64,000 nucleotides of DNA, taken from assembly GCF_006064855.1 (NCBI RefSeq), contig NZ_CP040753.1:1054001-1118000 (forward strand), given 5' to 3'. Numbering within the stretch: the stretch's first letter is position 1; each line of letters opens with the position of its first letter. A model generated the notes under the pieces. That model saw only the letters and a program-made list of their open reading frames with translations, had not been told where the DNA came from and did no database searches. Positions 1 to 64,000 of this stretch are shown here, piece by piece. Both the position numbers and the translations under genes were made by a program. Source of the stretch: Sulfitobacter sp. BSw21498. Lineage in GTDB: Bacteria; Pseudomonadota; Alphaproteobacteria; Rhodobacterales; Rhodobacteraceae.

Positions 1-863
1 ATTGGAAGCTGCTGGAGCGCCGACCACCCGACTTCCTTGTACCCGTCGTCACCATGCGGCAGGAAATACAGCGCTCGCCGATTGGCCGACGCCGGCACCT
101 CGGTGATCGTCATACACAGGGGCCCCGTCGCCGTCTGCACCGTCACCATTTTTCCCGTGCTAGATGGCAGCGCCCCGATGATCTGGCTAAGCGCGGTCAC
201 ACGCTTGCCCACCATTGCGCGCGCGGCGGCATTCATGAACAAAATGACGTCTGTCTGACTAACCATCACCATCGGCAACGCATAGCCTTTGGTGCCGGCA
301 ACCGCATCGCTTACGCCATACAGTGTTTCAAGCCGCCACAGCAGATCCTCGCCAACGCGGTGGACCGACAAACGCATGGTGCCGTCCCGTGTGGTGATGT
401 CGTCCTTTGCGGCGCCTGTATCGGAAGCCCGCAGAGCCAACCGTGCAGTCAGCGCAACGGGATCGGCAAAAAGCGTCACAAAAAGATCTGATACCTGCGC
501 CGGCGTGGGCCGGTTAAACGTTTCTATTGCAGCGGGGTTTTGCGTGATGATCGCGCCAGCTACGGTGGTCAAAACGCAGGGGTGCGGGTCTTCGGCAATC
601 GTTGCCGTAGCGGCGCTACGGTGCCTTTTTTTCTGGCTCTGGCGCAGCGCCGCATCGACGCATTTAACAAACACTGCGATCGCCACCGTGGCACTGGTGG
701 CCTGTAACACCATCGCAAGAGAGCGCGCGGGGGCGATGAGACTTAGAAGGGCGGCGGAAACGACAAAAGCTAAAAGCAATAGCGGACGTTTACCAAGAAA
801 TATTTCACGAACCGCACCATATTCCGCCAACACATTCTCCCCGACCTGTGGAACCAAGTCCAT
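1..863 (-). CDS. N-terminal part of a membrane-anchored PAS-type sensor protein (cut by the window edge)
   Basis: An open frame runs from an ATG at 863 leftward through the window edge: 287 codons without a stop, so the gene is incomplete here. Two hydrophobic segments (about residues 27-44 and 48-67) form a membrane hairpin. The cytoplasmic part then shows two PAS-like stretches, around VAGAIITQNPAAIETF and SQTDVILFMNAAARAM, separated by about 100 residues. This layout (two membrane helices, then PAS repeats) is that of hybrid sensor kinases such as CckA, but the kinase domain would lie outside the window, so that name is only a guess. No clear ribosome binding site supports the start. The gene is transcribed in the same direction as rsmB and guaB to its right. 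Confidence 0.6.
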   Translation of the reverse strand, partial: MDLVPQVGENVLAEYGAVREIFLGKRPLLLLAFVVSAALLSLIAPARSLAMVLQATSATVAIAVFVKCVDAALRQSQKKRHRSAATATIAEDPHPCVLTTVAGAIITQNPAAIETFNRPTPAQVSDLFVTLFADPVALTARLALRASDTGAAKDDITTRDGTMRLSVHRVGEDLLWRLETLYGVSDAVAGTKGYALPMVMVSQTDVILFMNAAARAMVGKRVTALSQIIGALPSSTGKMVTVQTATGPLCMTITEVPASANRRALYFLPHGDDGYKEVGWSALQQLP

Positions 864-944
864 TTAGGCGTATGAAGGTTAATGTGCTGTTAATTCGCGA
901 TCAGGTCAAAGAAAATGACACTCAAAAGTTGAGTTTAAATTATC

Positions 945-2105
945 TTAAACACGTTTAAAATGTGCGGTGAAAAATCCATCTCCCTGATTATCTACTTCAA
1001 ATCGTTGTGAAAAAACCTGCTTCCACCCGGAATTACGTGCAATGAATGCATCCGCGCGGTCCTCGTTCTCCGATTGCAGAACAGAGCACGTTGCATAGGC
1101 TAAAGTGCCCGTATCAGCAGTTAAGGTCGCCGCATGATCCAGAATTTTGTCCTGGATATGTGTCAATTCTTCCAGACGGCTGGCTGTAAATGTCCATTTC
1201 CCTTCGGGCGATCGACGCCATGAGCCGCTACCGGAACAAGGCGCGTCGCACAGCACAACATCATAAGGCGCTGCCCCTTCAAGCTCGTCCGTTTCCAACT
1301 GCTTAACGGTTGCACCTGCGCGTTCGGCACGCGCAGGCAGATCGATCATCCGGCGCGGGTCGATGTCGTGAGCAAAAACCGAAACATCGCGACGCGCTGC
1401 CATCGCCAGTGCCTTGCCACCGCCACCGGCGCAATAATCAAGCATACGGGTGCCGGCAGGCAGCGCTGCAACAACCGCTTGGCTGGCCGCATCCTGAAGT
1501 TCAACATCACCGTGCAAGTAACTGTCAGAATTACGAAGTTTACGTTCTCCGGAAGTCACCGTCAGGGCCGTTTCGCACAGATCATTGGCGCGCGTTTCGA
1601 TCCCGGCGTCTGCTAGCGCCTGGGTCACATTGGCCACCGATGCCTGCGCCGTATTAACCCGTACAGAAATCGGGGCCCGCGACTGGAGGGCCTGCGCGAC
1701 CGTGTCGGCCCGCTCCCCCAGCGATGCCTGAAACAGGGGTATGATCCAATCCGGCAGGTTCCATAAGACCGCCGCATCGCTCGGCGCATCGGGCACAGTG
1801 GCCTCGTCTTCGGAGAGCGGCAGCGGCGCGTGGCCCTGCCCGTTGAACAGCGGCCCAAGGTCGATCTCTTGCGCGCGCAGCACCCCAATCATCAGCGCCC
1901 GCCCGGTTTCGCCGGCCCCCAGGTGCGCCGCCAATCGCCGTTGCCGCAAGACATCGAACACGTGATCGCGTACCGCCGCACGGTCCTTGGACCCTGCATA
2001 GCGGCTGCCACGGGCCCAACGGGTCAAGGCTTGCTCTGCCGGAACGCCATCCGCCATTGTGTTCAAAATCTCGATGGCGGCAGAGATGCGCGCGCCGGGG
2101 GTCAT
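945..2105 (-). CDS. rsmB: RsmB/NOP-family rRNA (cytosine-5) methyltransferase
   Basis: The 386-residue protein belongs to the RsmB/NOP family, which transfers a methyl group from SAM to C5 of a cytosine in 16S rRNA. The SAM-binding fold shows LDYCAGGGGKALAMAA. The two family cysteines are in CDAPCSGSGSWRRSP and YATCSVLQSEN; one is the nucleophile and the other releases the product. The N-terminal 130 residues resemble the NusB-like RNA-binding part, shorter than in E. coli RsmB (429 residues). It follows guaB on the same strand after 38 bases, so the two are probably co-transcribed. The family is certain; the exact target cytosine is inferred from the family. Confidence 0.88.
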   Translation of the reverse strand: MTPGARISAAIEILNTMADGVPAEQALTRWARGSRYAGSKDRAAVRDHVFDVLRQRRLAAHLGAGETGRALMIGVLRAQEIDLGPLFNGQGHAPLPLSEDEATVPDAPSDAAVLWNLPDWIIPLFQASLGERADTVAQALQSRAPISVRVNTAQASVANVTQALADAGIETRANDLCETALTVTSGERKLRNSDSYLHGDVELQDAASQAVVAALPAGTRMLDYCAGGGGKALAMAARRDVSVFAHDIDPRRMIDLPARAERAGATVKQLETDELEGAAPYDVVLCDAPCSGSGSWRRSPEGKWTFTASRLEELTHIQDKILDHAATLTADTGTLAYATCSVLQSENEDRADAFIARNSGWKQVFSQRFEVDNQGDGFFTAHFKRV

Positions 2106-2143
2106 GCTTGAGTCACGTAGATTACGCCTTTGATAGGAGGGAC

Positions 2144-3628
<1,485 letters not shown>

Positions 3629-3819
3629 TCATATTTCATGGATGGGTCGCATTGGAAAGACCCTTTTGCACCTTAACGACATTGTGCAACGCAGCTATGT
3701 CACCACGGCGTGCGCGCACAGAGGCGCACAGGCGCAGATGACCGGCATTATGCCGCATCGTGGCTTTCGCCTGCCGCCTGCTACGCTATGGTGCGGCAAA
3801 GTGTTGAGGATAAAGATAG

Positions 3820-5856
3820 ATGAGCAACGATCCCCTTGTGGTATTCACGCCTTCGGGCAAACGCGGTCACTTTGCCAAGGGCACACCGGTGCTTACGGCG
3901 GCGCGGCAGTTGGGCGTCGATCTGGACTCCGTTTGCGGCGGGCGCGGGATTTGTTCGAAATGTCAGGTCTCTCCCGGCTATGGGCAGTTTTCCAAACACG
4001 GGGTCACCGTGGCCCAGGATGCCTTGTCGGAATGGAACAGCGTAGAGCAGCGGTATCAAGACAAGCGCGGACTGATCGAGGGCCGCCGTCTGGGCTGTCA
4101 GGCGCAAATCATGGGCGATGTGGTGATCGACGTGCCCGCCGAAAGTCAGGTCCACAAACAAGTCGTCCGCAAACGGGCCGAAGCACGCGATATCGTCCTG
4201 AACCCGTCGACCAAGCTCTTTTACGTCGAGGTTCTTGAACCCGACATGCACGACCCCTCGGGCGATCTTGAGCGTCTGTGCGATGCTCTGCTCGACCAAT
4301 GGGAGCTTGAGAACGTAAAGGCCGATTTGCAAATCCTGCAAACGCTGCAACCCGCTCTGCGCAAGGGCGCATGGAAAGTCACAGTTGCCGTGCATTTGGG
4401 CGATGATGAAAACCCGCCGCGGATCATGCATCTCTGGCCCGGTTTCTACGAAGGGTCGCTTTACGGGGTCGCGGTCGATCTTGGGTCGACCACCATCGCG
4501 GCGCACCTGTGCGATCTGCAAACCGGAGAGGTCGTGGCCTCTTCGGGCGTGATGAACCCGCAGATTCGCTTTGGCGAAGACCTGATGAGCCGGGTCAGCT
4601 ATTCGATGATGAACGAAGGCGGCGCGGCAGAGATGACCCGCGCGGTGCGCTCCGGCATGAACACGTTGTTTGACGAAATCGCCACCGAGAGCGGGATCGA
4701 CAAAGGCTTGATCGTGGACGCGGTTTTCGTTTGCAACCCGGTCATGCACCACCTATTTTTGGGGATCGACCCGTTTGAACTGGGGCAAGCGCCCTTTGCG
4801 CTGGCCACGTCGAACGCGCTGCGTCTACGCGCTATGGACCTGGACCTGAGCATCCACCCTTCGGCACGGGTCTATCTGCTGCCCTGTATCGCGGGCCACG
4901 TTGGTGCGGATGCGGCGGCCGTCGCCCTGTCGGAAGCGCCAGATAAATCAGACGATCTGGTGCTGGTCGTCGATGTGGGCACCAACGCTGAAATCTTGCT
5001 GGGCAACCGCGAAAAAGTGCTGGCCTGTTCCTCCCCCACGGGTCCCGCGTTTGAGGGCGCGCAGATCAGCAGCGGCCAACGCGCCGCACCCGGCGCGATC
5101 GAACGGGTAGAGATCGACCCCGTCACCAAGATTGCCCGCTTCAAGGTGATCGGCAGCGACCTGTGGTCTGATGATCCCGCCTTCGAGGCCGAGATTGGGG
5201 CCAGTGGCGTCACCGGCATCTGTGGCTCGGGCATCATTGAAATGGTCGCTGAAATGCGCGTCCACGGCATCGTCGACGCCCCTGGCCTGATCGGTACGGC
5301 TGAACAAACCGGATCGGCAAATGTCTTTGCCGACGGGCGCACCAATTCCTATCTGGTCTATGACGGCACTGCCGATGGCGGGCCACGCATCACCGTGACC
5401 AACCGCGACATCCGCGAAATCCAGATGGCCAAGGCCGCGCTTTACTCAGGGGCGCGTCTGCTGATGGATAAATTCGGTGTCGACAAGGTAGACCGCGTGG
5501 TGCTGGCCGGCGCATTCGGTGCGCATATCAGCCCTAAACACGCGATGATCCTTGGCATGATCCCTGACGCACCGCTGGACAAGGTCACATCGGCTGGCAA
5601 CGCGGCGGGCACCGGCGCACGCATCGCATTGCTCAACACCTCAAGCCGAGCCGAGATCGAAGAGACGGTCCGTAACATCCACAAGATCGAGACCGCCATC
5701 GAACCACGTTTCCAAGAGCATTTCGTCAACGCCTCTGCCATCCCCAACGCGGTAGAGCCCTTCCCGATCCTCAATAGCATCGTCACCCTACCAACCGAGA
5801 CGTTCAATACCGGCGGCGACAGCTCAGGCGGTACCCGCAGACGCCGCCGCCGCTGA
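3820..5856 (+). CDS. ASKHA-domain corrinoid-activation protein (RACo-like) with N-terminal [2Fe-2S] ferredoxin domain
   Basis: The 678-residue protein has a plant-type ferredoxin domain at its N-terminus, with cysteines C39, C45, C48 and C93 in the C-x5-C-x2-C...C pattern. A long DUF4445/ASKHA ATPase region follows; phosphate-binding segments include VDLGSTTIAAHLCDL, VVDVGTNAEILLGN and VVLAGAFGAHISPKHA. Proteins of this type use ATP to reductively reactivate corrinoid proteins that have slipped to Co(II) during methyl transfer. No corrinoid protein or methyltransferase gene is adjacent, so its partner must be encoded elsewhere. The C-terminus ends in an unusual run of arginines. The start is the ATG at 3820. 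Confidence 0.85.
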   Translation: MSNDPLVVFTPSGKRGHFAKGTPVLTAARQLGVDLDSVCGGRGICSKCQVSPGYGQFSKHGVTVAQDALSEWNSVEQRYQDKRGLIEGRRLGCQAQIMGDVVIDVPAESQVHKQVVRKRAEARDIVLNPSTKLFYVEVLEPDMHDPSGDLERLCDALLDQWELENVKADLQILQTLQPALRKGAWKVTVAVHLGDDENPPRIMHLWPGFYEGSLYGVAVDLGSTTIAAHLCDLQTGEVVASSGVMNPQIRFGEDLMSRVSYSMMNEGGAAEMTRAVRSGMNTLFDEIATESGIDKGLIVDAVFVCNPVMHHLFLGIDPFELGQAPFALATSNALRLRAMDLDLSIHPSARVYLLPCIAGHVGADAAAVALSEAPDKSDDLVLVVDVGTNAEILLGNREKVLACSSPTGPAFEGAQISSGQRAAPGAIERVEIDPVTKIARFKVIGSDLWSDDPAFEAEIGASGVTGICGSGIIEMVAEMRVHGIVDAPGLIGTAEQTGSANVFADGRTNSYLVYDGTADGGPRITVTNRDIREIQMAKAALYSGARLLMDKFGVDKVDRVVLAGAFGAHISPKHAMILGMIPDAPLDKVTSAGNAAGTGARIALLNTSSRAEIEETVRNIHKIETAIEPRFQEHFVNASAIPNAVEPFPILNSIVTLPTETFNTGGDSSGGTRRRRRR

Positions 5857-5879
5857 TTGGTGTTCTCAAGGCCAGCAAA

Positions 5880-5914
5880 GGGTGCGTCGGGCAAAAACCC
5901 CGCTTGACGCACCC
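5880..5914 (+). terminator. Inverted repeat after the ASKHA gene
   Basis: GGGTGCGTC (5880-5888) pairs perfectly with GACGCACCC (5906-5914) around a 17-base loop, 24 bases after the stop codon. No clear T-run follows, so it may be a weak terminator or an mRNA 3'-end structure. Confidence 0.4.
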
Positions 5915-5944
5915 GCCACATCGGATTAAGTCACCTCACGGCGC

Positions 5945-6018
5945 GCGGGTATGGTGAAAAGGTATCACGGCAGCTTCCCAAGCTTTAGTTACGAGTTCGA
6001 TTCTCGTTACCCGCTCCA
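5945..6018 (+). tRNA. tRNA-Gly, anticodon CCC
   Basis: A cloverleaf can be drawn by eye. The acceptor stem is GCGGGTA/TACCCGC (7 of 7 pairs), the D stem GTGA/TCAC, the anticodon loop TTCCCAA (anticodon CCC) and the T stem ACGAG/CTCGT with loop TTCGATT. The discriminator is T, followed by an encoded CCA at 6016-6018. The anticodon stem GCAGC/GCTTT has one C-U mismatch and one G-U pair, which is a little weak. The gene stands alone between the ASKHA gene and the extensin-like gene. Confidence 0.92.
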
Positions 6019-6090
6019 GGTCTTCCATTCAGTTTTGGTTATTCAGACAAGGTGTTTCGGCGCTGAATTTAGCACAGTTTTGGGCGATGC

Positions 6091-6894
6091 TTACTCTATC
6101 GCGCCACCTCCCTGTTCGCACAGGCGGTACCCCCGCGACCGTTCAATCACATCAAGATGCAAGTGGTCCGCATGCGAAGCGTTCGATCCCGGCCCCAGCA
6201 CGGTCGAAAAATCCAGACAGGCTGACGCCCTTACAGCATCTTGGAACGCCTCGGCCATAGTGCCCTGCGCCTCGCGCGGCTCGACTGCGATGGGGGGACC
6301 CTCCGCGAAGGTGAACCCCATAACGTCAAACGCATTCCCGAAAGCATGCTCTGACAATTTCCCATCGGGTGCATTGTTGCGGCGTCGGCAAATGTAGCCG
6401 GACCCGTTTTGGATGGACATCAAAGCGCCACGGTCGGTCATGCGCCGCGCAGCGGGAAGAACGAAATCTCGGGTCCATGTCGCCAGCGCATTGACAGCAG
6501 GGCAGCGCATGGTGGCGGCGGGGGTAATTTCCACGCCCGGCGCAATCTCGCTCACGGTCAAGGGGCGTAATATGCCGCAATCGGTATCGTCGGTCGGAAC
6601 GATGGGTGCCGCTTCGCTATAGGTGACCCCAAGCCCCTCTAGGTTTGCAAGACATGTGGCATAATCCGGATCGTTAAGCCGCAAGGTATCGCGCATTCCT
6701 TTGCCTCGTGGCTGGGAAATCGCGGGGTGGATGGACCCTTCATCGGGCGTTTCGACCTCAGTTTCAGCTTCCGCGCCTGCATCCGCATCGATCTGCACCG
6801 TTGGGCGGGGAACAGGACGGGCTGAACTGTCAGCTCCCGCAGCCAAAACGGCTGCCGGTTCCAACAGACAGAGGACAAAAACCGCAGCCCGCAT
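6091..6894 (-). CDS. Extensin-like C-terminal domain protein, exported
   Basis: The 267-residue protein starts MRAAVFVLCLL and has a signal peptide (cleavage near AAVLAAGA), so it is exported. A Pro/Glu-rich linker is followed by an extensin-like domain of the D-Ala-D-Ala carboxypeptidase/peptidoglycan amidase fold: CPAVNALATWTRDFV, YICRRRNNAPDGKLSEHAFG and NAFDVMGF. It probably acts on cell-wall peptides, but this is a family inference. The stop of the upstream L,D-transpeptidase and this ATG share one base (TGATG), which implies translational coupling and a joint cell-wall role. Confidence 0.82.
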   Translation of the reverse strand: MRAAVFVLCLLEPAAVLAAGADSSARPVPRPTVQIDADAGAEAETEVETPDEGSIHPAISQPRGKGMRDTLRLNDPDYATCLANLEGLGVTYSEAAPIVPTDDTDCGILRPLTVSEIAPGVEITPAATMRCPAVNALATWTRDFVLPAARRMTDRGALMSIQNGSGYICRRRNNAPDGKLSEHAFGNAFDVMGFTFAEGPPIAVEPREAQGTMAEAFQDAVRASACLDFSTVLGPGSNASHADHLHLDVIERSRGYRLCEQGGGAIE

Positions 6895-7844
6895 CAATCG
6901 ACAAACACGACTTCAACGCCTTCGCTGACCATATGGGCCAATTCCTCGACGTCCCAATTTGTGAACCGCACGCAACCGTGGCTTTCAGCGGTGAACAACG
7001 ACGCCGGCGTGTCCGTGCCGTGCAGACCATAGGTTGGCTTGGACAGGTCAATCCAGACCGACCCCACCGGACCGTTAGGACCTGGCGGCAGTGTCAGCTG
7101 TTCCTTGACGCCATCGGCGACAAAATTGACATCCGGATTGTAGCTATAGGTGGGATCAATTGCCACGGCTTCGACGGTCATATTGCCGCTGGGGGACGGG
7201 GTTTCATCCGACCCGATGGCTACGGGGTAATTGGTCATCATGTGACCGTCTGCTGCGTAAACAACAGCGCGGCGTTCGGATTTTCGGATCTCGATCCGCG
7301 CGACTTCGCCTTCCATCTTTGGCCCCACATCGGCCACGGTCAGCGTTTCACCTGCGGTAAAACGCGCGCCGGGGTTCAGCGACTTCAAGAAATCCTCGTC
7401 CATATGAAAGCGCTCGGCAAGACGTTCGGACACGCTGGTATAGCCCAGCTTTTCCATCTTGGCCTTCTCGGCCACGTGTTCGGGAATGGAAGCGGTGAGG
7501 TCGCTGGTGTCCTCTTCGGTCACCGTGTATTGCATCAGCACGGAGGGCGCTGCGTCACCGCCAAGGGCCGACCACACTTCGGAATCCAACAATCCGTCGA
7601 TCACAAAGCCTTCGCGCGCTTCAAAGCCGCGCAACGCGCTCTCGCTCATCGCGCCCTTATATCCATCGATGATCCCCGGAGAGATCCCGGCGCGGTCCAA
7701 AAGAACCTGCAAAACAACGGTGAGGCTGGATTGACCGTCAGTCAATGCCCCCCCCTGATACGTGGTGGACGCGATTTCATCAGGGTTGACGGCAAAGGCG
7801 GGAGACGCCAGCAAAAACGGAAGGGCTGCAGTAACAATACGCAT
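6894..7844 (-). CDS. L,D-transpeptidase (YkuD family) with peptidoglycan-binding N-terminus
   Basis: This exported murein cross-linking enzyme catalyses 3-3 cross-links or protein attachment to peptidoglycan. The chosen ATG gives MRIVTAALPFLLASPAFA, a clean signal peptide, with GAGG 9 bases upstream; ATGs slightly further upstream are also in frame. A peptidoglycan-binding-like domain is followed by a LysM-like stretch (LAERFHMDEDFLKSLNPG). The YkuD catalytic motif is HGTDTPASLFTAESHGCVRF, with the active cysteine in SHGCVRF. It is coupled to the downstream extensin-like gene. Confidence 0.9.
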   Translation of the reverse strand: MRIVTAALPFLLASPAFAVNPDEIASTTYQGGALTDGQSSLTVVLQVLLDRAGISPGIIDGYKGAMSESALRGFEAREGFVIDGLLDSEVWSALGGDAAPSVLMQYTVTEEDTSDLTASIPEHVAEKAKMEKLGYTSVSERLAERFHMDEDFLKSLNPGARFTAGETLTVADVGPKMEGEVARIEIRKSERRAVVYAADGHMMTNYPVAIGSDETPSPSGNMTVEAVAIDPTYSYNPDVNFVADGVKEQLTLPPGPNGPVGSVWIDLSKPTYGLHGTDTPASLFTAESHGCVRFTNWDVEELAHMVSEGVEVVFVD

Positions 7845-7942
7845 CAACATAATCCTCATTAATTTGAGTACCAACGCGCAAGGGTGTGTTTGGTTCAAGG
7901 TATCGAGAAAATGTTCGAATATGATGAACTCGGCTGTCCCCC

Positions 7943-9271
7943 TTATCGGGCGACGATAATATCGGCGCGCAGACCGCCAAGACTGTCCGAAGACCCCAAG
8001 CGCAGCATTCCACCATGAGCGCGGGCGATGTCCGTCGCGATGGCGAGGCCCAGCCCAACACCGCCGCTACCACTGTTTTGATTGCGTGCAGGATCAAGTC
8101 GAGAGAACGGTCGCACGGCTTCAATACGAAGGTCTTCGGGGATGCCTGGTCCGTCATCCTCGACCCTGATCCGTAACGTCTTGTCCGTCAGCAGCACCGA
8201 CACCTCGGCCCGCGCGCCATACCGCACCGCATTCGAAATCAGATTATCCACTGCCCGCAAAATCGCCATCCGGCGCAGACGGACAGTGCCCGTCCCGTCC
8301 CCCTCGGGCGGCAGCAAGGTCACGTTGCGCCCCGCACGCTGCGCGTCTTCTACCGCGGTTTGCATCAGCGCGTGGGGGTCCAGCGCTTCGGCCTCGCCCT
8401 CGGCTGTGCCTTTTGCGAAATCCAGAAACGCGTCCAGCATCCCCTGCATATCGTTGACATCTTGCAACAGCGGCTCTGCATCGTCATCGTCTATCATCGC
8501 CAGCCCAAGCCGCATCCGGGTGAGCGGCGTGCGCAAGTCATGACTGACGCCCGACAACATCAAGGTCCGCTGTTCGATCTGCCGCTCGATCCGCGCGCGC
8601 ATATCGACAAAAGCAGCCCCCGCCGCGCGCACTTCGACCGCTCCGGTGGGCGTATATGGCACATGTCGCCCCCGTCCAAAGGCTTCGGCTGCGCGGGCCA
8701 GACGTTTGATCGGGCGCAGCTGGTTGCGCAGATAAACGAACGAAATCAACGTCATCAAAAAGCCGAAGCTAAAGGTATACACAAACAGCTGATGGGGGTT
8801 TGACGCTGAAATACGGCGGCGTTCAAATTGGATATCCAGCGGGCCGAACCGTGACCGGGTATAAAGATGCACCCCCCCTGGTTGGGTCAAGTCGAGGCTC
8901 AAAAACGACGGCAGCTTACTCTCGAACCGCGCCACCATCACCCGGCCGGAATAGTCATACCATTTCATCCGGTTGCGCGACGGAATCTCGGCGGCGGAAA
9001 CTGGGGCAACGCGCATTTCGAGCACCGCGAGCTGATTTTGCACAGCGGCTGCAACGGCATCGGCTGTGGGGGCTGCCTCTACCAGCTGCATGACCAAGGC
9101 GACCTCGCGCAGGACCGTATCGGTCATCTGGTTGGTGACCCCCTCATAGTTCCGCTGCGCGAAGATAACGGTCATCACCAGTTGCAAGATCACCACCGGC
9201 AACAGCAAGATCAGGGCAGCACGCCCATAGATGCCGCGGGGCATATAACGTTTGAGCCAGACAAAGAACAT
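7943..9271 (-). CDS. EnvZ-like membrane sensor histidine kinase
   Basis: The 442-residue kinase has a transmembrane helix at about residues 17-37, a periplasmic sensor of about 120 residues, a second helix (FSFGFLMTLISFVYL), then HAMP. The HisKA segment SGVSHDLRTPLTRMRLG carries the phosphorylated His, and the ATPase domain has N box DNLISNAVRYG and G box GSGGVGLGLAIATDIA. No response-regulator gene is next to it: its left neighbour is an L,D-transpeptidase gene and its right neighbour a divergent MBL hydrolase gene, so the partner lies elsewhere. A cell-envelope role is suggested only by the neighbourhood. Confidence 0.88.
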   Translation of the reverse strand: MFFVWLKRYMPRGIYGRAALILLLPVVILQLVMTVIFAQRNYEGVTNQMTDTVLREVALVMQLVEAAPTADAVAAAVQNQLAVLEMRVAPVSAAEIPSRNRMKWYDYSGRVMVARFESKLPSFLSLDLTQPGGVHLYTRSRFGPLDIQFERRRISASNPHQLFVYTFSFGFLMTLISFVYLRNQLRPIKRLARAAEAFGRGRHVPYTPTGAVEVRAAGAAFVDMRARIERQIEQRTLMLSGVSHDLRTPLTRMRLGLAMIDDDDAEPLLQDVNDMQGMLDAFLDFAKGTAEGEAEALDPHALMQTAVEDAQRAGRNVTLLPPEGDGTGTVRLRRMAILRAVDNLISNAVRYGARAEVSVLLTDKTLRIRVEDDGPGIPEDLRIEAVRPFSRLDPARNQNSGSGGVGLGLAIATDIARAHGGMLRLGSSDSLGGLRADIIVAR

Positions 9272-9316
9272 GAGATAGACCTTAGCCAGCCCCCTGCCCC
9301 AGTGAAAGGCAAAACC

Positions 9317-10228
9317 ATGCTGCCCCCAGACGACTTTGACCCCGCCATCGGACCTGCCGAAACGCTAGAGCCAGGTTTGCGCCGCATTGTGGCCGACAAC
9401 CCCTCGCCCATGACCTATCGCGGGACCAATACCTATCTGCTAGGAACCCGCGGCATCGCGGTGATTGATCCCGGGCCCGCCTCGCAGTCCCATCTGCAGG
9501 CGATCCTTGATGCGATCGGGCCCGACCAGCACATCAGCCATATCATTGTGACCCACACCCATCTTGACCACTCGCCGCTGGCACGAGACCTTGCCCGCGT
9601 ATGTGCCGCACCAATCCTTGCATTCGGGGATGCTTTCGCCGGTCGGTCCGACGTGATGCAGCAACTGGCCGCCGCATCAGACATCGGCGGTGGCGAAGGC
9701 ATCGATGCGGAGTTCATCCCCGACCAGCTTCTCCGCCACGGAGAGACCATCGCCGGTGACGATTGGGAAGTGCAGGTGATTCATACACCCGGACATATCG
9801 GCAACCATATTAGCCTGCGGTGGGGCGACGCCTGTTTCACCGCAGACCACGTTATGGGCTGGGCCAGTTCGCTTGTGTCGCCCCCGGATGGGGATCTGAC
9901 CGACTTTATGGCGTCCTGCGCGGAACTGCAGCAAACCCGCTGGCGGGTGTTCTACCCTGGCCACGGTGCCCCGGTGACAGACCCTGCCGCGCGACTGGAT
10001 TGGTTGGTCTCGCATCGGCTTTCCCGCGAGGCAGATATCGTGCGTGCCCTAGAACACGGCCCCGCCACTGCTGCGGCGCTCGCCGCCGAAATCTACACCG
10101 AAACCCCGCCTGCATTGTTGGGTGCCGCGACCCGCAACGTCCTTGCACATCTGATTGACCTTACAGGAAAAAACAAGATTGCGCCCCTAGGTCCGCTTTG
10201 CGCCACGGCCTCATTTCGGAGGGTTTAA
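9317..10228 (+). CDS. MBL-fold metallo-hydrolase (LACTB2-like, with C-terminal winged helix)
   Basis: The 303-residue protein has the metal-binding motif H80-T-H82-L-D84-H85 (THTHLDHSPL), further ligands in HTPGHIGNH and DHVMGW, and a C-terminal region typical of the LACTB2/endoribonuclease-like branch. The start is the ATG at 9317, where the conserved region begins; a longer open frame to the left overlaps the divergent kinase gene. The substrate is unknown; relatives hydrolyse RNA or thioesters. It is the last gene before tRNA-Asn. Confidence 0.82.
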   Translation: MLPPDDFDPAIGPAETLEPGLRRIVADNPSPMTYRGTNTYLLGTRGIAVIDPGPASQSHLQAILDAIGPDQHISHIIVTHTHLDHSPLARDLARVCAAPILAFGDAFAGRSDVMQQLAAASDIGGGEGIDAEFIPDQLLRHGETIAGDDWEVQVIHTPGHIGNHISLRWGDACFTADHVMGWASSLVSPPDGDLTDFMASCAELQQTRWRVFYPGHGAPVTDPAARLDWLVSHRLSREADIVRALEHGPATAAALAAEIYTETPPALLGAATRNVLAHLIDLTGKNKIAPLGPLCATASFRRV

Positions 10229-10309
10229 AACTCTTTTGAAAAAATCTGGAAAAAAGTGACAAATCCCTCTGGACGCCGTAAATTACCATAGCTATACGGT
10301 GCAGACCGT

Positions 10310-10384
10310 TCCGACGTAGCTCAGCGGTAGAGCAGTTGACTGTTAATCAATTGGTCGTAGGTTCGATCCCTACCGTCGGAGCCA
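10310..10384 (+). tRNA. tRNA-Asn, anticodon GTT
   Basis: The cloverleaf is full: acceptor TCCGACG/CGTCGGA, D stem GCTC/GAGC, anticodon stem GTTGA/TCAAT with loop CTGTTAA, T stem GTAGG/CCTAC, discriminator G and encoded CCA. The gene is intact although its 3' end is an integration site: the segment 10366-10386 is repeated at 40990-41010. The gene therefore marks the left edge of the genomic island. Confidence 0.96.
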
Positions 10385-10386
10385 AT
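10366..10386 (+). repeat. attL: 3' end of tRNA-Asn, left boundary of the genomic island
   Basis: These 21 bases (the T-arm 3' half, acceptor strand, CCA and two flanking bases) recur without a mismatch at 40990-41010. Sequence beyond the repeat differs at the two sites. This is the signature of a tyrosine-integrase element that used the tRNA 3' end as attachment site and rebuilt the tRNA gene. Confidence 0.85.
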
Positions 10387-11609
10387 TTTCCCATAGTTTG
10401 CAATATCTTAGCATTAGCCGCTTTTAGCGGGACTATCGGGTATTGGCCCGTGGGGAACGCTTGGGGAACTACCAACGCTTGGGTAATCACCGCTAATGCA
10501 TAGCCAAGCATCAACATGCATAGTTAAAAGAGCAGCCAAGGATCACGCTGTCGTGTTCCAATCCATTTGAAATGAGTTAACCTTCCCTATGGGCATGTCT
10601 GTGACCTCACAGGCCTTTGAATGCTAGTCAAAATAGGAACAACGGGGATAACCCCTGTTTTTCAAATCGGATTCGGCAGACCCCCAGCGCTTCCACGAGG
10701 TCGGTATGCATAAGGATCGTTTTCGCGCAGCGCTCTCGATTTGGCACTTGAACAAACAGTCAGGCGGCGGCTTCTAGTGCTAGCTCCTTAGGACTAAACT
10801 AGCGTTCGACCCACCAGCATAAATTAGGGTATCGGCCCTAAGGAGACATTAACCGATCCCTGCTGCGCGGCACCGCAGCTTCCCCGAACCGGACATTGGT
10901 AATGGAGCGCAGCATTTTGGCGCGGCGGATGACGGCAATGCGGACATTCCTGCCGTTCGCTGCGTTAGCTTGGTTTCCGCTGCGGCTGCGAAGGCCGCCG
11001 TTAGAACGGCGGAAACCAGACCTTCGCTGCGTCTGCAAACTAAATTGTATAACATGAAGAAAGCGGACGCTCGGGGCTGCGGCGCAGTTTTTGCGATTTG
11101 CAGACGCAGCTAACTGCGGCAATGAGCCTAAACTGACCACGTGAGGAGCGCAGGCCTTCGCATTTGCAGCATAAGCTGGTCCGGCAAGAACGGCCCGAAG
11201 CCGACATTCAGACCTGGCTCCGATGCCGCACGGCGGCTTCCCGAGACCGGCCATTCATGTATCGTGCAGCATTATCGATTGGTGAAAGTCAGCTGTGCGG
11301 ACAAAATGTGAGTTCGCAGCGCTAGCGCTAATGGACTTTCCTCGGATGGCGGCTCGTTTCAGTTCGGCGAAGGGCTCCTCCACCAGTGAATGGCTGAACA
11401 ACTGATGGGTTGTAACGTCACTCGACATGCAAACAAGTCTTAGATTTTGTTCTTCCTCGAACATTCTCGAAATTTGGTGGTCAAACTGAACCTTTCCAGC
11501 GGAGTATTAGCTGTTGCGCCAAGACTCAACCGCAGGCTGACACCCTGCTTTCAAGTTTCACGCGGAGCCGCGGTTTTGCCTATTGCGACAAAACCGGGCG
11601 CGTCGTGGA
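10387..11609. other. Left end of the island: gene-free stretch with degenerate repeats
   Basis: No credible gene is visible over 1.2 kb. Short frames on the minus strand around 10838-11254 read through repeat-rich sequence and have no recognisable protein pattern. From about 10870 onward the DNA consists of fragments of a dispersed repeat (phrases such as GGCCGTT, AAGCGGAC and GGCAATGCGGACATT), of which 11188-11302 is the best preserved piece. No integrase is found here, although one would usually sit next to attL. Confidence 0.5.
11188..11302 (-). repeat. Dispersed intergenic repeat, copy A (pairs with 30629-30745)
   Basis: About 115 bases read as the reverse complement of 30629-30745 with only a handful of mismatches, including CGGCCCGAAGCCGACATTCA and GGCCATTCATG. 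The two copies sit in inverted orientation near opposite ends of the island. No open frame or transposase is associated. Confidence 0.75.
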
Positions 11610-11981
11610 TCAGTCAGTAAGTAGCTTCTTGCGCTCGGTAAACTCGGTCGAGTCGATCTCACCTGTGGCATAACGTTCCTTGAGAACCGACAGGGCTCGG
11701 TCGTGCGCCGCATGACTTTTCGAACCGGGTCTGGTCGCGCCGGACAGACCCAGGAGGTATATGATCCCCGCAACGATCCCGACCACAATCAGAATCATAA
11801 AGATAGGCCCAACAATCATTCCAAACCCTCCCCACTGGTTGCCGCCCCACATCATGTCATGGCCATGATCGTAAAAGCCGTTTCGGCTCGGAATTTCTCC
11901 GACTTGTGCCATAGCCGACGTGGCTGCCACGCTGAATGCTGCCACTATACCCGGGACATATACCCTGTTCTTGAGTTCCAT
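11610..11981 (-). CDS. SHOCT-domain membrane protein
   Basis: The 123-residue protein has an N-terminal signal or anchor segment (PGIVAAFSVAATSAMA), a Gly/Trp/His-rich linker (HDMMWGGNQWGGFG), a second membrane helix (IVGPIFMILIVVGIVAGIIY) and a C-terminal SHOCT motif (ALSVLKERYATGEIDSTEF). The ATG at 11981 is preceded by GGAG at the right spacing. SHOCT proteins of this type are common beside copper and heavy-metal efflux genes. It diverges from the DUF302/TVP38/P-type ATPase cluster and could share its control region. Its biochemical role is unknown. Confidence 0.78.
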   Translation of the reverse strand: MELKNRVYVPGIVAAFSVAATSAMAQVGEIPSRNGFYDHGHDMMWGGNQWGGFGMIVGPIFMILIVVGIVAGIIYLLGLSGATRPGSKSHAAHDRALSVLKERYATGEIDSTEFTERKKLLTD

Positions 11982-12060
11982 TTCATAGCTCCGTTCGATT
12001 AACAGCAACTCGGACGACCTGCTGAGCATCAAGCTATAAGCGAAGAATGGGGCTCGGGTT

Positions 12061-12074
12061 GTGATCTGGATCAA
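12061..12074 (+). promoter_or_regulatory. FNR/CRP-type dyad between the SHOCT and DUF302 genes
   Basis: GTGATCTGGATCAA matches 13 of 14 positions of the FNR box TTGAT-N4-ATCAA and is nearly symmetrical. It lies 80 bases upstream of the SHOCT start and 148 bases upstream of the DUF302 start, so it could serve either divergent unit. The match is seen in the sequence; binding by an FnrL-like protein is inferred. Confidence 0.5.
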
Positions 12075-12221
12075 TACAGTGCCAACAAAATGCTGTAGAA
12101 CATTGCAGGATACCGATGCGCAATTCGCATTTCGAAAGAATCTAAAGCGATCAAATAAGTGCTTACATGGTGCCGGGTTCCCGGTTCTGCGTCTATCACG
12201 CCAATAAAGGAGTGCACGTTC

Positions 12222-12608
12222 GTGAGTTACACAATCAATCGCATGTTCAATGACAGCTCATTTGACGATATCGACGCCCGAACCCGAAGCGCCCTTGCGG
12301 ACCATGGTTTTGGTATACTGACCGAAATCGATGTAAAGACGACGATGAAGAAGAAGCTTGATGTCGAGATGGCGTCCTATCGCATACTTGGTGCCTGCAA
12401 CCCGAAAATGGCCTACTCTGCCATTGGGCTAGAGCCGCGGGTTGGCGCGATGCTGCCCTGCAACGTCATCCTACGCGAAGCAGAGGGCGGTGTTGAAGTT
12501 AGCGCCGTCGACCCGGTGGCGTCGATGCAGGCTATCGAAAACGCTGAACTGACTGCCATAGCGGGCGAGGTCCGTGAACTTCTAACGAAGGCAGTCGAGG
12601 CGATTTAA
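12222..12608 (+). CDS. DUF302 domain protein
   Basis: The 128-residue protein begins at a GTG that has a good AAAGGAG 9 bases upstream. It carries the DUF302 core: FGILTEIDVKTTMKKKL, YRILGACNP and PCNVILREAEGGVEVSAVDP. The function of DUF302 is unknown, but such proteins often accompany copper-transport and low-oxygen genes. The next gene starts 2 bases after its stop, so they form an operon. Confidence 0.85.
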   Translation: MSYTINRMFNDSSFDDIDARTRSALADHGFGILTEIDVKTTMKKKLDVEMASYRILGACNPKMAYSAIGLEPRVGAMLPCNVILREAEGGVEVSAVDPVASMQAIENAELTAIAGEVRELLTKAVEAI

Positions 12609-12609
12609 G

Positions 12610-13281
12610 GTGAGCCTGCGCGCCGGCATTATCGCAGCGCTGGCGATCCTTGGGGTCGCTCTGCTCGGTTTATGGCAGTTCGCGCCTTCGGTGTTCGTAA
12701 AGGCACGCGAGTTGATGGACGCCGAGCGTCTTAATATGCTGGTAGAACGCGCAGGTATGTGGGGTCCTGTGGTGATTATCACGCTGATGACTGTCGCGGT
12801 TGTGGCGAGCCCGATCCCGAGCGCCCCGATCGCACTGGCCGCGGGCGCTGCCTACGGGCATCTCTGGGGGACGGTACAGGTCGTAATCGGCGCCGAACTC
12901 GGGGCACTGATCGCTTTCGGCCTCGCGCGTGTTCTGGGGCAAGATGTCTTGCGGCGGGTGTTCGGTGATCGGGTTGATGCCGGTCTGCTCGGCTCGCAAA
13001 CCGCTTTGACAATGACGGTGTTTGCGAGCCGCCTTATGCCATTCGTGTCTTTTGACATGATCAGTTACGCGGCAGGTCTCAGCCGCCTTCACCTCTGGCG
13101 CTTCGCGCTCGCGACACTGGCAGGCATCGTTCCGGCGAGCTTCTTGCTTGCCCATTTCGGTGGGGAGGCGGTCAGCGGTGACCTCGGGCGGGCGACATGG
13201 GCGGTGCTCGGGCTCGGTCTGGTCACCGGATTACCCCTGATCTGGATAGCGACCCGACGCAAAACCCCAAAGAAATCCTGA
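12610..13281 (+). CDS. TVP38/TMEM64 (DedA-like) membrane protein
   Basis: The 223-residue integral membrane protein starts at a GTG two bases after the DUF302 stop. The family core is visible: VASPIPSAPIALAAGAAYG, GAELGALIAFGLARVLG and ASRLMPFVSFDMISYAAGLS. DedA/TVP38 proteins are now thought to move lipids between membrane leaflets or affect proton-motive force; no precise role can be assigned here. It sits inside the copper cluster. Confidence 0.86.
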   Translation: MSLRAGIIAALAILGVALLGLWQFAPSVFVKARELMDAERLNMLVERAGMWGPVVIITLMTVAVVASPIPSAPIALAAGAAYGHLWGTVQVVIGAELGALIAFGLARVLGQDVLRRVFGDRVDAGLLGSQTALTMTVFASRLMPFVSFDMISYAAGLSRLHLWRFALATLAGIVPASFLLAHFGGEAVSGDLGRATWAVLGLGLVTGLPLIWIATRRKTPKKS

Positions 13282-13300
13282 TTGCGGACGCCTACAGGAA

Positions 13301-13420
13301 GACAGCATCACACTTTCCGGCGGGGTGGCCATGGGCACCAAAGTGATGATCGGCGCGGGCATCTTCGGGCTGTCGGGCCCTTTGCGGAACTCGCCGGGCG
13401 TTCCTCGCGCGTCGTCCTAT
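13301..13420 (+). pseudogene. Scrap of an amino-acid (APC-type) permease
   Basis: The translation SGGVAMGTKVMIGAGIFGLS matches the first-helix signature of APC permeases (AMGxGVMIGAGIF). After a frame change it continues as PFAELAGRSS, again APC-like. Only about 40 codons remain, with no start and no rest of the gene. It separates the TVP38 gene from the P-type ATPase gene. Confidence 0.55.
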
Positions 13421-13514
13421 CAGGGCATACGCTGCAGGCCACCATCAAAAATAACTTGAGCTTCCAGTCACTGGACGCGTGAAACTACAACAGACTCATA
13501 AAGGTTGCCACATC

Positions 13515-15848
13515 ATGGACCACGATCATCATCACGCCGCGCCCGACATTCCGACGGGAGCCGAGACGGTAAAGGACCCGGTCTGCGGGATGACGGTCGC
13601 GGTCAAGCCCGATGGGCGCCACGCTGCGTTCGGAGACGAGACCTTCCATTTCTGCTCCGAGAAATGCCAGACGAAATTCAAAGAAGACCCGTGGTTCTAT
13701 GCAACCGGCCGTAGCGCAGAGCGCCCAAAGGTGGCCCCTGCGGACGCGCTGTATACCTGCCCGATGCATCCTGAAATCATCCGCGACGCGCCCGGTGCCT
13801 GCCCGATCTGCGGCATGGCGCTGGAACCGATGGTTCCTTCGGATGAGCCCAGCGAGGAGCTGACCGACTTTACCCGCCGTATGTGGATCTCGGCTGGTGC
13901 AGCAGTGCCCCTGATCGTGCTGACCATGGGGGGGGTGGTCGGATTGCCGGTGCGCGACTGGATCGGGCATCAGATGGCCAGCTACCTTGAGTTTGTGCTG
14001 GCCACGCCCATCGTGCTCTGGGCAGCATTGCCGTTCTTCAAACGGGGGTGGGATTCGGTCGTGAACCGCTCGCCCAACATGTGGACACTCATCAGTCTTG
14101 GCGTTGGTGCGGCCTATCTCTATTCGATCTTTGCGACCTTCCTGCCGGGCCTCTTTCCGGAACAATATCGCATGGGCTATGGAGTCGGCACATATTTCGA
14201 AGCGGCGGTGGTGATCATAGCACTGGTATTTGTCGGCCAGGTGCTGGAACTGCGCGCGCGTGAACGCACAGGAGACGCGATCCGCGCGCTTCTCGATCTC
14301 GCGCCCAAGACCGCGCGGCGTATCTTGCCGGATGGAACTGAATACGACGCGCCGTTGGAAAACATTATGGAGGGCGACAAGTTGCGCGTGCGCCCCGGCG
14401 ACGCGGTTCCGGTGGACGGGACAGTGATCGAAGGGCGGTCGTCGCTGGACGAAAGCATGCTCACAGGCGAGTCGATGCCCGTCGAGAAAGGCCCCGGCGA
14501 TGCAGTGACCGGTGCCACAATCAACAAGAATGGCAGCCTCGTGATCGAAGCGGGAAAGGTCGGCGCTGATACCGTGCTGGCGCAGATTGTGACCATGGTA
14601 TCGAACGCTCGGCGATCACGTGCCCCAATTCAGGGACTGGCGGATCGGGTCTCGGCCATTTTTGTGCCGACAGTCGTAGGTATCGCGATCTTTGCTTTCG
14701 TTGCGTGGATGATCTTTGGGCCCGAACCTGCACTGGTTTTTGCGATCGCATCAGCCGTCTCTGTCCTGATTATCGCATGCCCCTGCGCGCTTGGACTTGC
14801 CACACCAATCTCCATTACCACGGCTGCCGGACGAGGCGCGCAAGCGGGCGTATTGGTCAAGGATGCAGAGGCGCTGGAGCGCATGGCTGGTGTTGACACG
14901 CTGATCGTCGATAAGACCGGCACGCTGACGATGGGCAAGCCGAAGCTGACGGACACGCTGGTGCTGGGGGATATTTCCGAGGCAGACTTGCTGTCTTTGG
15001 CCGCGGCACTGGAACGCGGGTCTGAACATCCGCTGGCCGAAGCGATCGTTGAAGGGGCCGAAGCGGTCGGCGCAGCGCGGCAAGAGGCCACTGACTTCGA
15101 GGCCGTCACCGGCAAGGGTGTGCGCGGAAAGATTGGCGGACGCGCAGTCGCCCTCGGCAATGCCGCGATGATGCAGGAAATGAGCCTGGATACGACCGAG
15201 GCCGAAGCAAGCGCCGACGCCCTGCGCATTGAGGGCAAGACGGCGATGTTCATTGCGGTCGATGGGGCTCTTGCGGGCATCGTAGCCGTCGCTGACCCAA
15301 TCAAGGACAGCACCGCGCAGGCAATCAAGGAACTGCATGCCCAAGGGTTGCGGGTGATCATGGCGACGGGCGACAACGAGCGCACGGCGCAGGCGGTCGC
15401 GGGCAAGCTCGGTATCGACGAGGTGCGCGCGGGTGTCCTGCCGGAAGACAAAAAGACTCTGATCGATACATTACGTCGTGAAGGCCACAAGATCGCGATG
15501 GCGGGCGACGGCGTGAACGACGCGCCCGCACTGGCCGCCGCCGACGTCGGTATCGCGATGGGCACGGGTGCAGATGTTGCGATGGAAAGTGCAGGCATTA
15601 CCCTTCTGGGTGGCGACCTCATGGGCATCGTTCGCGCACGCAAACTTGCTCGCGCTACCCTGCGCAACATCAAGCAGAACCTATTTTTCGCCTTCGCATA
15701 CAATACGCTTGGCGTGCCCATTGCGGCGGGATTGCTCTACCCCGTCACGGGCCTTTTACTTTCACCAATGATTGCGGCGGCAGCGATGAGCCTATCGTCC
15801 GTCTCGGTTATCAGCAACGCGCTGCGCCTCCGGCGAATTGACCTATAA
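13515..15848 (+). CDS. Copper/silver-translocating P1B-type ATPase with YHS and CPMHP domains
   Basis: The 777-residue pump exports Cu(I)/Ag(I) at the cost of ATP. The ATG at 13515 has AAAGG upstream and gives a His-rich tip ([11 protein letters not shown]). A YHS domain (DPVCGMTV...FHFCSEKC, residues 21-62) and a heavy-metal-binding domain (YTCPMHPEI...[11 protein letters not shown], about 80-106) precede the membrane core. Then come the metal site CPC ([13 protein letters not shown]), the phosphorylation site DKTGTLTMG, the HP motif [10 protein letters not shown] and the hinge [10 protein letters not shown]. All key residues are present. It is the last gene of the copper cluster and is followed by an IS3 copy. 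Confidence 0.93.
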
Positions 15849-16413
15849 AGGAAAACGGCTGTTCAAGGGTTCAAAAGTAGTGACCTGCCCCCCGAGGCTC
15901 CCTCATTCATAGTGAGAGTTTGCGGGTTTGGATTTCATATTCTTCATCGTCATTTTGGGCAAGCGCGTCGTGTGCGGTGCCCTCAAATTGCTCAAGCGCA
16001 CGGCGCGCTTCAGCAGGTGCTTGGTTTCCGAGTGATGAGTGCGGTCTGACGTTGTTGTAATCGTATCGCCAGAGAGCCAGCTTGCGGCGAGCATCATCCA
16101 AGGTGTCGAAGATCTCCTCGTTGAGCAGCTCGTCGCGCAGGCTGCCGTTGAAGCTTTCGATGAAGGCATTCTGCTGCGGTTTGCCCGGATCGATATAATG
16201 CCAATCAACATCGTTATCGCCAGCCCACTTCAGGATCGCACGACTGGTGAACTCTGTGCCGTTATCACTGACGATACAGGCAGGCTTTCCATAAACGCGC
16301 ACAAGCGCATCTAACTCGCGTGCCACCCTCGCACCTGAGATGCTGGTATCGGCCATCAGGCACAGGTTCTCACGGCAGCAGTCGTCATTCACTGCCAGCA
16401 TGCGGAACTTGCG

Positions 16414-16454
16414 CCCCTCTCATGGTTTGTAAACAAACCACTGCCGGGCAGCGG
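16414..16454. repeat. Palindromic insert C in IS3 copy 1
   Basis: These 41 bases replace 2 bases of the sibling copy. They contain TGGTTTGT-AA-ACAAACCA (8-bp perfect stem) and CTGCC-G-GGCAG. The edges CCCCTCTC and CTGCCGGGCAG match the edge blocks of the other inserts, while the stem differs. Confidence 0.75.
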
Positions 16455-16758
16455 ATGCGCCGAACGTATCAGACACAAAATCCAACGACCAACGCTCGCC
16501 TGGGCGCAAAGCCACAGGCATAGGTGTCCGCGATCCACGCGCACGTTTACGGCCTCTGCGCCGCCTGACACCCAGCTTTTCCTCGGTGTAGAGACGATAC
16601 AGCTTCTTGTGGTTCATAATCATGCCTTTGCGTTCCAACAGCACGCCAATCCGGCGATAGCCGAACCGACGCCGTTTGTTGGCAATCGCCTTCATCTCTT
16701 CGCGAACTTCAGGATTATCCGGCGGCTTGTCGCGCCGAACGGTCTTGGGATCGACACC

Positions 16759-16794
16759 CGTTGCCCTCTCACACATGCTCGCATGTGTGAGAGG
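16759..16794. repeat. Palindromic insert B in IS3 copy 1 (perfect 15-bp stem)
   Basis: Thirty-six bases absent from the sibling copy. CCCTCTCACACATGC (16764-16778) and GCATGTGTGAGAGGG (16781-16795) are perfect complements separated by only TC. The insertion keeps the reading frame and adds 12 codons. It shares CCCTCTC with the other inserts but lacks the CTGCCG block. Confidence 0.8.
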
Positions 16795-16996
16795 GACCAG
16801 CCTGCACGCACGACGTTGCGAGATATCATGATCCCGCATCGCCTTGCGTGCTACAGCCCGTCGCACATTCGGTGTCGTCAGCTCTTTCCCAGCAAATCCT
16901 TCAGAACAACGTTATCGAGCATCGTATCGGCCAGCAGACGCTTCAGCTTCGCGTTCTCATCTTCCAGCGATTTAAGCCGGTGGGTGTCTGACACGT

Positions 16997-17182
16997 TCAC
17001 TCTCGGGACATTGCTGCGCAATACCCTGCCGTGCAACGCATGCCGCCATACTTGGCTTTGAGCTTGTAAAACGACGCCGGGCTCAGGCCATGCCTACGAC
17101 ACACCTCTGCCGTCGGCATCCCAGCTTCCTGTTCTTTGATCATCCCGATTATTTGGGCTTCGGTAAATCGGCTCTGTCGCAT
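16997..17182 (-). pseudogene. Transposase orfA of IS3 copy 1, truncated by insert A
   Basis: The first 48 residues ([20 protein letters not shown]...) match the helix-turn-helix protein of copy 2. After YGGM the frame runs into insert A and stops 13 codons later, removing the leucine-zipper part ([18 protein letters not shown] in the sibling). Confidence 0.88.
17000..17040. repeat. Palindromic insert A in IS3 copy 1
   Basis: Forty-one bases absent from the sibling. It contains ATTGC-TGC-GCAAT extended by wobble pairs, bounded by CTCTCGGG on the left and ACCCTGCCG on the right. It is clearly homologous to insert D at 52040-52077, with which it shares CTCTCGGG, TGCTGCGCA and TACCCTGCCG in the same order. 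Confidence 0.8.
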
Positions 17183-17250
17183 TTGTTTGCTCCTTCAAAG
17201 GTTGAGCAAACTCTACATTAAACTGAGGGAAGTTTCGGGGGGCAGGTCAC

Positions 17251-17506
17251 CGGCCATCGAAAGTTCACCATGGCGACAAAGATCGACGCCTATTTTTGTG
17301 ATCCTCAGTCACCTTGGCAAAGAGGGAGTAATGAAAACACCAATCGACTTCTTCGCCAATACTTCCCGAAAGGCGTTGATATATCGGGCTTTAGTCAGGC
17401 CGAGCTGAGCGCCGTGGCCCGCCTGCTCAACGAGAGACCTCGAAAGACCTCGCAATATCAAACCCCCGCAGAGAAATTTGAAACGTGTCTTGCGGCGGTC
17501 CGTTGA
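17251..17506 (+). pseudogene. C-terminal fragment of an IS30-family transposase
   Basis: From the edge of IS3 copy 1 the frame reads CDPQSPWQRGSNENTNRLLR, QYFPKGVDISGFSQAEL and LLNERPRKTSQYQTPAE, the typical end of IS30 transposases, including the last part of the DDE domain (NENTN). Everything upstream is missing. An internal ATG at 17270 exists but a functional product is not expected. Confidence 0.85.
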
Positions 17507-17938
17507 AACCACGGCGCTGACCGACGCTTAACTTGATAGAATGCTGCACAATGAATAAATGGCCGCAATGACGAGCCGCACTGCAGCATCTTGAAGTCAT
17601 GGCCAAGGTCCGCAAAGGGCCACCCATGTCAGGATGATTTTGCCGCAAACGCAAAATGCTGCGGTAGGGCATTTGGTAAACGGGCTCAAACCGGACTTTG
17701 GCTGCGCGCAACCGACGTGGGGCATAACATGATCGTTTTGGCACCACGCTACTATCTTGTTCAAAGCTTTCTCTGCACTTGTTGTATCGCGATATGCATT
17801 GTGTCCTGCATGCTCCTAAGCCTTCAAGCTGTGGGTCGCTTAGTATACACCTATCTCGTGACTATACGGTTTGGGGGTGACATTAGGTCATGATAGCACT
17901 CCCGAGACCCTAACTTGATCGATTAAAATGGAGACCTG
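17507..17938. other. Gene-free gap with degenerate dispersed repeats
   Basis: About 430 bases without a supported gene. Around 17580-17720 it shows phrases of the island's dispersed repeat family (AATGCTGCGG, CTCAAACCGGACTTTGGCTG). The segment just before 17938 should carry the promoter of the dehydrogenase gene; GGAG lies 8 bases before its ATG. Confidence 0.45.
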
Positions 17939-19054
17939 ATGATGACGACTACTGGAAAACAGTTGTTCACGACGCTCGAGGCTGACGGCACGCTGACCGT
18001 CGCGGTTGAAGATGTGACCTTTGACGCTCCCACCGGCAATCAGGTTCTGGTCAAAATGGAAGCTGCGCCGATCAACCCGTCAGACCTTGCCATTCTGGTC
18101 GGCGGAGCAGACGTCGAAAACGCCGAATATACGCAAGGCAAGTTTGTTGCCAAGATACCAGAGGCCGCAAACGCTGGATCAAAGGCGCGCCACGGAATGA
18201 AGCTGCCCGCTGGGAACGAAGGGGCCGGCACCGTAGTTGAAGCTGGTGAAAGCGACGCGGCGCAGGCACTTGTCGGGCAGCGCGTATCTTGCGTGCCAGG
18301 CAACGCCTACAGTCAATATTGCCTCGCTGATGCCTCCATGTGCCTGCCTCTGGGCGATCATTCCGCCGAAGACGGGGCAAGTGCTTTCGTTAACCCGATG
18401 ACTGCACTTGGATTTGTCGAAAACGCCAAAGCCGATGGACAGGACGCCATTCTCCATACGGTGGGTGCGTCAAACCTTGGGCAGATGCTGACGCGTATCT
18501 GTAAAGAGGACGGACTTGGGCTGGTAAACATCGTGCGCAAGGATGAACAGGTTAACCTGCTGAAGGAGCTCGGGGCGACGCATGTTGTCAATTCATCGGA
18601 CGATAGCTTTATGGATCGACTGAGCCATGCCATCCGTGAAACCGGTGCGTTCTACGGCTTTGACCCTGTTGGTGGGGGCAAGCATGTTGATATGTCATTC
18701 AAGGCGATGGAACGGGTCGCAATCGAGCAGATGACCGAATACTCTCGCTATGGCTCCAACCAACAGAAACGAATGTTCATTTATGGTCGCCTTGATACAA
18801 GCCCAACACTGCTGACGCCGTCCTACGGGTTTGGCTGGACGCTGTCGGGTTGGCTTTTGTTCCCCTTTTTGCAGTCCGTCGGGCAGGAAACTATGGGTCG
18901 TATGCGGCAGCGTGTACGCGACAATCTTACCACCACTTTTGCCAGCACCTACAAATCACGCGTTTCATTGGAAGGCATGCTGAAGAAGGATGCCGTTATG
19001 GACTACCGCGCCATGAAAACAGGCGAAAAATACCTCGTGACGCCCTGGTCGTAA
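17939..19054 (+). CDS. Zinc-binding-type alcohol dehydrogenase / quinone oxidoreductase family protein (MDR superfamily)
   Basis: The 371-residue protein has a GroES-like N-terminal domain (NQVLVKMEAAPINPSDLAI, GNEGAGTVVEAG) and a Rossmann domain in which the usual glycine pattern appears as HTVGASNLGQMLTRI. The zinc cysteine set of true alcohol dehydrogenases is not seen, which fits NAD(P)H-dependent quinone or enone reductases. Its start has GGAG upstream. It stands alone between IS remnants, so context gives no substrate. Confidence 0.82.
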   Translation: MMTTTGKQLFTTLEADGTLTVAVEDVTFDAPTGNQVLVKMEAAPINPSDLAILVGGADVENAEYTQGKFVAKIPEAANAGSKARHGMKLPAGNEGAGTVVEAGESDAAQALVGQRVSCVPGNAYSQYCLADASMCLPLGDHSAEDGASAFVNPMTALGFVENAKADGQDAILHTVGASNLGQMLTRICKEDGLGLVNIVRKDEQVNLLKELGATHVVNSSDDSFMDRLSHAIRETGAFYGFDPVGGGKHVDMSFKAMERVAIEQMTEYSRYGSNQQKRMFIYGRLDTSPTLLTPSYGFGWTLSGWLLFPFLQSVGQETMGRMRQRVRDNLTTTFASTYKSRVSLEGMLKKDAVMDYRAMKTGEKYLVTPWS

Positions 19055-19643
19055 CGCATATCGGAGCGGCGCGGCTCATCAAGGGCAGCGCCTGCTTTTC
19101 CAAGTTGCCTACTGCGGCGCAGCTTATCTGACGTCAGCACCCTCGGGACAGATTTGAGGATTTGAATAAGGAAGGATTTCGTTCATCTTATCGATTAGGT
19201 GATCGGGATGACAAAGAAATCCCAGACGTCGAAAGACGCTGCCGAGAAGGTGGTCAAAAGTATCCGCCGTAAGACCCGGCAGTCAATTCAGTGCAAAAAG
19301 GCAGCAACGGGTAAAACAGCGCGTCGAGCCTTTCAGCCCTTCCTCCAAGAGGTCTTCTCTACTTCAACGGAAACTATGCGTCCGCAGCGAACGGCAGGAA
19401 GGTCTGCAGAGCCGCCGCTCGCCTTCCGATTTTACGTTGGTTTGGTTTGAAAACGCAGCGAAGGTCTCCTTCGAGCCCAAGTTGCATGCTTTTTGCTTCG
19501 CAGCGAATGTCGGCTGTCAGGAGACGGTCAAAAACCTTCAACGAGGTCTTGGGTTTTAAACGGGATTTTTGGTAGCCTCCTATGAGGGCATTTCCGACCG
19601 TTCCAAAAACGAGCGTTTGTGGAGAACTGAAGGGTAAGAAATT
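19055..19643. other. Gap containing IS remnant and repeat sequence
   Basis: Apart from the short transposase scrap at 19208-19300, this stretch holds only repeat-like sequence (AACGCAGCGAAGGTCTCCTT, GCAGCGAATGTCGGCTG). No further gene is supported. Confidence 0.45.
19208..19300 (+). pseudogene. Start of an IS3-family orfA transposase, truncated
   Basis: MTKKSQTSKDAAEKVVKSIR followed by RKTRQ is the characteristic beginning of a group of IS3-family orfA proteins. After about 28 codons the similarity ends in another frame (NSVQK against the usual YSAEEK). The rest of the element is absent. Confidence 0.55.
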
Positions 19644-20396
19644 TTGTTAGAACTGATACGCAGCGTATTTGAGAGCACTGAGCAGCTCGCGGTATGGGGC
19701 GCTTTAACTGGGTCCATAGGCACGGTGACCGGTGCACTAAGCCTTTATCTCAGATTCAGGCAACAGAAGCGCGACCAAGTAAAACTCAAGTGTGAGGTGA
19801 ATTTTGACCACGAGTTTCACCATGGCTCTAATCCCAGAAAAAAGTACAAAATAGTCGTTCGCTCGATAGGTCGCCGTCCTGTTACTATAGATCATGCCCA
19901 GTACAGATTAGGACCATTAGCGTTTCCTGAAAAACTTCAGCGTTGGGCCAAATGGCGTAAGGGGGAATGGGTAAGAAATGTCGAACCAAAAACTAAATCA
20001 TCTCTCATTGAAGGTACGAAAATAGAGATTCCCATCGACGCTGAGAGCATTAGCTTTGAACACGTCTACAAAGTGAAGATAGTTGATCAAACAGGACGAT
20101 TTTGGCCGGTATCATGGCCAAGCCGCAAAAAGATCCAAACAATCACCCACTACAAAGAACTAGATAATCTTGCTGAGGAAAACACTCGGCAGAAGGTCAC
20201 TCTTCACGGATTTGAGTTCCAAAAGAAATTTAAGCTCGCAATCCACTGGAATCCTGAAACGGGCAAGAAAACTCCGATGAAGGGACGTTCATTTGAGTTT
20301 AGTTCACACAAGCAATACACAGACAAAGTCAGCGTTCTTAAACAAGAAAAAATACCTATTTTCTTAAAAACTGGGACATCTGATTTCGACTCCTAA
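19644..20396 (+). CDS. Hypothetical membrane-anchored protein, AT-rich
   Basis: I do not recognise this 250-residue protein. It starts at a TTG with GAAGGG upstream. Residues 14-36 (EQLAVWGALTGSIGTVTGALSLY) form one likely membrane helix. The remainder is soluble, rich in lysine and aromatic residues, and looks beta-rich (KYKIVVRSIGRRPVTIDHA, VYKVKIVDQTGRFWPVSWPS). Its base composition is clearly lower in GC than the surrounding genes, which suggests acquisition from a different source. It is flanked by IS and repeat debris. Single-helix orphans of this kind occur among island cargo such as defence genes, but nothing here shows that role. Confidence 0.6.
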   Translation: MLELIRSVFESTEQLAVWGALTGSIGTVTGALSLYLRFRQQKRDQVKLKCEVNFDHEFHHGSNPRKKYKIVVRSIGRRPVTIDHAQYRLGPLAFPEKLQRWAKWRKGEWVRNVEPKTKSSLIEGTKIEIPIDAESISFEHVYKVKIVDQTGRFWPVSWPSRKKIQTITHYKELDNLAEENTRQKVTLHGFEFQKKFKLAIHWNPETGKKTPMKGRSFEFSSHKQYTDKVSVLKQEKIPIFLKTGTSDFDS

Positions 20397-20495
20397 CAGT
20401 AGCCAGATATAAATCTATACCCTCTCAACAAGGACTAATATTGGCTGGCAGGCTGAATCATTATCTTTTAACTCGCAAAGGTGGCTACAGGGGTC

Positions 20496-20759
20496 TTAGC
20501 CATCATCTTCAGCCAATTCAATTTGCAGTTTTTTCATGAGGTCGGCGCGATCCATAGGCCAAGTTTTATATGTGCCGTTGGCGCGTTTTTCATGCCATGT
20601 CACGCTTTCAGAAGTATCGACCGACACACGTTCGCCATTGGTCCCGATGGACACTTCATCCGCAATTTCTGCATCAAGAATGGCTTCCGCCTCTTCCGCT
20701 GAAAGCTCGAAGCTGACATTGCCATCGAAGACTCTAGACTTGACGATCATGTAAGGCAT
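20496..20759 (-). CDS. Small hypothetical protein, acidic
   Basis: The 87-residue protein MPYMIVKSRVFDGNVSFELS... has an AGGA-type ribosome binding site just before its ATG. It is acidic, with a helical EEAEAILDAEIADEV segment followed by a beta-like GERVSVDTSESVTWHEKR. No known domain is recognised. It is convergent with the AT-rich orphan on the left. Confidence 0.5.
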   Translation of the reverse strand: MPYMIVKSRVFDGNVSFELSAEEAEAILDAEIADEVSIGTNGERVSVDTSESVTWHEKRANGTYKTWPMDRADLMKKLQIELAEDDG

Positions 20760-20969
20760 ATTCCTGATTTTCTTTCGCTATATGCACATAGGCGTCCCAA
20801 TAACCACCGTTTGTTGAACGGCTCAAAAGACCAGACATTCATGCACTTGAAGCGAACCGCAGTAAAGTCCCGCACTCTGTGAGTTCGCCAATCACTGCGT
20901 TTTGCAGTTGCAGCGAATGGCGGCAATGCGGGTTGCAACCGCAGCAACACGATAAGCCGCTGGATGACG
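20760..20969. repeat. Dispersed-repeat-like spacer next to IS110 copy 1
   Basis: The segment contains phrases of the island repeat family (GGCGGCAATGCGGGTTGC, AAAGTCCCGCACTCTGTGAG). No gene is seen. Confidence 0.4.
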
Positions 20970-22347
20970 GCTTCTCTAATTGGGTGTTTGGGTCAAGCTC
21001 ATTTTCCTTCTTTCTTTCGGGTCTTTGTCACTCATCCGGGTCACGCTTCTCTTCGCAGTCTGGTTGATGCCGTGATGGCACCGCTGCACGCATATGTCGG
21101 ATCGGACGTGGAGAGCCTTGCTTTGAGACGCGCTTCAAGATGCGCAGCAGACATTTTCGGCTTTTCCCACGAACCTCGTCCGGTGAGGGACGACCCCGTC
21201 AGGTTGGTGATGGCGTTTTAGATCATGCTTTGCCTCCCACCTGATCCTGACGGAATTCCGTGCCATCAATCCACATCCGGTGGAGCAAGACGGCGAGTTT
21301 GCGTGCGACAGCCACAACGGCGCGGCGACGTCCCTTGGTGCGCATCAACCGCATGCCCCACGATTTGATCTGAGACCCGGCCATCGTTCGCATGAGCAAA
21401 GCGTTGGCCGCGGCGTACAAAGTTGCGCGGACGTCTCTGTCCCCCGCTTTCGATATGCGGCCAGGATTGTCGTGCTCACCAGACTGGTATCGTCGCGGTG
21501 TCAGCCCAAAATGCGCGCCAACAGTGCGAGATCGTTTGAAGCGCGTCGGATCGTCCACAGCGGCTTTGAAAGTCAGGGATGCAATCGGACCAACGCCTGG
21601 GACCGTCATCATCCGCATGCACACCTCATCATTACTGGCAGCGCGTTTGACGCGCCGATCCAGTTCCAGAAAGTGCTGATACAAAACCACACGTGCGTCC
21701 AAGAGTGGCACCAAAGCGTGGGTCAGAACTTCATCCATCTCGATCAACGGTCGCACGACACCGTCAAAACTGCCGTGCTTCACGGTCATGGGCAGGCGAA
21801 TGCCAAAGATCTTCAACAGCCCACGAACCTCATTGGCGAGGTCCATCGTCTTCTTCAAAAGCGCTTTGCGGGTGCTCAGCAATGCACGGACGCCATGCGC
21901 TTCGCGGCTCTTCATGTGAACAGGGCTGAACCAACCGGTGCGCAGTACTTGCGCGATGCCGCGTGCGTCATTTTTGTCTGTCTTGTTGCGCATTGCCGAC
22001 AGCGCTGCATCCACCTGACGTGCTTCCATGCAGACAACGTCAAAACCTTCCGCTTTCAGGCCATGGAACAGATGCTGGCTCATGGTGCCGGCTTCAAAAC
22101 CAACCCGTTCAATCGGATGGGGAAACGTTCCAAGATACTCAGCGATGTCGCTGACCTCGCATGGCAGCTCTCGCTCAAGCAATACCTTTCCCTTGCCATC
22201 AACAATGCAAAGCGCACAGGATCGCAGCGACACGTCTATTCCGGCAAAATATTCCATTTCTCATCTCCCTTGTTCACAGTAATCCTGTGATCTCATCGGG
22301 AGCTCGACCTCAGAACAGAGGCCAGCCCAATTACGTATGCTTTGGGC
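20970..22347 (-). mobile_element. IS110-family element, copy 1 (1378 bp)
   Basis: The limits were set by comparison with copy 2 at 24686-26063: identity starts at GCTTCTCTAATTGGG and stops at GCTTTGGGC, giving exactly 1378 bp in both. There are no long terminal inverted repeats, as usual for IS110. The transposase has 90 bp upstream and 253 bp downstream of it within the element. The long downstream end is where IS1111-type members encode their guide (bridge) RNA. Confidence 0.9.
21223..22257 (-). CDS. IS110-family transposase (DEDD, RuvC-like)
   Basis: The 344-residue recombinase has an N-terminal RuvC-like domain with the acidic residues in YFAGIDVSLRSC, RVGFEAGTMSQ and NKTDKNDARGIAQ. The C-terminal Tnp domain contains VPGVGPIASLTF and SGEHDNPGRISKAGDR, the latter in the region of the nucleophilic serine. 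It appears intact. It differs from copy 2 in one residue (QVDAAL here, QVNAAL there). Confidence 0.95.
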   Translation of the reverse strand: MEYFAGIDVSLRSCALCIVDGKGKVLLERELPCEVSDIAEYLGTFPHPIERVGFEAGTMSQHLFHGLKAEGFDVVCMEARQVDAALSAMRNKTDKNDARGIAQVLRTGWFSPVHMKSREAHGVRALLSTRKALLKKTMDLANEVRGLLKIFGIRLPMTVKHGSFDGVVRPLIEMDEVLTHALVPLLDARVVLYQHFLELDRRVKRAASNDEVCMRMMTVPGVGPIASLTFKAAVDDPTRFKRSRTVGAHFGLTPRRYQSGEHDNPGRISKAGDRDVRATLYAAANALLMRTMAGSQIKSWGMRLMRTKGRRRAVVAVARKLAVLLHRMWIDGTEFRQDQVGGKA

Positions 22348-22559
22348 CGGTCTCTCTCGGCTGATTTTGCTGCGGCTGCGAAATGGTCGAGCTGCTTGTT
22401 CGTTAGAATGGGCTCGAAGCCGACCTTAGCTGCGCTGCGTGCGCATCCGGACTGGCCAGGACTTCCCACGCGTAACGGGCCAGACCAGCCATAGACCGAG
22501 CGGTAGAAATGCTGTCCCCGCCAGTTCGCATTGCGGACATTCGCACAGTCGCGTTCCAA
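22348..22559. repeat. Dispersed repeat fragment between IS110 copy 1 and an HNH remnant
   Basis: Contains GGGCTCGAAGCCGACCTTAG, GCTGCGGCTGCGAAATGG and CGCATTGCGGACATTCGC, motifs that recur in other gaps of this island. Confidence 0.45.
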
Positions 22560-22795
22560 CTAAATGCTCACTGATGACCGAAGAGCTTCGATCAATCGTC
22601 GGAATTCCAAGTTATCAGAGGCACCTTTCCAGAAGTTTGCGAAACGGCAGACAACTTGAAGGTTGCCTGGTGCATAATGCCCACCACTGTCGATACGATC
22701 CAAAGAAGCAAACATCGCAGGATCGCCGTTGACCTCATCCAGTTCCAGCGGGAGGTTCGTTAACTCACAGAAATATTCCTGTGAACCCAATAGTT
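22560..22795 (-). pseudogene. C-terminal fragment of an HNH-type endonuclease
   Basis: The frame is open to the edge of IS3 copy 2 and has no credible start. It reads FCELTNLPLELDEV, FASLDRIDSGGHYAPGNLQV and VCRFANFWKGASDN. The CELTxLP...SLDRIDSxxGYxxGNxQxVC pattern belongs to HNH-like nucleases found in phages and islands. The N-terminal part is gone, and the DNA beyond the IS is not its continuation. Confidence 0.6.
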
Positions 22796-22862
22796 TGACC
22801 TGCCCCCCGAAACTTCCCTCAGTTTAATGTAGAGTTTGCTCAACCTTCGAAGGAGCAAACAG

Positions 22863-23126
22863 ATGCGACAGAGCCGTTTTACTGAAGCCCAAATTATCGG
22901 AATGATCAAAGAACAGGAAGCTGGCATGCCGACGGCAGAGGTGTGCCGCAGGCATGGCTTGAGTCCCGCGTCGTTCTACAAGTTCAAAGCCAAATATGGT
23001 GGCATGAACGTTTCTGATACTCATCGCCTTAGATCGCTGGAGGATGAGAACGCCAAGCTGAAGCGCCTTCTGGCGGACACGATGTTGGACAATGTTGTGT
23101 TGAAGGATTTGCTGGGAAAGAACTGA
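22863..23126 (+). CDS. IS3-family transposase orfA
   Basis: The 87-residue protein starts at the ATG of [18 protein letters not shown]. It has a helix-turn-helix ([20 protein letters not shown]) and a leucine-zipper tail ([17 protein letters not shown]). Near its end, at GGAAAGAACTG, the orfB frame begins one base back, consistent with programmed -1 frameshifting to the orfAB fusion. Confidence 0.92.
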
Positions 23127-23137
23127 CGACACCGAAT

Positions 23138-24022
23138 GTGCGACGGGCCGCAGCACGCAAGGCAATGCGAGACCATGATATCTCGCAGCGCCGGGCGTGC
23201 AGGCTTGTCGGTGTCGATCCCAAGACCGTCCGGCGCGATCAGTCACCGGATAATCCAGAAGTTCGCGAAGAGATGAAAGCGATTGCCAGCAAGCGACGGC
23301 GCTTTGGCTACCGCCGGATCGGTGTGCTGCTGGAACGCAAGGGAAGGATCATGAACCACAAGAAACTGTATCGCCTTTATACTGAAGAAAAGCTGGGCGT
23401 TAGACGGCGCAGGGGCCGCAAGCGTGCGCGTGGCTCGCGGACACCAATGCCGGTTGCTTTGCGTCCTGGCGAGCGTTGGTCCTTAGATTTTGTGTCGGAT
23501 ACGTTCGGCGCGTCACGCAAGTTCCGCATGCTGGCTGTAAACGACGATTGTTGCCGCGAGAACCTCTGCTTGGTGGCTGACACCAGCATCTCGGGCGCTC
23601 GTGTCGCGCGGGAACTTGACGCGCTTGTCCGTATTTATGGAAAGCCTGCCTGCATTGTCAGTGATAACGGCACGGAGTTTACCAGTCGTGCGATCCTAAA
23701 ATGGGCCGGTGATAACGACGTTGATTGGCATTACATCGACCCCGGCAAACCCCAGCAGAATGGCTTCATAGAAAGCTTCAATGGCAGCCTGCGCGACGAG
23801 CTGTTGAATGAGGAAATCTTCGATACGTTGGATGACGCCCGTCGCAAGCTGGCACTCTGGCGATACGACTACAACAACGTCAGGCCGCACTCATCGCTTG
23901 GGAACCAAACACCGGCAGAAGCTCGTCGAGCGCTTGAGCAATTTGAGGGCTCCGCGCAAGACGCGCTTGCCCAAACTGACGACGAAGAATATGAAACCCA
24001 GACCCGCAAACTCTCGTTATGA
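23138..24022 (+). CDS. IS3-family transposase orfB (DDE integrase)
   Basis: Integrase core of 294 residues, probably expressed as a frameshift fusion with orfA. The DDE signature is visible: the first Asp in [11 protein letters not shown], the second in [12 protein letters not shown], and Glu in [14 protein letters not shown]. The C-terminal part [20 protein letters not shown] is standard. No interruption is seen, unlike copy 1. Confidence 0.93.
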
Positions 24023-24048
24023 ATGAGGGAGCCTCGGGGGGCAGGTCA

Positions 24049-24551
24049 CGGGCACCCTCGGTAAGTCCGAGCGGATCGCCGCAGGTCTCGACATCCATGA
24101 ATGGGGGTGGTTCGGATCAATGGGCGGCAATGGCGATTTTGCGGGCCTGATTTCAAGGCAGGACCGCCAGCTCAGCGACGCGGTAGACTGCATCCCCCGC
24201 AAGGACCCGGTCACTCGCGAGAATTTCGAGGAATATTGTCGGCGTTTCCGCAAGGCATTTGTGGATGCCGACGCCCATCATGTTGGAGAGTTTCCGACGG
24301 CGACGAGGCTGCTTGCCATGAAGCGCCCCGACACATTTGTCTGCGCAAATGGGAAGAATAAGGGCAACTTGGCCAGGGCACTGAACTTTGCCCCTACGAC
24401 GCTTTCGCTGGCGAATTATTGGGATCGGATAATTGTGCCGATCCAATCGTCGCCTTGGTACGACGCGCCTCATCCCAGCGGCGGCGATGGTGAGTTATGG
24501 GACTATCGCGTAGCGATGCTCGACACCCTCTACTATAATGCGGACGCCTGA
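24049..24551 (+). pseudogene. C-terminal fragment of an unidentified protein, cut by IS3 copy 2
   Basis: The frame is open from the IS edge (24051) to a stop at 24549-24551. Readable parts are GLDIHEWGWFGSMGGNGDF, RRFRKAFVDADAHHVGEFP, RPDTFVCANGKNKGNLAR and LSLANYWDRIIVPIQSSPWY. I recall similar tails in large restriction- or defence-like proteins but cannot name the family. The usual N-terminal part is missing, so it is probably inactive. Confidence 0.5.
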
Positions 24552-24775
24552 CTTGGTCTTCTATGAGATGGACCGGCATCGCGCCGCGCCCTTATCTAAG
24601 CAGCCCTCCAGCCGCCGCGATCCCGGCACGTAGCTGTCGGCCCAAAGCCGAACGTGGTGGCTTTGCTGTCTAGCGGCCGCTTCCAGCCCAAAGCATACGT
24701 AATTGGGCTGGCCTCTGTTCTGAGGTCGAGCTCCCGATGAGATCACAGGATTACTGTGAACAAGGGAGATGAGAA

Positions 24776-25810
24776 ATGGAATATTTTGCCGGAATAGACG
24801 TGTCGCTGCGATCCTGTGCGCTTTGCATTGTTGATGGCAAGGGAAAGGTATTGCTTGAGCGAGAGCTGCCATGCGAGGTCAGCGACATCGCTGAGTATCT
24901 TGGAACGTTTCCCCATCCGATTGAACGGGTTGGTTTTGAAGCCGGCACCATGAGCCAGCATCTGTTCCATGGCCTGAAAGCGGAAGGTTTTGACGTTGTC
25001 TGCATGGAAGCACGTCAGGTGAATGCAGCGCTGTCGGCAATGCGCAACAAGACAGACAAAAATGACGCACGCGGCATCGCGCAAGTACTGCGCACCGGTT
25101 GGTTCAGCCCTGTTCACATGAAGAGCCGCGAAGCGCATGGCGTCCGTGCATTGCTGAGCACCCGCAAAGCGCTTTTGAAGAAGACGATGGACCTCGCCAA
25201 TGAGGTTCGTGGGCTGTTGAAGATCTTTGGCATTCGCCTGCCCATGACCGTGAAGCACGGCAGTTTTGACGGTGTCGTGCGACCGTTGATCGAGATGGAT
25301 GAAGTTCTGACCCACGCTTTGGTGCCACTCTTGGACGCACGTGTGGTTTTGTATCAGCACTTTCTGGAACTGGATCGGCGCGTCAAACGCGCTGCCAGTA
25401 ATGATGAGGTGTGCATGCGGATGATGACGGTCCCAGGCGTTGGTCCGATTGCATCCCTGACTTTCAAAGCCGCTGTGGACGATCCGACGCGCTTCAAACG
25501 ATCTCGCACTGTTGGCGCGCATTTTGGGCTGACACCGCGACGATACCAGTCTGGTGAGCACGACAATCCTGGCCGCATATCGAAAGCGGGGGACAGAGAC
25601 GTCCGCGCAACTTTGTACGCCGCGGCCAACGCTTTGCTCATGCGAACGATGGCCGGGTCTCAGATCAAATCGTGGGGCATGCGGTTGATGCGCACCAAGG
25701 GACGTCGCCGCGCCGTTGTGGCTGTCGCACGCAAACTCGCCGTCTTGCTCCACCGGATGTGGATTGATGGCACGGAATTCCGTCAGGATCAGGTGGGAGG
25801 CAAAGCATGA
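24776..25810 (+). CDS. IS110-family transposase (DEDD, RuvC-like), copy 2
   Basis: This is the same 344-residue protein as in copy 1, with Asn in place of Asp in QVNAAL. All RuvC-like acidic residues and the C-terminal serine region are kept, so it is presumably active. The near-perfect identity implies a recent duplication or gene conversion. Confidence 0.95.
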   Translation: MEYFAGIDVSLRSCALCIVDGKGKVLLERELPCEVSDIAEYLGTFPHPIERVGFEAGTMSQHLFHGLKAEGFDVVCMEARQVNAALSAMRNKTDKNDARGIAQVLRTGWFSPVHMKSREAHGVRALLSTRKALLKKTMDLANEVRGLLKIFGIRLPMTVKHGSFDGVVRPLIEMDEVLTHALVPLLDARVVLYQHFLELDRRVKRAASNDEVCMRMMTVPGVGPIASLTFKAAVDDPTRFKRSRTVGAHFGLTPRRYQSGEHDNPGRISKAGDRDVRATLYAAANALLMRTMAGSQIKSWGMRLMRTKGRRRAVVAVARKLAVLLHRMWIDGTEFRQDQVGGKA

Positions 25811-26063
25811 TCTAAAACGCCATCACCAACCTGACGGGGTCGTCCCTCACCGGACGAGGTTCGTGGGAAAAGCCGAAAATGTCTGCTGCGCATCTTGAAG
25901 CGCGTCTCAAAGCAAGGCTCTCCACGTCCGATCCGACATATGCGTGCAGCGGTGCCATCACGGCATCAACCAGACTGCGAAGAGAAGCGTGACCCGGATG
26001 AGTGACAAAGACCCGAAAGAAAGAAGGAAAATGAGCTTGACCCAAACACCCAATTAGAGAAGC
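25811..26063 (+). ncRNA. Candidate guide (bridge) RNA region at the IS110 right end
   Basis: The 253 bp downstream of the transposase carry no frame of interest and are conserved between both copies (the equivalent is 20970-21222). In IS1111-type members of the IS110 family this end encodes a structured RNA that pairs with donor and target. The assignment is by position only; I have not folded the RNA or identified its loops. Confidence 0.35.
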
Positions 26064-26232
26064 GGACATGGCCGTTCTACACATTGGGCGGAAACCGGAA
26101 GTCCGCCGCACCTACGAGGTAAGATTGGTTCATAGGCGACAGCGGACATTCAAACGGAAACGAATTGGTGATCCTTTCAAAGGTGCGGGAAGCATCTCCG
26201 CGACCTATTCACCGAACTTCGCCTCACTCTGG

Positions 26233-26856
26233 TCAGGGTGCTATGCGCTCAGCGGCCAAGACAGCATTCTCCAACGGGACACGTACTCCAGGCTTGGTTA
26301 CATCCGGGTCGTAAGGCGTGCGCGCAAAGACCTCTTCAACCATCGGCGCAAAAAATTTGAGCGGCAGGTCATCATAGTCCGGGTCAAAGCTCGCCTGATC
26401 CCAATTTTCGCAAAAGGCTGCGCAGTCGTCGAAGTATGGGCTGTCCTTGGACCGATCCCGCTTGTTGGGGTCGCCGCCCACGTGGTGTCCATAATAGAGC
26501 ATTTGGAAATCGCCATGCGTCTGGACACACCATGCGCATTGCTCGCGCACAAAGGGGCGCAGGATCGTCGCTGCATATTCATCATGGTTATAGGGCGCGT
26601 AGATATCGCCAATGTCATGCAACAGCGCTGAGACTACCCAATCGATGTCGGCACCCGCGCGCCAAGCGCGTGTGGCGGACTGCAGTGAATGGCCCAAACG
26701 CGTGACCTTATAGCCCGACAAACTTTGGTCTAAATCAACCAATGCATCCATTAGCCGCTTCGCTGTATGCTTGGTGTGATCGACCTCATGGGCTGTCAGG
26801 AACTCGTATTCCTCTTTGGTGCCATCTTTCATCTGGGTGAACGCGACTTTTTCCAA
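26233..26856 (-). CDS. HD-domain oxygenase of the PhnZ/TmpB type (putative organophosphonate oxidation)
   Basis: The 207-residue protein has an HD-domain metal site: GHSLQSATRA, LLHDIGDIYAPYNHDEYA, THGDFQMLYYGHHVGGDP and YDDLPLKFFAPMVEEVF. These stretches resemble the mixed-valent di-iron oxygenases PhnZ and TmpB, which cleave the C-P bond of alpha-hydroxyphosphonates. The partner 2-oxoglutarate hydroxylase (PhnY/TmpA) is not in the window. A LysR-type gene diverges from it across 109 bp with a palindromic operator, so it probably has its own inducer. The fold is likely; the substrate is inference. Confidence 0.65.
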   Translation of the reverse strand: MEKVAFTQMKDGTKEEYEFLTAHEVDHTKHTAKRLMDALVDLDQSLSGYKVTRLGHSLQSATRAWRAGADIDWVVSALLHDIGDIYAPYNHDEYAATILRPFVREQCAWCVQTHGDFQMLYYGHHVGGDPNKRDRSKDSPYFDDCAAFCENWDQASFDPDYDDLPLKFFAPMVEEVFARTPYDPDVTKPGVRVPLENAVLAAERIAP

Positions 26857-26933
26857 TATTTAACTCCTGCAATCTTTGCCACAGGATGCAGACCAATTGG
26901 CTTTACCGCAATCCATAAAAGTGGAATGCTATA

Positions 26934-26948
26934 ATAACATATTGTTAT
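26934..26948. promoter_or_regulatory. Palindromic operator between the HD oxygenase and LysR genes
   Basis: ATAACA-TAT-TGTTAT is a perfect 6+6 dyad, and TAACATATTGTTA inside it fits the T-N11-A rule for LysR-family sites. It lies 18 bases before the LysR start and 78 bases before the oxygenase start, an autoregulatory position. Confidence 0.6.
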
Positions 26949-26965
26949 CTAATCGAGGAATGATC

Positions 26966-27862
26966 GTGCGGCGAAAACTCCCCCCTCTCAACGCTTTTCT
27001 CGCCTTTGAGGCCGCTGCACGGCATAGAAACTTCACGCGTGCGGCGCAGGAATTGTCTGTCGCACAACCCGCCATTACGCGCCATGTGGCGCGGTTGGAG
27101 GACTGGATTAGCTCACCATTATTTCGTCGAAATGGCAGCGTCATCCAATTGACCCGTGAGGGAGCCCTTTTGTCAGATCTCGCGACAACCCTTTTGGACC
27201 GACTTGAACTTGGCATTCGGGATGTAACACGCATCGGCAAAAATGAGCTGGTCGTTGGTGCCTCGTTTGACGTTGCACATCTGTGGTTGATGCCAAAGAT
27301 TAGTGCTCTGCGCCGGGCTTCCGAGGCCGCGGTAAATTTCATGACCGCCGATGATTATCGCGCCTTCGATGATCCGTCTGTCGACTTTTCGATCCGCTAC
27401 GGCAAAGGAAGTTTTGGCGCAAATTGCGCGGACCTTCTGTTTAGTGAGCATTGCCAGATCATCGCATCACCCGGGTTTTTAGATAAGCATCCGGAATTCG
27501 ATCCCGATGCGCCATTAACGACACTTGACCCACACCTTATTTTTGATCACGGCGACCCTCATGATGTCGGCTGGATCACTTGGCCCGTTTGGTGTGGCTT
27601 GACAGGTCAGTCCCTTCCCGACCCTGGGGAACTTTCCACGATCCGCAGTTACCCGACGATGCTTGACTTGGTAAGTGCAGGCGAAGGCATAGGGATTGGT
27701 ACCAAGGGGTTAGAAGACGATCTGATTGCATCTGGAGCTATCGTCCGCGTTGGCGCACCGATCGCAAGGGAAGGCTTTGGATACTACATTGTTTATCGAA
27801 GGGAGCTTCTCGAAAAGCCGTCGTTCGCGCGACTTAGAGAACACCTACTTGACCAAGTGTGA
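26966..27862 (+). CDS. LysR-family transcriptional regulator (GcvA-like)
   Basis: The protein has the N-terminal winged helix-turn-helix (LPPLNAFLAFEAAARHRNFT, AQELSVAQPAITRHVARLED) and the C-terminal effector domain (ELVVGASFDVAHLWLMP; LVSAGEGIGIGTKGLEDDLI). The GTG at 26966 is preferred because GAGGA lies 6 bases before it; an ATG at 26960 is almost on top of that site. The LPPLNAFLAFEAAARH start is typical of the GcvA branch. It very likely controls the divergent HD oxygenase. Confidence 0.88.
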   Translation: MRRKLPPLNAFLAFEAAARHRNFTRAAQELSVAQPAITRHVARLEDWISSPLFRRNGSVIQLTREGALLSDLATTLLDRLELGIRDVTRIGKNELVVGASFDVAHLWLMPKISALRRASEAAVNFMTADDYRAFDDPSVDFSIRYGKGSFGANCADLLFSEHCQIIASPGFLDKHPEFDPDAPLTTLDPHLIFDHGDPHDVGWITWPVWCGLTGQSLPDPGELSTIRSYPTMLDLVSAGEGIGIGTKGLEDDLIASGAIVRVGAPIAREGFGYYIVYRRELLEKPSFARLREHLLDQV

Positions 27863-28009
27863 TTGGATATTTCTGTCCGTGTAGCGGTCATCCTAACCGG
27901 GTAAAATACTGCGACCTGAACGAATGACTTCAACACGGGCTGCGACCGCAGCATAAGCAGGTCGAGTCAAAGACCGGTATGGGCCGTTCTTGACGAACGG
28001 CCCAGAACA

Positions 28010-28642
28010 TCAAATTTCGATGGCTTCGGCGATTGCGAGGGCATCTTCCAGCTCAACGCCGAGATAGCGCACCGTACTGTCCATCTTGGTGTGACCCAAT
28101 AGAAGCTGAACTGCGCGCAAGTTGCCCGTCTTTTTGTATATCTGCGTGACCTTCGTGCGCCGCACTGAGTGAGTTCCATAAGCGGTCACTTCTAAACCAA
28201 TCGATGAAACCCATTCCCGCACAATGCGTGCATACTGGCGGGTAGAGATTTGCAACCGCTCGTGAAAACGCCCGGGCCATAGGTACTCTGACCCAACCAT
28301 CAGCGGGTGTTCCATCCACTTCGCGAGCGAGGCTCTGGTTCCCTCGGAAATCTCGAAGCGCACGGGTTTCTGGGTCTTGCTTTGGAGCACCGACGCCCGC
28401 TCCTTGATTTGGCCTGACGCCATAACATCGACCACTCTCATTTTGACCAAATCGCAGCCGCGCAGCTTGCTGTCGATGGCAAGGTTAAACAGCGCGAGAT
28501 CGCGATGGTTCTCGGCAAGCTCAAGCCTGACCCGGATAGCCCACACATGCTTGGGTTGCAGTGGGCGCTTCTGACAGACAATGCGGCCCTTGTTCCAGGC
28601 GGGGCGAAGCGCGCGAATGGCAGGTAAGTTTTGTGTTTCCAT
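28010..28642 (-). CDS. Small tyrosine recombinase (catalytic domain only)
   Basis: The 210-residue protein starts at METQNLPAIR with GGAGGA 8 bases upstream. Catalytic residues are R61 (SKLRGCDL), a probable beta-hairpin Lys near 90 (SKTQKPVRF), H158-x-x-R161 (GTHSVRRTK), H184 (LLGHTKMDS) and Y193 (TVRYLGV). It lacks the N-terminal arm-binding domains of phage integrases, like other integrase-like recombinases carried on islands. Whether it moves this island is not known, since it lies 18 kb from attL and 12 kb from attR. Confidence 0.85.
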   Translation of the reverse strand: METQNLPAIRALRPAWNKGRIVCQKRPLQPKHVWAIRVRLELAENHRDLALFNLAIDSKLRGCDLVKMRVVDVMASGQIKERASVLQSKTQKPVRFEISEGTRASLAKWMEHPLMVGSEYLWPGRFHERLQISTRQYARIVREWVSSIGLEVTAYGTHSVRRTKVTQIYKKTGNLRAVQLLLGHTKMDSTVRYLGVELEDALAIAEAIEI

Positions 28643-29039
28643 GACTGATCCTCCGATCCGCCAATCCCTCCCACATCGACAACCCGACGTTGACCGAGCC
28701 AGCATATCACAGGATGCTGCAACGCATCCGAGGTCGGCTTCGAGCCCACAATAACGGATGCTGCGTTTAGTTTTAACGGCAGCTAAGCAGGAGACGAGAA
28801 ATTCGCATAGTTGAGATGGGCAGACATGGCAGCGCGACATGGCCAATAAACAGTATACCGTCACCTGTCAGCTTTCTGCCGCACGTCAGCATCCACTGAG
28901 CCGCTGTTCAATCTCGCAGGGTCGCTTTCTCTCCCGGTCAAGGTCCCTTGCATTGGTGATTTCCCTTTCATCTATTAGTTCGGTAAAGTGATGGCCATAA
29001 CGTTTCGGGATTGTTCCGCGGCGAGAGAGGACCTCTGCC
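28643..29039. other. Spacer with repeat fragment upstream of the recombinase and kinase genes
   Basis: About 400 bases between divergent genes. The part around 28690-28800 has repeat-family phrases (CGAGGTCGGCTTCGAGCCCA). The right part carries the kinase ribosome binding site (GAGAGGA, 29015-29021). No gene is seen. Confidence 0.45.
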
Positions 29040-30455
29040 ATGGACGACAGCTCAACGATGGCTCTGACGACGATGAACCCGTCGGAGATTGTTGCCACCC
29101 TTCGTGAAGGACTGTTGATCCTAACCGACGACCTGACGGTCGAATTCGCCAGCGACAGGTTTCTGAAGATGTTTCAGGTCAACCGCGAGGAAACATTGGG
29201 CCGTCCGCTGTGCGATCTGGGCGATGGGCAGTGGAATATTCCGGCTCTGCTTGACCCGTTGAACGCGATTGTCGCACAGGATATGACGCTCGAAGATTTG
29301 GAAGTGGAGCACCATTTCGATCATATCGGACGCAAGGTGATGCGGCTCAACGGGCGCAAGACTGTCTGGGCAGGCGAAGATGCGACACGTATCTTGCTGG
29401 CGATTGACGATGTGACCGAGGCGGCAGATCACGCCCGAAACCTCGGGATCCAGCGGCGATTGGCGGAAGGCATTGTCGATACCCTACGCGAACCCCTTCT
29501 TGTTCTGGACGGCGACCTTCAGATTGTGGCCGCAAGCCGCGCGTTTTACATGAAGTTCAAAGTGGACGCAGAGCATGCGGTCGGCAGAAATCTGATAGAT
29601 CTGGGTAATGGTCAATGGGCAAACGCCGAGTTGATCCGGCTTTTAAAAGAGGTCGTCCCCGAACATTCGACAATCGAAAGTTATGAGATCACTCATGATT
29701 TCCCACAGATAGGTATACGGACCGTTCTTTTGAACGCGCGGAAGATTTTCCAAGAGGGCAACAACACTAAGACCTTGCTCTTGGCCATCGAAGACATCAC
29801 AGAACGCCGCCGCTTGGAAGCTGAACGTGATCGGGCTTTGGATCAGTCCAACCGGCTTTTAGATGAACTAAACCACCGCGTAATGAATTCGATGTCGATG
29901 ATTGGCTCTGTCATCTCGATGGAAATGCGGACCCTGAGCGAAGATGAGTGCAAGAGCGCCTTTGTTCGCATGCGCAACCGTATCGAGGCGATCGGCACCT
30001 TGTACCGCGCACTCTCGCGCACCGGCGCGGTTGATATCGTTAAGGCGAAAGACTATCTCGGCGCGATCGTCAGAGATACCGTGACCGCAATGGAGGCGAC
30101 ACCTGGCGCCATAGACCTTACCGTTTCAGTTGATGACATCGCGCTTTCAACGCGTTTCGCCGTGCCCCTTGGTCTGATCACCAGCGAGTTGGCCACCAAC
30201 AGCCTGAAATATGCCTATAAGGGCCGCGATAAGGGCAAGCTCGGATTAAATGTAGTTGCCAATAAAACCGGCGTTGAATTTACAATCTGGGATGATGGCC
30301 CAGGCATCGATGAAAACGCTCGCGTTGATTCAGGTCTCGGTCAAAAGCTGGTCGAGGCGTTCGTTCTTCAGTTGGGTGGCGCACTGAACAGGACAAGCGG
30401 GCATGACGGTACACGGTATGTATTGACTGTGCCGCATTCTGAGATCAACCGCTAA
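29040..30455 (+). CDS. Two-PAS HWE/HisKA_2-type sensor histidine kinase
   Basis: The 471-residue soluble kinase carries two PAS domains that are visibly related to each other (LLILTDDLTVEFASDRFLKM and LLVLDGDLQIVAASRAFYMK, each followed by DLGDGQW or DLGNGQW). The dimerisation helix is of the HisKA_2 type, with the phospho-His in LLDELNHRVMNSMSMI, and the ATPase domain shows SELATNSLKYAYKG and DDGPGI. No membrane segment is present, so it senses a cytoplasmic cue. The LOV cysteine motif is absent. No response regulator is adjacent. Confidence 0.88.
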   Translation: MDDSSTMALTTMNPSEIVATLREGLLILTDDLTVEFASDRFLKMFQVNREETLGRPLCDLGDGQWNIPALLDPLNAIVAQDMTLEDLEVEHHFDHIGRKVMRLNGRKTVWAGEDATRILLAIDDVTEAADHARNLGIQRRLAEGIVDTLREPLLVLDGDLQIVAASRAFYMKFKVDAEHAVGRNLIDLGNGQWANAELIRLLKEVVPEHSTIESYEITHDFPQIGIRTVLLNARKIFQEGNNTKTLLLAIEDITERRRLEAERDRALDQSNRLLDELNHRVMNSMSMIGSVISMEMRTLSEDECKSAFVRMRNRIEAIGTLYRALSRTGAVDIVKAKDYLGAIVRDTVTAMEATPGAIDLTVSVDDIALSTRFAVPLGLITSELATNSLKYAYKGRDKGKLGLNVVANKTGVEFTIWDDGPGIDENARVDSGLGQKLVEAFVLQLGGALNRTSGHDGTRYVLTVPHSEINR

Positions 30456-30628
30456 ACTGCCAGCCCCCGAGGTCGGATATATGCCTTCACCGGCGCGTTA
30501 GAGAGCTTAGTGTCGGGAACTAAGGAGCCTCACTCGGCTTTTCGAGCGGAGCAATCCCCCTTTCCATATCTCGCATCCCCTTTCGGCTGGGAGCGGGCAA
30601 TTCTTTCAGGGGAGCGGACGGCAATAAA

Positions 30629-30745
30629 GTCCGCGCAGCTGACTTTCACCAATCGAGAATGCTGCACGATGCATGAATGGCCGGTTTCGGGAAGCCGCAG
30701 TGCGTCATTGGAGCCAGGTCTGAATGTCGGCTTCGGGCCGTTCGC
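30629..30745 (+). repeat. Dispersed intergenic repeat, copy B (pairs with 11188-11302)
   Basis: This is the reverse complement of 11188-11302 with roughly 90% identity over 115 bases, judged by eye. It contains GAATGGCCGGTTTCGGGAAG and TGAATGTCGGCTTCGGGCCG. Confidence 0.75.
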
Positions 30746-30774
30746 ATGATTTTGCAAAGTACACTACCTGCGCA

Positions 30775-30965
30775 TAGCTGCCGTTAGTATGGCGCGTAGC
30801 GAAAGTCCGCCATCCGCCCTTGGCGTCGAGGGGCGCACCACCGACGCGAACGGCCCTAAGCGGACCTTGGCCACCCAATACACATGCTGCGATGCAGCCC
30901 GTCGAAGCGGCCATTCGTGCAAAGCGGAGCATTTTTTGTAGTTCAAATGTCAGTGTGCTGACAAA
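30775..30965 (+). repeat. Second repeat-family unit in the same gap
   Basis: Phrases AAAGTCCGCCATCCGCCCTT, GAACGGCCCTAAGCGGACCT and GTCGAAGCGGCCATTCGTGC also occur, in altered form, at 38410-38520 and other gaps. It is more diverged than the 30629-30745 unit. Confidence 0.5.
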
Positions 30966-31044
30966 GCGACGCCTATCCGCCCAACAGACATCCTTCCAAT
31001 CTGCTTCGGCTCTCGAAGTGGCGTGAAGGGTTACGGGGGACGAT

Positions 31045-31923
31045 CTATTCGGATGATGGCGAGGTTAACATTGAGAAGAATGCATCGGTGACGCGCAAAC
31101 TTCGTTGAGAGGACAAGCAGAACACATCTTCGGAATGAGTTTCGGGGAATTGGGATACTGGAATCCGAATGACGCCATCGCATCTGGTTGACGCCGCATC
31201 GAACATAAAGCCTATTCCCACGCCTTGCGCGCATGCCTCATAAATCGCCTCGCGCGTTTCAAGTACCAGTAGGGGTTTGATGTGTAATCCAGCGCGCTCC
31301 AACACGGTATTTATCGCCCGTTGGGTTTGAGAATGCTCGGTCCGAAACAAGACGGGTTCGTTCTGCAACTCACTGAGAGATAATGTTAGGCGGCGCGCCA
31401 ATGGATGGTCTTGCGGAACAAGCGCTACAATTTTTTGATAATAAAATGGCAACTTAACGATGTCGTCGGCATCGGGCGCATCGGTCAGCAACCCCAGATC
31501 GGCCTTGCGATCCCTGACGGCATTTACAACTTCTTGCCAGTTGCCGAACAACAGTTGCAGCTGCACCCCCGGATAAACCTTTTGAAACCGCGACACGAGT
31601 TGCATCGCCGGCCCCGGGGCACCGCACGCAATTGACAGCTCGCCCACTTCGAGCGTATAGGCGCGCTCCAAAATCTCCGCGGCTTCGCGTTCTGTGTCGC
31701 GCATGGACGCCGTGCGATGAAAGAGCTGGCGTCCAATTTGGGTGAGCACGGCCCCTGCCCCAGTCCGCTCGAACAACTTGACGCTATAAGCTTTTTCAAT
31801 GGTTCGAATATGCGCTGTTATTGCGGGCTGCGAGACGCCAAGCACGCGCGCCGCATCTGAAAAACTGGCCTGGCTGGCAACTTCATTGAACACGCGGATC
31901 TGGGAGGAACTAAGCCGTTTCAT
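31045..31923 (-). CDS. LysR-family regulator of the adjacent ABC/phosphodiesterase operon
   Basis: The 292-residue protein begins MKRLSSSQIRVFNEVASQAS and carries the LysR helix-turn-helix (SFSDAARVLGVSQPAITAHI) and a periplasmic-binding-like effector domain (GELSIACGAPGPAMQLVSRF; EACAQGVGIGFMFDAAS). It is divergent from the six-gene operon to its right, separated by 107 bp, which strongly suggests that it controls it. The binding domain resembles that of phosphonate-associated LysR proteins in style, but the effector is unknown. Confidence 0.87.
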   Translation of the reverse strand: MKRLSSSQIRVFNEVASQASFSDAARVLGVSQPAITAHIRTIEKAYSVKLFERTGAGAVLTQIGRQLFHRTASMRDTEREAAEILERAYTLEVGELSIACGAPGPAMQLVSRFQKVYPGVQLQLLFGNWQEVVNAVRDRKADLGLLTDAPDADDIVKLPFYYQKIVALVPQDHPLARRLTLSLSELQNEPVLFRTEHSQTQRAINTVLERAGLHIKPLLVLETREAIYEACAQGVGIGFMFDAASTRCDGVIRIPVSQFPETHSEDVFCLSSQRSLRVTDAFFSMLTSPSSE

Positions 31924-31982
31924 GCGATGGTTTACCTGCTGCTGCCATAACCAAAACTTATATTGCGTCACCTCTATATTAC

Positions 31983-32008
31983 ATTCGATCCCTATACATC
32001 CCTCGAAT
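31983..32008. promoter_or_regulatory. Possible LysR binding dyad before the ABC operon
   Basis: ATTCGA (31983-31988) and TCGAAT (32003-32008) form a dyad 23 bases upstream of the ATPase start within the divergent gap. Binding is inferred from position. Confidence 0.35.
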
Positions 32009-32030
32009 CATTGTTTCTTGGGGGTGCCGG

Positions 32031-33182
32031 ATGGCCGAAGTATCAATCAAAGGGCTGCGCAAAGCATTTGGCGACGTTCAAATTTTGCGAGGCATTGATC
32101 TCACGATTGCGGATGGAGAGTTCGTTTCGTTGGTCGGGCCTTCTGGCTGTGGTAAGTCGACCCTGCTGCGCATCATCGCTGGACTTGAAGAGGAAAGCGA
32201 AGGGTGTGTGTCCATCGACAACACGCCTGTTACAGGTATTCGCGCGTCAGATCGCAACCTGTCGATGGTGTTTCAGTCCTACGCGCTTTATCCGCACCTC
32301 AGCGTGGCGGAAAACATCGCGGTGCCGCTCAAGATGCGGACGCTCAACACGTGGCAACGCTTGCCATTGGCGGGCCGCTTCATGCCTGGAGCCAAGGCGC
32401 GCAGCGAAGACATCGCATCCGCCGTGACCGAGGCCGCCCAGACCCTCGAGATCGAAGCACTTCTCGATCGCAAGCCGGGCGAGCTTTCGGGCGGGCAGCG
32501 TCAGCGCGTGGCGCTGGGTCGAGCCCTTGTGCGCCAACCCGCAGCCTTTCTGCTCGACGAGCCCCTCTCAAACCTCGACGCGAAACTGCGTGTTCATACG
32601 CGCACCGAGATTGCCGAACTTCACCGTAAATTAGGAGCAACCTTCATTTATGTGACCCACGATCAAGTCGAGGCCATGACGATGTCTGACCGTATTGCGG
32701 TCATGATGGGCGGGGAAATCCTACAATGCGCCCCGCCACAAACTGTCTACGCCGACCCTAACGATCTACGCGTTGCCGAGTTCATTGGTTCACCCAAGAT
32801 CAACACCCTCCCCGTTGAGGCGGACCACACTGGCACCTTGTCGCTAATGGGACGCCCGCTGCCACTTTCTTCGGCCAATCTGCGCGGTCCGCTCCAGATG
32901 GGACTGCGCCCTGAAATGCTGACGCTGACCACCACAGATCCGATGCTCTGTGGGCGGGTTGTTCATCTCGAACACCTCGGCTCAGAACTCTTTGCGCAAA
33001 TCGTTGTCGAAGAGCTTGACGTTCGCATTGTCATGAGGGCGGAACCCGGACGCTATGACGCGCTGCAACCCGGCCAGATTGTCGGCATGGATTTTGCCCC
33101 AAACGCCGCCCTGTTTTTTGACGCGGACGGCAAGCGCGTCCGGCAGGTCGTTTCGGCGAAACAACTCGTTGAGGCGGAGTAG
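32031..33182 (+). CDS. ABC transporter ATPase, UgpC/MalK type
   Basis: The 383-residue nucleotide-binding subunit has Walker A GPSGCGKST, the signature LSGGQRQRVALGRAL, Walker B FLLDEPLSNLD and the switch His in YVTHDQVEA. A C-terminal TOBE/OB domain (about residues 235-383) is typical of sugar and glycerol-3-phosphate importers. A stretch of about 25 extra residues (TWQRLPLAGRFMPGAKARSE) lies between the Q loop and signature. It is the first gene of the operon; its stop is 3 bases before the next start. Confidence 0.93.
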   Translation: MAEVSIKGLRKAFGDVQILRGIDLTIADGEFVSLVGPSGCGKSTLLRIIAGLEEESEGCVSIDNTPVTGIRASDRNLSMVFQSYALYPHLSVAENIAVPLKMRTLNTWQRLPLAGRFMPGAKARSEDIASAVTEAAQTLEIEALLDRKPGELSGGQRQRVALGRALVRQPAAFLLDEPLSNLDAKLRVHTRTEIAELHRKLGATFIYVTHDQVEAMTMSDRIAVMMGGEILQCAPPQTVYADPNDLRVAEFIGSPKINTLPVEADHTGTLSLMGRPLPLSSANLRGPLQMGLRPEMLTLTTTDPMLCGRVVHLEHLGSELFAQIVVEELDVRIVMRAEPGRYDALQPGQIVGMDFAPNAALFFDADGKRVRQVVSAKQLVEAE

Positions 33183-33185
33183 AAG

Positions 33186-34157
33186 ATGGCCATCACAGAA
33201 TCCCCCCCCCAAACAGACACGCGTCGCCGCACACGCTCTCAAAGAAGCAACGCTTGGGTTTTGACCGCGCCCGCGCTGGTCCTCATGCTGGTGTTATTGC
33301 TTGTTCCCGTCGCGTGCGCCATGATCCTGAGTTTCACGGATTACTCGCTGGCCGCCCCCGAGGTTCAGTGGGTGGGGTTCGACAACTACGAGAAACTTTT
33401 CACGCGCTCGTCATATGAGAAAATGCTGTGGGCGACATTTACATACGTCGCCGTCGTCGTCCCGCTGTCTGTTGGTCTCGGACTGGGGGCGGCGCTGTTG
33501 ATCAACTCATTGGCGCGCGGCAAGGAATTCTACAAAACCGTCTATTTCCTGCCCGTGATGGCGACACTGTTAGCCATGGCAATTGTGTGGGAACTCATGC
33601 TCCACCCGACAATTGGCATTGTGAATCGCACGCTGGAAATGGGCTGCGGCACAGTCATCGAGGGCCTTTGGCCTTGGCTCTCACATGGCTGCGCGAACGG
33701 GATGCCATTGTGGTTGGGCGACAAAGACTATGCCCTGTGGGTCGTGTGCTTCATCGGTATCTGGCAGGGGTTTGGCTTCAACATGGTACTTTACCTCGCG
33801 GGGCTGACAGGCGTGCCACGTGACCTGTATGGCGCCGCGGAAATGGATGGGGCGCGTAGTGGCTGGGAGCGTTTTCGCTTGGTGACGTGGCCTGCGCTTG
33901 GCCCGACGACGGTCTTTGTCGTCACGATCACCTGCATCCGCTCCTTCCAAGTATTTGACACGGTCGAGGCGCTCTTCCCCCAAGGCGGTGGGCCTTCCAA
34001 ATCCGCATATATGATGATGTTCGCGATCTATGAAAAAGGCATCAAGCAGAACCTGATCGGGATGGGCTCTGCGATCACCGTGCTGTTCCTCATCTTCGTG
34101 ATGATCATCACCATCATTCAACGCCGACTGACCGAACGTAAGGTGCATTACTCATGA
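33186..34157 (+). CDS. ABC transporter permease, UgpA/MalF type
   Basis: The 323-residue inner-membrane permease has the EAA loop YGAAEMDGARSGWERFRLVT, which contacts the ATPase. A non-standard insert around residues 150-180 contains two cysteines (EMGCGTVIEG and SHGCANGMPL) in a periplasmic loop. The start region contains a run of nine C (33202-33210), so slippage could alter the frame. The next permease overlaps by 4 bases (ATGA). Confidence 0.9.
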   Translation: MAITESPPQTDTRRRTRSQRSNAWVLTAPALVLMLVLLLVPVACAMILSFTDYSLAAPEVQWVGFDNYEKLFTRSSYEKMLWATFTYVAVVVPLSVGLGLGAALLINSLARGKEFYKTVYFLPVMATLLAMAIVWELMLHPTIGIVNRTLEMGCGTVIEGLWPWLSHGCANGMPLWLGDKDYALWVVCFIGIWQGFGFNMVLYLAGLTGVPRDLYGAAEMDGARSGWERFRLVTWPALGPTTVFVVTITCIRSFQVFDTVEALFPQGGGPSKSAYMMMFAIYEKGIKQNLIGMGSAITVLFLIFVMIITIIQRRLTERKVHYS

Positions 34158-35122
34158 CTCGTATTGGCGAATTCCTCAAACATGCTTTCCTTCTCCTCGG
34201 GGCGTTAATCGTCATCGTGCCCTTCTATCAGATGGTCAGCTACTCCCTCAAATCACCTGCTGAAATTGAACGCGGCATAGGTGGGTTCATGGGGTCGCAA
34301 GCGCTGATGATTGACGACCGCTGTGTCGCCAGCAACACGCCTGACAGAGTTGATGTCGAGGCTGCGCGCGCAGAGTTTCCCCGCCTGAGCGACACCAACA
34401 TCCTTGGAAAATTGCTTGAGCGCGTTCGTGAAGATTGCAAAGTCCGCCCTGCCATTTTCAACTATAAAAGCGCCTTCAAAGAAGCGCCCCTCATGCGCTA
34501 CCTGCTCAATGGGCTGATCGTGACAGGCTCAATCTTTTTGCTGCAAGTCATCGTCGCGCTTCCCGCCGCTTATGCGCTCTCAAAACTGAAATTCTGGGGC
34601 CGCGAAACGGTCTTTGGGCTCGTACTTTTCTGCCTGCTCATCCCAGTTCACGCCATTGCATTGCCGCTTTATATCGGCCTCGCAAAACTGGGGCTGATCA
34701 ACACATACGCCGCGTTGATCGTGCCATGGACGATCTCCGTTTTTGGCATATTCCTGATGCGCCAATTCTTCATGACTGTCCCCGACGAGTTGATTGATGC
34801 CGCACGCATGGATGGCATGGGCGAGCTCAGTATTGTCTGGCGCGTTATGTTGCCCACGGCCGTTCCCGCCTTGATGGCCTTTGCCATCTTTAGCGTGGTG
34901 GCCCACTGGAACGACTACTTCTGGCCACGCATGGTCGTCACGGGCGACCGCAGCCTCTTCACCCCGCCGCTTGGATTGCGCGAATTCAAGGCTGACATTG
35001 ATGGAAGCCTCTATGGCCCGATGATGGCCACCGCCACGGTGATCGTCACACCGTTGATTGTCGCTTTCCTGCTGGCCCAGAAAAAATTCATCGAAGGCAT
35101 AACGCTGAGCGGCATGAAGTAG
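34154..35122 (+). CDS. ABC transporter permease, UgpE/MalG type, with a periplasmic insert
   Basis: The 322-residue permease starts inside the stop of the previous gene (ATGA overlap). The EAA loop is DELIDAARMDGMGELSIVWR. Between the first and second membrane helices it carries about 75 residues not found in typical UgpE (residues about 35-110), again with two cysteines (MIDDRCVAS and VREDCKVRPA). Matching Cys-bearing inserts in both permeases suggest a disulfide-stabilised docking surface for the binding protein. Confidence 0.9.
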   Translation: MTRIGEFLKHAFLLLGALIVIVPFYQMVSYSLKSPAEIERGIGGFMGSQALMIDDRCVASNTPDRVDVEAARAEFPRLSDTNILGKLLERVREDCKVRPAIFNYKSAFKEAPLMRYLLNGLIVTGSIFLLQVIVALPAAYALSKLKFWGRETVFGLVLFCLLIPVHAIALPLYIGLAKLGLINTYAALIVPWTISVFGIFLMRQFFMTVPDELIDAARMDGMGELSIVWRVMLPTAVPALMAFAIFSVVAHWNDYFWPRMVVTGDRSLFTPPLGLREFKADIDGSLYGPMMATATVIVTPLIVAFLLAQKKFIEGITLSGMK

Positions 35123-35160
35123 CCCGTCAGCCTTTCCCAATCCGGCACCGCCGGACCAAC

Positions 35161-35191
35161 GGCTCTGGTGACATTTCACCCCGCCAGAGCC
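35161..35191 (+). promoter_or_regulatory. Intercistronic hairpin before the binding-protein gene
   Basis: GGCTCTGG (35161-35168) pairs perfectly with CCAGAGCC (35184-35191), 23 bases before the binding-protein start. Hairpins in this place commonly protect the mRNA and raise binding-protein output; that role is inferred. Confidence 0.5.
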
Positions 35192-35214
35192 TTCTGTAAA
35201 CTGGAGACAGAAGA

Positions 35215-36468
35215 ATGATCCGTACCACCCTCAGCGCAATGGCTTTGGTCGCTGCCACGACGCATATTGCACAGGCCCAAGAACCCGTCACCATTGACTT
35301 CGCATACCCTTACGCGTCAGCGTTTGACGTGACGTTCGATGCCATTTTGCCGAAATTCAAAGAGAAGTATCCGCGCATCGAGGTTCAGTTCCGTTCCGCA
35401 TACGAACACTATGAGGATGGCACGAACACAATCCTGCGCGAGTCTGTGTCGGACAATTTGCCCGATGTCACCATGCAGGGCCTTAACCGCCAGCAGATCC
35501 TCGTTGAGAAAGGCATCGCACAGTCGTTGACGCCGTTCATCGCGCAAGAAGACACCTTTGAAACAGACGGCTACCACGCCGCGATGCTCAAACTGTCGAC
35601 CTTTGATGGCGACGTGTATGGCCTGCCCTTCGCTGTGTCTTTGCCCGTTGGCTACTACAACATGGATGCGTTGGCCCGCGCCGGTGTGAGCGAGGTGCCA
35701 AAAACCTGGGAAGACATGATCGGTGTCTGCCAAAAACTGATTGCAGACGGCTCGAACAACCCCGTCTATTGGGATTGGGCCATCACGGGGAACTGGTTCT
35801 TGCAGTCTTTGATGTGGACGCAAGACAAAGCCACGGTTGAAAATGGCCGGCTGACGCTCGATAGCCCCGAGGCGCTCATCACACTCGAAACTGTCAAATC
35901 CATTGTTGACGGCTGTGAGATGAAGAACCTGACGTCTGACCAAGCCGTTGCGTCTTTCTCTGCGGGTAAGTTGCCAATGCTTTTTACGTCGACGTCGTCA
36001 GTTGGCCGCGTTGAACGCGCTAAAGGTGATTTCACCTTTGCCACAGCAGCCTTTCCCGGCCTCACAGGCACACCCAAAGGCCTACCCGCGGGCGGCAACG
36101 CGGCGATGCTAACGTCGACATCTGACGACCCTGACGTTCTCGCCGCAGCATGGACATGGCTCACCTTTATCACCTCTGGTGAAGGCGCGGCAGAGGTTGC
36201 CAAAACGACGGGCTACATGCCCCCAAACCAAGCGGCCAACGACGTTATCTTGGCGGACTTCTATGACCAAAATGCCAACAAGCGCACGGCTGTAGATCAG
36301 CTGCCCCTTCTGCGAGACTGGCAGGCCTATCCGGGCGCAAACGGTCTGGCCATCACTCAGGTGATCTATGAAGGCCTTGAGATGATCGCCACAGGCGAAG
36401 CCGACGACATGGAAGAATTGCAAGAGGCGTTGGTTGAACAGGTCAACGATCTTTTGCCCGCCAACTAA
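35215..36468 (+). CDS. Periplasmic solute-binding protein, UgpB-like (family 1)
   Basis: The 417-residue protein has a signal peptide (MIRTTLSAMALVAATTHIAQ, cleavage near AQAQE) and the family-1 binding-protein fold: TIDFAYPYASAFDVTFD, YGLPFAVSLPVGYYNMDAL and FSAGKLPMLFTSTSS. It delivers the substrate to the two permeases. With a phosphodiesterase and phosphatase in the same operon, glycerophosphodiesters or glycerol phosphate are the likely ligands. GGAG lies 10 bases before the ATG. Confidence 0.9.
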   Translation: MIRTTLSAMALVAATTHIAQAQEPVTIDFAYPYASAFDVTFDAILPKFKEKYPRIEVQFRSAYEHYEDGTNTILRESVSDNLPDVTMQGLNRQQILVEKGIAQSLTPFIAQEDTFETDGYHAAMLKLSTFDGDVYGLPFAVSLPVGYYNMDALARAGVSEVPKTWEDMIGVCQKLIADGSNNPVYWDWAITGNWFLQSLMWTQDKATVENGRLTLDSPEALITLETVKSIVDGCEMKNLTSDQAVASFSAGKLPMLFTSTSSVGRVERAKGDFTFATAAFPGLTGTPKGLPAGGNAAMLTSTSDDPDVLAAAWTWLTFITSGEGAAEVAKTTGYMPPNQAANDVILADFYDQNANKRTAVDQLPLLRDWQAYPGANGLAITQVIYEGLEMIATGEADDMEELQEALVEQVNDLLPAN

Positions 36469-36479
36469 ATCGCGATTTC

Positions 36480-36505
36480 GCAGGACGCCACTGATGGTGT
36501 CCTGC
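36480..36505 (+). promoter_or_regulatory. Hairpin after the binding-protein gene
   Basis: GCAGGACGCCA and TGGTGTCCTGC pair over 11 positions (one G-U) with loop CTGA, starting 11 bases after the stop. It has few T residues behind it. It may be an mRNA 3'-stabilising element or partial terminator that lowers expression of the two enzymes downstream. Confidence 0.5.
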
Positions 36506-36529
36506 GCTTTGCTCTTCAAAGGGTCTGCT

Positions 36530-37396
36530 ATGACAAACGCAATGAAATTCATTCACCTCACTGACACCCATGTGATCGGTGGCAACCGGTTGCTATATGG
36601 GGCAAACCCCGCGCGCCGCCTGTCGCGCGCCGTGGACAGCATCATCAAAGACCATGCCGACGCGGCCTTCGTGGTTGTGACGGGAGACATGACACATTGG
36701 GGCGATGCAGACGCATATGCCGCATTCGCGCGCGAAATCCGCCGCCTTCCTATGCCAGTCCATCTGATGGTCGGAAATCACGACGACGGCGACGCCTTCA
36801 AACACACCTTTCCTGACGCGCCACGCGATCCGTCTGGGTTTGTGCAATTCACCTTTGAGACGCCACATCATAAGGCAATCTGTCTCGACACCAAATTGCA
36901 GGGCACACATGCAGGCGGATATTGCACAGGGCGTCTGGCGTGGCTCAAACAGCAGCTCGAACACTCGGACGAGCCGGTTTTACTGTTCATGCATCATCCG
37001 CCGTTTCCTGTTGGCATTCAGGCAATGGACAACATCATGATGCAAGATGCCGAACCGTTTCATAATGTTATTGCCCCCCACAAGCACCGCATCCAACATC
37101 TGTTTTTCGGCCATGTGCATCGGCCAATCTATGGCAATTGGCGGGGCGTTTCGTTTTCATGCATGCGCGGCTTGAACCATCAGGTTGCGTTGGATCTCAA
37201 TCCAGAAACCACCAATGTGCCGGGTGATCTGGCACAGCCCGCATATGGTGTTGTCTTGCTCTCCGAGGGTCTCGTTGTCGCACATATGTGTGAATTCGCC
37301 GACACGTCGCCACGCTTTTCCCTCGCCGCGCCAGAGGGCGAAGACAATCGCGCCTATCAATTGAACATGCGCCACGAAGGTTTCACAGACCTATGA
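36530..37396 (+). CDS. Class III cyclic-nucleotide / glycerophosphodiester phosphodiesterase (GpdQ-like)
   Basis: The 288-residue metallophosphoesterase shows the full metal motif set: LTDTHV, VVTGDMTHWGD, VGNHDDGD, FMHHPPF and FGHVHRP. The ATG at 36530 follows AAAGGG at the right distance. Related enzymes hydrolyse cAMP or glycerophosphodiesters; beside a Ugp-type importer the second activity is more likely, giving glycerol phosphate and the free alcohol. There is no signal peptide, so it acts in the cytoplasm after uptake. Its stop overlaps the next start (ATGA). Confidence 0.85.
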   Translation: MTNAMKFIHLTDTHVIGGNRLLYGANPARRLSRAVDSIIKDHADAAFVVVTGDMTHWGDADAYAAFAREIRRLPMPVHLMVGNHDDGDAFKHTFPDAPRDPSGFVQFTFETPHHKAICLDTKLQGTHAGGYCTGRLAWLKQQLEHSDEPVLLFMHHPPFPVGIQAMDNIMMQDAEPFHNVIAPHKHRIQHLFFGHVHRPIYGNWRGVSFSCMRGLNHQVALDLNPETTNVPGDLAQPAYGVVLLSEGLVVAHMCEFADTSPRFSLAAPEGEDNRAYQLNMRHEGFTDL

Positions 37397-38148
37397 ACGA
37401 GCAGGTGCGACAAGCGGTCGAGGGACGCCACCATGACAAGGCGCGAGTGCATTCAGCACAGCGAATTCTCTGCGATCTTGACGGGTGCCTGATTTCAGGC
37501 TCCCGTGCTCTCACTGGGGCGTGCGCGTTTGTTGAACGCTTTTCCGATAGGTTGGCGTTGGTTTCCAACAATTCGACGGACACGAAAGCCAGCTTACAGG
37601 CGCGCTTGGAAAGCTTGGGCATGCCTCTGCGCCCCGATCAGTTTTTCCTTGCAGGCGAGGAAGCTTTGGCATGGGCGGCCGCACATTTTGGCGCGGGGCC
37701 GATGTTCTTACTGGCCAATACGCGTATGCGCACCGCCGCAGCAAATTGCAGCCTATTTCATTGCCACCGAGAGCCGCGCGCCGTGATCATCTGTCGAGAT
37801 ACGGACCTAACCCTTGAGCGCTTGGAAATGGCGCTTCTTCACATTGCCAACGGCTGCCCCGTCATTTTGGCCAATGACGACATCACTCATCCGGGCGACA
37901 CCGGTCCCGCCATTGAAAGCGGTGCGCTGCTGCGCCTTCTCGAAACCTGTCATACCCCCTCGCAGATCATTCGCATCGGCAAACCAAAGCCAGACTTGCT
38001 CCTGAAAGCCTTGGGGCACGTAGATGCGCGCAACGCCGTGATGATCGGAGACAATCCGAGCACGGACGCATTGGCCGCCCGTAGAGCTGGCATACCCCCC
38101 ATCCTCGTCGGACGCGCCGTAGAGCGTTGGTTGGATGACCTCATATAA
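37393..38148 (+). CDS. HAD-IIA family phosphatase (NagD/phosphoglycolate-phosphatase-like)
   Basis: The 251-residue hydrolase has motif I LCDLDGCLISGS (nucleophile D28, acid D30), motif II ALVSNNSTDTKAS, the lysine motif IGKPKPDLLLKAL and motif IV MIGDNPSTDALAARRAGI. It is translationally coupled to the phosphodiesterase, so it probably dephosphorylates the product, such as glycerol phosphate. It is the last gene of the operon. Confidence 0.87.
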   Translation: MNEQVRQAVEGRHHDKARVHSAQRILCDLDGCLISGSRALTGACAFVERFSDRLALVSNNSTDTKASLQARLESLGMPLRPDQFFLAGEEALAWAAAHFGAGPMFLLANTRMRTAAANCSLFHCHREPRAVIICRDTDLTLERLEMALLHIANGCPVILANDDITHPGDTGPAIESGALLRLLETCHTPSQIIRIGKPKPDLLLKALGHVDARNAVMIGDNPSTDALAARRAGIPPILVGRAVERWLDDLI

Positions 38149-38760
38149 AGGGTTAGTCCCATGACGACCTCCATCCTGAAAAGTATGCATATGGGTGCCT
38201 GTCAGTAAATCGAGTTCCCCAAAGTCTGCGTAATTGGGCTGCCACCCAAGGGGGGACTGAAGGGTGTCTTTATTGCTCGCCAATTAAATACATCAACCCT
38301 GGCGTGGCACGGCCGCATCAAGTGACTTTTGACTATTTTTTAATCGACAGTCGTGCAGGCGTAGGTGTCCGCTTTGAGACGCAACTTTCCAAGACTCACA
38401 ACAACAGCGAAGGGCCGGTTTCCGCCCCTTGTGTTTATCTTCGCAAACGGCCCAGAGCCGACTTTCAGCAACCACCCCGGATGGTGCGGTGCGGCCCGTC
38501 GAAGCGGCCGTTAGTGCATGATTAACGCATTCCGCGCGGTGGGAGGTTGCTCTGTAGTCTTAATTGACACCAATTGAATCACATAACTAACTGCGGCCCG
38601 TTGGGCCGCAGTTAGTTATGTGCCTAAACCTTAAATTTTCGCAATATTTGCTGCGCATATCCATCGGCATCTTTTTTGCTTGGTAGGCAGCATGTTGCTG
38701 GTAGATTAACGCAAGTATCGCGCCACAAGCTCAGATCGCCGAGCGCGTGAGTATCCGTGT
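38149..38760. other. Gap with repeat fragments and a strong palindrome
   Basis: No gene is seen. The part 38400-38525 carries repeat-family phrases (CAACAGCGAAGGGCCGGTTT, GTCGAAGCGGCCGTTAGTGC). A perfect 20-bp inverted repeat follows at 38580. Confidence 0.5.
38580..38622. terminator. Perfect 20-bp inverted repeat, possible bidirectional terminator
   Basis: Positions 38580-38599 and 38603-38622 are exact complements around the loop GTT; the core is CTGCGGCCC-GTT-GGGCCGCAG. It lies between the HAD gene (plus) and the coiled-coil gene (minus), where a shared terminator would be useful, but no T-run follows on either side. Confidence 0.5.
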
Positions 38761-40200
38761 TTAGTTATCGGCCTTCCTTGGCTTCTGAGTTGTTCCGGCG
38801 GCGTTCTCACTCTCGGTTTCAGTATCGGTACCAGCAGATTCGCCTTCGGCGTTCTGGTTTTCCGCCTCCGTCGACGATGACGTGTCAGACGCGATGCCCT
38901 CGATCACGGACGTATCACTCGACGCGCCTTTGGTCGCTGCGTCAGTCTGCTGATCGCTGCTCGATGTTGCTCTCTGCGTCCTATCTTTCGATGATGGGCC
39001 GGAGGATTCGGCATTTTGACTATCGGCCTCTGACGGGTCGTCGGATGGGAGGCCGCCGGATTCCTGTAACGAATCTACCAAGTCGGCGCTGTCGTTAATG
39101 TCGCTGTCGGATACGTCGTCAGCTTCCTCACCTTCGGCGTCGGACGACGTGCCCTCTCCTTCGTTCTCCGCGGCGGACTGCCCGGAGGAGTTTGAATTCT
39201 AAGATTCCGCCTTGGAAGCGTCCAGATCCCCGCCGTTGCCAGTATTCTCCTGCGTGCCTTGCATCTCGCGCGTGGCGGATGATCCGCCCCCCGAATGACT
39301 GTCTTCCAACCCGTTGCTGTCGTTGCCGCCCGCAGAAGACCTTTGACCGTTTTCCGCGGCTGAGATCCGCTCTTCAATCTCCAACAGCTTGTTGGAGCGT
39401 TCTTCTACATTGCTGGTAAGATCTGTTACGATTTTCTGGATTTCGTTTCGCTGCTCTTGGGCGTCAGCAACATCGGTTTCCAGTGCCGCCTTCCGCTCGG
39501 TCAGGCTGGCGACACTCTGCTCAAGCTCCGTCTGCCGGGCCTGCATGTCGTTCAGGCTGCTTTCCAGCGTTGCGACCTCGTCTCTCAAATTCGTTTCCAG
39601 CGCCGTCAGAGACTGGAGCTCGCTTTCGGCGGTGGAGACTTCTTCGGCGAGCCGCGCGTTGTCCTCACTAAGTGTTGCGAGGCTTTCCTGAACTTCGGCC
39701 TCACGCGCCCGAGCTTCCTCGACCCGGGCATTTATGTCGGTCAACTCCTGCGTCTGGGAGTCGATTTCACTTTGGATGTCGACCTTGCGGGATTCAAAGC
39801 TGGCCATTTCTTCGCGCATCGACGAGATCTGCTGCTCCAGCTCATTATTTTGCTGCTGCTTCTCCGCCACCGTTTCCTCGATGGAGGTCTGCTGCACGTT
39901 CAATTCGTCGAGCTTCGGCTGCAATGTGTCGATGTCTGACTGGATGCCGTTGCGCTGTTCCTGCAGGGACTGGATCTCCGGTTCCAGCGATGCGAGCTCC
40001 GCCTGCAACTCCTCGACGCTTCCGGCTGCTTCCTGCTGCGTGATGATGTCGCTTTGCAGGCGCGAGATGGTGCGGTCGGTCTGCTTCTGGAGTTCTGCAT
40101 TGTCGGTGAATGCATATATGGCGGCGCTCCACCCCACGACAGCCGCCGCGGCGACCCCGATTGTCTTTACATCCCAAGTTGAGCTTTTGTTCTCCGCCAC
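38761..40200 (-). pseudogene. Coiled-coil membrane protein gene split by an in-frame amber stop
   Basis: One frame runs from the ATG at 40200 to 38761. It is broken only by TAG at 39199-39201 after 333 codons; 145 more codons follow to the final stop. The N-terminus has one membrane helix (KTIGVAAAAVVGWSAAIYAF). Residues about 35-285 form a long coiled coil rich in Glu, Gln and Ser (ELEQQISSMREEMASFESRK). The tail, on both sides of the stop, is Ser/Asp/Glu-rich low complexity. The codon next to the stop suggests CAG to TAG. The shorter product could still be stable. No family is recognised; the layout recalls cell-envelope or chromosome-organising proteins. Confidence 0.7.
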
Positions 40201-40989
40201 GCGAAAATCCCCCTCCGGCCGAGCCGATTTCTTAAAACTGTATAGGGCTGCAACGCGTCAGGCGGGTGGAGGTTCCGAACCCCTGGGGTGCGTCGGTTCC
40301 CGACACGCGGGGGGCCTCGTCGGGGACTGGCATCAAACGCCCCCCCCCCCCGCCGATCACTCTGACGCATTCCGCCTGGTGGCAGACTGCGCTTAGTCTT
40401 TCGCGGAGTGAGTTCATGAATGTGCTGACAAGCTGCATCCTGGCTTTGTAGACCCAAGGCGCAAGTTCGCTGCGCAGATCGTCACTGATGAGCATCGGCT
40501 CGAACCAGTCCTTCGCCGCGCCTGCACCCGAAAAATGTCGCGTCGCAACCCCGAGATTCTGCTTTATTCAGGTGGATCAATTTTGTTTGCGGGCGCAGTG
40601 AAAGTCCGGTTTCCACCCTCAATGTCGAAATCACAAACGGCCCATAATGTCGCCCATGATCCACCCACCAAACGGCAGGTTTGCAACCGCTGTTATCGAT
40701 CAAAACGACGGATCTATATGTCTGCCGATCATGGCGTGTTCCATGCTAACAGCAGCCGCAAGATTTGCGTCGGCAATGGTTCCGTCCGAGCGAGGCACTG
40801 CCTCGCTCGGCACCAATTTCTTTAAGCTGACAGTCCGTTGATGACATATTTCGAATGAGCTTTCGGACGGGCTTGCTTTTGGATCACTTTGGTGGCAACC
40901 CTCTCGTCACATTGTGGAGTCGGACCGGATCTCCCTCGGAGTCGGTGCCATTTTTTCTTTTCAAATCAACAGCTTCGACATGGGCTTCC
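40201..40989. other. Right end of the island: gap with repeats and a C12 tract
   Basis: No gene is supported. A run of twelve C lies at 40340-40351. Repeat-family phrases occur around 40480-40650 (GCATCGGCTCGAACCAGTCC, GTGAAAGTCCGGTTTCCACC). This is the last stretch before attR. Confidence 0.5.
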
Positions 40990-41010
40990 ATCCCTACCGT
41001 CGGAGCCAAT
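40990..41010 (+). repeat. attR: exact copy of the tRNA-Asn 3' end
   Basis: The 21 bases are identical to 10366-10386. Only the 3' part of the tRNA is present here, so this is an attachment-site scar and not a second gene. Confidence 0.88.
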
Positions 41011-41039
41011 ATCCTCGCACAGCGTTGATATTATAGGAA

Positions 41040-41065
41040 AAAAGGCACCCCTTGGGGTGCCTTTT
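41040..41065 (+). terminator. Original tRNA-Asn terminator, now beyond attR
   Basis: AAAAGGCACCCC-TT-GGGGTGCCTTTT is a perfect 12-bp stem with A and T tails, 30 bases after the tRNA 3' copy. Such a terminator would naturally follow the tRNA gene. Its position beyond attR shows that the island was inserted between the tRNA and its terminator. Confidence 0.88.
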
Positions 41066-41146
41066 CTCGTTCTGGTCACATTCGGTGCACTCCAAAAGTC
41101 ACATCGCGTGCACAGCATGTGCACAGAGTCAGACCGGAGTCGCAGC

Positions 41147-41490
41147 GTGACCGATCTTCATCGCACCCCGTATCTCGAGCAGCGCGCTGAGAAATACTAT
41201 TTTCGACGTAGGCTTCCTTTCGATTCAAACTCTAAATCAAACCGGTTTTTTGTTTTTTCGCTACCTACCGACATTCCCTCCGAAGCAAGGGATATCTCGG
41301 CTCGCCTGACGGCGATGACCACCCTTGCCTACGATTATGCACGGGGGTGTCCGACCATGGACCAGAACACATTCAAAGCGCTGCTGAGCGAACTTGTACG
41401 GGTTGAAATCGCTGCATTTGAAAAACGCGTCTCTCAACTGGTCAAAGATCCCTTGCAGCAGCTGAATTTGCCGCACAACGCGAAGACGCA
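41147..41490 (+). pseudogene. N-terminal fragment of a tyrosine integrase (DUF6538-type)
   Basis: From a GTG at 41147 (an ATG at 41117 is also in frame) the translation reads TDLHRTPYLEQRAEKYYFRR, RLPFDSNSKSNRFFVFSLPT and DIPSEARDISARLTAMTTLA. This is the N-terminus of the site-specific integrases that sit next to tRNA genes in this bacterial group. After about 115 codons it runs into a gamma-glutamyltransferase sequence, so the catalytic domain is lost. Its place directly after the tRNA terminator fits an older element at the same site. Confidence 0.75.
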
Positions 41491-41499
41491 ATACAGACG

Positions 41500-42612
41500 A
41501 CCTGGAGTACCGCCCGTACCGAGGGGGGCGATCGGCGCGCTGGGCTGGCCGCCACACGCGCTGCATTTTACACTGGGCCGATTGCGCAGCGCATCGTCGA
41601 CTTCCATGCCGACAAAGGCGGCCTTCTGCGAGCCGAGGATCTCGCGTCCTATGAGGTGCGTGAGGAGCCGACCTTGGCCATCGACTTTCGAGGCGCACAG
41701 GTCCACTGCTGCGGTGCCTGGTGTCAAGGCATCTCAATGGCGCAGACGCTTGCCATGCTGGAACAAGCCGGCCCGGACGCTGCCCGAGACGGAAACCAGA
41801 TCAATTTGCATTTTCTGATCGAGGTGTTGAAACGAGTGTTCGCCGATCGCGAAGCGCATGTCACCGACCCCCGCTTCATGCAAATCGCCCCGGAGGCGCT
41901 GCTGGACCCCGCTTTCATCTTCGACCGCTTGCGGAGCATCGATGAGACCTCCGACCCACTACCCGTACCCGCGGCCCCTGCCACGGTCCCTTCGGGCGAA
42001 CGCCCGGTCTTCGAGGCAGGCTGCGCAGATACCTCTCATGTCAGCGTGATCGACAGCGCCGGAAATATCTTCTCCGCCACCCCGAGCGATCCAAGTTATG
42101 ATACCGTCGTGATCCCCGGCACGGGTCTGTCGGTTTCCTCGCGCGGGTCGCAGAGCCGTGCGATTCCCGGTCACCTTAATGCCCTCGCCCCTGGCAAGCG
42201 GCCTCGGCTGACGCCGAACCCCATTCTTGGCCTGAAGGACGGACAGCCTTGGCTTGCCATGGGTACGCCCGGCGGGGACGTTCAAGTGCAGGCCATGGCG
42301 CAGGTATTGATAGGCATGTTAGATTTGGGCCGAACGCCGCGCGAAGCCGTTGAGGCACCACGGGTGGCGACCTATGCATTCCCCGGTAGCTTTGCGCCGC
42401 ATGACGTCCACCCCAACAAGGTGCTCTTCGAGGCCGACATGCCGGAGAATTTGATCGAAGGCCTCCGTGCCCGCGGACACGACCTTGAACAATGGCCCGC
42501 CCGAACCTGGATGGCGGGCGGGGTTTGCATCGCCTTACGCGACATTTCGCATGCGGATGCTGTCGCGGACCCACGGCGCGCGGGAACGGCCAAAACTGGA
42601 GCGAAACCATGA
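41500..42612 (+). pseudogene. Gamma-glutamyltransferase gene lacking its N-terminal part
   Basis: Homology begins abruptly around 41500 and continues to the stop at 42610-42612 (about 370 codons against about 530-580 in full enzymes). Recognisable parts are GLAATRAAFYTGPIAQRIVD, GLLRAEDLASYEV, the autoprocessing site DTSHVSVIDSAGNIFSATPS with the catalytic Thr, and LTPNPILGLKDGQPWLAMGT. Without the first third it lacks part of the large subunit and a proper start, so it is probably inactive. It is fused at the DNA level to an integrase fragment. Confidence 0.8.
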
Positions 42613-43060
42613 ATGCCGACATTTGCAAACGCATTGCGGCTCAGGATACACCATTGCAGATGGCCTTTGATCTCTGCGGTAGTGCAGTCGCAAACGAACT
42701 TTTCACCGCAATGCGATTCCACGCTGAAACGATGGAGGTGGAAAGGCTTCATTCTACCCTTCCTGGTAGCTACCCCGTCAGCGGGCGCAAACCCAAGCGG
42801 GATACGGAATGGGGAAAAAGGTGCTGATTGACCGACGAGTCAATAACGGCTTCGGTGCCGCTGATATCAGGTGGGCCTTCACGGATCACGCAACAATCTT
42901 GGGGCTTGGTCTTAATGCTGTGTTGAATGTTCCGATCGTCCGTGACGGTTCGGTTCTCGGCACGATAAATTACTTGCGTGGCAATCCGGCTTTCGGTTCG
43001 AGAGAAGCAGAGCTCGCAAAGCAAATTGCGACTGCGTTGGCAGATCGAGATGATCTGTGA
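42609..43060 (+). pseudogene. GAF-domain protein gene with a frameshift
   Basis: The ATG overlaps the GGT stop (ATGA), so the pair was once coupled. The first frame encodes MNADICKRIAAQDTPLQMAF ... GRKPKRDTEWG and ends in a stop at 42827. The continuation (KKVLIDRRVNNGFGAADIRW, VLNVPIVRDGSVLGTINYLR) lies in the next frame from about 42812. One base lost or gained in GGGGAAAAAGG explains the break. The C-terminal half is a GAF fold. Its job beside GGT is unknown. Confidence 0.7.
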
Positions 43061-43378
43061 GACTGAATGTTCAGCATGCCGATGTCTTAGCAACCTGGTA
43101 CTTAGCGCCAGCCGTTGCGCGCCACTTCAACCTACGTTGCGCTGCATTACGGCGGAATGCAGAATATGCAAGTGTCGCGGCGAAGGTAGCAAGGTTCTCA
43201 AAACAGCTGTAGGTGCGGATGCATCCAATGTTCGCAATCCGCACTTCACGTCCGATCAAACAGCGAAACCGCATTCTCGACAATACGACAGCTTGCTGCC
43301 ACAAAGTCCCACGGAGGCATTCCCGCGCCTATGTAGGTGGGAATAGAGTACGCCTTTGGGTTTGAGGGAGGAAAAACC
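43061..43378. other. Leader region of the TAXI-TRAP genes
   Basis: About 320 bases with no gene. The last part carries GGGAGGA before the binding-protein ATG. No clear operator was recognised. Confidence 0.4.
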
Positions 43379-44332
43379 ATGAATGCATTGAGACAAACAA
43401 TCTGCGCGGCATTCGCCGTGGGGCTTTTGGGCAGCGCGGCCGGCGCAGAGACCCGCGTGACGTATAAGTCTGCCAAATCGGGCACATCTTACTATCAAAT
43501 GGGCGTGGAGCTTGCCGAAGCCATGAAAGCGGGCAGCGGCGGAGACATTTCAGTCACGGTAGAAGAGAGCCAAGGCTCGGTTCAAAACGTCATGGAAGTG
43601 CGTGCGCGCGGTGCCGACTATGTCTTTACCACCCCGCCATCGCTTGTCGGGCTGGCCCAAGACGGCAAGGCGATGTTTGAAGGCAAGACGGCCCCGGCCT
43701 TTGATGAAATTCGCGCCCTCTTCCCGATCCCCTCACTGACCATGCATGTCGTGATGTCTCAGGACAGCGAAGCCACGTCGATGGCTGACCTCGAGGGCAA
43801 AAGCATTTTGCTGGGCAAAGGGTCTTTCGGCGCGACCGAGGGGGCGAAGTATCTGGAAATGTTCGGGTTGTCGGACAGCGTAGAGATTGCTGATGCTGAG
43901 TTGAGCAACGCCGTGGCCGCGCTGAAGAATGGGCAGATCGATGGCTTCGTCACTGCGGGCTCATTTCCGGCGCCCAATGTTGTTGAGGCCGCGGCTTCGA
44001 CCCCCGTCAATGTGATCTCGCTGAACGATGAGCAGATCACGCAATCCAAACGCACACGGATTGTCATTCCTGCGGGGACCTATGCGGGCCAAGAGCAGGA
44101 TGTGACCACGACCTCCCTGCCCGTTGCCGCCTTCACGACCACAAAGATGGACGATGAGACTGCCTATCAGTTGACCAAGACCTATTGGGAGAACAAGGCA
44201 AAAATGGCCGACACGTCGCCTTGGTGGGGCAATGTCACGCCAGAGCTGATGACCAACATCACCACTGAGCTGCACCCCGGCGCGCTGCGCTATTACGAAG
44301 AAGCCGGGATCGCGACAAAGGCGTCGCAATAA
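43379..44332 (+). CDS. TAXI-family TRAP transporter solute-binding protein
   Basis: The 317-residue protein has a signal peptide (ICAAFAVGLLGSAAGAE) and the TAXI fold: YKSAKSGTSYYQMGVELAEA, ADYVFTTPPSLVGLAQDGKA and LGKGSFGATEGAKYLEMFG. TAXI proteins bind small carboxylates such as glutamate or similar ligands and feed a fused TRAP permease. GGGAGGA lies just upstream of the ATG. It is 63 bases upstream of the permease gene, on the same strand. Confidence 0.9.
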   Translation: MNALRQTICAAFAVGLLGSAAGAETRVTYKSAKSGTSYYQMGVELAEAMKAGSGGDISVTVEESQGSVQNVMEVRARGADYVFTTPPSLVGLAQDGKAMFEGKTAPAFDEIRALFPIPSLTMHVVMSQDSEATSMADLEGKSILLGKGSFGATEGAKYLEMFGLSDSVEIADAELSNAVAALKNGQIDGFVTAGSFPAPNVVEAAASTPVNVISLNDEQITQSKRTRIVIPAGTYAGQEQDVTTTSLPVAAFTTTKMDDETAYQLTKTYWENKAKMADTSPWWGNVTPELMTNITTELHPGALRYYEEAGIATKASQ

Positions 44333-44395
44333 CATGGTGCGCGGCGCGGGCTTTCCGCGCCGCCCTGCCCCAACTCAAGGCCGGACCTCCCCCAC

Positions 44396-46180
44396 ATGAC
44401 AAACCTTCCTGAGAGCCGTATGGCTGCGAGTTTCTGGATCGCGCTCGCGATCGCGCTGGTCGCTTATCACTTGGCACTGGTGTTCTCAGGTCTGGTGCCG
44501 AACCTTATCAGCAGGCCGCTGCATATGGTCTTTATCCTCCCCTTCGCCCTGATCCTTGACGCAGGCTCGCCCATGCGGCGGATCACGGGGAGTATCCTTG
44601 CAGCACTGGGCATCGCCGCAGCGCTTTGGGTGGCGTTCAACAGCAATGTGCTCGGGGACCAATATGGATTTATCGAGAGCAACTTTCAGCTCGCGGTGGC
44701 GGTGACGCTGCTCTTGGTGGTGCTGGAAACGGCCCGGCGTGTGATCGGCTGGCCGCTGCCGCTGGTGGCGACACTCGCGCTGCTCTACGGGCTGTTTGGA
44801 CAGTATATACCCGGCGAGTTCGGGCATTCTGGCACGCCTGTTGAAAGTTTTTTCGGGACGCTGACCATAGCCGAGGGCGGCATCTGGGGCTCGCTTACCG
44901 GTGTATCAGTCACGGTCGTGGCGATCTTTGTGATCTTTGGCGCTGTCCTGAACGCTGGAGAAGCGGGCCAAGGGTTCATGAATGTCGCGGCGGCGGCGGC
45001 AGGCCGATTAAAGGGCGGCGCGGCGAAGGTTTCGGTTTTGTCGTCAGCGCTGTTCGGCTCGATCTCTGGCTCTGCCTCGGCGAATGTCGCCTCCACCGGC
45101 GCGATCACCCTGCCCGCAATGACTAAGCTTGGATATCCCAAACGCCTTGCCGCAGCGGTGGAGGCCGTGGCCTCCTCGGGCGGGCAGATCATGCCGCCCC
45201 TGATGGGCGCCGGTGCCTTTGTCATGGTTGAGCTTACCGGCGTGCCCTACACTGGCATTATGGCCGCCGCAGCCTTACCGGCGCTGCTGTATTTCGTGGC
45301 GGTCTGGGTGGGCATCAACGCCTATGCCCGGCGCTTTTCGCTCGAGAGTATTGCCGAGGCGGATCGCCCCGCCCTGCGGGACGTGGTAATCACGTCACTG
45401 TTTTTCCTCGTGCCATTCTCAGTCCTTCTGTGGGGGATGTTCATTGCGCAGTTCACACCTGAGTATTCCGCAGCCATGGCGATCTTGTCGGCGGCGGTGC
45501 TTTTGTTCTTCAATGCGCAGCTGACCTTCCTTCCACGTCAGATCGCCAGCCGATTGGCAAGCGCGGTTCTGAACGCCGCACGCCAGGTTTCACTGATCGC
45601 GTCGATCATTCTTTGTGCCTCAATCATTATCGGCGTTCTGTCGATCACCGGCCTCGGCGTGAAAATTACTTCGCTCATTTTGGAGGGGTCGGGTGGGCTT
45701 CTCTGGCCGTCCTTGCTGCTGACGGCGCTGGCCTGCCTAATCTTGGGGATGGAGGTGCCGACCACAGCTGCCTATGTGATCTGTGTCTCAGTGGCCGGGC
45801 CTGCGCTTATTGAGCTGGGCCTTTCACCGCTTCAGGCGCATCTCTTTGTCTTCTGGTTCGCACTCTTGTCGACGATCACGCCCCCAGTCTGCGGGGCGGT
45901 GTTCATTGCGGCAGGGATGATTGGCGAGAACTGGTTGAAGGTCGCGCTGACGGCAATGGCACTTGGCATTGGGCTTTATATCATTCCGTTGGGCATGGTC
46001 GCCAATCCCGACATACTGCGGCTCTCAGACGCCCCACTGGCAGCTCTTTTGGCGGCTGCGCGGTTGGCCTTGGGTCTGACATTGCTCTCGTCCGGTCTGA
46101 TCGGAGCGCGGCGGCCCTTCCCGACGATTGCACTCTGCGCGGGGGGGCTGATAGTTGTATTCTCAGGACTCTGGCTTTGA
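44396..46180 (+). CDS. Fused TRAP transporter permease (DctQ-DctM type)
   Basis: The 594-residue membrane protein joins the small and large TRAP subunits, as is usual for TAXI systems. Family motifs are SLTGVSVTVVAIFVIFGAVL, LFGSISGSASANVASTGAIT, EAVASSGGQIMPPLMGAGAF and LGMEVPTTAAYVICVSVAGP. About 15-16 helices are evident. It imports its substrate using an ion gradient, probably Na+. It completes the operon with the preceding binding protein. Confidence 0.92.
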   Translation: MTNLPESRMAASFWIALAIALVAYHLALVFSGLVPNLISRPLHMVFILPFALILDAGSPMRRITGSILAALGIAAALWVAFNSNVLGDQYGFIESNFQLAVAVTLLLVVLETARRVIGWPLPLVATLALLYGLFGQYIPGEFGHSGTPVESFFGTLTIAEGGIWGSLTGVSVTVVAIFVIFGAVLNAGEAGQGFMNVAAAAAGRLKGGAAKVSVLSSALFGSISGSASANVASTGAITLPAMTKLGYPKRLAAAVEAVASSGGQIMPPLMGAGAFVMVELTGVPYTGIMAAAALPALLYFVAVWVGINAYARRFSLESIAEADRPALRDVVITSLFFLVPFSVLLWGMFIAQFTPEYSAAMAILSAAVLLFFNAQLTFLPRQIASRLASAVLNAARQVSLIASIILCASIIIGVLSITGLGVKITSLILEGSGGLLWPSLLLTALACLILGMEVPTTAAYVICVSVAGPALIELGLSPLQAHLFVFWFALLSTITPPVCGAVFIAAGMIGENWLKVALTAMALGIGLYIIPLGMVANPDILRLSDAPLAALLAAARLALGLTLLSSGLIGARRPFPTIALCAGGLIVVFSGLWL

Positions 46181-46943
46181 CCACTTTTCTTGCTGGTTTT
46201 ACTGAAAGGGATGCTGAGGCAGATGTTTGGGGGTCTTTGTCTTTCTATTCACTCGCCTAAGATGCGCGTGTCGCCGCCAAAATACAAACATCAGCAGCGA
46301 TAATCCCCTGTGAATCGTATTGGACGCGGAACGCATCGCAGATTCGTTCTGACAGCTAACTTCGAGGGGAACGTTGTTGAAAAGGCCTTGCTCAGTGTAA
46401 ACTAATAGTCGTCAGCGCTTTCTGATAACCGGACGATCGATCATAGTTTTCTCGATAAAAACACAGTAGGGATTTGTGCTGCCATCGATCGCAACAATGT
46501 CCATGTTCCCAGCAATATTGAATGACGGCTCGATCAGAGCACGTTTGACGAGACTAAACTCGTGTACCGCTTACTTTTGAACGCCTGGCAACAGCATGCG
46601 CCAATAGCATGCGTTGCCACTTACATAGCAAATGCCGACGCCCAATTTTACGAAATTCGTAAAAACGCAAACGGGCAGCAAATGGCCCTGAGCGGACTTC
46701 TGAGCTTAGTAAAATTCAATAGGCCGCCTTCCCCAAAGCTGCCGACGTACGGGGCGCAGCATCTGGGGCTGGCTGGAGGTCATCAATACAGACAAAGCGG
46801 TTGTTCCCTTGGTCGCAGCAAAGTCCGCTTTAGGACATTCTAAAACTTGGACTGTCGATATCAAAAACACTCATCGAATAGGAAAAACCACCGCCGCGAT
46901 CGAACAACGTGGCTACCTATTCAACAGCAAGTTTTGAATTAGA
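46181..46943. other. Gap with possible gene scrap and repeat fragments
   Basis: On the minus strand 46412-46560 encodes a 49-codon tail (LVKRALIEPSFNIAGNMDIV, AIDGSTNPYCVFIEKTMIDR) ending in TGA, which looks protein-like but is not recognised and has an upstream stop. At 46680-46840 repeat-family phrases occur (GCAAATGGCCCTGAGCGGAC, GCAAAGTCCGCTTTAGGACA). Nothing else is supported. Confidence 0.35.
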
Positions 46944-47144
46944 TCATCCTTCGCGTTCCAATTTCTTACGTGCCAGCTTACGAGCACGACGGATCGCTTC
47001 CGCTTTCTGACGCGCGTTTTTCTCGGAAGGTTTCTCAAAATGCTGCTTGAGCTTCATTTCACGAAACACACCCTCCTTTTGGAGCTTTTTCTTTAGGACC
47101 CGGAGGGCTTGATCAACGTTGTTGTCGCGAACACTAACCTGCAT
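46944..47144 (-). CDS. rpsU: 30S ribosomal protein bS21
   Basis: The 66-residue basic protein [20 protein letters not shown]...[15 protein letters not shown] is full-length bS21. It binds near the 3' end of 16S rRNA next to the anti-Shine-Dalgarno sequence and promotes initiation. The start is the ATG at 47144; the frame is open further upstream but unconserved. It follows an rsmJ-like gene on the same strand, so the two may be co-transcribed. It could be the only copy or a second paralog; this window cannot tell. Confidence 0.95.
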
Positions 47145-47282
47145 GTGATTTCCATCAACTTTCTTGTAAAAATTGCAATAACTCTTGGCACTGGCTGGGA
47201 TAACAGCCACAACTTCATTTGTATAGCATGGCCGGATATGCAGAAGAAATATGCTGATTTCCACTGTTGCGCCGAGCCCCAC

Positions 47283-47885
47283 TCAACCGACCATAAAAAC
47301 ATCGTATCGTGTTGTTTTACCGATAATTTGATGGGTGCATTTCTGAACACCCTCAAGAGGGTCAGCCTTAGCCGGCCACTTTAGCACTACGCGTTTACGT
47401 GCATGTGCGATCGCCAATCGTACAAGATCAGCCGCGTCATCGTCCGTGCCCACGATTTCGCGAACTTGACGCAGTTCTAACTTCACCAGTGCAGAATTTT
47501 TCCGTTCAGGATGCATTGGATCGATCAGAATTGCTTCGGCAGACAATTCAGGGATCAAATTCAGGGCGTCGCCTTTCAAAAGTGTCATGCGGCCAATAAT
47601 TTCGCGAAGCTGGCCACCTTCTCTTGCTGCGCGTTTCATGCCTTGAACTAACAATGAGTGCATTTCCTCTGAGCGTTCGATCAAAGTGACCTGCGCACCT
47701 AAAGACGCTAAAAGAAACGAGTCCCGCCCCAATCCGGCTGTCGCATCAACGATCATGGGCGTTTTACCCTCCCGCAGCCCCATTGCCTTGGCTAAGTCTT
47801 GACCACGACCACCGCCAAACCGAAGGCGATGGGCGACAGGACCTTTGACAAAATCAATGCGAAGCTCTTTCGCAAACTGCTTCAA
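47283..47885 (-). CDS. rsmJ: RsmJ-like 16S rRNA (guanine-N2) methyltransferase, short N-terminus
   Basis: The 200-residue protein matches RsmJ: RIDFVKGPVAHRLRFGGGRG, MIVDATAGLGRDSFLLASLG, TLIERSEEMHSLLVQGM and EAILIDPMHPERKNSALVKL. RsmJ methylates G1516 in helix 45. The family usually has about 50 more N-terminal residues; here translation would start at a TTG. A nearby ATG on the same strand is in another frame and soon stops, so the gene may be N-terminally truncated. RsmJ is best known from gammaproteobacteria, which makes transfer plausible. The end is 138 bases before rpsU. Confidence 0.78.
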   Translation of the reverse strand: MKQFAKELRIDFVKGPVAHRLRFGGGRGQDLAKAMGLREGKTPMIVDATAGLGRDSFLLASLGAQVTLIERSEEMHSLLVQGMKRAAREGGQLREIIGRMTLLKGDALNLIPELSAEAILIDPMHPERKNSALVKLELRQVREIVGTDDDAADLVRLAIAHARKRVVLKWPAKADPLEGVQKCTHQIIGKTTRYDVFMVG

Positions 47886-48223
47886 GCTTTATCCATTTTC
47901 TATTCCTGAAGATCACCATCGCTCGTACTCTTAAGTCTGTAGTGCAATTTCCACACGTTTATAAAGAGATTATTGGTGGACCGTGCAGCATATTACCGTA
48001 TGGGATCTTTTCGGCCGTTAGATCGATCGCAGCATGTTCGCCCTTCAGGTGACACTGCAAAGGTAAGACGGCCCTTACCGGACATTCGAGCCTAGCAAAA
48101 TCCGACTTGCTAAGCTCCCGAAAGCTGCCGTTGGAACAGGGCGCAGTATTTTGACACGCTCGATGTCCGCTGTGCAGACAAAGCGACACCTACGTCGCCC
48201 AACATTCAGCCTTTCAACCTGCT
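47886..48223. repeat. Gap with dispersed repeat fragment
   Basis: Phrases such as CCTTACCGGACATTCGAGCC and ACGCTCGATGTCCGCTGTGC belong to the repeat family. A promoter for rsmJ/rpsU should lie near its left edge; none is obvious. Confidence 0.4.
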
Positions 48224-49414
48224 TCAGTTCTCGAAGTGGCGTGACCAGATTTCTGTGCGTTTAGCGTCGCGCACTTCGTATTCGCGTATCGCGCGGGTAA
48301 GGTCGCCAACTTCGTCTGTTTCTTTGTCAGCCGCTATGTCTGTTAGCCGCATAGTATACCAAGCAGTTATCCCGCCTTCTGGCACATCCGGAAATCTTGG
48401 AAAGGATGGTTCTGGCATCTGGTTTTCCATCCACAGATTGGGAAGGCTCGGATCAAGAACAAGTGCACGGGCGAGGCCCACGATATCAACCACACCGCTC
48501 ATCACTGCGTCTTCTGCCTGCGCGCGTGTTTTGAAACCGCCGGTTAGCATTAGAGGCTTGGAGGTTTTGGTTCTTGCACGTTTGGCAAACTCGATAAAAT
48601 ACGGCCCGTGTCCCGCACCATCTGAGGCAGCTTTCGCGCCGGGAAAATAGGTCCCACCGCTAATGTCGATAAGGTCCACGGAGGAGGCGTCCAGAGCCGC
48701 GACAACCTCAAGAGCATCATCTTCATCAAGTCCGCCGACCAATTGATCCGAGGAGTTGAGTTTTACCGCAATAGGAAAGTTGTGACCGACTGCCTCACGC
48801 ACTGCTTCAATGGATTGGAGCAACAGTTTCATACGGTTTGCGATTGTCCCACCATATCCATCCCTGCGTTTGTTGAATAACGGCGACAGGAATTGACTGA
48901 GGAGAAAACCATGCGCCGCATGGATTTGCACGCCACCAAACCCTGCTTGTTGCGCCAACTTTGCTGTCTTGGCGAAGTCCAAAGGAATTTGTTGAATTTC
49001 ATCCAGCGACATCCCTTCACATTGCAGGTCGGGCAAGTCGAGTGCGCTTGGCCCTTTCGGATTGCTGATTGGGCGATACGCGAGCGCACCAGCATGTCCA
49101 AGTTGCAGCCATAATAGCGCGCCGTTTCCGCTGCCGTGTTCCGCAAGAGCCTCGAATTTTGATATGTCAGAGTTCACGTCCAACACAAGATTTCCGGGCT
49201 TTTCGGCAAAGTTGGGAGAGGGTTGCACCTCCCCGATAATCGACACGGCCAGACCACCATCGGCCCATCGTTGGTAGAGTCGATTTTGTTCAGCGGTGGG
49301 GATGCCTGTGCCGTCGCCCAATGAGTCAGACATTGCAGATTTGGCAATCCGGTTTTTCAGGATCACACCGCAAGGCAGTTCCAACGAATTAAACAGAACA
49401 TCATGTTGTTGCAT
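48224..49414 (-). CDS. NADH:flavin oxidoreductase, Old Yellow Enzyme family
   Basis: The 396-residue FMN enzyme shows the OYE barrel motifs: LKNRIAKSAMSDSLGD (FMN-side), LWLQLGHAGALAY, FGGVQIHAAHGFLLSQFLSP and NKRRDGYGGTIANRMKLLLQ. The C-terminus includes LMLTGGFKTRAQAEDAV and GVVDIVGLARALVLDP. Such enzymes reduce activated C=C bonds; the natural substrate is unknown. There is no 4Fe-4S cluster region, so it is the short form. It stands alone between repeat-rich gaps. Confidence 0.88.
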   Translation of the reverse strand: MQQHDVLFNSLELPCGVILKNRIAKSAMSDSLGDGTGIPTAEQNRLYQRWADGGLAVSIIGEVQPSPNFAEKPGNLVLDVNSDISKFEALAEHGSGNGALLWLQLGHAGALAYRPISNPKGPSALDLPDLQCEGMSLDEIQQIPLDFAKTAKLAQQAGFGGVQIHAAHGFLLSQFLSPLFNKRRDGYGGTIANRMKLLLQSIEAVREAVGHNFPIAVKLNSSDQLVGGLDEDDALEVVAALDASSVDLIDISGGTYFPGAKAASDGAGHGPYFIEFAKRARTKTSKPLMLTGGFKTRAQAEDAVMSGVVDIVGLARALVLDPSLPNLWMENQMPEPSFPRFPDVPEGGITAWYTMRLTDIAADKETDEVGDLTRAIREYEVRDAKRTEIWSRHFEN

Positions 49415-49745
49415 TAGAACGGCCCCTTCAAATTTTAGCTACTGACGACACTTTCATGAAAAAGCATGGCGGGGCAACCTTGTGTAGGTTTAGGCTCACA
49501 GCCGACCTTCGCCGCACCTGCAGATAAAAGATAAGGCGTTAAAGGTATTTTAGATTCGTTGTGCGGACGAAGCTGACATTCGCTTTGTCACGAATTAGCG
49601 TATAATAGTGGCTATCGCGCCAAAGTAGGCTTCAATACGGCCATTTGGCGTTTTTCCACTGTATGTTCCAACTACAGTGCAAGCCTAATGCAGGCAGGCG
49701 AAATTTATCTCGCCTGCCTGCCCGCACACTTTGAAAAGAGCTCGT
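49415..49745. other. Gap with repeat fragments and a hairpin
   Basis: No gene is visible. Repeat-family phrases occur at 49490-49640 (TTTAGGCTCACAGCCGACCT, GCCAAAGTAGGCTTCAATAC). The hairpin at 49690 is listed separately. Confidence 0.4.
49690..49721. terminator. 12-bp inverted repeat after the nucleoside-permease-like gene
   Basis: GCAGGCAGGCGA (49690-49701) and TCGCCTGCCTGC (49710-49721) are exact complements around an 8-base AT-rich loop, 25 bases beyond the gene's stop. It is a likely transcript end although no long T-run is present. Confidence 0.55.
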
Positions 49746-50756
49746 TCAGTTGTGTGTTCGTGCTGGAACGCCTGTCCGCCAGTTGTCCCAATCCGCCACA
49801 ATCGCATCCACCACCGGCGCACCTACAAGAGTGATGTTGGTAACGGTTTCAGCGAAACCACCCGCCGTTTCCCCCGGGGCGGGATCAAGATGCTGCTGCG
49901 TGGTTTCGTTCGGGTGGCCCTGGTCGAAGTTCACTGCGCCGCGAAGGCTGAGAATCCGCTCCGTACCGTGAGTGCGGTTAATGACCAAAGCCAAGGCCGC
50001 CGCTTCCATTTCCGTGATCAGATAATCATCCGCCCCATAAAGGTTCGCGATATACTGAGCTTCGTTCGACAGGCCTGGTCCATGGAAGAAGGTATCGCCG
50101 GTCATGTGGGTTCCAGTCTTCACCGAGGGCGCAGCCTGCGCCGCAGCATCGGGATACCGCATCCGGTAAGCCTGCGCCGACTCCGAGTCCTGAAGCTCAA
50201 CGTCGTTGGAAAGGTCAACGGCCGCAGATACCAAAGCGGGGTTCATTTCGAACAAGCGATAGGCTTCATATCCCTTGCGGGGAATGAAAACCGGCGCGTC
50301 GGCAATACCTTCCTCGGGTGCCCAGCGATGGCCGAGGTCATAGTCGACCAGCCAGGTTGCCCAGCTTACGTCCGCGATTGTGCCGCGCGATGGAGGCGTC
50401 CCAGCAACACCTGAAAGCACGTAATAGGCTTCTGAGAAATCGAAGTGTGGGTTCAGCAGGATGGCCTGCATCGAAGCGGAAGAGTTAACTTTGCCCATCC
50501 CAAGAACCGAACCGCATACGCTATCATCGTTGCAATGGACGCCCCGCAGTGCACCCGGGACTGCAATGAGTTGGGCACCTTGCCAGTATTTCTCGAACCA
50601 GTGCTGATACTCGCCCGCCCGATCGCCTGTGTTTTCACCAATCTCGAACATGGTCCCGATGAAAACCTTCACCTTCACCGGTTCGGCAGCGGACACGGCT
50701 TGGGGCGCGACGGCGCCAAGAGCCAAAATGAATGCGTATCGTGCGAAGTTCAGCAT
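49746..50756 (-). CDS. Purine nucleoside permease (NUP)-like exported protein
   Basis: The 336-residue protein has a signal peptide (FILALGAVAPQAVSAAE) and the NUP-family body: VKVFIGTMFEIGENTGD, AVPGALRGVHCNDDSVCGS, GVAGTPPSRGTIADVSWATW and YLITEMEAAALALVINRTHG. The fold resembles nucleoside phosphorylases, and fungal relatives are linked to nucleoside uptake. In bacteria the role is unclear; a periplasmic nucleoside-binding or cleaving function is possible. The ATG at 50756 has AGAGG upstream. Confidence 0.8.
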   Translation of the reverse strand: MLNFARYAFILALGAVAPQAVSAAEPVKVKVFIGTMFEIGENTGDRAGEYQHWFEKYWQGAQLIAVPGALRGVHCNDDSVCGSVLGMGKVNSSASMQAILLNPHFDFSEAYYVLSGVAGTPPSRGTIADVSWATWLVDYDLGHRWAPEEGIADAPVFIPRKGYEAYRLFEMNPALVSAAVDLSNDVELQDSESAQAYRMRYPDAAAQAAPSVKTGTHMTGDTFFHGPGLSNEAQYIANLYGADDYLITEMEAAALALVINRTHGTERILSLRGAVNFDQGHPNETTQQHLDPAPGETAGGFAETVTNITLVGAPVVDAIVADWDNWRTGVPARTHN

Positions 50757-51505
50757 GGTCACCTCTTTCCTTTTGTTTCAATTTTTTCTTGGCATACTCG
50801 CACAAAACACTTCAAGGCAACAATCAACTCGCAGCGCTTGTCTGTTCTATGACGTGCTATGTGATTACGAAAGCGAGCGGCTGGGATTGTAGCACCTGCA
50901 CCCCACCAATCGATCTCTAACGTCTGCATTGGCTCTTGGGATCAAGATGGGCGAGTCGGTGTTTGATATCCGTGACCTGCTTAGGCGGCATAGGGTCAAG
51001 GCGCTGTCATCCAGCTACACGCTTACGGCGACCTCAGCCGACGCGTCGTCAAGATCCTGCACATAGACCAGATTTGTGCAGGCGACTACCAGCTCAACGG
51101 TAAGGTATTCCGCGGTGCTCCCACTCAAGAGCGCTCAATAAACCCGTTTTTCTGGAACGGCTTGAGAAGGGTCGTTTTTAGGCTGCCAAAAACCCCATTA
51201 AAAACTCAAGCAGTTGTTGAAGGTTTTTGGCTCTCTCGTGTCAGTAGAAATTAGCTGCATTGCAGAATGTCAATAAACAGGGCTCGAAGCGGACCTCTGC
51301 CACGCCACCAGATTTACGATGCGCGGACAATCTCCGCGGGTCGAAGCCCCGCCAGTCGCACCTCGTGCCACCGGATGTAGCCGTTCAGGTTCTTGCTGGC
51401 CGGCCCACAAAACGGCAAGATGAACCTCATGTGTTGGCTGTCACCTAAAATTGACCCGATTATTGCTACAGAGATTTAATCCGCTCAGTCGTTATGCTTT
51501 GTTGG
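50757..51505. other. Gap with a polymerase scrap and other debris
   Basis: Apart from the umuC fragment at 50926-51060, the segment 51270-51450 holds repeat or IS-like debris (CAGGGCTCGAAGCGGACCTC) that I cannot assign. No intact gene is seen. Confidence 0.4.
50926..51060 (+). pseudogene. umuC: Fragment of a Y-family DNA polymerase gene (umuC-like)
   Basis: The translation ALALGIKMGESVFDIRDLLR then RHRVKALSSSYTL is followed, after a one-base frame change, by YGDLSRRVVKIL. This matches the UmuC segment GIxMGxPxFxVRDL...SSNYxLYGDMSxRVM. Only about 45 codons remain. No umuD is adjacent. Confidence 0.6.
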
Positions 51506-51794
51506 TCATGATATGGTCAAAGCTGGTGTGTCCTTTCGTTTCTGTTTCGCGGTTTCGCAACTGGCTTTGAAACGGTAGCTGCCGTTTCCAGTCTCGAGGA
51601 TGCGGCCGCGATAGGTAAGTCGGTCAAGCAAGGCAGTGGTCATTTTGGTGCCACCGAAGGCTGGAGCTCCTTCGCTGAAGCTATGGTTGGTGGTGATAAT
51701 AGCGCTGGTTCGCTCGTAAAGCTTGCTGAGAAGGTGGAACAACAAAGCACCGCCTGAGGTACTGAAAGGCAGATCGCCCAGCTCGTCTATCACC

Positions 51795-51832
51795 CGGCAG
51801 GCGATTGCGTAGCAATCCGCCGGGAGGGCCAG
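51795..51832. repeat. Palindromic insert F in istB, flanked by 6-bp direct repeats
   Basis: The 38-base insert contains GCGATTGC-GTA-GCAATCCGC, starts CGGCAG and ends CGGGAGGG-CCAG. ATCACC stands on both sides (51789-51794 and 51833-51838), like a target duplication. Read on the other strand it has the same order of blocks as inserts A and D (ATTGCTACGCAAT then CCTGCCG). Confidence 0.75.
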
Positions 51833-51978
51833 ATCACCAAATCCGCCTTGATCAGTGCCTCAACGATCTTCCCGGCTTTGCCCTGAACCTTTTCCTGCTC
51901 CAGCGTATTGACCAGTTCGACCGTCGAGAAGAAGCGCACGCGCTTGCGGTGATGTTCTATGGCCTGAACGCCAAGGCT

Positions 51979-52006
51979 CACGCCGAAGGCGTGCGGATCG
52001 CACGAC
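51979..52006. repeat. Palindromic insert E in istB
   Basis: About 28 bases that interrupt the segment between Walker A and LGVQAIEHH. It contains CACGCC-GAA-GGCGTG and TGCG-GATC-GCA. It lacks the CTCTC and CTGCCG blocks, so it may be a different type. Its limits are inferred from IstB family sequence and are uncertain by a few bases. Confidence 0.5.
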
Positions 52007-52039
52007 CGCGACGTGCGATTTGCCCGTGCTAGGACCGCC

Positions 52040-52077
52040 CCCTCTCGGGCATGCTGCGCATACCCTGCCGAGCAGTG
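52040..52077. repeat. Palindromic insert D in istB, homologous to insert A
   Basis: The 38 bases split VVLI from the Walker A GGP. They carry CCCTCTCGGG, stem GGGCATGC-TGC-GCATACCC (8 pairs, one G-U) and CTGCCGAGCAG. The block order and most bases match insert A in the unrelated IS3 copy 1. Confidence 0.78.
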
Positions 52078-52436
52078 GATCAAGACGACATTCTCAGCCG
52101 CGTCCGTGAACTCGCAACGATGCAGTTGGCGCACGAGGGCCTCGTTGATCTCACTGGCCGCGAAGGTAAAGCCAGAGCGATCCTTGTAGGCTGGGAAGCG
52201 GGCGGCCTTCATATGATAAGCGATCGAGCGCACTTCGCGCTCAGCCATCTCACCTTTGAGGCGTTGCGAGAGTATCGGGACCGCTGCATCAAACGCAGAT
52301 GCCCCTTGTTCAAGCAGATCCCCAACAGAGGTGGTACGCCCTTTTACGAAACCCGCCATTAGCAGGTCGGCAAATGCTCCTTTACCACCTTTGCCAGAGG
52401 GCAATTTTAGAGTGCTTGGCCGGAGACGCCTGACAG

Positions 52437-52727
52437 GTGGGAACGTACGGAAATCATATCAATCTTTCAAAGTTCTTGAACACCTTTCCAAAGGACCAAC
52501 GTGATTGGAGGAAAAATAAATCTTATGGAGCTCCACGGAAGATTGAGATTGACTGGGGCGGACCGCAACCGATCCTGATCGATATTGATGGATCCAAAGC
52601 CATCTTCCGAGGACGCGGGTGGGTACGGCGCTTCTTTGAAGCGTCGAAAGCAAAAGAAGGTGATTATGTGCTGATTACGGAGACTGCCACCTACAAGGTT
52701 TCGGTGCGCTTGGAGCGCGGAGAGTGA
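52437..52727 (+). CDS. Small hypothetical protein
   Basis: The 96-residue frame starts at a GTG without a clear ribosome binding site. It reads APRKIEIDWGGPQPILIDID and GWVRRFFEASKAKEGDYVLI then TETATYKVSVRLERGE. The C-terminal half looks like a small beta domain that could bind nucleic acid, as in some mobile-element proteins, but no family is recognised. It follows the istB remnant directly and may itself be a fragment. Confidence 0.45.
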   Translation: MGTYGNHINLSKFLNTFPKDQRDWRKNKSYGAPRKIEIDWGGPQPILIDIDGSKAIFRGRGWVRRFFEASKAKEGDYVLITETATYKVSVRLERGE

Positions 52728-52956
52728 TCAGTGCAATAGGAAAACCGTACGGAGCCAGCCGGTTTTTGAACAGCCGTATAGAACCGTGGGTCCACCCATA
52801 CACCAATTGGGCAGAATGACTTCCTCCAACGGCTTGATGAAAAAACTTCTTGGGTACTGGCATAAATCAGTAAATCGATTGTGGCACACAGTGGATCCGA
52901 TCAGGACTCACGCCGAGAATATCATTTAATTTCAGTTCGTTAGGATTGAATCTATG

Positions 52957-52974
52957 AGCCCTGCCGTCGGAACC
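52957..52974 (+). repeat. Degenerate tRNA-Asn-end-like sequence, possible old att site
   Basis: AGCCCTGCCGTCGGAACC matches 15 of 18 positions of the tRNA-Asn 3' end in attL/attR, in the same orientation, and is followed by a terminator, as attR is. It could be the far end of the older element whose integrase fragment lies at 41147, or a chance match. Confidence 0.35.
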
Positions 52975-52980
52975 GTAGAA

Positions 52981-53013
52981 AGCCCTCAAGTCTTAAACTT
53001 GAGGGCTTTTTTG
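52981..53013 (+). terminator. Rho-independent terminator
   Basis: AGCCCTCAAG and CTTGAGGGCT are exact complements around TCTTAAA, followed by TTTTTT. The direction is plus. No intact plus-strand gene ends close by, so it may be left over from a lost gene or tRNA. Confidence 0.85.
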
Positions 53014-53719
53014 ATAGTTGAAGTGGTTTTCCCCAATTTGTTTCTTGGCCCTAGGTTCTGCACTCCTGTCGCGAACTGAGTGCTGCCCAAAGCGTCCCCG
53101 TTCAGGGCCAGATTTTACGCAGTTTGATCATACAGTCCGGCTGGATATCCCTTGAAGCAGCATCGGTGCTGCGGGGAGCTTGCCACCATTGCGCTGCGCA
53201 GCCTTTACCCGTTGCCGTCTCTAATATGGCCCGGCGGCCGCTGCGTGACCCTATCCAACAGCGTCCGTTTCCGAACTGGCCCTAAAGCTTTCGTTCGAGC
53301 ACATCCCGAAGCGTTTCTTTATCGAGTACCAAAACCGCGGCGATTTTCTGCGTCTGGTATTTTCATCGTCCAGCTCAGACCACCGTTTCATGCCCATCGG
53401 CGGCATCGCTCAGCATTTCCCCTTCCGCTTAAATTTAAACGCATACAGTTTCGGGGATCACATCGGCCTTGAGAGCCCATTAGAGAGAAAATGAGCACGA
53501 TTCACGCTTGAGCCACCCCAGCCCCGCGGCGCTGACCGTTTGCTTTCCTTTGAGCAGAAGACGTTACACGGTCGGCGTTGGGGAATATGCAAATCTAGCA
53601 TAAAAATAGCTGTCGAGACACGTAACATAAGCAAGATCTTCGGCCTTGGAAACGCTCACCTTTTTCGATGACGATGGCGACGTCCCCAAGCGCGGTAATG
53701 GCATTTATTTCAACGCCGA

Positions 53720-54382
53720 AGATGTCGCTACGCGTCTTAAAACCCGCCAGCAGGTTTACCATGTTGATGCCAACCGCCTCGATCGTATAACCACCTTCCA
53801 TGCACATCACGGCGGGAAGCTTCATACGCCCGATCCGCCGACCGGCATCGGTGAAATCGTCACTTTCCAGTTTGAAAAAGCTGATAGACCGTCCTGCACC
53901 AGCGCCTCGGTGCCCCAAGCGGTAATCTTGGCAATCGCGTCATCCAATGCATTAGACCAGACGTCGCATCCATTGCCGTCATGAAAATCGATATCAAGGA
54001 TCGCAACCCGCTGCGTACCCGATGTACAAAACATTTATGCCGCAACAGCCGCGTTATTGATCAAGCAGTCGCCGCCGTACTGATCTGCCGTGGCATGGTG
54101 GCCTGGCGGGCGACATAGGGCGAAAGCGCAGCCCGTTCCTGCCGCGACATGACGCTGCGCGGCTTACGCGCAAGCGACTGAGCCAAGCGCAGCAGCCCAT
54201 GTGCCCTGCGTCATCGCGGTCTCAGATGCATGACAGTAGTAGCCGACCTTGCCATCAATATCTGTGCGGGTTTTGCCCATGTGCATGCCGCGCACGGGTA
54301 CATTAGCGGCAATGATTTCCCCAACCGACAATTCGGCCTGCGGAAAATGTAGCCTATGATCTTCATTGTGATAAATAGGCAT
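53720..54382 (-). pseudogene. Decayed histone-deacetylase-family gene (acetylpolyamine amidohydrolase-like)
   Basis: Reading leftward, the family order is kept in pieces: NEDHRLHFPQAELSVGE, KVGYYCHASETAMTQGTWAA, CAFALCRPPGHHATADQYGG then an in-frame TAA, RVAILDIDFHDGNG joined directly to VWSNALDDAIAKITAWGTEA, and SFFKLESDDFTDAGRRI with VMCMEGGYTIEAVGINMVN. About 90 residues are missing after DFHDGNG and elsewhere, and the frame changes at least twice. The metal-binding DFH and the GHH pair are still legible, but the gene is dead. Confidence 0.78.
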
Positions 54383-54673
54383 TTCTTATTACGCCTTTGC
54401 GAGCTGCCGGGGTCTCGGGCTTCGAACACGAAGTACAGACAAGAAGCAGTTGGCTAGACGCAGTGCAGAATTCATTTCCCACGGGCGCGGTCCCACCTGC
54501 TGAGTAGTTCTGGCACATATTTTTGCATCAAAGGTCAGCCCCGAGCCCAGACTGACCGACGCTGCCGCACGTACATTTTAGTATAACCTCGAATATGACA
54601 CGGACTGTCTGGTGAAATGTGCGTCTACCCCGTACGAATAATCGATTTCATTTTTTAAAAGGGTTTTCCCGCA
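54383..54673. other. Spacer upstream of the acyltransferase gene
   Basis: About 290 bases between divergent units with no recognisable gene, repeat or hairpin. Confidence 0.4.
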
Positions 54674-55213
54674 ATGAAGATAAGAACACGCGAGATTCGC
54701 GCTGCGTGGCGCAGGTTGATCGGTCGCGGAAAAGTAAGGATTGGAGCAGATCCGAGAATTGCACGGGGTGTGCGTTTCAATTTCAAACTTGGCGGCACTA
54801 TAACGCTCGGGGCACGATGCACATTGCAAGCTGGAACGATACTCGCTCCGACGGGCGGTTCTATCGAATTGGGCGACGACTGTAGCCTGAACCCCTATTC
54901 TATCCTCTATGGCCAAGGTGGACTGAAAATCGGCAACGGGGTCCGGATCGCTGCTCATACCGTTATAGTCCCCTCCAACCACGGCTTTGACGATCTGACC
55001 CAACCGATTTTCAAACAGAAATCTACCGGCCAAGGTGTCGTGATTGAGGATGATGTCTGGATCGGTGCCAACTGCACGATACTTGATGGTGTACGTATCG
55101 CTAAAGGATGCGTCATTGGCGCGGGCTCCGTCGTTAGCAAGTCGACCGAACCGTTCGGGATCTATGCGGGAGTACCCGCGCGCTTTATCAAAAAGCGCGG
55201 AACGACAGCTTAG
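54674..55213 (+). CDS. Left-handed beta-helix acyltransferase (CatB/WbbJ type)
   Basis: The 179-residue protein is built of hexapeptide repeats (GARCTLQAGTILAPTGGS, IELGDDCSLNPYSILYG, VWIGANCTILDGVRIAKGCV). The active-site His is in VPSNHGFDDLTQPI. It ends with the usual YAGVPARFIKKR. Enzymes of this type acetylate sugars or antibiotics using acetyl-CoA and act as trimers. No glycan cluster surrounds it, so the acceptor is unknown. Confidence 0.88.
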   Translation: MKIRTREIRAAWRRLIGRGKVRIGADPRIARGVRFNFKLGGTITLGARCTLQAGTILAPTGGSIELGDDCSLNPYSILYGQGGLKIGNGVRIAAHTVIVPSNHGFDDLTQPIFKQKSTGQGVVIEDDVWIGANCTILDGVRIAKGCVIGAGSVVSKSTEPFGIYAGVPARFIKKRGTTA

Positions 55214-55289
55214 TCTGCAAAGCGGACTTGGCTCTCGGCTGTAATGTCGATCCTGATTGCAGGCACGCCGTGCAGGACGGGTAGATTGC

Positions 55290-55733
55290 TTATTCAGCCA
55301 CCACGGCTGTGACGTTCCGGTGACTGATATTCTGACCGGTGTTCGCGTCGACCAATACCGGGGCGATGGGGTCGCCTGTCTCGCGTGACAACAGCTTGAC
55401 CGAGGGCTCGCCCTCGGGCGGGACATGCGCGTTTGCCCATTCGATCAAAGTCACAAGCATTGGATAAAGCGCTTTGCCCCGCTCTGTCAGTCGATATTCA
55501 TATCGCTGCGGACGCTGTTGATAGAGCTCCCGGCGCAGCACGCCAGCCGCCTCGAGTTTGCGCAAGCGGTCGCTGAGAACATGGCGGGTGATGCCAAGCC
55601 TCTCTTGCATCTGCTCAAACCTGCGGACGCCCAGGAAGCAGTCGCGCAGCACCAGCATGGTCCAACGGTCGCCGACGACAGACAGACCGCGGGCGACGGG
55701 GCAGGCTTCTTTGTGAAGATCGTTCCATTTCAT
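55290..55733 (-). CDS. HxlR-family transcriptional regulator
   Basis: The 147-residue winged-helix protein has the family start CPVARGLSVVGDRWTMLVLR with C12, the recognition region RRFEQMQERLGITRHVLSDR and LRKLEAAGVLRRELYQQRPQ. HxlR members sense electrophiles or oxidants, often through that N-terminal Cys. It diverges from the MATE efflux gene across 191 bp and probably controls it. Confidence 0.9.
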   Translation of the reverse strand: MKWNDLHKEACPVARGLSVVGDRWTMLVLRDCFLGVRRFEQMQERLGITRHVLSDRLRKLEAAGVLRRELYQQRPQRYEYRLTERGKALYPMLVTLIEWANAHVPPEGEPSVKLLSRETGDPIAPVLVDANTGQNISHRNVTAVVAE

Positions 55734-55924
55734 CTCTATACCATAGCAGGGATTGACAGGTTCCGAAAGAGAACTTACCCATAGTTAGTTCCATTAAAGA
55801 ACTCAGTTCGTGGCCGTGTGATAAGGCACCTGAGTGGTCAATAAGGGTGGCCTTGACCGTAAAGAGCCCTGGGACCATTTCGAATTTCAATGGTGCTCCG
55901 GATGTGCCAGAAAGACAGAAGACT

Positions 55925-57343
55925 ATGATCCCCCGCGCTACACCTACTGCGGCCTCAGCACTCGCGGATGCAGGGGCTGCTGCACGTGCCTCGCGCACGC
56001 GCCTCATGCTCGAAGCACCGATTGCACCCACTTTGGGAAGACTTGCGGCACCCAACGTGCTCGCAATGTTCGTGCAGGCCGCGCAGAGCATCGCTGAGGC
56101 TTATTTCGCCAGCCTCCTTGGCGTCACTGCGTTGGCAGGGCTGGCATTGGTGTTCCCGCTGGTGATGCTCACACAGATGCTTTCGGCCGGGGCGATTGGC
56201 GGGGCCATATCCGCTGCCACCGCGCGCGCCCTCGGAGCGTCGGACGTGGACCGGGCCGCAACGCTGACCCTCGCCGCCTGGATCATCGCCATAAGTTTCG
56301 CTGCCCTCATGGCGGTGCTGGTCGCATTATTTGGCACACGATTTTTCATGATGCTGGGCGGTGGAGATGACACAGTCGCCGCAGCGACGACCTATGCGCT
56401 GGTCTTTTTCCCCGGCTGCGCGGCGATATGGCTTTGCAATGCTTCGCTCAGCGTGATCCGCGGCACCGGCAACATGCAAATGCCTGCGCTGCTGTTGCTG
56501 ATGGTATCGGTCATCTCCATCCCCCTTTCGGGCGGCTTTGCCCTTGGATGGGGGCCGTTGCCTGCCCTTGGCATGGCCGGACTGCCGCTTGGCGTGATAG
56601 TGGCGTTCTCGGCAGGCGCGTTTGTTTCCATCGGCTATATTGTCTTGGGTCGGACGGGTCTGTCCTTTCGCGGCGCAGTAAAACGGCTCAATCTCGGCAT
56701 CTTCAGCGACATACTAAGTGTCGGTGCGCTGGCGGCGATTAATACGGTGCTGACAACCGTTACCATCATCATGATGACGGGGCTGGTCGGCCGCTATGGC
56801 GAGGGTGCGCTGGCAGGTTACGGCCTTGGCGCGCGACTTGAGTTCCTGATGATCCCCGTAATTTTCGGAATTGGTGCCGCCATGACCGCCATGGTCGGAG
56901 CCAACATCGGGGCCGGCCGCACCGACCGCGCCCTACGCGTGGCCTGGACCGGCTCTCTGGCCGCGGCGGGTATTGTGGGCAGTATCGGCCTGCTGCTGGC
57001 GGTCTTTCCGGACCTCTGGCTGGGGATGTTCCTTGACCCCTCTAATACCGTGGCACTTGAAGCCGGGCGCAGCTACTTCCGCCTCGTCGCACCGTTCTAT
57101 GCGTTCTTCGGGTTGGGTCTGGCGCTGTATTTTGCGTCGCAGGGGGCGGGCCGCATGGTGTGGCCGGTAATCAGCAGCTTGAGCCGCATGGCCATTGCTC
57201 TGGTCGGGGCCCTGATACTCACGAAATACGCAGGCATGGGAGTTGAAGGGATATTCGTTGCCATAGGCTGCGCCATGCTGGCCTACGGGCTGATCATCGC
57301 GCTAGCCATACGGCACAATGGCTGGCGAAGGGGGAAGCCCTGA
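55925..57343 (+). CDS. MATE-family multidrug efflux protein
   Basis: The 472-residue membrane transporter has twelve helices and MATE features (PIAPTLGRLAAPNVLAMFVQ, GLGARLEFLMIPVIFGIGAA, MVGANIGAGRTDRALRV). It exports cationic drugs in exchange for Na+ or H+. The start is put at the ATG of MIPRATPTA; an upstream TTG would add 26 unconserved residues. Its likely regulator is the divergent HxlR gene. Confidence 0.88.
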   Translation: MIPRATPTAASALADAGAAARASRTRLMLEAPIAPTLGRLAAPNVLAMFVQAAQSIAEAYFASLLGVTALAGLALVFPLVMLTQMLSAGAIGGAISAATARALGASDVDRAATLTLAAWIIAISFAALMAVLVALFGTRFFMMLGGGDDTVAAATTYALVFFPGCAAIWLCNASLSVIRGTGNMQMPALLLLMVSVISIPLSGGFALGWGPLPALGMAGLPLGVIVAFSAGAFVSIGYIVLGRTGLSFRGAVKRLNLGIFSDILSVGALAAINTVLTTVTIIMMTGLVGRYGEGALAGYGLGARLEFLMIPVIFGIGAAMTAMVGANIGAGRTDRALRVAWTGSLAAAGIVGSIGLLLAVFPDLWLGMFLDPSNTVALEAGRSYFRLVAPFYAFFGLGLALYFASQGAGRMVWPVISSLSRMAIALVGALILTKYAGMGVEGIFVAIGCAMLAYGLIIALAIRHNGWRRGKP

Positions 57344-57408
57344 CAGCGACTGTAACGGGACGATACACCAAGGGCCGGAAAGGCTGCGCGCGGTGCTGGA
57401 CCCATCGG

Positions 57409-58467
57409 TCAGCGACGTCTGCCTGGTGCCTTTATAATCTTGTTCCCACGAGGACCCGACGGGGTGACGGTATTGGTCAGGTTTTCCTCCGTCAGCTTAC
57501 GCCATCGGTCAAGGCGTGCTGGGTCGATTGTCCCGCTGGCGACCGCACTTTGAACCGCGCAACCGGGTTCATGAGCGTGGGTGCAATCGCGGAAACGACA
57601 CTGGGTCGCGAGCTCGACAATCTCTGCGAACAGCGTATTTAGCCCGTCCGCGACATCGTTGACATGCAGCGTTCGCATCCCGGGCGTATCGATCACCCAG
57701 CCGCCACCCGCAATCGCATGGAGAGAGCGCGATGTGGTTGTGTGACGCCCCTTAGCGTCGTCCGCGCGAATATCGCCTGTTGGCTGGGCGTCCTCGGAAG
57801 ACTTATTCGACAGCGTATTCAGCAAGGTCGACTTTCCAACCCCCGACGATCCGACAAGGGCGACGGTCTGACCCGGGCCGCACCAACGTGCCAAAATCAA
57901 TGCCGCATCCGGTGTTTTCGCATTCAGCATGACGACATTCAACCCGACTTGAAGCGCTTGCGCCTGCTGAACGTAGGGTGCGGGATCAGACGTCTGGTCA
58001 ATCTTGGTTAGGACGATCACCGGAACCGCCCCCGCCTCGTTGGCCAGCGCCAGATACCGCTCCAGTCGTGCCGGATTAAAGTCGTCATTGCAGGAAGTGA
58101 CGATCAAAAGCGTGTCAACGTTTGCAGCAATAAGTTGCGCTTGCCGGCGGCCTTCGGCTTGGCGCTGTAACTGCATCCGTCTCTCCAGCCGCCGGACCAG
58201 CAAGCGGTCTTCGCGGGCCACAAGAACCCAGTCCCCCACGGCGAAGTCCGTCGTGTTCGTCCGCGCGGAAAGTTTCAGCCTCACAGGGCCAAGTTCGGAC
58301 ATCGCAGTGACCCGGTCGCGGTGTACGGTCGCGATGCGCATGGGGGCAAGCTCGGCTTCATCGGGCTCCAACTGCGCGTCGTAAAACGCCGACCAGCCAA
58401 GAACGTCCAATGAAACTGCGCCCTGATCTGATGCCTGATCTGATGCCTGATCTGATGAATGTGTCAT
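57409..58467 (-). CDS. rsgA: Ribosome small-subunit-dependent GTPase RsgA
   Basis: The 352-residue protein has an OB-fold N-terminus, a circularly permuted GTPase with VIVLTKIDQTSDP (G4), VALVGSSGVGKSTLLNTL (G1) and VIDTPGMRTLHV (G3), and the C-terminal zinc finger CRFRDCTHAHEPGCAV. It releases late assembly factors from the 30S subunit. The start at 58467 is tentative, since the frame is open another 56 codons upstream. The N-terminus contains SDQASDQASDQ from a 12-bp tandem repeat. Confidence 0.92.
   Translation of the reverse strand: MTHSSDQASDQASDQGAVSLDVLGWSAFYDAQLEPDEAELAPMRIATVHRDRVTAMSELGPVRLKLSARTNTTDFAVGDWVLVAREDRLLVRRLERRMQLQRQAEGRRQAQLIAANVDTLLIVTSCNDDFNPARLERYLALANEAGAVPVIVLTKIDQTSDPAPYVQQAQALQVGLNVVMLNAKTPDAALILARWCGPGQTVALVGSSGVGKSTLLNTLSNKSSEDAQPTGDIRADDAKGRHTTTSRSLHAIAGGGWVIDTPGMRTLHVNDVADGLNTLFAEIVELATQCRFRDCTHAHEPGCAVQSAVASGTIDPARLDRWRKLTEENLTNTVTPSGPRGNKIIKAPGRRR
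58423..58458 (-). repeat. Three 12-bp tandem repeats in the rsgA start region
   Basis: CTGATCTGATGC occurs twice and CTGATCTGATGA once, head to tail, encoding the SDQA repeats. A change in copy number would keep the frame. Confidence 0.85.
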
Positions 58468-58648
58468 GGCGATCTGAATGGCGGTGAAATCACCTTGTTG
58501 CAAGCTTTCCTTAAGGCCAGCGCAACCCCGATGACGCGGCAGATCCGGTCGAGAGCTCACGTCACCCGACGCACACAACCGATCGGATGGTTGCGCTGAA
58601 CGCGTCGATGCACGAGATTGCGGGATCGAAAGCAAAGGAGACTACAAG

Positions 58649-58978
58649 ATGATGATCTACGGCTTACAGACCTGCGCTACCTGCCAAAAAGCCCGCAAAG
58701 CATTGGAGGCCAATGGAATTACTGTCGCTTTCCGTGATGTTCGGGCAGATCCGCTGAGCGAGGCAGAATTGTCGGAGCTGATCGCAGAGTTCGGAGATCG
58801 GCTGGTGGACCGCAAATCGAACGACTACCGCGCGCTCAATAACTGGCTGAAGAATTCCGAAGCAGAGGCACAGATCGCGGCACAGCCCAAGGTCATGGCG
58901 CGTCCGGTCATTCGTGACGGGGACACATTCTTTCTAGGCTGGGACGATGCTGTTCAGGAAGCTTTGCTTGGGGACTGA
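58649..58978 (+). CDS. ArsC/Spx-family (thioredoxin-fold) protein
   Basis: The 109-residue protein begins MMIYGLQTCATCQKARKALE. C9 and C12 form a CxxC at the start of the fold, and the C-terminal arginine region is ARPVIRDGDTFFLGW. Such proteins reduce arsenate or act as thiol-disulfide oxidoreductases. No other ars genes are nearby, so an arsenic role is not certain. It is divergent from rsgA. Confidence 0.83.
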   Translation: MMIYGLQTCATCQKARKALEANGITVAFRDVRADPLSEAELSELIAEFGDRLVDRKSNDYRALNNWLKNSEAEAQIAAQPKVMARPVIRDGDTFFLGWDDAVQEALLGD

Positions 58979-59195
58979 CGCACCCAATTGGAACGAACAA
59001 TAGCCCAATCCAGTTGATCTGCTGAAGGCTGCACGAACGGGCCCAATTTGAGACGGCATCATGGCGGTCTGATGGGCTAAAGTCGGATCGGCCCCTTCCT
59101 GCGGATTGCCCTATTCACAATCACGAAGTCACACGGCCGCCAACGCGAACGACAGCCTTAGACAAGCAGCGGTCGAAACAACGAAGGAGCCGACA

Positions 59196-59834
59196 ATGAG
59201 CAACGAGGGTGTCCCCCCTGCCCACCAGGACCAACCGCAGTTGATGATCCTTTTAGGCTGGTTCGTAATCTTCGGTTGCGCGGCGCTTGCGCTATCAATC
59301 CTAATCGCGGATTTCGTTGTGCCTGATCACGATTGGATCGCCGACACGATCAGCGATTTGGGTGCCGGACGCTTTGAATTCATCGTCGACATCGGGCTGT
59401 ATACCTATTCGGCGGCGGTGCTGTCAGCCGCCTTACTTGCGGCACATGTGCATATGGGCGACCGCGGGTGGAGCATCGGTATCCTTGCGTTGCTCGTCTT
59501 TGGCTTAACCGTTTTTCTGATTGGTGCGCGCAACGAATACGGTGATGCCGACAGTGACGGCTGGGTTATTCACAAATATCTCGTCTATGCCCTTGGCGCG
59601 GCGGTCGCGACCGTTGCTTTTGCGATGGCCAAAGGCCTGAAACGCGCGGACGCGCGGTATTCTTATGCGTTGCAGGGGTTTGGCGCACTTTGGGTCGTCG
59701 GCGCGCCGGTGTTCTTCTTTCTACCAAACGATATCGATGGTCTTTATGAAAGAGGTCTGGGGGTCCTTGCGAGCGGGATCCTGATCACCTTGGCGATCTT
59801 TTTCATTCGCCGCGGGCACGCATTGGGCCGCTAG
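59196..59834 (+). CDS. DUF998 membrane protein
   Basis: The 212-residue protein has about six membrane helices (MILLGWFVIFGCAALALSI, AAVLSAALLAAHVHM, ILALLVFGLTVFLIGARNEY and later ones) and the DUF998-like DHDWIADTISDLGAG after helix one. The ATG at 59196 follows AAGGAG. Its function is unknown. Confidence 0.8.
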   Translation: MSNEGVPPAHQDQPQLMILLGWFVIFGCAALALSILIADFVVPDHDWIADTISDLGAGRFEFIVDIGLYTYSAAVLSAALLAAHVHMGDRGWSIGILALLVFGLTVFLIGARNEYGDADSDGWVIHKYLVYALGAAVATVAFAMAKGLKRADARYSYALQGFGALWVVGAPVFFFLPNDIDGLYERGLGVLASGILITLAIFFIRRGHALGR

Positions 59835-59873
59835 ATCAGATCGCTTTGCGGTCCGACGCCGAAGCAAGTGCAA

Positions 59874-59903
59874 ACGGGCGGGCGCAAGATTGCGCCCGCC
59901 CGT
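59874..59903. terminator. Bidirectional terminator between the DUF998 and oxidoreductase genes
   Basis: ACGGGCGGGCGCAA and TTGCGCCCGCCCGT are exact 14-bp complements around GA, followed by CTTATTTT. It lies between two convergent genes. Confidence 0.85.
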
Positions 59904-59909
59904 CTTATT

Positions 59910-62222
59910 TTAGGCCTTCTTTGCTGCAAGCACAGCATCGCCGGTGATCGGCAGGTGACGTACACGTGCGCCGGTCGCGTTAAAGATCGCGTTGGCAATC
60001 GCCGGTGCAATCACGGTCGTACCAGGCTCGCCCAGACCAACCGGTACTTCGGTGCTTTCGACAAAGGCGATCTCGAGCTCGGGCACATCGGCCAGACGCA
60101 GCGGCGTATAGGCCCCGAGGTTCAGGTCAATAACGTTGCCGTTCTCGATCCGTGTACCTTCGTGAAGCGCCAAGGACAGTCCCCAAAGGGCCGCACCTTC
60201 GCATTGTGCGCGCGCCCCGTCGGGGTCCACAACAGTGCCGCAGTCGAACGCCAGCCACATCTTCTGGACATCCACCTCGCCCGTTTCAGCATCCACCGCC
60301 AGCTTGACCGCCGCCGCTGTCCAGGTCGGCATGCTGCGCGACTGGCCAAAGGTGGTGGCAATACCGATTGCGGTGCCCTCGGGCAGATCTGCGTTACCAT
60401 AGCCCGACATCTCGGCCACGCGCTGTAAAACAGCAGCCTGACGCGATGCACCACCAACCGCATTGGGCGCAGAGCCCGCGTTGATGCCTTCGGCCTTCAG
60501 GTGATCCAAACGGAACTGCAACGGATCGGCACCGACTTTATGCGCGGCTTCATCCATAAAGCTTTCGACCGCAAAGTTCGTCCAGCCCGGTCCAACCGAC
60601 CGCAGCCAACCGGGACGGAAGGTCGCGTTCGCCAGATCGTTCGAGATCGCCCGCACCTGATGCGCGCCCACCGTGTACCAGTGATCGGCACCATCGATGG
60701 CAAAGGGATCATACGGTTCTTCGTTGACGCCTTTGGGCATAAAGCCCGGTGCCATCACCTGCGTCGGCCAACCGGCTGCGGCGTGGTGCTCCATCCCTAT
60801 GACCGATTTGGCATCGTCAAACGCCATGCGTAGTTTCTGCACGGACGGCGAACGGATGCTGTCGAACTGGGCATCTTCCTCGCGCGAGAATACCAGCTTC
60901 ACCGGCTTGCCAACAGCTTTGGACGCCAGCGCTGCAGGTACGATATAGTCGCCATTCAGACGACGGCCAAAGCCCCCACCCAACATATAGCTGCGCATCA
61001 CGATCTTGTCGGCAGGCACCTCCAAGGCAGCGGCCAACGTCGGCAAGATCAGCGATTGCCACTGGTTCCCCGCGTGTGTTTCCCAAACGCCATCAGCGTT
61101 CTGGAAGACAGTGGCGTTCACCGGTTCCATCTGGAAGTGCAACACGGATTGCGTGGTGTATTCCGCCTCAAGCGTGTCCGCCGCCCCATCAAAGGCTGCC
61201 GTGGTGTAGGGCTGCTCTGTGTGCAGGATCGACCCTTCTTCGCCTTGGATCAGCTCGCGTGAACGCGCCTGAATGTCTTCCTCCGACACATTTGCCGTCT
61301 CGCCCGAGGTCCAGTCGACGCTGATCTCATAGGTCGCCTTGCGCGCTGCGTGCAGCGTTTTGCCCAGAACGACAACCCAACCCGGCACTGTGCCCGACGG
61401 ATCTTCGAGCACCACAGTTTCAAGGTAGCCCTTGATGTCTTTGGCGGCGGTATCGTCCACGGAATTCACCTTGGAGCCATAGCGCGTCGGCGGCAGCATC
61501 GGCACGCCGTAAACCATTCCGTCGACCTTGGCATCCAGACCATAGATCGCCTGACCCGTGGTTTTTGTATCCAAATCAAGCGGGTGCACGTCCTGACCAA
61601 CAAGGCGCAGATCGGCGTGTGGCTTGAGCGGCAGAGCTGCCAGCTCTTCGTCGGTGAAGCTCCGGTCGAGCCCTTCGGCCACCAGATCACCATAGCTGAT
61701 GGTTTGGGTGCCGTCGGTCACAGCACCGTCACGCGCCGTCAGGCCGGAAGCGTCTACGCCCCATTTGGCTGCCGCAGCTTCGATCAATGCGGTACGGCCA
61801 GCGGCACCTGCTTGGCGGTAGACGGGCCAGCTTTGCCAGATCGACCAGCTGCCGCCTGTGACCATCAAGCCCCATTTCTCGTCTGTATCAACGTGGGTGA
61901 TGTGTACATTTTCCCATGCGACTTCCAGCTCGTCCGCCAGAATACGCGCGATGGCAGTGCCGACGTGTTGGCCCATCTCGGCGCGGATAATATTGACGTT
62001 GACCTGACCGTCAGCATCGATCCAGTACCACATTGACGGCTCGAACGTGTCGCCATTGGGGGTGACCGGCGTGCCGTCTGGCACTGCAGGGTTCATCGCG
62101 GCGTTCGACGCCTGCGGGAAGCCAAAGGCAACACCAACGGCAGTCATGGACACAAGGAACCCACGGCGGGACATCTGTGGTTGCGTGTCTGCGCCTGTGA
62201 GGCGGGAAATCAAATTAGCCAT
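59910..62222 (-). CDS. Molybdopterin-binding large subunit of an isoquinoline-1-oxidoreductase-like hydroxylase
   Basis: The 770-residue protein starts at [10 protein letters not shown], with GGAGG 8 bases upstream. A Tat signal ([19 protein letters not shown]) marks it for export in folded form. Molybdenum-domain motifs are [34 protein letters not shown] and the catalytic Glu in [19 protein letters not shown]. It hydroxylates an N-heterocycle or aldehyde. It overlaps the small-subunit gene by 8 bases, so they are translated together. No cytochrome gene follows. Confidence 0.9.
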
Positions 62223-62685
62223 TGTCGGAGCCTCCCATAGCGGTGGCGGCATCGCGCACGGCTTGACGGATACGGGTATAGGTCATGCAGCGGCACAGAT
62301 TGCCGGTCATCACCGCGTCGATGTCGTCATCGCTGGGGTTGGGCGTGTCTTGCAACAAAGACGCCGCCTGCATGATCTGGCCGGACTGGCAGTAACCACA
62401 CTGGGGCACCCGCAGGTTGCGCCATGCTTCTTGCACAGGGTGGCTGCCGTTTTCGTCCAACCCTTCGATTGTCGTGACTTTCAGTCCTTCGACGTCGGAA
62501 AGATAGGTGATGCAGGACCGAACGGCAGCGCCGTCGATGTGTACGGTACATGCGCCACACGCGCCGATGCCGCAGCCAAACTTGGTCCCTGTCAGGCCGA
62601 TCTCGTCACGGATCGCCCACAACAGGGGCGTATCCGGCTCTGCGTCGACAGAAACCTGCCGTCCGTTTAATTCGAATTCAATCAT
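62215..62685 (-). CDS. [2Fe-2S] small subunit of the molybdenum hydroxylase
   Basis: The 156-residue protein carries two [2Fe-2S] clusters: the ferredoxin type in [17 protein letters not shown] with a later Cys (VRSCITYL), and the helical type in [10 protein letters not shown] and [15 protein letters not shown]. It passes electrons from the molybdenum site of the large subunit. It has no signal peptide and probably rides along with the Tat-exported partner. It is the first gene of the pair. Confidence 0.93.
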
Positions 62686-63009
62686 TAAGTCGTTGTCCCT
62701 TGGGTAAATTATGCCTAGGCGGAGCGCGCGTATAGCAGCGTTGACTGGACGGTCAATATAAGTTTCATGCCACCATTTTACAGGTGCCGCCCCAGCTGAT
62801 CACGAAATTGTCAGACGTCAATGCGCCACACGCGTTTGCCGATCTTACACGGAACACGCGTTTCGCGAAAGATAATTTCGCCCCACCTTCATGCTAGCAC
62901 GATCTCTGACAGTCCGATCAGCGCTTGTTAGTCCGCGGGCCGGCAGGTACTGCCCCCCTAATCACCGGAGCGTATCATGCACTGCGGTCACCAAGGGTTC
63001 GGGAACGTC
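62686..63009. other. Spacer between the hydroxylase and YaeQ genes
   Basis: About 320 bases between divergent genes; no gene, repeat or clear operator was recognised. Confidence 0.4.
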
Positions 63010-63555
63010 ATGGCGCAAAATTCACTGATCTACAAAGTCGAGCTGTCGGTCTCGGATATGGATCGCCATTATTACGAGACGCACAAGCTTACCGTGGCCA
63101 AACACCCCTCTGAAACCGACGAACGTTTGATGGTGCGATTGTTGGCCTATGCGTTGAATGCCCACGAGCATCTGGAGATGACCAAAGGCCTGTCGACCGA
63201 CAGCGAACCTGATATCTGGCAAAAAAGCCTCAGCGACGAGATCGACGTTTGGGTCGCTCTTGGTTTGCCCAGCGAAAAGATCATCCGCCAGTCCTGTAAC
63301 AAGGCCGAGCGGGTGGTCCTATACCCTTATGGCGGCAAAACCGCAGAGGTCTGGTGGGACAAAACCCGCAACGGCACTGCGCGGTTTGACAATCTTGTGG
63401 TGGTCAACCTGGCAGAGGGCGACACTGCCGCGCTCGCTAAACTTGCCAGCCGCGCGATGAAGCTGCAGGTCCATATTCAAGATGGTGATGTCATGGTCAG
63501 CGTGGATGATAGTGTTGTCTACCTTACGCCGACGCTCTGGAAAGACGCCGCCTGA
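63010..63555 (+). CDS. YaeQ-family protein
   Basis: The 181-residue protein matches YaeQ: KVELSVSDMDRHYYETHKLT, HPSETDERLMVRLLAYALNA and EIDVWVALGLPSEKIIRQSC. The fold resembles PD-(D/E)XK nucleases (D of ETDERL, E/K in the next strands). Its function is not established. The start at 63010 fits the family N-terminus; the frame is open 11 codons further. Confidence 0.88.
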   Translation: MAQNSLIYKVELSVSDMDRHYYETHKLTVAKHPSETDERLMVRLLAYALNAHEHLEMTKGLSTDSEPDIWQKSLSDEIDVWVALGLPSEKIIRQSCNKAERVVLYPYGGKTAEVWWDKTRNGTARFDNLVVVNLAEGDTAALAKLASRAMKLQVHIQDGDVMVSVDDSVVYLTPTLWKDAA

Positions 63556-63616
63556 CGCGCCACTGCCGCACCTGTCACCCCGCCTCATCGCCTCGTCTCG
63601 GTACTCAAGTTTAAAC

Positions 63617-63643
63617 AAAGCCCACCCCCCTATGGGGTGCTTT
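63617..63643 (+). terminator. Hairpin after the YaeQ gene
   Basis: AAAGC..ACCCC and GGGGT-GCTTT pair with a two-base bulge around CCTAT, about 60 bases after the stop. Only three T follow, so its strength is uncertain. Confidence 0.5.
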
Positions 63644-63756
63644 CGTATGCGCCACAGCTTTGCACATAAAAACACTTGGCATCCCCGGTTTGACCGCTAC
63701 CTTGATCCTCAACTTCCGCACGATCATCGAAAGCCACATCAAGGAGCCTGCATCCC

Positions 63757-64000
63757 ATGACGAATTTCCTCCGCGTATCCGTATCCGCCGCGACCCTCAC
63801 CGCCGCGCTTGCCACCTCGGCAGCTGCTGACATCACCGTATCTTCCAAGATCGACACCGAAGGCGGGTTGTTGGGCAATGTCATTGCGCTTGCGCTTGAA
63901 GACGCGGGCCTGCCAGTCGAGCGTCGTTTGCAGTTGGGCGGCACGCAAGTTGTCCGCGAGGCGCTGCTGTCCGGTCAGATCGACATTTACCCTGAATACA
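63757..64000 (+). CDS. Start of a glycine-betaine/osmoprotectant ABC transporter binding protein (cut by the window edge)
   Basis: Eighty-one codons are present. A signal peptide (MTNFLRVSVSAATLTAALAT, cleavage near SAAAD) is followed by ITVSSKIDTEGGLLGNVIAL and LQLGGTQVVREALLSGQIDI then YPEY, the beginning of OsmF/OpuC-type binding proteins for quaternary amines. AAGGAG lies upstream of the ATG. The rest lies beyond the window. Confidence 0.85.
   Translation, partial: MTNFLRVSVSAATLTAALATSAAADITVSSKIDTEGGLLGNVIALALEDAGLPVERRLQLGGTQVVREALLSGQIDIYPEY

Follow-up and report, generated by a model that had tools for sequence, protein, structure and literature searches.

Short palindromic hairpins inserted in insertion sequences: a probable family of non-autonomous mobile DNA in Rhodobacteraceae

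For decades, bacteria have been known to carry small palindromic repeats. Among these repeats, REP elements are thought to be moved by Y1 transposases in trans, as a folded single strand. Rickettsia palindromic elements (RPE) are palindromic inserts inside the protein genes of an alphaproteobacterium, and RPE-1 is longer than the hairpins described here and lies mostly in frame in functional genes, whereas our hairpins measure 34-45 nt and have lengths that are mostly frame-shifting. Group II introns often sit inside other mobile elements, and the byps of yeast mitochondria are translational bypass elements. Our hairpins are similar to group II introns in their location within mobile elements, but 34-45 nt leaves no room for intron domains or an RT. 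They also differ from a MITE of a known IS, since their edges are asymmetric, unlike terminal inverted repeats, and they show no target-site duplication over 2 bp.

In the sections of PMC3733652 drawn on here, REP (GTAG) and CGTC palindromes are described as small hairpins of a few tens of bases, present in many copies and without a protein; some of these repeats lie within genes, the CGTC repeats have no known transposase, and Rickettsia palindromic elements are named. Compared with the repeats described in those sections, our hairpins are likewise small, non-coding and multicopy, but they have neither a GTAG nor a CGTC end, and their constant edges enclose a stem that is different at most sites. 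A preliminary description of this DNA had likened them to REP-type palindromes, and this likeness holds in kind (a small palindrome) but not for the ends, the Y1 gene or the extragenic location. The excerpt of PMC4478555 used here presents GC42 of yeast mitochondria as a 42-nt mobile palindrome that proliferates, has a constrained structure and has a putative AG target-site duplication. As far as that excerpt goes, our hairpins are similar to GC42 as a mobile and proliferating palindrome, and unlike it they show no AG duplication (none over 2 bp) and reside in bacterial IS, not in mitochondria. No description of the hairpin family was found in the open-access library searched, which covers few subscription papers and no preprints, and we read the family as undescribed, with a strong IS preference.

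Hairpin inserts in an IS3 copy and an istB remnant

The window is the whole stretch of DNA analysed, 64,000 nucleotides of the genome of the marine bacterium Sulfitobacter sp. BSw21498. The features concerned are as follows, the last of them lying elsewhere in the same genome.

15850..17250, − strand: IS3-family copy carrying inserts A, B and C; host part under past purifying selection, transposase frames now broken
16998..17038, + strand: insert A, of the 41-nt class, in IS3 orfA (gene on the − strand); frame-shifting
16759..16794, − strand: insert B, 36 nt, in IS3 orfB; the window copy is edge-converted into a perfect palindrome
16415..16453, + strand: insert C, 39 nt, in IS3 orfB; supplies an in-frame TGA
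51400..52700, − strand: istB remnant (IS21 helper ATPase) carrying inserts D and F and the non-family insert E
52040..52077, + strand: insert D, 38 nt, in istB just ahead of the Walker A segment (by eye); frame-shifting
51788..51828, − strand: insert F, 41 nt, in istB, in the orientation opposite to insert D
Genome 1751402-1751438: second copy of insert B, in canonical form

Alignments with insert-free relatives showed that A (41 nt), B (36 nt) and C (39 nt) in the IS3, as well as D (38 nt), E (25 nt net) and F (41 nt) in istB, are extra DNA. Insert A is missing from the IS3 relatives L001-L003 and L006, and also from three copies of the same IS3 that carry C only and from one insert-free copy. 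Insert C is present in three IS3 copies of another species of the genus and absent from its intact copy (L360), and D is missing from the istB relatives L004 and L005. The possibility that the inserts, or the blocks that they share, are normal parts of IS3 and IS21 sequence was rejected, since the insert-free relatives are without them, and an assembly artefact was rejected too, as many genomes and plasmids, independent of one another, carry the same elements. Host frames are otherwise intact, with no other indel in the IS3 of the window or in that of the genome G074.

The preliminary description had reported blocks shared by A, C, D and F, with constant edges and a variable stem. These blocks are present, and the inserts form one family in unrelated IS genes (IS3 and istB). 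The position first given for D stands, while A, C and F are shifted to the coordinates listed above, and orfA is the correct host gene for A, whereas C sits in orfB. Insert B is also a member, its second genomic copy being canonical. In the window copy of B, one edge is replaced by the reverse complement of the other edge, and the two genomic copies differ at this converted edge by a block of four adjacent bases.

Two covariance models (R1 and R2) recovered A, C, D and F in the window with E-values of 2e-8 to 3e-10 (better model for each) and B with an E-value of 0.047, and these matches are partly by construction because A, B, C, D and F are all within the 42 training rows of the two models. 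As training rows, A scored 62.2 bits (R1), D 42.1 bits (R1) and 51.5 bits (R2), F 52.4 bits (R1) and the second copy of B 49.4 bits; the window copy of B scored 19.5 bits (R2).

Insert E (window 51970-52020, 25 nt net) was rejected as a member of the family, contrary to the earlier proposal: it matched neither covariance model at E up to 1 in the window search, and by eye it consists of inverted copies of its own flanking istB sequence, as from strand switching. Also by eye, the insert-bearing IS3 sits within a fragment resembling an IS30 transposase (window 17230-17400 and L011). The two A+B+C copies of this IS3 in the BSw21498 genome have about 118 bp of flank in common, and may thus be a segmental duplication and not two transpositions.

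Anatomy, insertion sites and distribution of the family

In its canonical form, the element is bounded by a 5′ edge, CCCTCTC, and a 3′ edge, CTGCCGGGCARYG, the CCC of one edge pairing with the GGG of the other. Between the edges lies a self-complementary stem, about 7-11 bp long, which closes on a short loop. Our set of 83 canonical hits with distinct flanks came from selected loci, was hairpin-filtered and includes a few near-copies (e.g., L221-L223); all of them have the edges CCCTCTC and GGCARYG, by which they were chosen. Their lengths range from 34 to 45 nt and are mostly 37-41 nt (41 nt in 31 hits, 38 nt in 15, 37 nt in 14, 39 nt in eight, 43 nt in seven, others in eight), in place of the 38-44 bp first proposed, and are divisible by three in 12 of the 83. 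As previously suggested, the element has no protein of its own.

The hit list had passed a Watson-Crick stem filter, which inflates pairing and disfavours G-T. Under this filter, paired cells amount to 97.7% of 264 in 22 elements of the 41-nt class and to 88.3% of 214 in 20 elements of 37-39 nt, and G-U pairs make up 2 of the 478 cells across both sets. The structure of the 41-nt class comprises the CCC-GGG helix on the outside, then a 3-bp helix, one bulged base and a helix of 6 bp; two-sided changes account for 33 of its 264 cells and one-sided changes for none. There are 44 two-sided changes and a single one-sided change in the 37-39 nt set, where columns 8 and 27 fail to pair in 13 of the 20 elements and two of five shuffle measures are unexceptional (80 and 85 of 500 shuffles reach them). 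The 5′ edge recurs, exactly inverted, as the 3′ edge at two places in the BSw21498 genome, namely in insert B of the window and at L028 6153. The simplest reading of such an edge conversion is that one arm was overwritten from the other by strand switching. Taken with these edge conversions, the almost exclusively two-sided stem changes suggest copying of one arm from the other, either before or after insertion, in agreement with the earlier idea of a recurrently templated hairpin. Stem diversity would then arise when one arm mutates and the change is copied into its partner by self-templating.

When A and D were folded alone as RNA or single strands, their stability did not exceed that of shuffles (z −0.1 to −1.6). 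A role as RNA was rejected, as Rfam gave no match at E up to 1 for an IS3 carrying nine inserts (described below) and only two tRNAs in the window at gathering scores.

Genome-wide, the pattern CTCTCGGGN{4,24}CTGCCG has six matches versus none for the reversed control, and CTCTCN{12,30}CTGCCGNGC has 13 versus one. Within the window, the looser pattern CCTCTCN{8,30}CTGCC is weakly unusual (three matches, one lacking a hairpin; three are attained in 4 of 100 shuffles), and the case for the family is a genome-wide and comparative one. We searched the 3.24-Mb genome with the two covariance models at E up to 0.1 and found matches at at least 22 and at least 18 places, with at least 27 in their union, a census that may be incomplete since 150 of 3133 and 150 of 2203 candidates were scored and weaker copies, in or outside IS, may be missed. 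Two further converted copies, from the window search and by eye, come on top of these. Further copies thus exist, as the preliminary description had led us to expect, and whereas REP elements are mainly extragenic, 26 of the 27 matches in this genome lie within IS sequence, among the matches listed. The hosts and the exception are given below.

IS3 copies (several matches) and istB (D and F)
1282 kb: DDE_Tnp_1 gene, with two elements
1740 kb: host IS3 orfA-like by eye, no Pfam match
1741 kb: IS110-type gene
1931 kb: IS3-type gene
2991018 (L293 1501-1664): element beside a small SRP RNA gene (RF00169, L293 1567-1664), about 25 bases away

The element beside the SRP RNA gene is the sole copy outside IS among the 27 model matches listed. 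A second hairpin lies alongside the element-like hairpin at this locus.

The IS3 at about 1789.5-1791.3 kb (L028 4500-6300) carries nine inserts with nine different stems in 1.44 kb. Compared with its insert-free relatives, it has no deletion, one further insertion of 9 nt near one end, and one nonsense codon, which lies in orfB. Its divergence by codon position is 30, 18 and 139, and since this is mostly third-position, most of the divergence is older than the inserts.

The IS3 of the window also occurs in another species of the genus (G039), as one insert-free copy (L360) with both frames open and three copies with C but without A or B, while the window's genome has two copies with A+B+C. 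Over 1253 positions of the host part, L360 differs from the two A+B+C copies at 8 and 11 and from the three C-only copies at 5 to 8. This series from intact to C to A+B+C at about 99% identity indicates that units of 36-41 nt entered stepwise within about 1% divergence; it would also be compatible with the inserts arriving by recombination with other filled IS copies. Insert A is a 41-nt insertion with a 2-nt end ambiguity (the junction being exact versus two of the three C-only copies), or in an alternative reading a 39-nt unit with a 2-bp repeat, and insert B is a 36-nt insertion with no end ambiguity versus all three C-only copies. Insert C adds 39 nt net, and a neighbouring base differs in L360, which may be a third-codon change or one lost target base. 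A target duplication, which had been raised as a possibility, was not found above 2 bp where the empty site is known (none for B, at most 2 bp for A).

Seven more insertions in three other IS (one in G021, four in G074 and two in Dinoroseobacter shibae) appear as gaps in insert-free relatives. Those of G074 are 38, 40, 38 and 38 nt long, both of D. shibae are 41 nt, and that of G021 is 42 nt net and in frame; none has an evident target repeat versus relatives at 73-89% identity. An identical 41-nt element occupies two different sites in G010, both in one IS3 type. Hence, as is general for mobile hairpins, the same unit is found at different sites and empty homologous sites exist, and as filled and empty sites are about 99% identical, the mobility supposed in the preliminary description is supported.

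The insertion sites are of the type Y|GAY. Across the 83 hits, the host base on the left of the element is C (66), T (13) or A (four) and never G; on the right, the first base is G in 69, the second A in 45 and the third T in 37 or C in 26, against a flank background of 21-29% per base. Relative to the host gene, 19 inserts are sense and 15 antisense (n = 34), and 18 of the 34 are in codon phase 0, some element starts being off by two bases.

The codon-usage score is unreliable for IS genes, and host calls therefore rest on Pfam and tblastn (by the codon-usage frame score, the strands of the left and right flanks agree in 12 cases and disagree in eight). Singly searched with Pfam, 60 of the 64 listed loci (all except L151, L186, L198 and L222) gave transposase domains in 34, other domains in three (GLF, SnoaL_4 and a weak HTH_23) and none in 23. 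We take the transposase domains at the 34 loci to represent IS3, IS5, IS6, IS66, IS110, IS256 and IS630, which with IS21 (istB) added makes about eight host IS families. After tblastn, 63 of the 83 loci are transposase-like, the queries' own loci included, and 20 have no such similarity.

Different stems can occupy one site. Five are found at the same site of homologous IS3 genes, with flanks 66-81% identical, and on viral-called contigs three share one site in a C5 DNA methyltransferase gene (L368 8880-8916, L383 1527-1563 and L379 5556-5594), identified by Pfam for one locus and by a similar translation for the other two. The 37-nt inserts in L368 and L383 keep the frame and would be translated, whereas the 39-nt insert in L379 breaks it. 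Other elements on such contigs adjoin transposases (L375, L382 and L391). A pattern scan of viral-called contigs returned 27 stretches, 17 of them with a match of stem score 4 or more, and one 47-nt query had no match at E up to 1 in the phages collection. In G437 (L337-L341), a long-stem variant occurs in five copies of a GC-rich repeat that is by eye not transposase-like.

The pattern CCTCTCN{12,30}CTGCCGGGCA is found in 42 of 62 genomes of the genus (reversed control in two) and in 134 of 394 genomes of the family (reversed control in 16), some of these matches being due to chance and without a hairpin, such as the sole match of G007. A stricter pattern is found in 5 of 385 sampled Alphaproteobacteria, comprising four of five family members and one of 380 others. 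A pattern scan of genome contigs returned at least 118 stretches, many of which match by chance and lack a hairpin. Among 72,556 plasmid records, 103 match a 45-nt element, and the ten genera named in the tally are roseobacters or their kin; the matches include pDSHI04 of Dinoroseobacter shibae and plasmids of Phaeobacter, Sulfitobacter, Ruegeria and Leisingera. No gene is annotated for 52 of the 60 plasmid matches listed, in a gene table that omits pseudogenes.

Fate of the carriers and mode of movement

The inserts usually break the host gene, and the carrier IS copies still multiply. G074 has six full IS copies, each with all four inserts, and no full-length insert-free relative by blastn. 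These six copies differ by 14 nonsynonymous and three synonymous changes (codon positions 6, 7 and 4), the copies in G030 by seven to three, and the two A+B+C copies of the BSw21498 genome by five to none, and from these counts substitutions in the transposase after insertion look neutral in three IS. Between the BSw21498 and G039 copies, which have C in common, there are two nonsynonymous and four synonymous changes, a small number, which could mean that C alone left some function. Broken IS copies are presumably moved by transposase in trans, which would come from intact copies; possible sources are the intact copy in G039 and, in the BSw21498 genome, 14 relatives with 80% identity whose length indicates that they carry no insert. 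Hence, the inserts seem to turn autonomous IS into non-autonomous ones.

An IS3 in G021 (L217-L220) carries one in-frame insert of 42 nt net, equal to a 41-nt element and one base. The four copies compared are 100% identical, and it is also present on a plasmid of Sulfitobacter sp. D7. The predicted transposase of this IS3 may still work.

We consider that the elements are a family of non-autonomous mobile DNA hairpins of Rhodobacteraceae, marked by their edges, Y|GAY sites and IS hosts and moved by an enzyme acting in trans, with a probability of about two in three. From the asymmetric edges with a hairpin, the insertion in either orientation, the lack of a duplication and the short motif, we infer a folded single strand that is joined to its target by such an enzyme. 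The unit goes in whole, in either orientation, at sites of the type Y|GAY. The moving form would be the folded single strand, with its edges recognised by the enzyme supplied in trans, though no such enzyme was found.

The same mobile hairpins might instead insert genome-wide without any preference for IS, and survive only in dispensable DNA such as dead IS and prophages. The Y|GAY motif is short and common, 20 of the 83 loci are without transposase similarity, and copies lie in a gene on viral-called contigs and beside the SRP RNA gene, while the neutral-looking substitutions after insertion indicate that the IS copies are dispensable DNA. However, the IS3 with nine inserts in 1.44 kb has no deletion and one nonsense codon, and A, B and C entered within about 1% divergence; at such an insertion rate very many copies would be expected in neutral intergenic DNA, and the models show one of 27 outside IS, among the matches listed. 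This makes insertion without preference somewhat unlikely. Inserts are dense compared with other lesions and nearly absent from DNA outside IS, which speaks for a preference for IS genes. Less certainly than for the family as such, we infer that IS genes are preferred targets and not only places where inserts survive, with selection alone as a possible cause of the bias. A host or mobile-element system might also disarm transposons by hairpin insertion, and the transposases of many unrelated IS families, the nine stems among nine inserts of one IS and the five stems at the same IS site would fit such a system. Against it, the carriers multiply (six copies with four inserts, three copies with C), the 14 relatives of the window IS3 in the BSw21498 genome carry no insert to judge by their length, IS genes are not the site of every insert and no machinery was found, so that we regard it as quite improbable.

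As to the enzyme, a Y1 (HUH) transposase, for example RAYT or an IS200/IS605 TnpA, might move the hairpins in trans as REP-type elements. Such elements would share the hairpin, the non-autonomous state and the lack of a target duplication, and the 18 genus genomes with a Y1 match average about 4.6 pattern matches versus about 1.8 in the other 44, which may only reflect IS load. The Y1 domain (PF01797), however, has no match in the BSw21498 genome (99.99% complete), where the suggested link to RAYT genes thus finds no counterpart, and it has matches in 18 of the 62 genus genomes (15 above the cut-off) while the element pattern is in 42; there is also no GTAG or CGTC end. Movement by a Y1 enzyme is therefore quite improbable, though one since lost may have acted. 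It is more improbable still that the inserts act as translational bypass elements or in the manner of introns, with the gene still functional, and we give this hardly any weight. The lack of further indels in the window IS3 and in that of G074, the four synonymous to two nonsynonymous changes between the BSw21498 and G039 copies, and the in-frame inserts that could be translated in two methyltransferase genes of viral-called contigs and in the G021 IS3 would be in line with bypass. But lengths are multiples of three in only 12 of the 83 elements, and the neutral ratios after insertion (14:3 in G074, 7:3 in G030 and 5:0 in the BSw21498 copies, nonsynonymous to synonymous), together with the occurrence of both orientations (19 to 15), argue against it.

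Implications

An undescribed machinery of Rhodobacteraceae might make short hairpins with self-templated, changing stems and insert them preferentially into transposase genes, as a DNA-writing restraint on transposons. We hold this to be unlikely. If it were true, incoming IS would be broken again and again, in the service of the host or by a parasite of IS. An IS-directed insertion machinery would be categorically new, whereas small mobile palindromes are already known.

For the family of mobile hairpins itself, such inserts may be easy to overlook, as most of the listed plasmid matches are without an annotated gene. The family bears on the question of what makes and moves those classes of small palindromes that have no RAYT. 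Since it is widespread, with filled and empty sites that are about 99% identical, clear edges, a target motif and culturable hosts, the movement of a gene-less 40-base element becomes testable.
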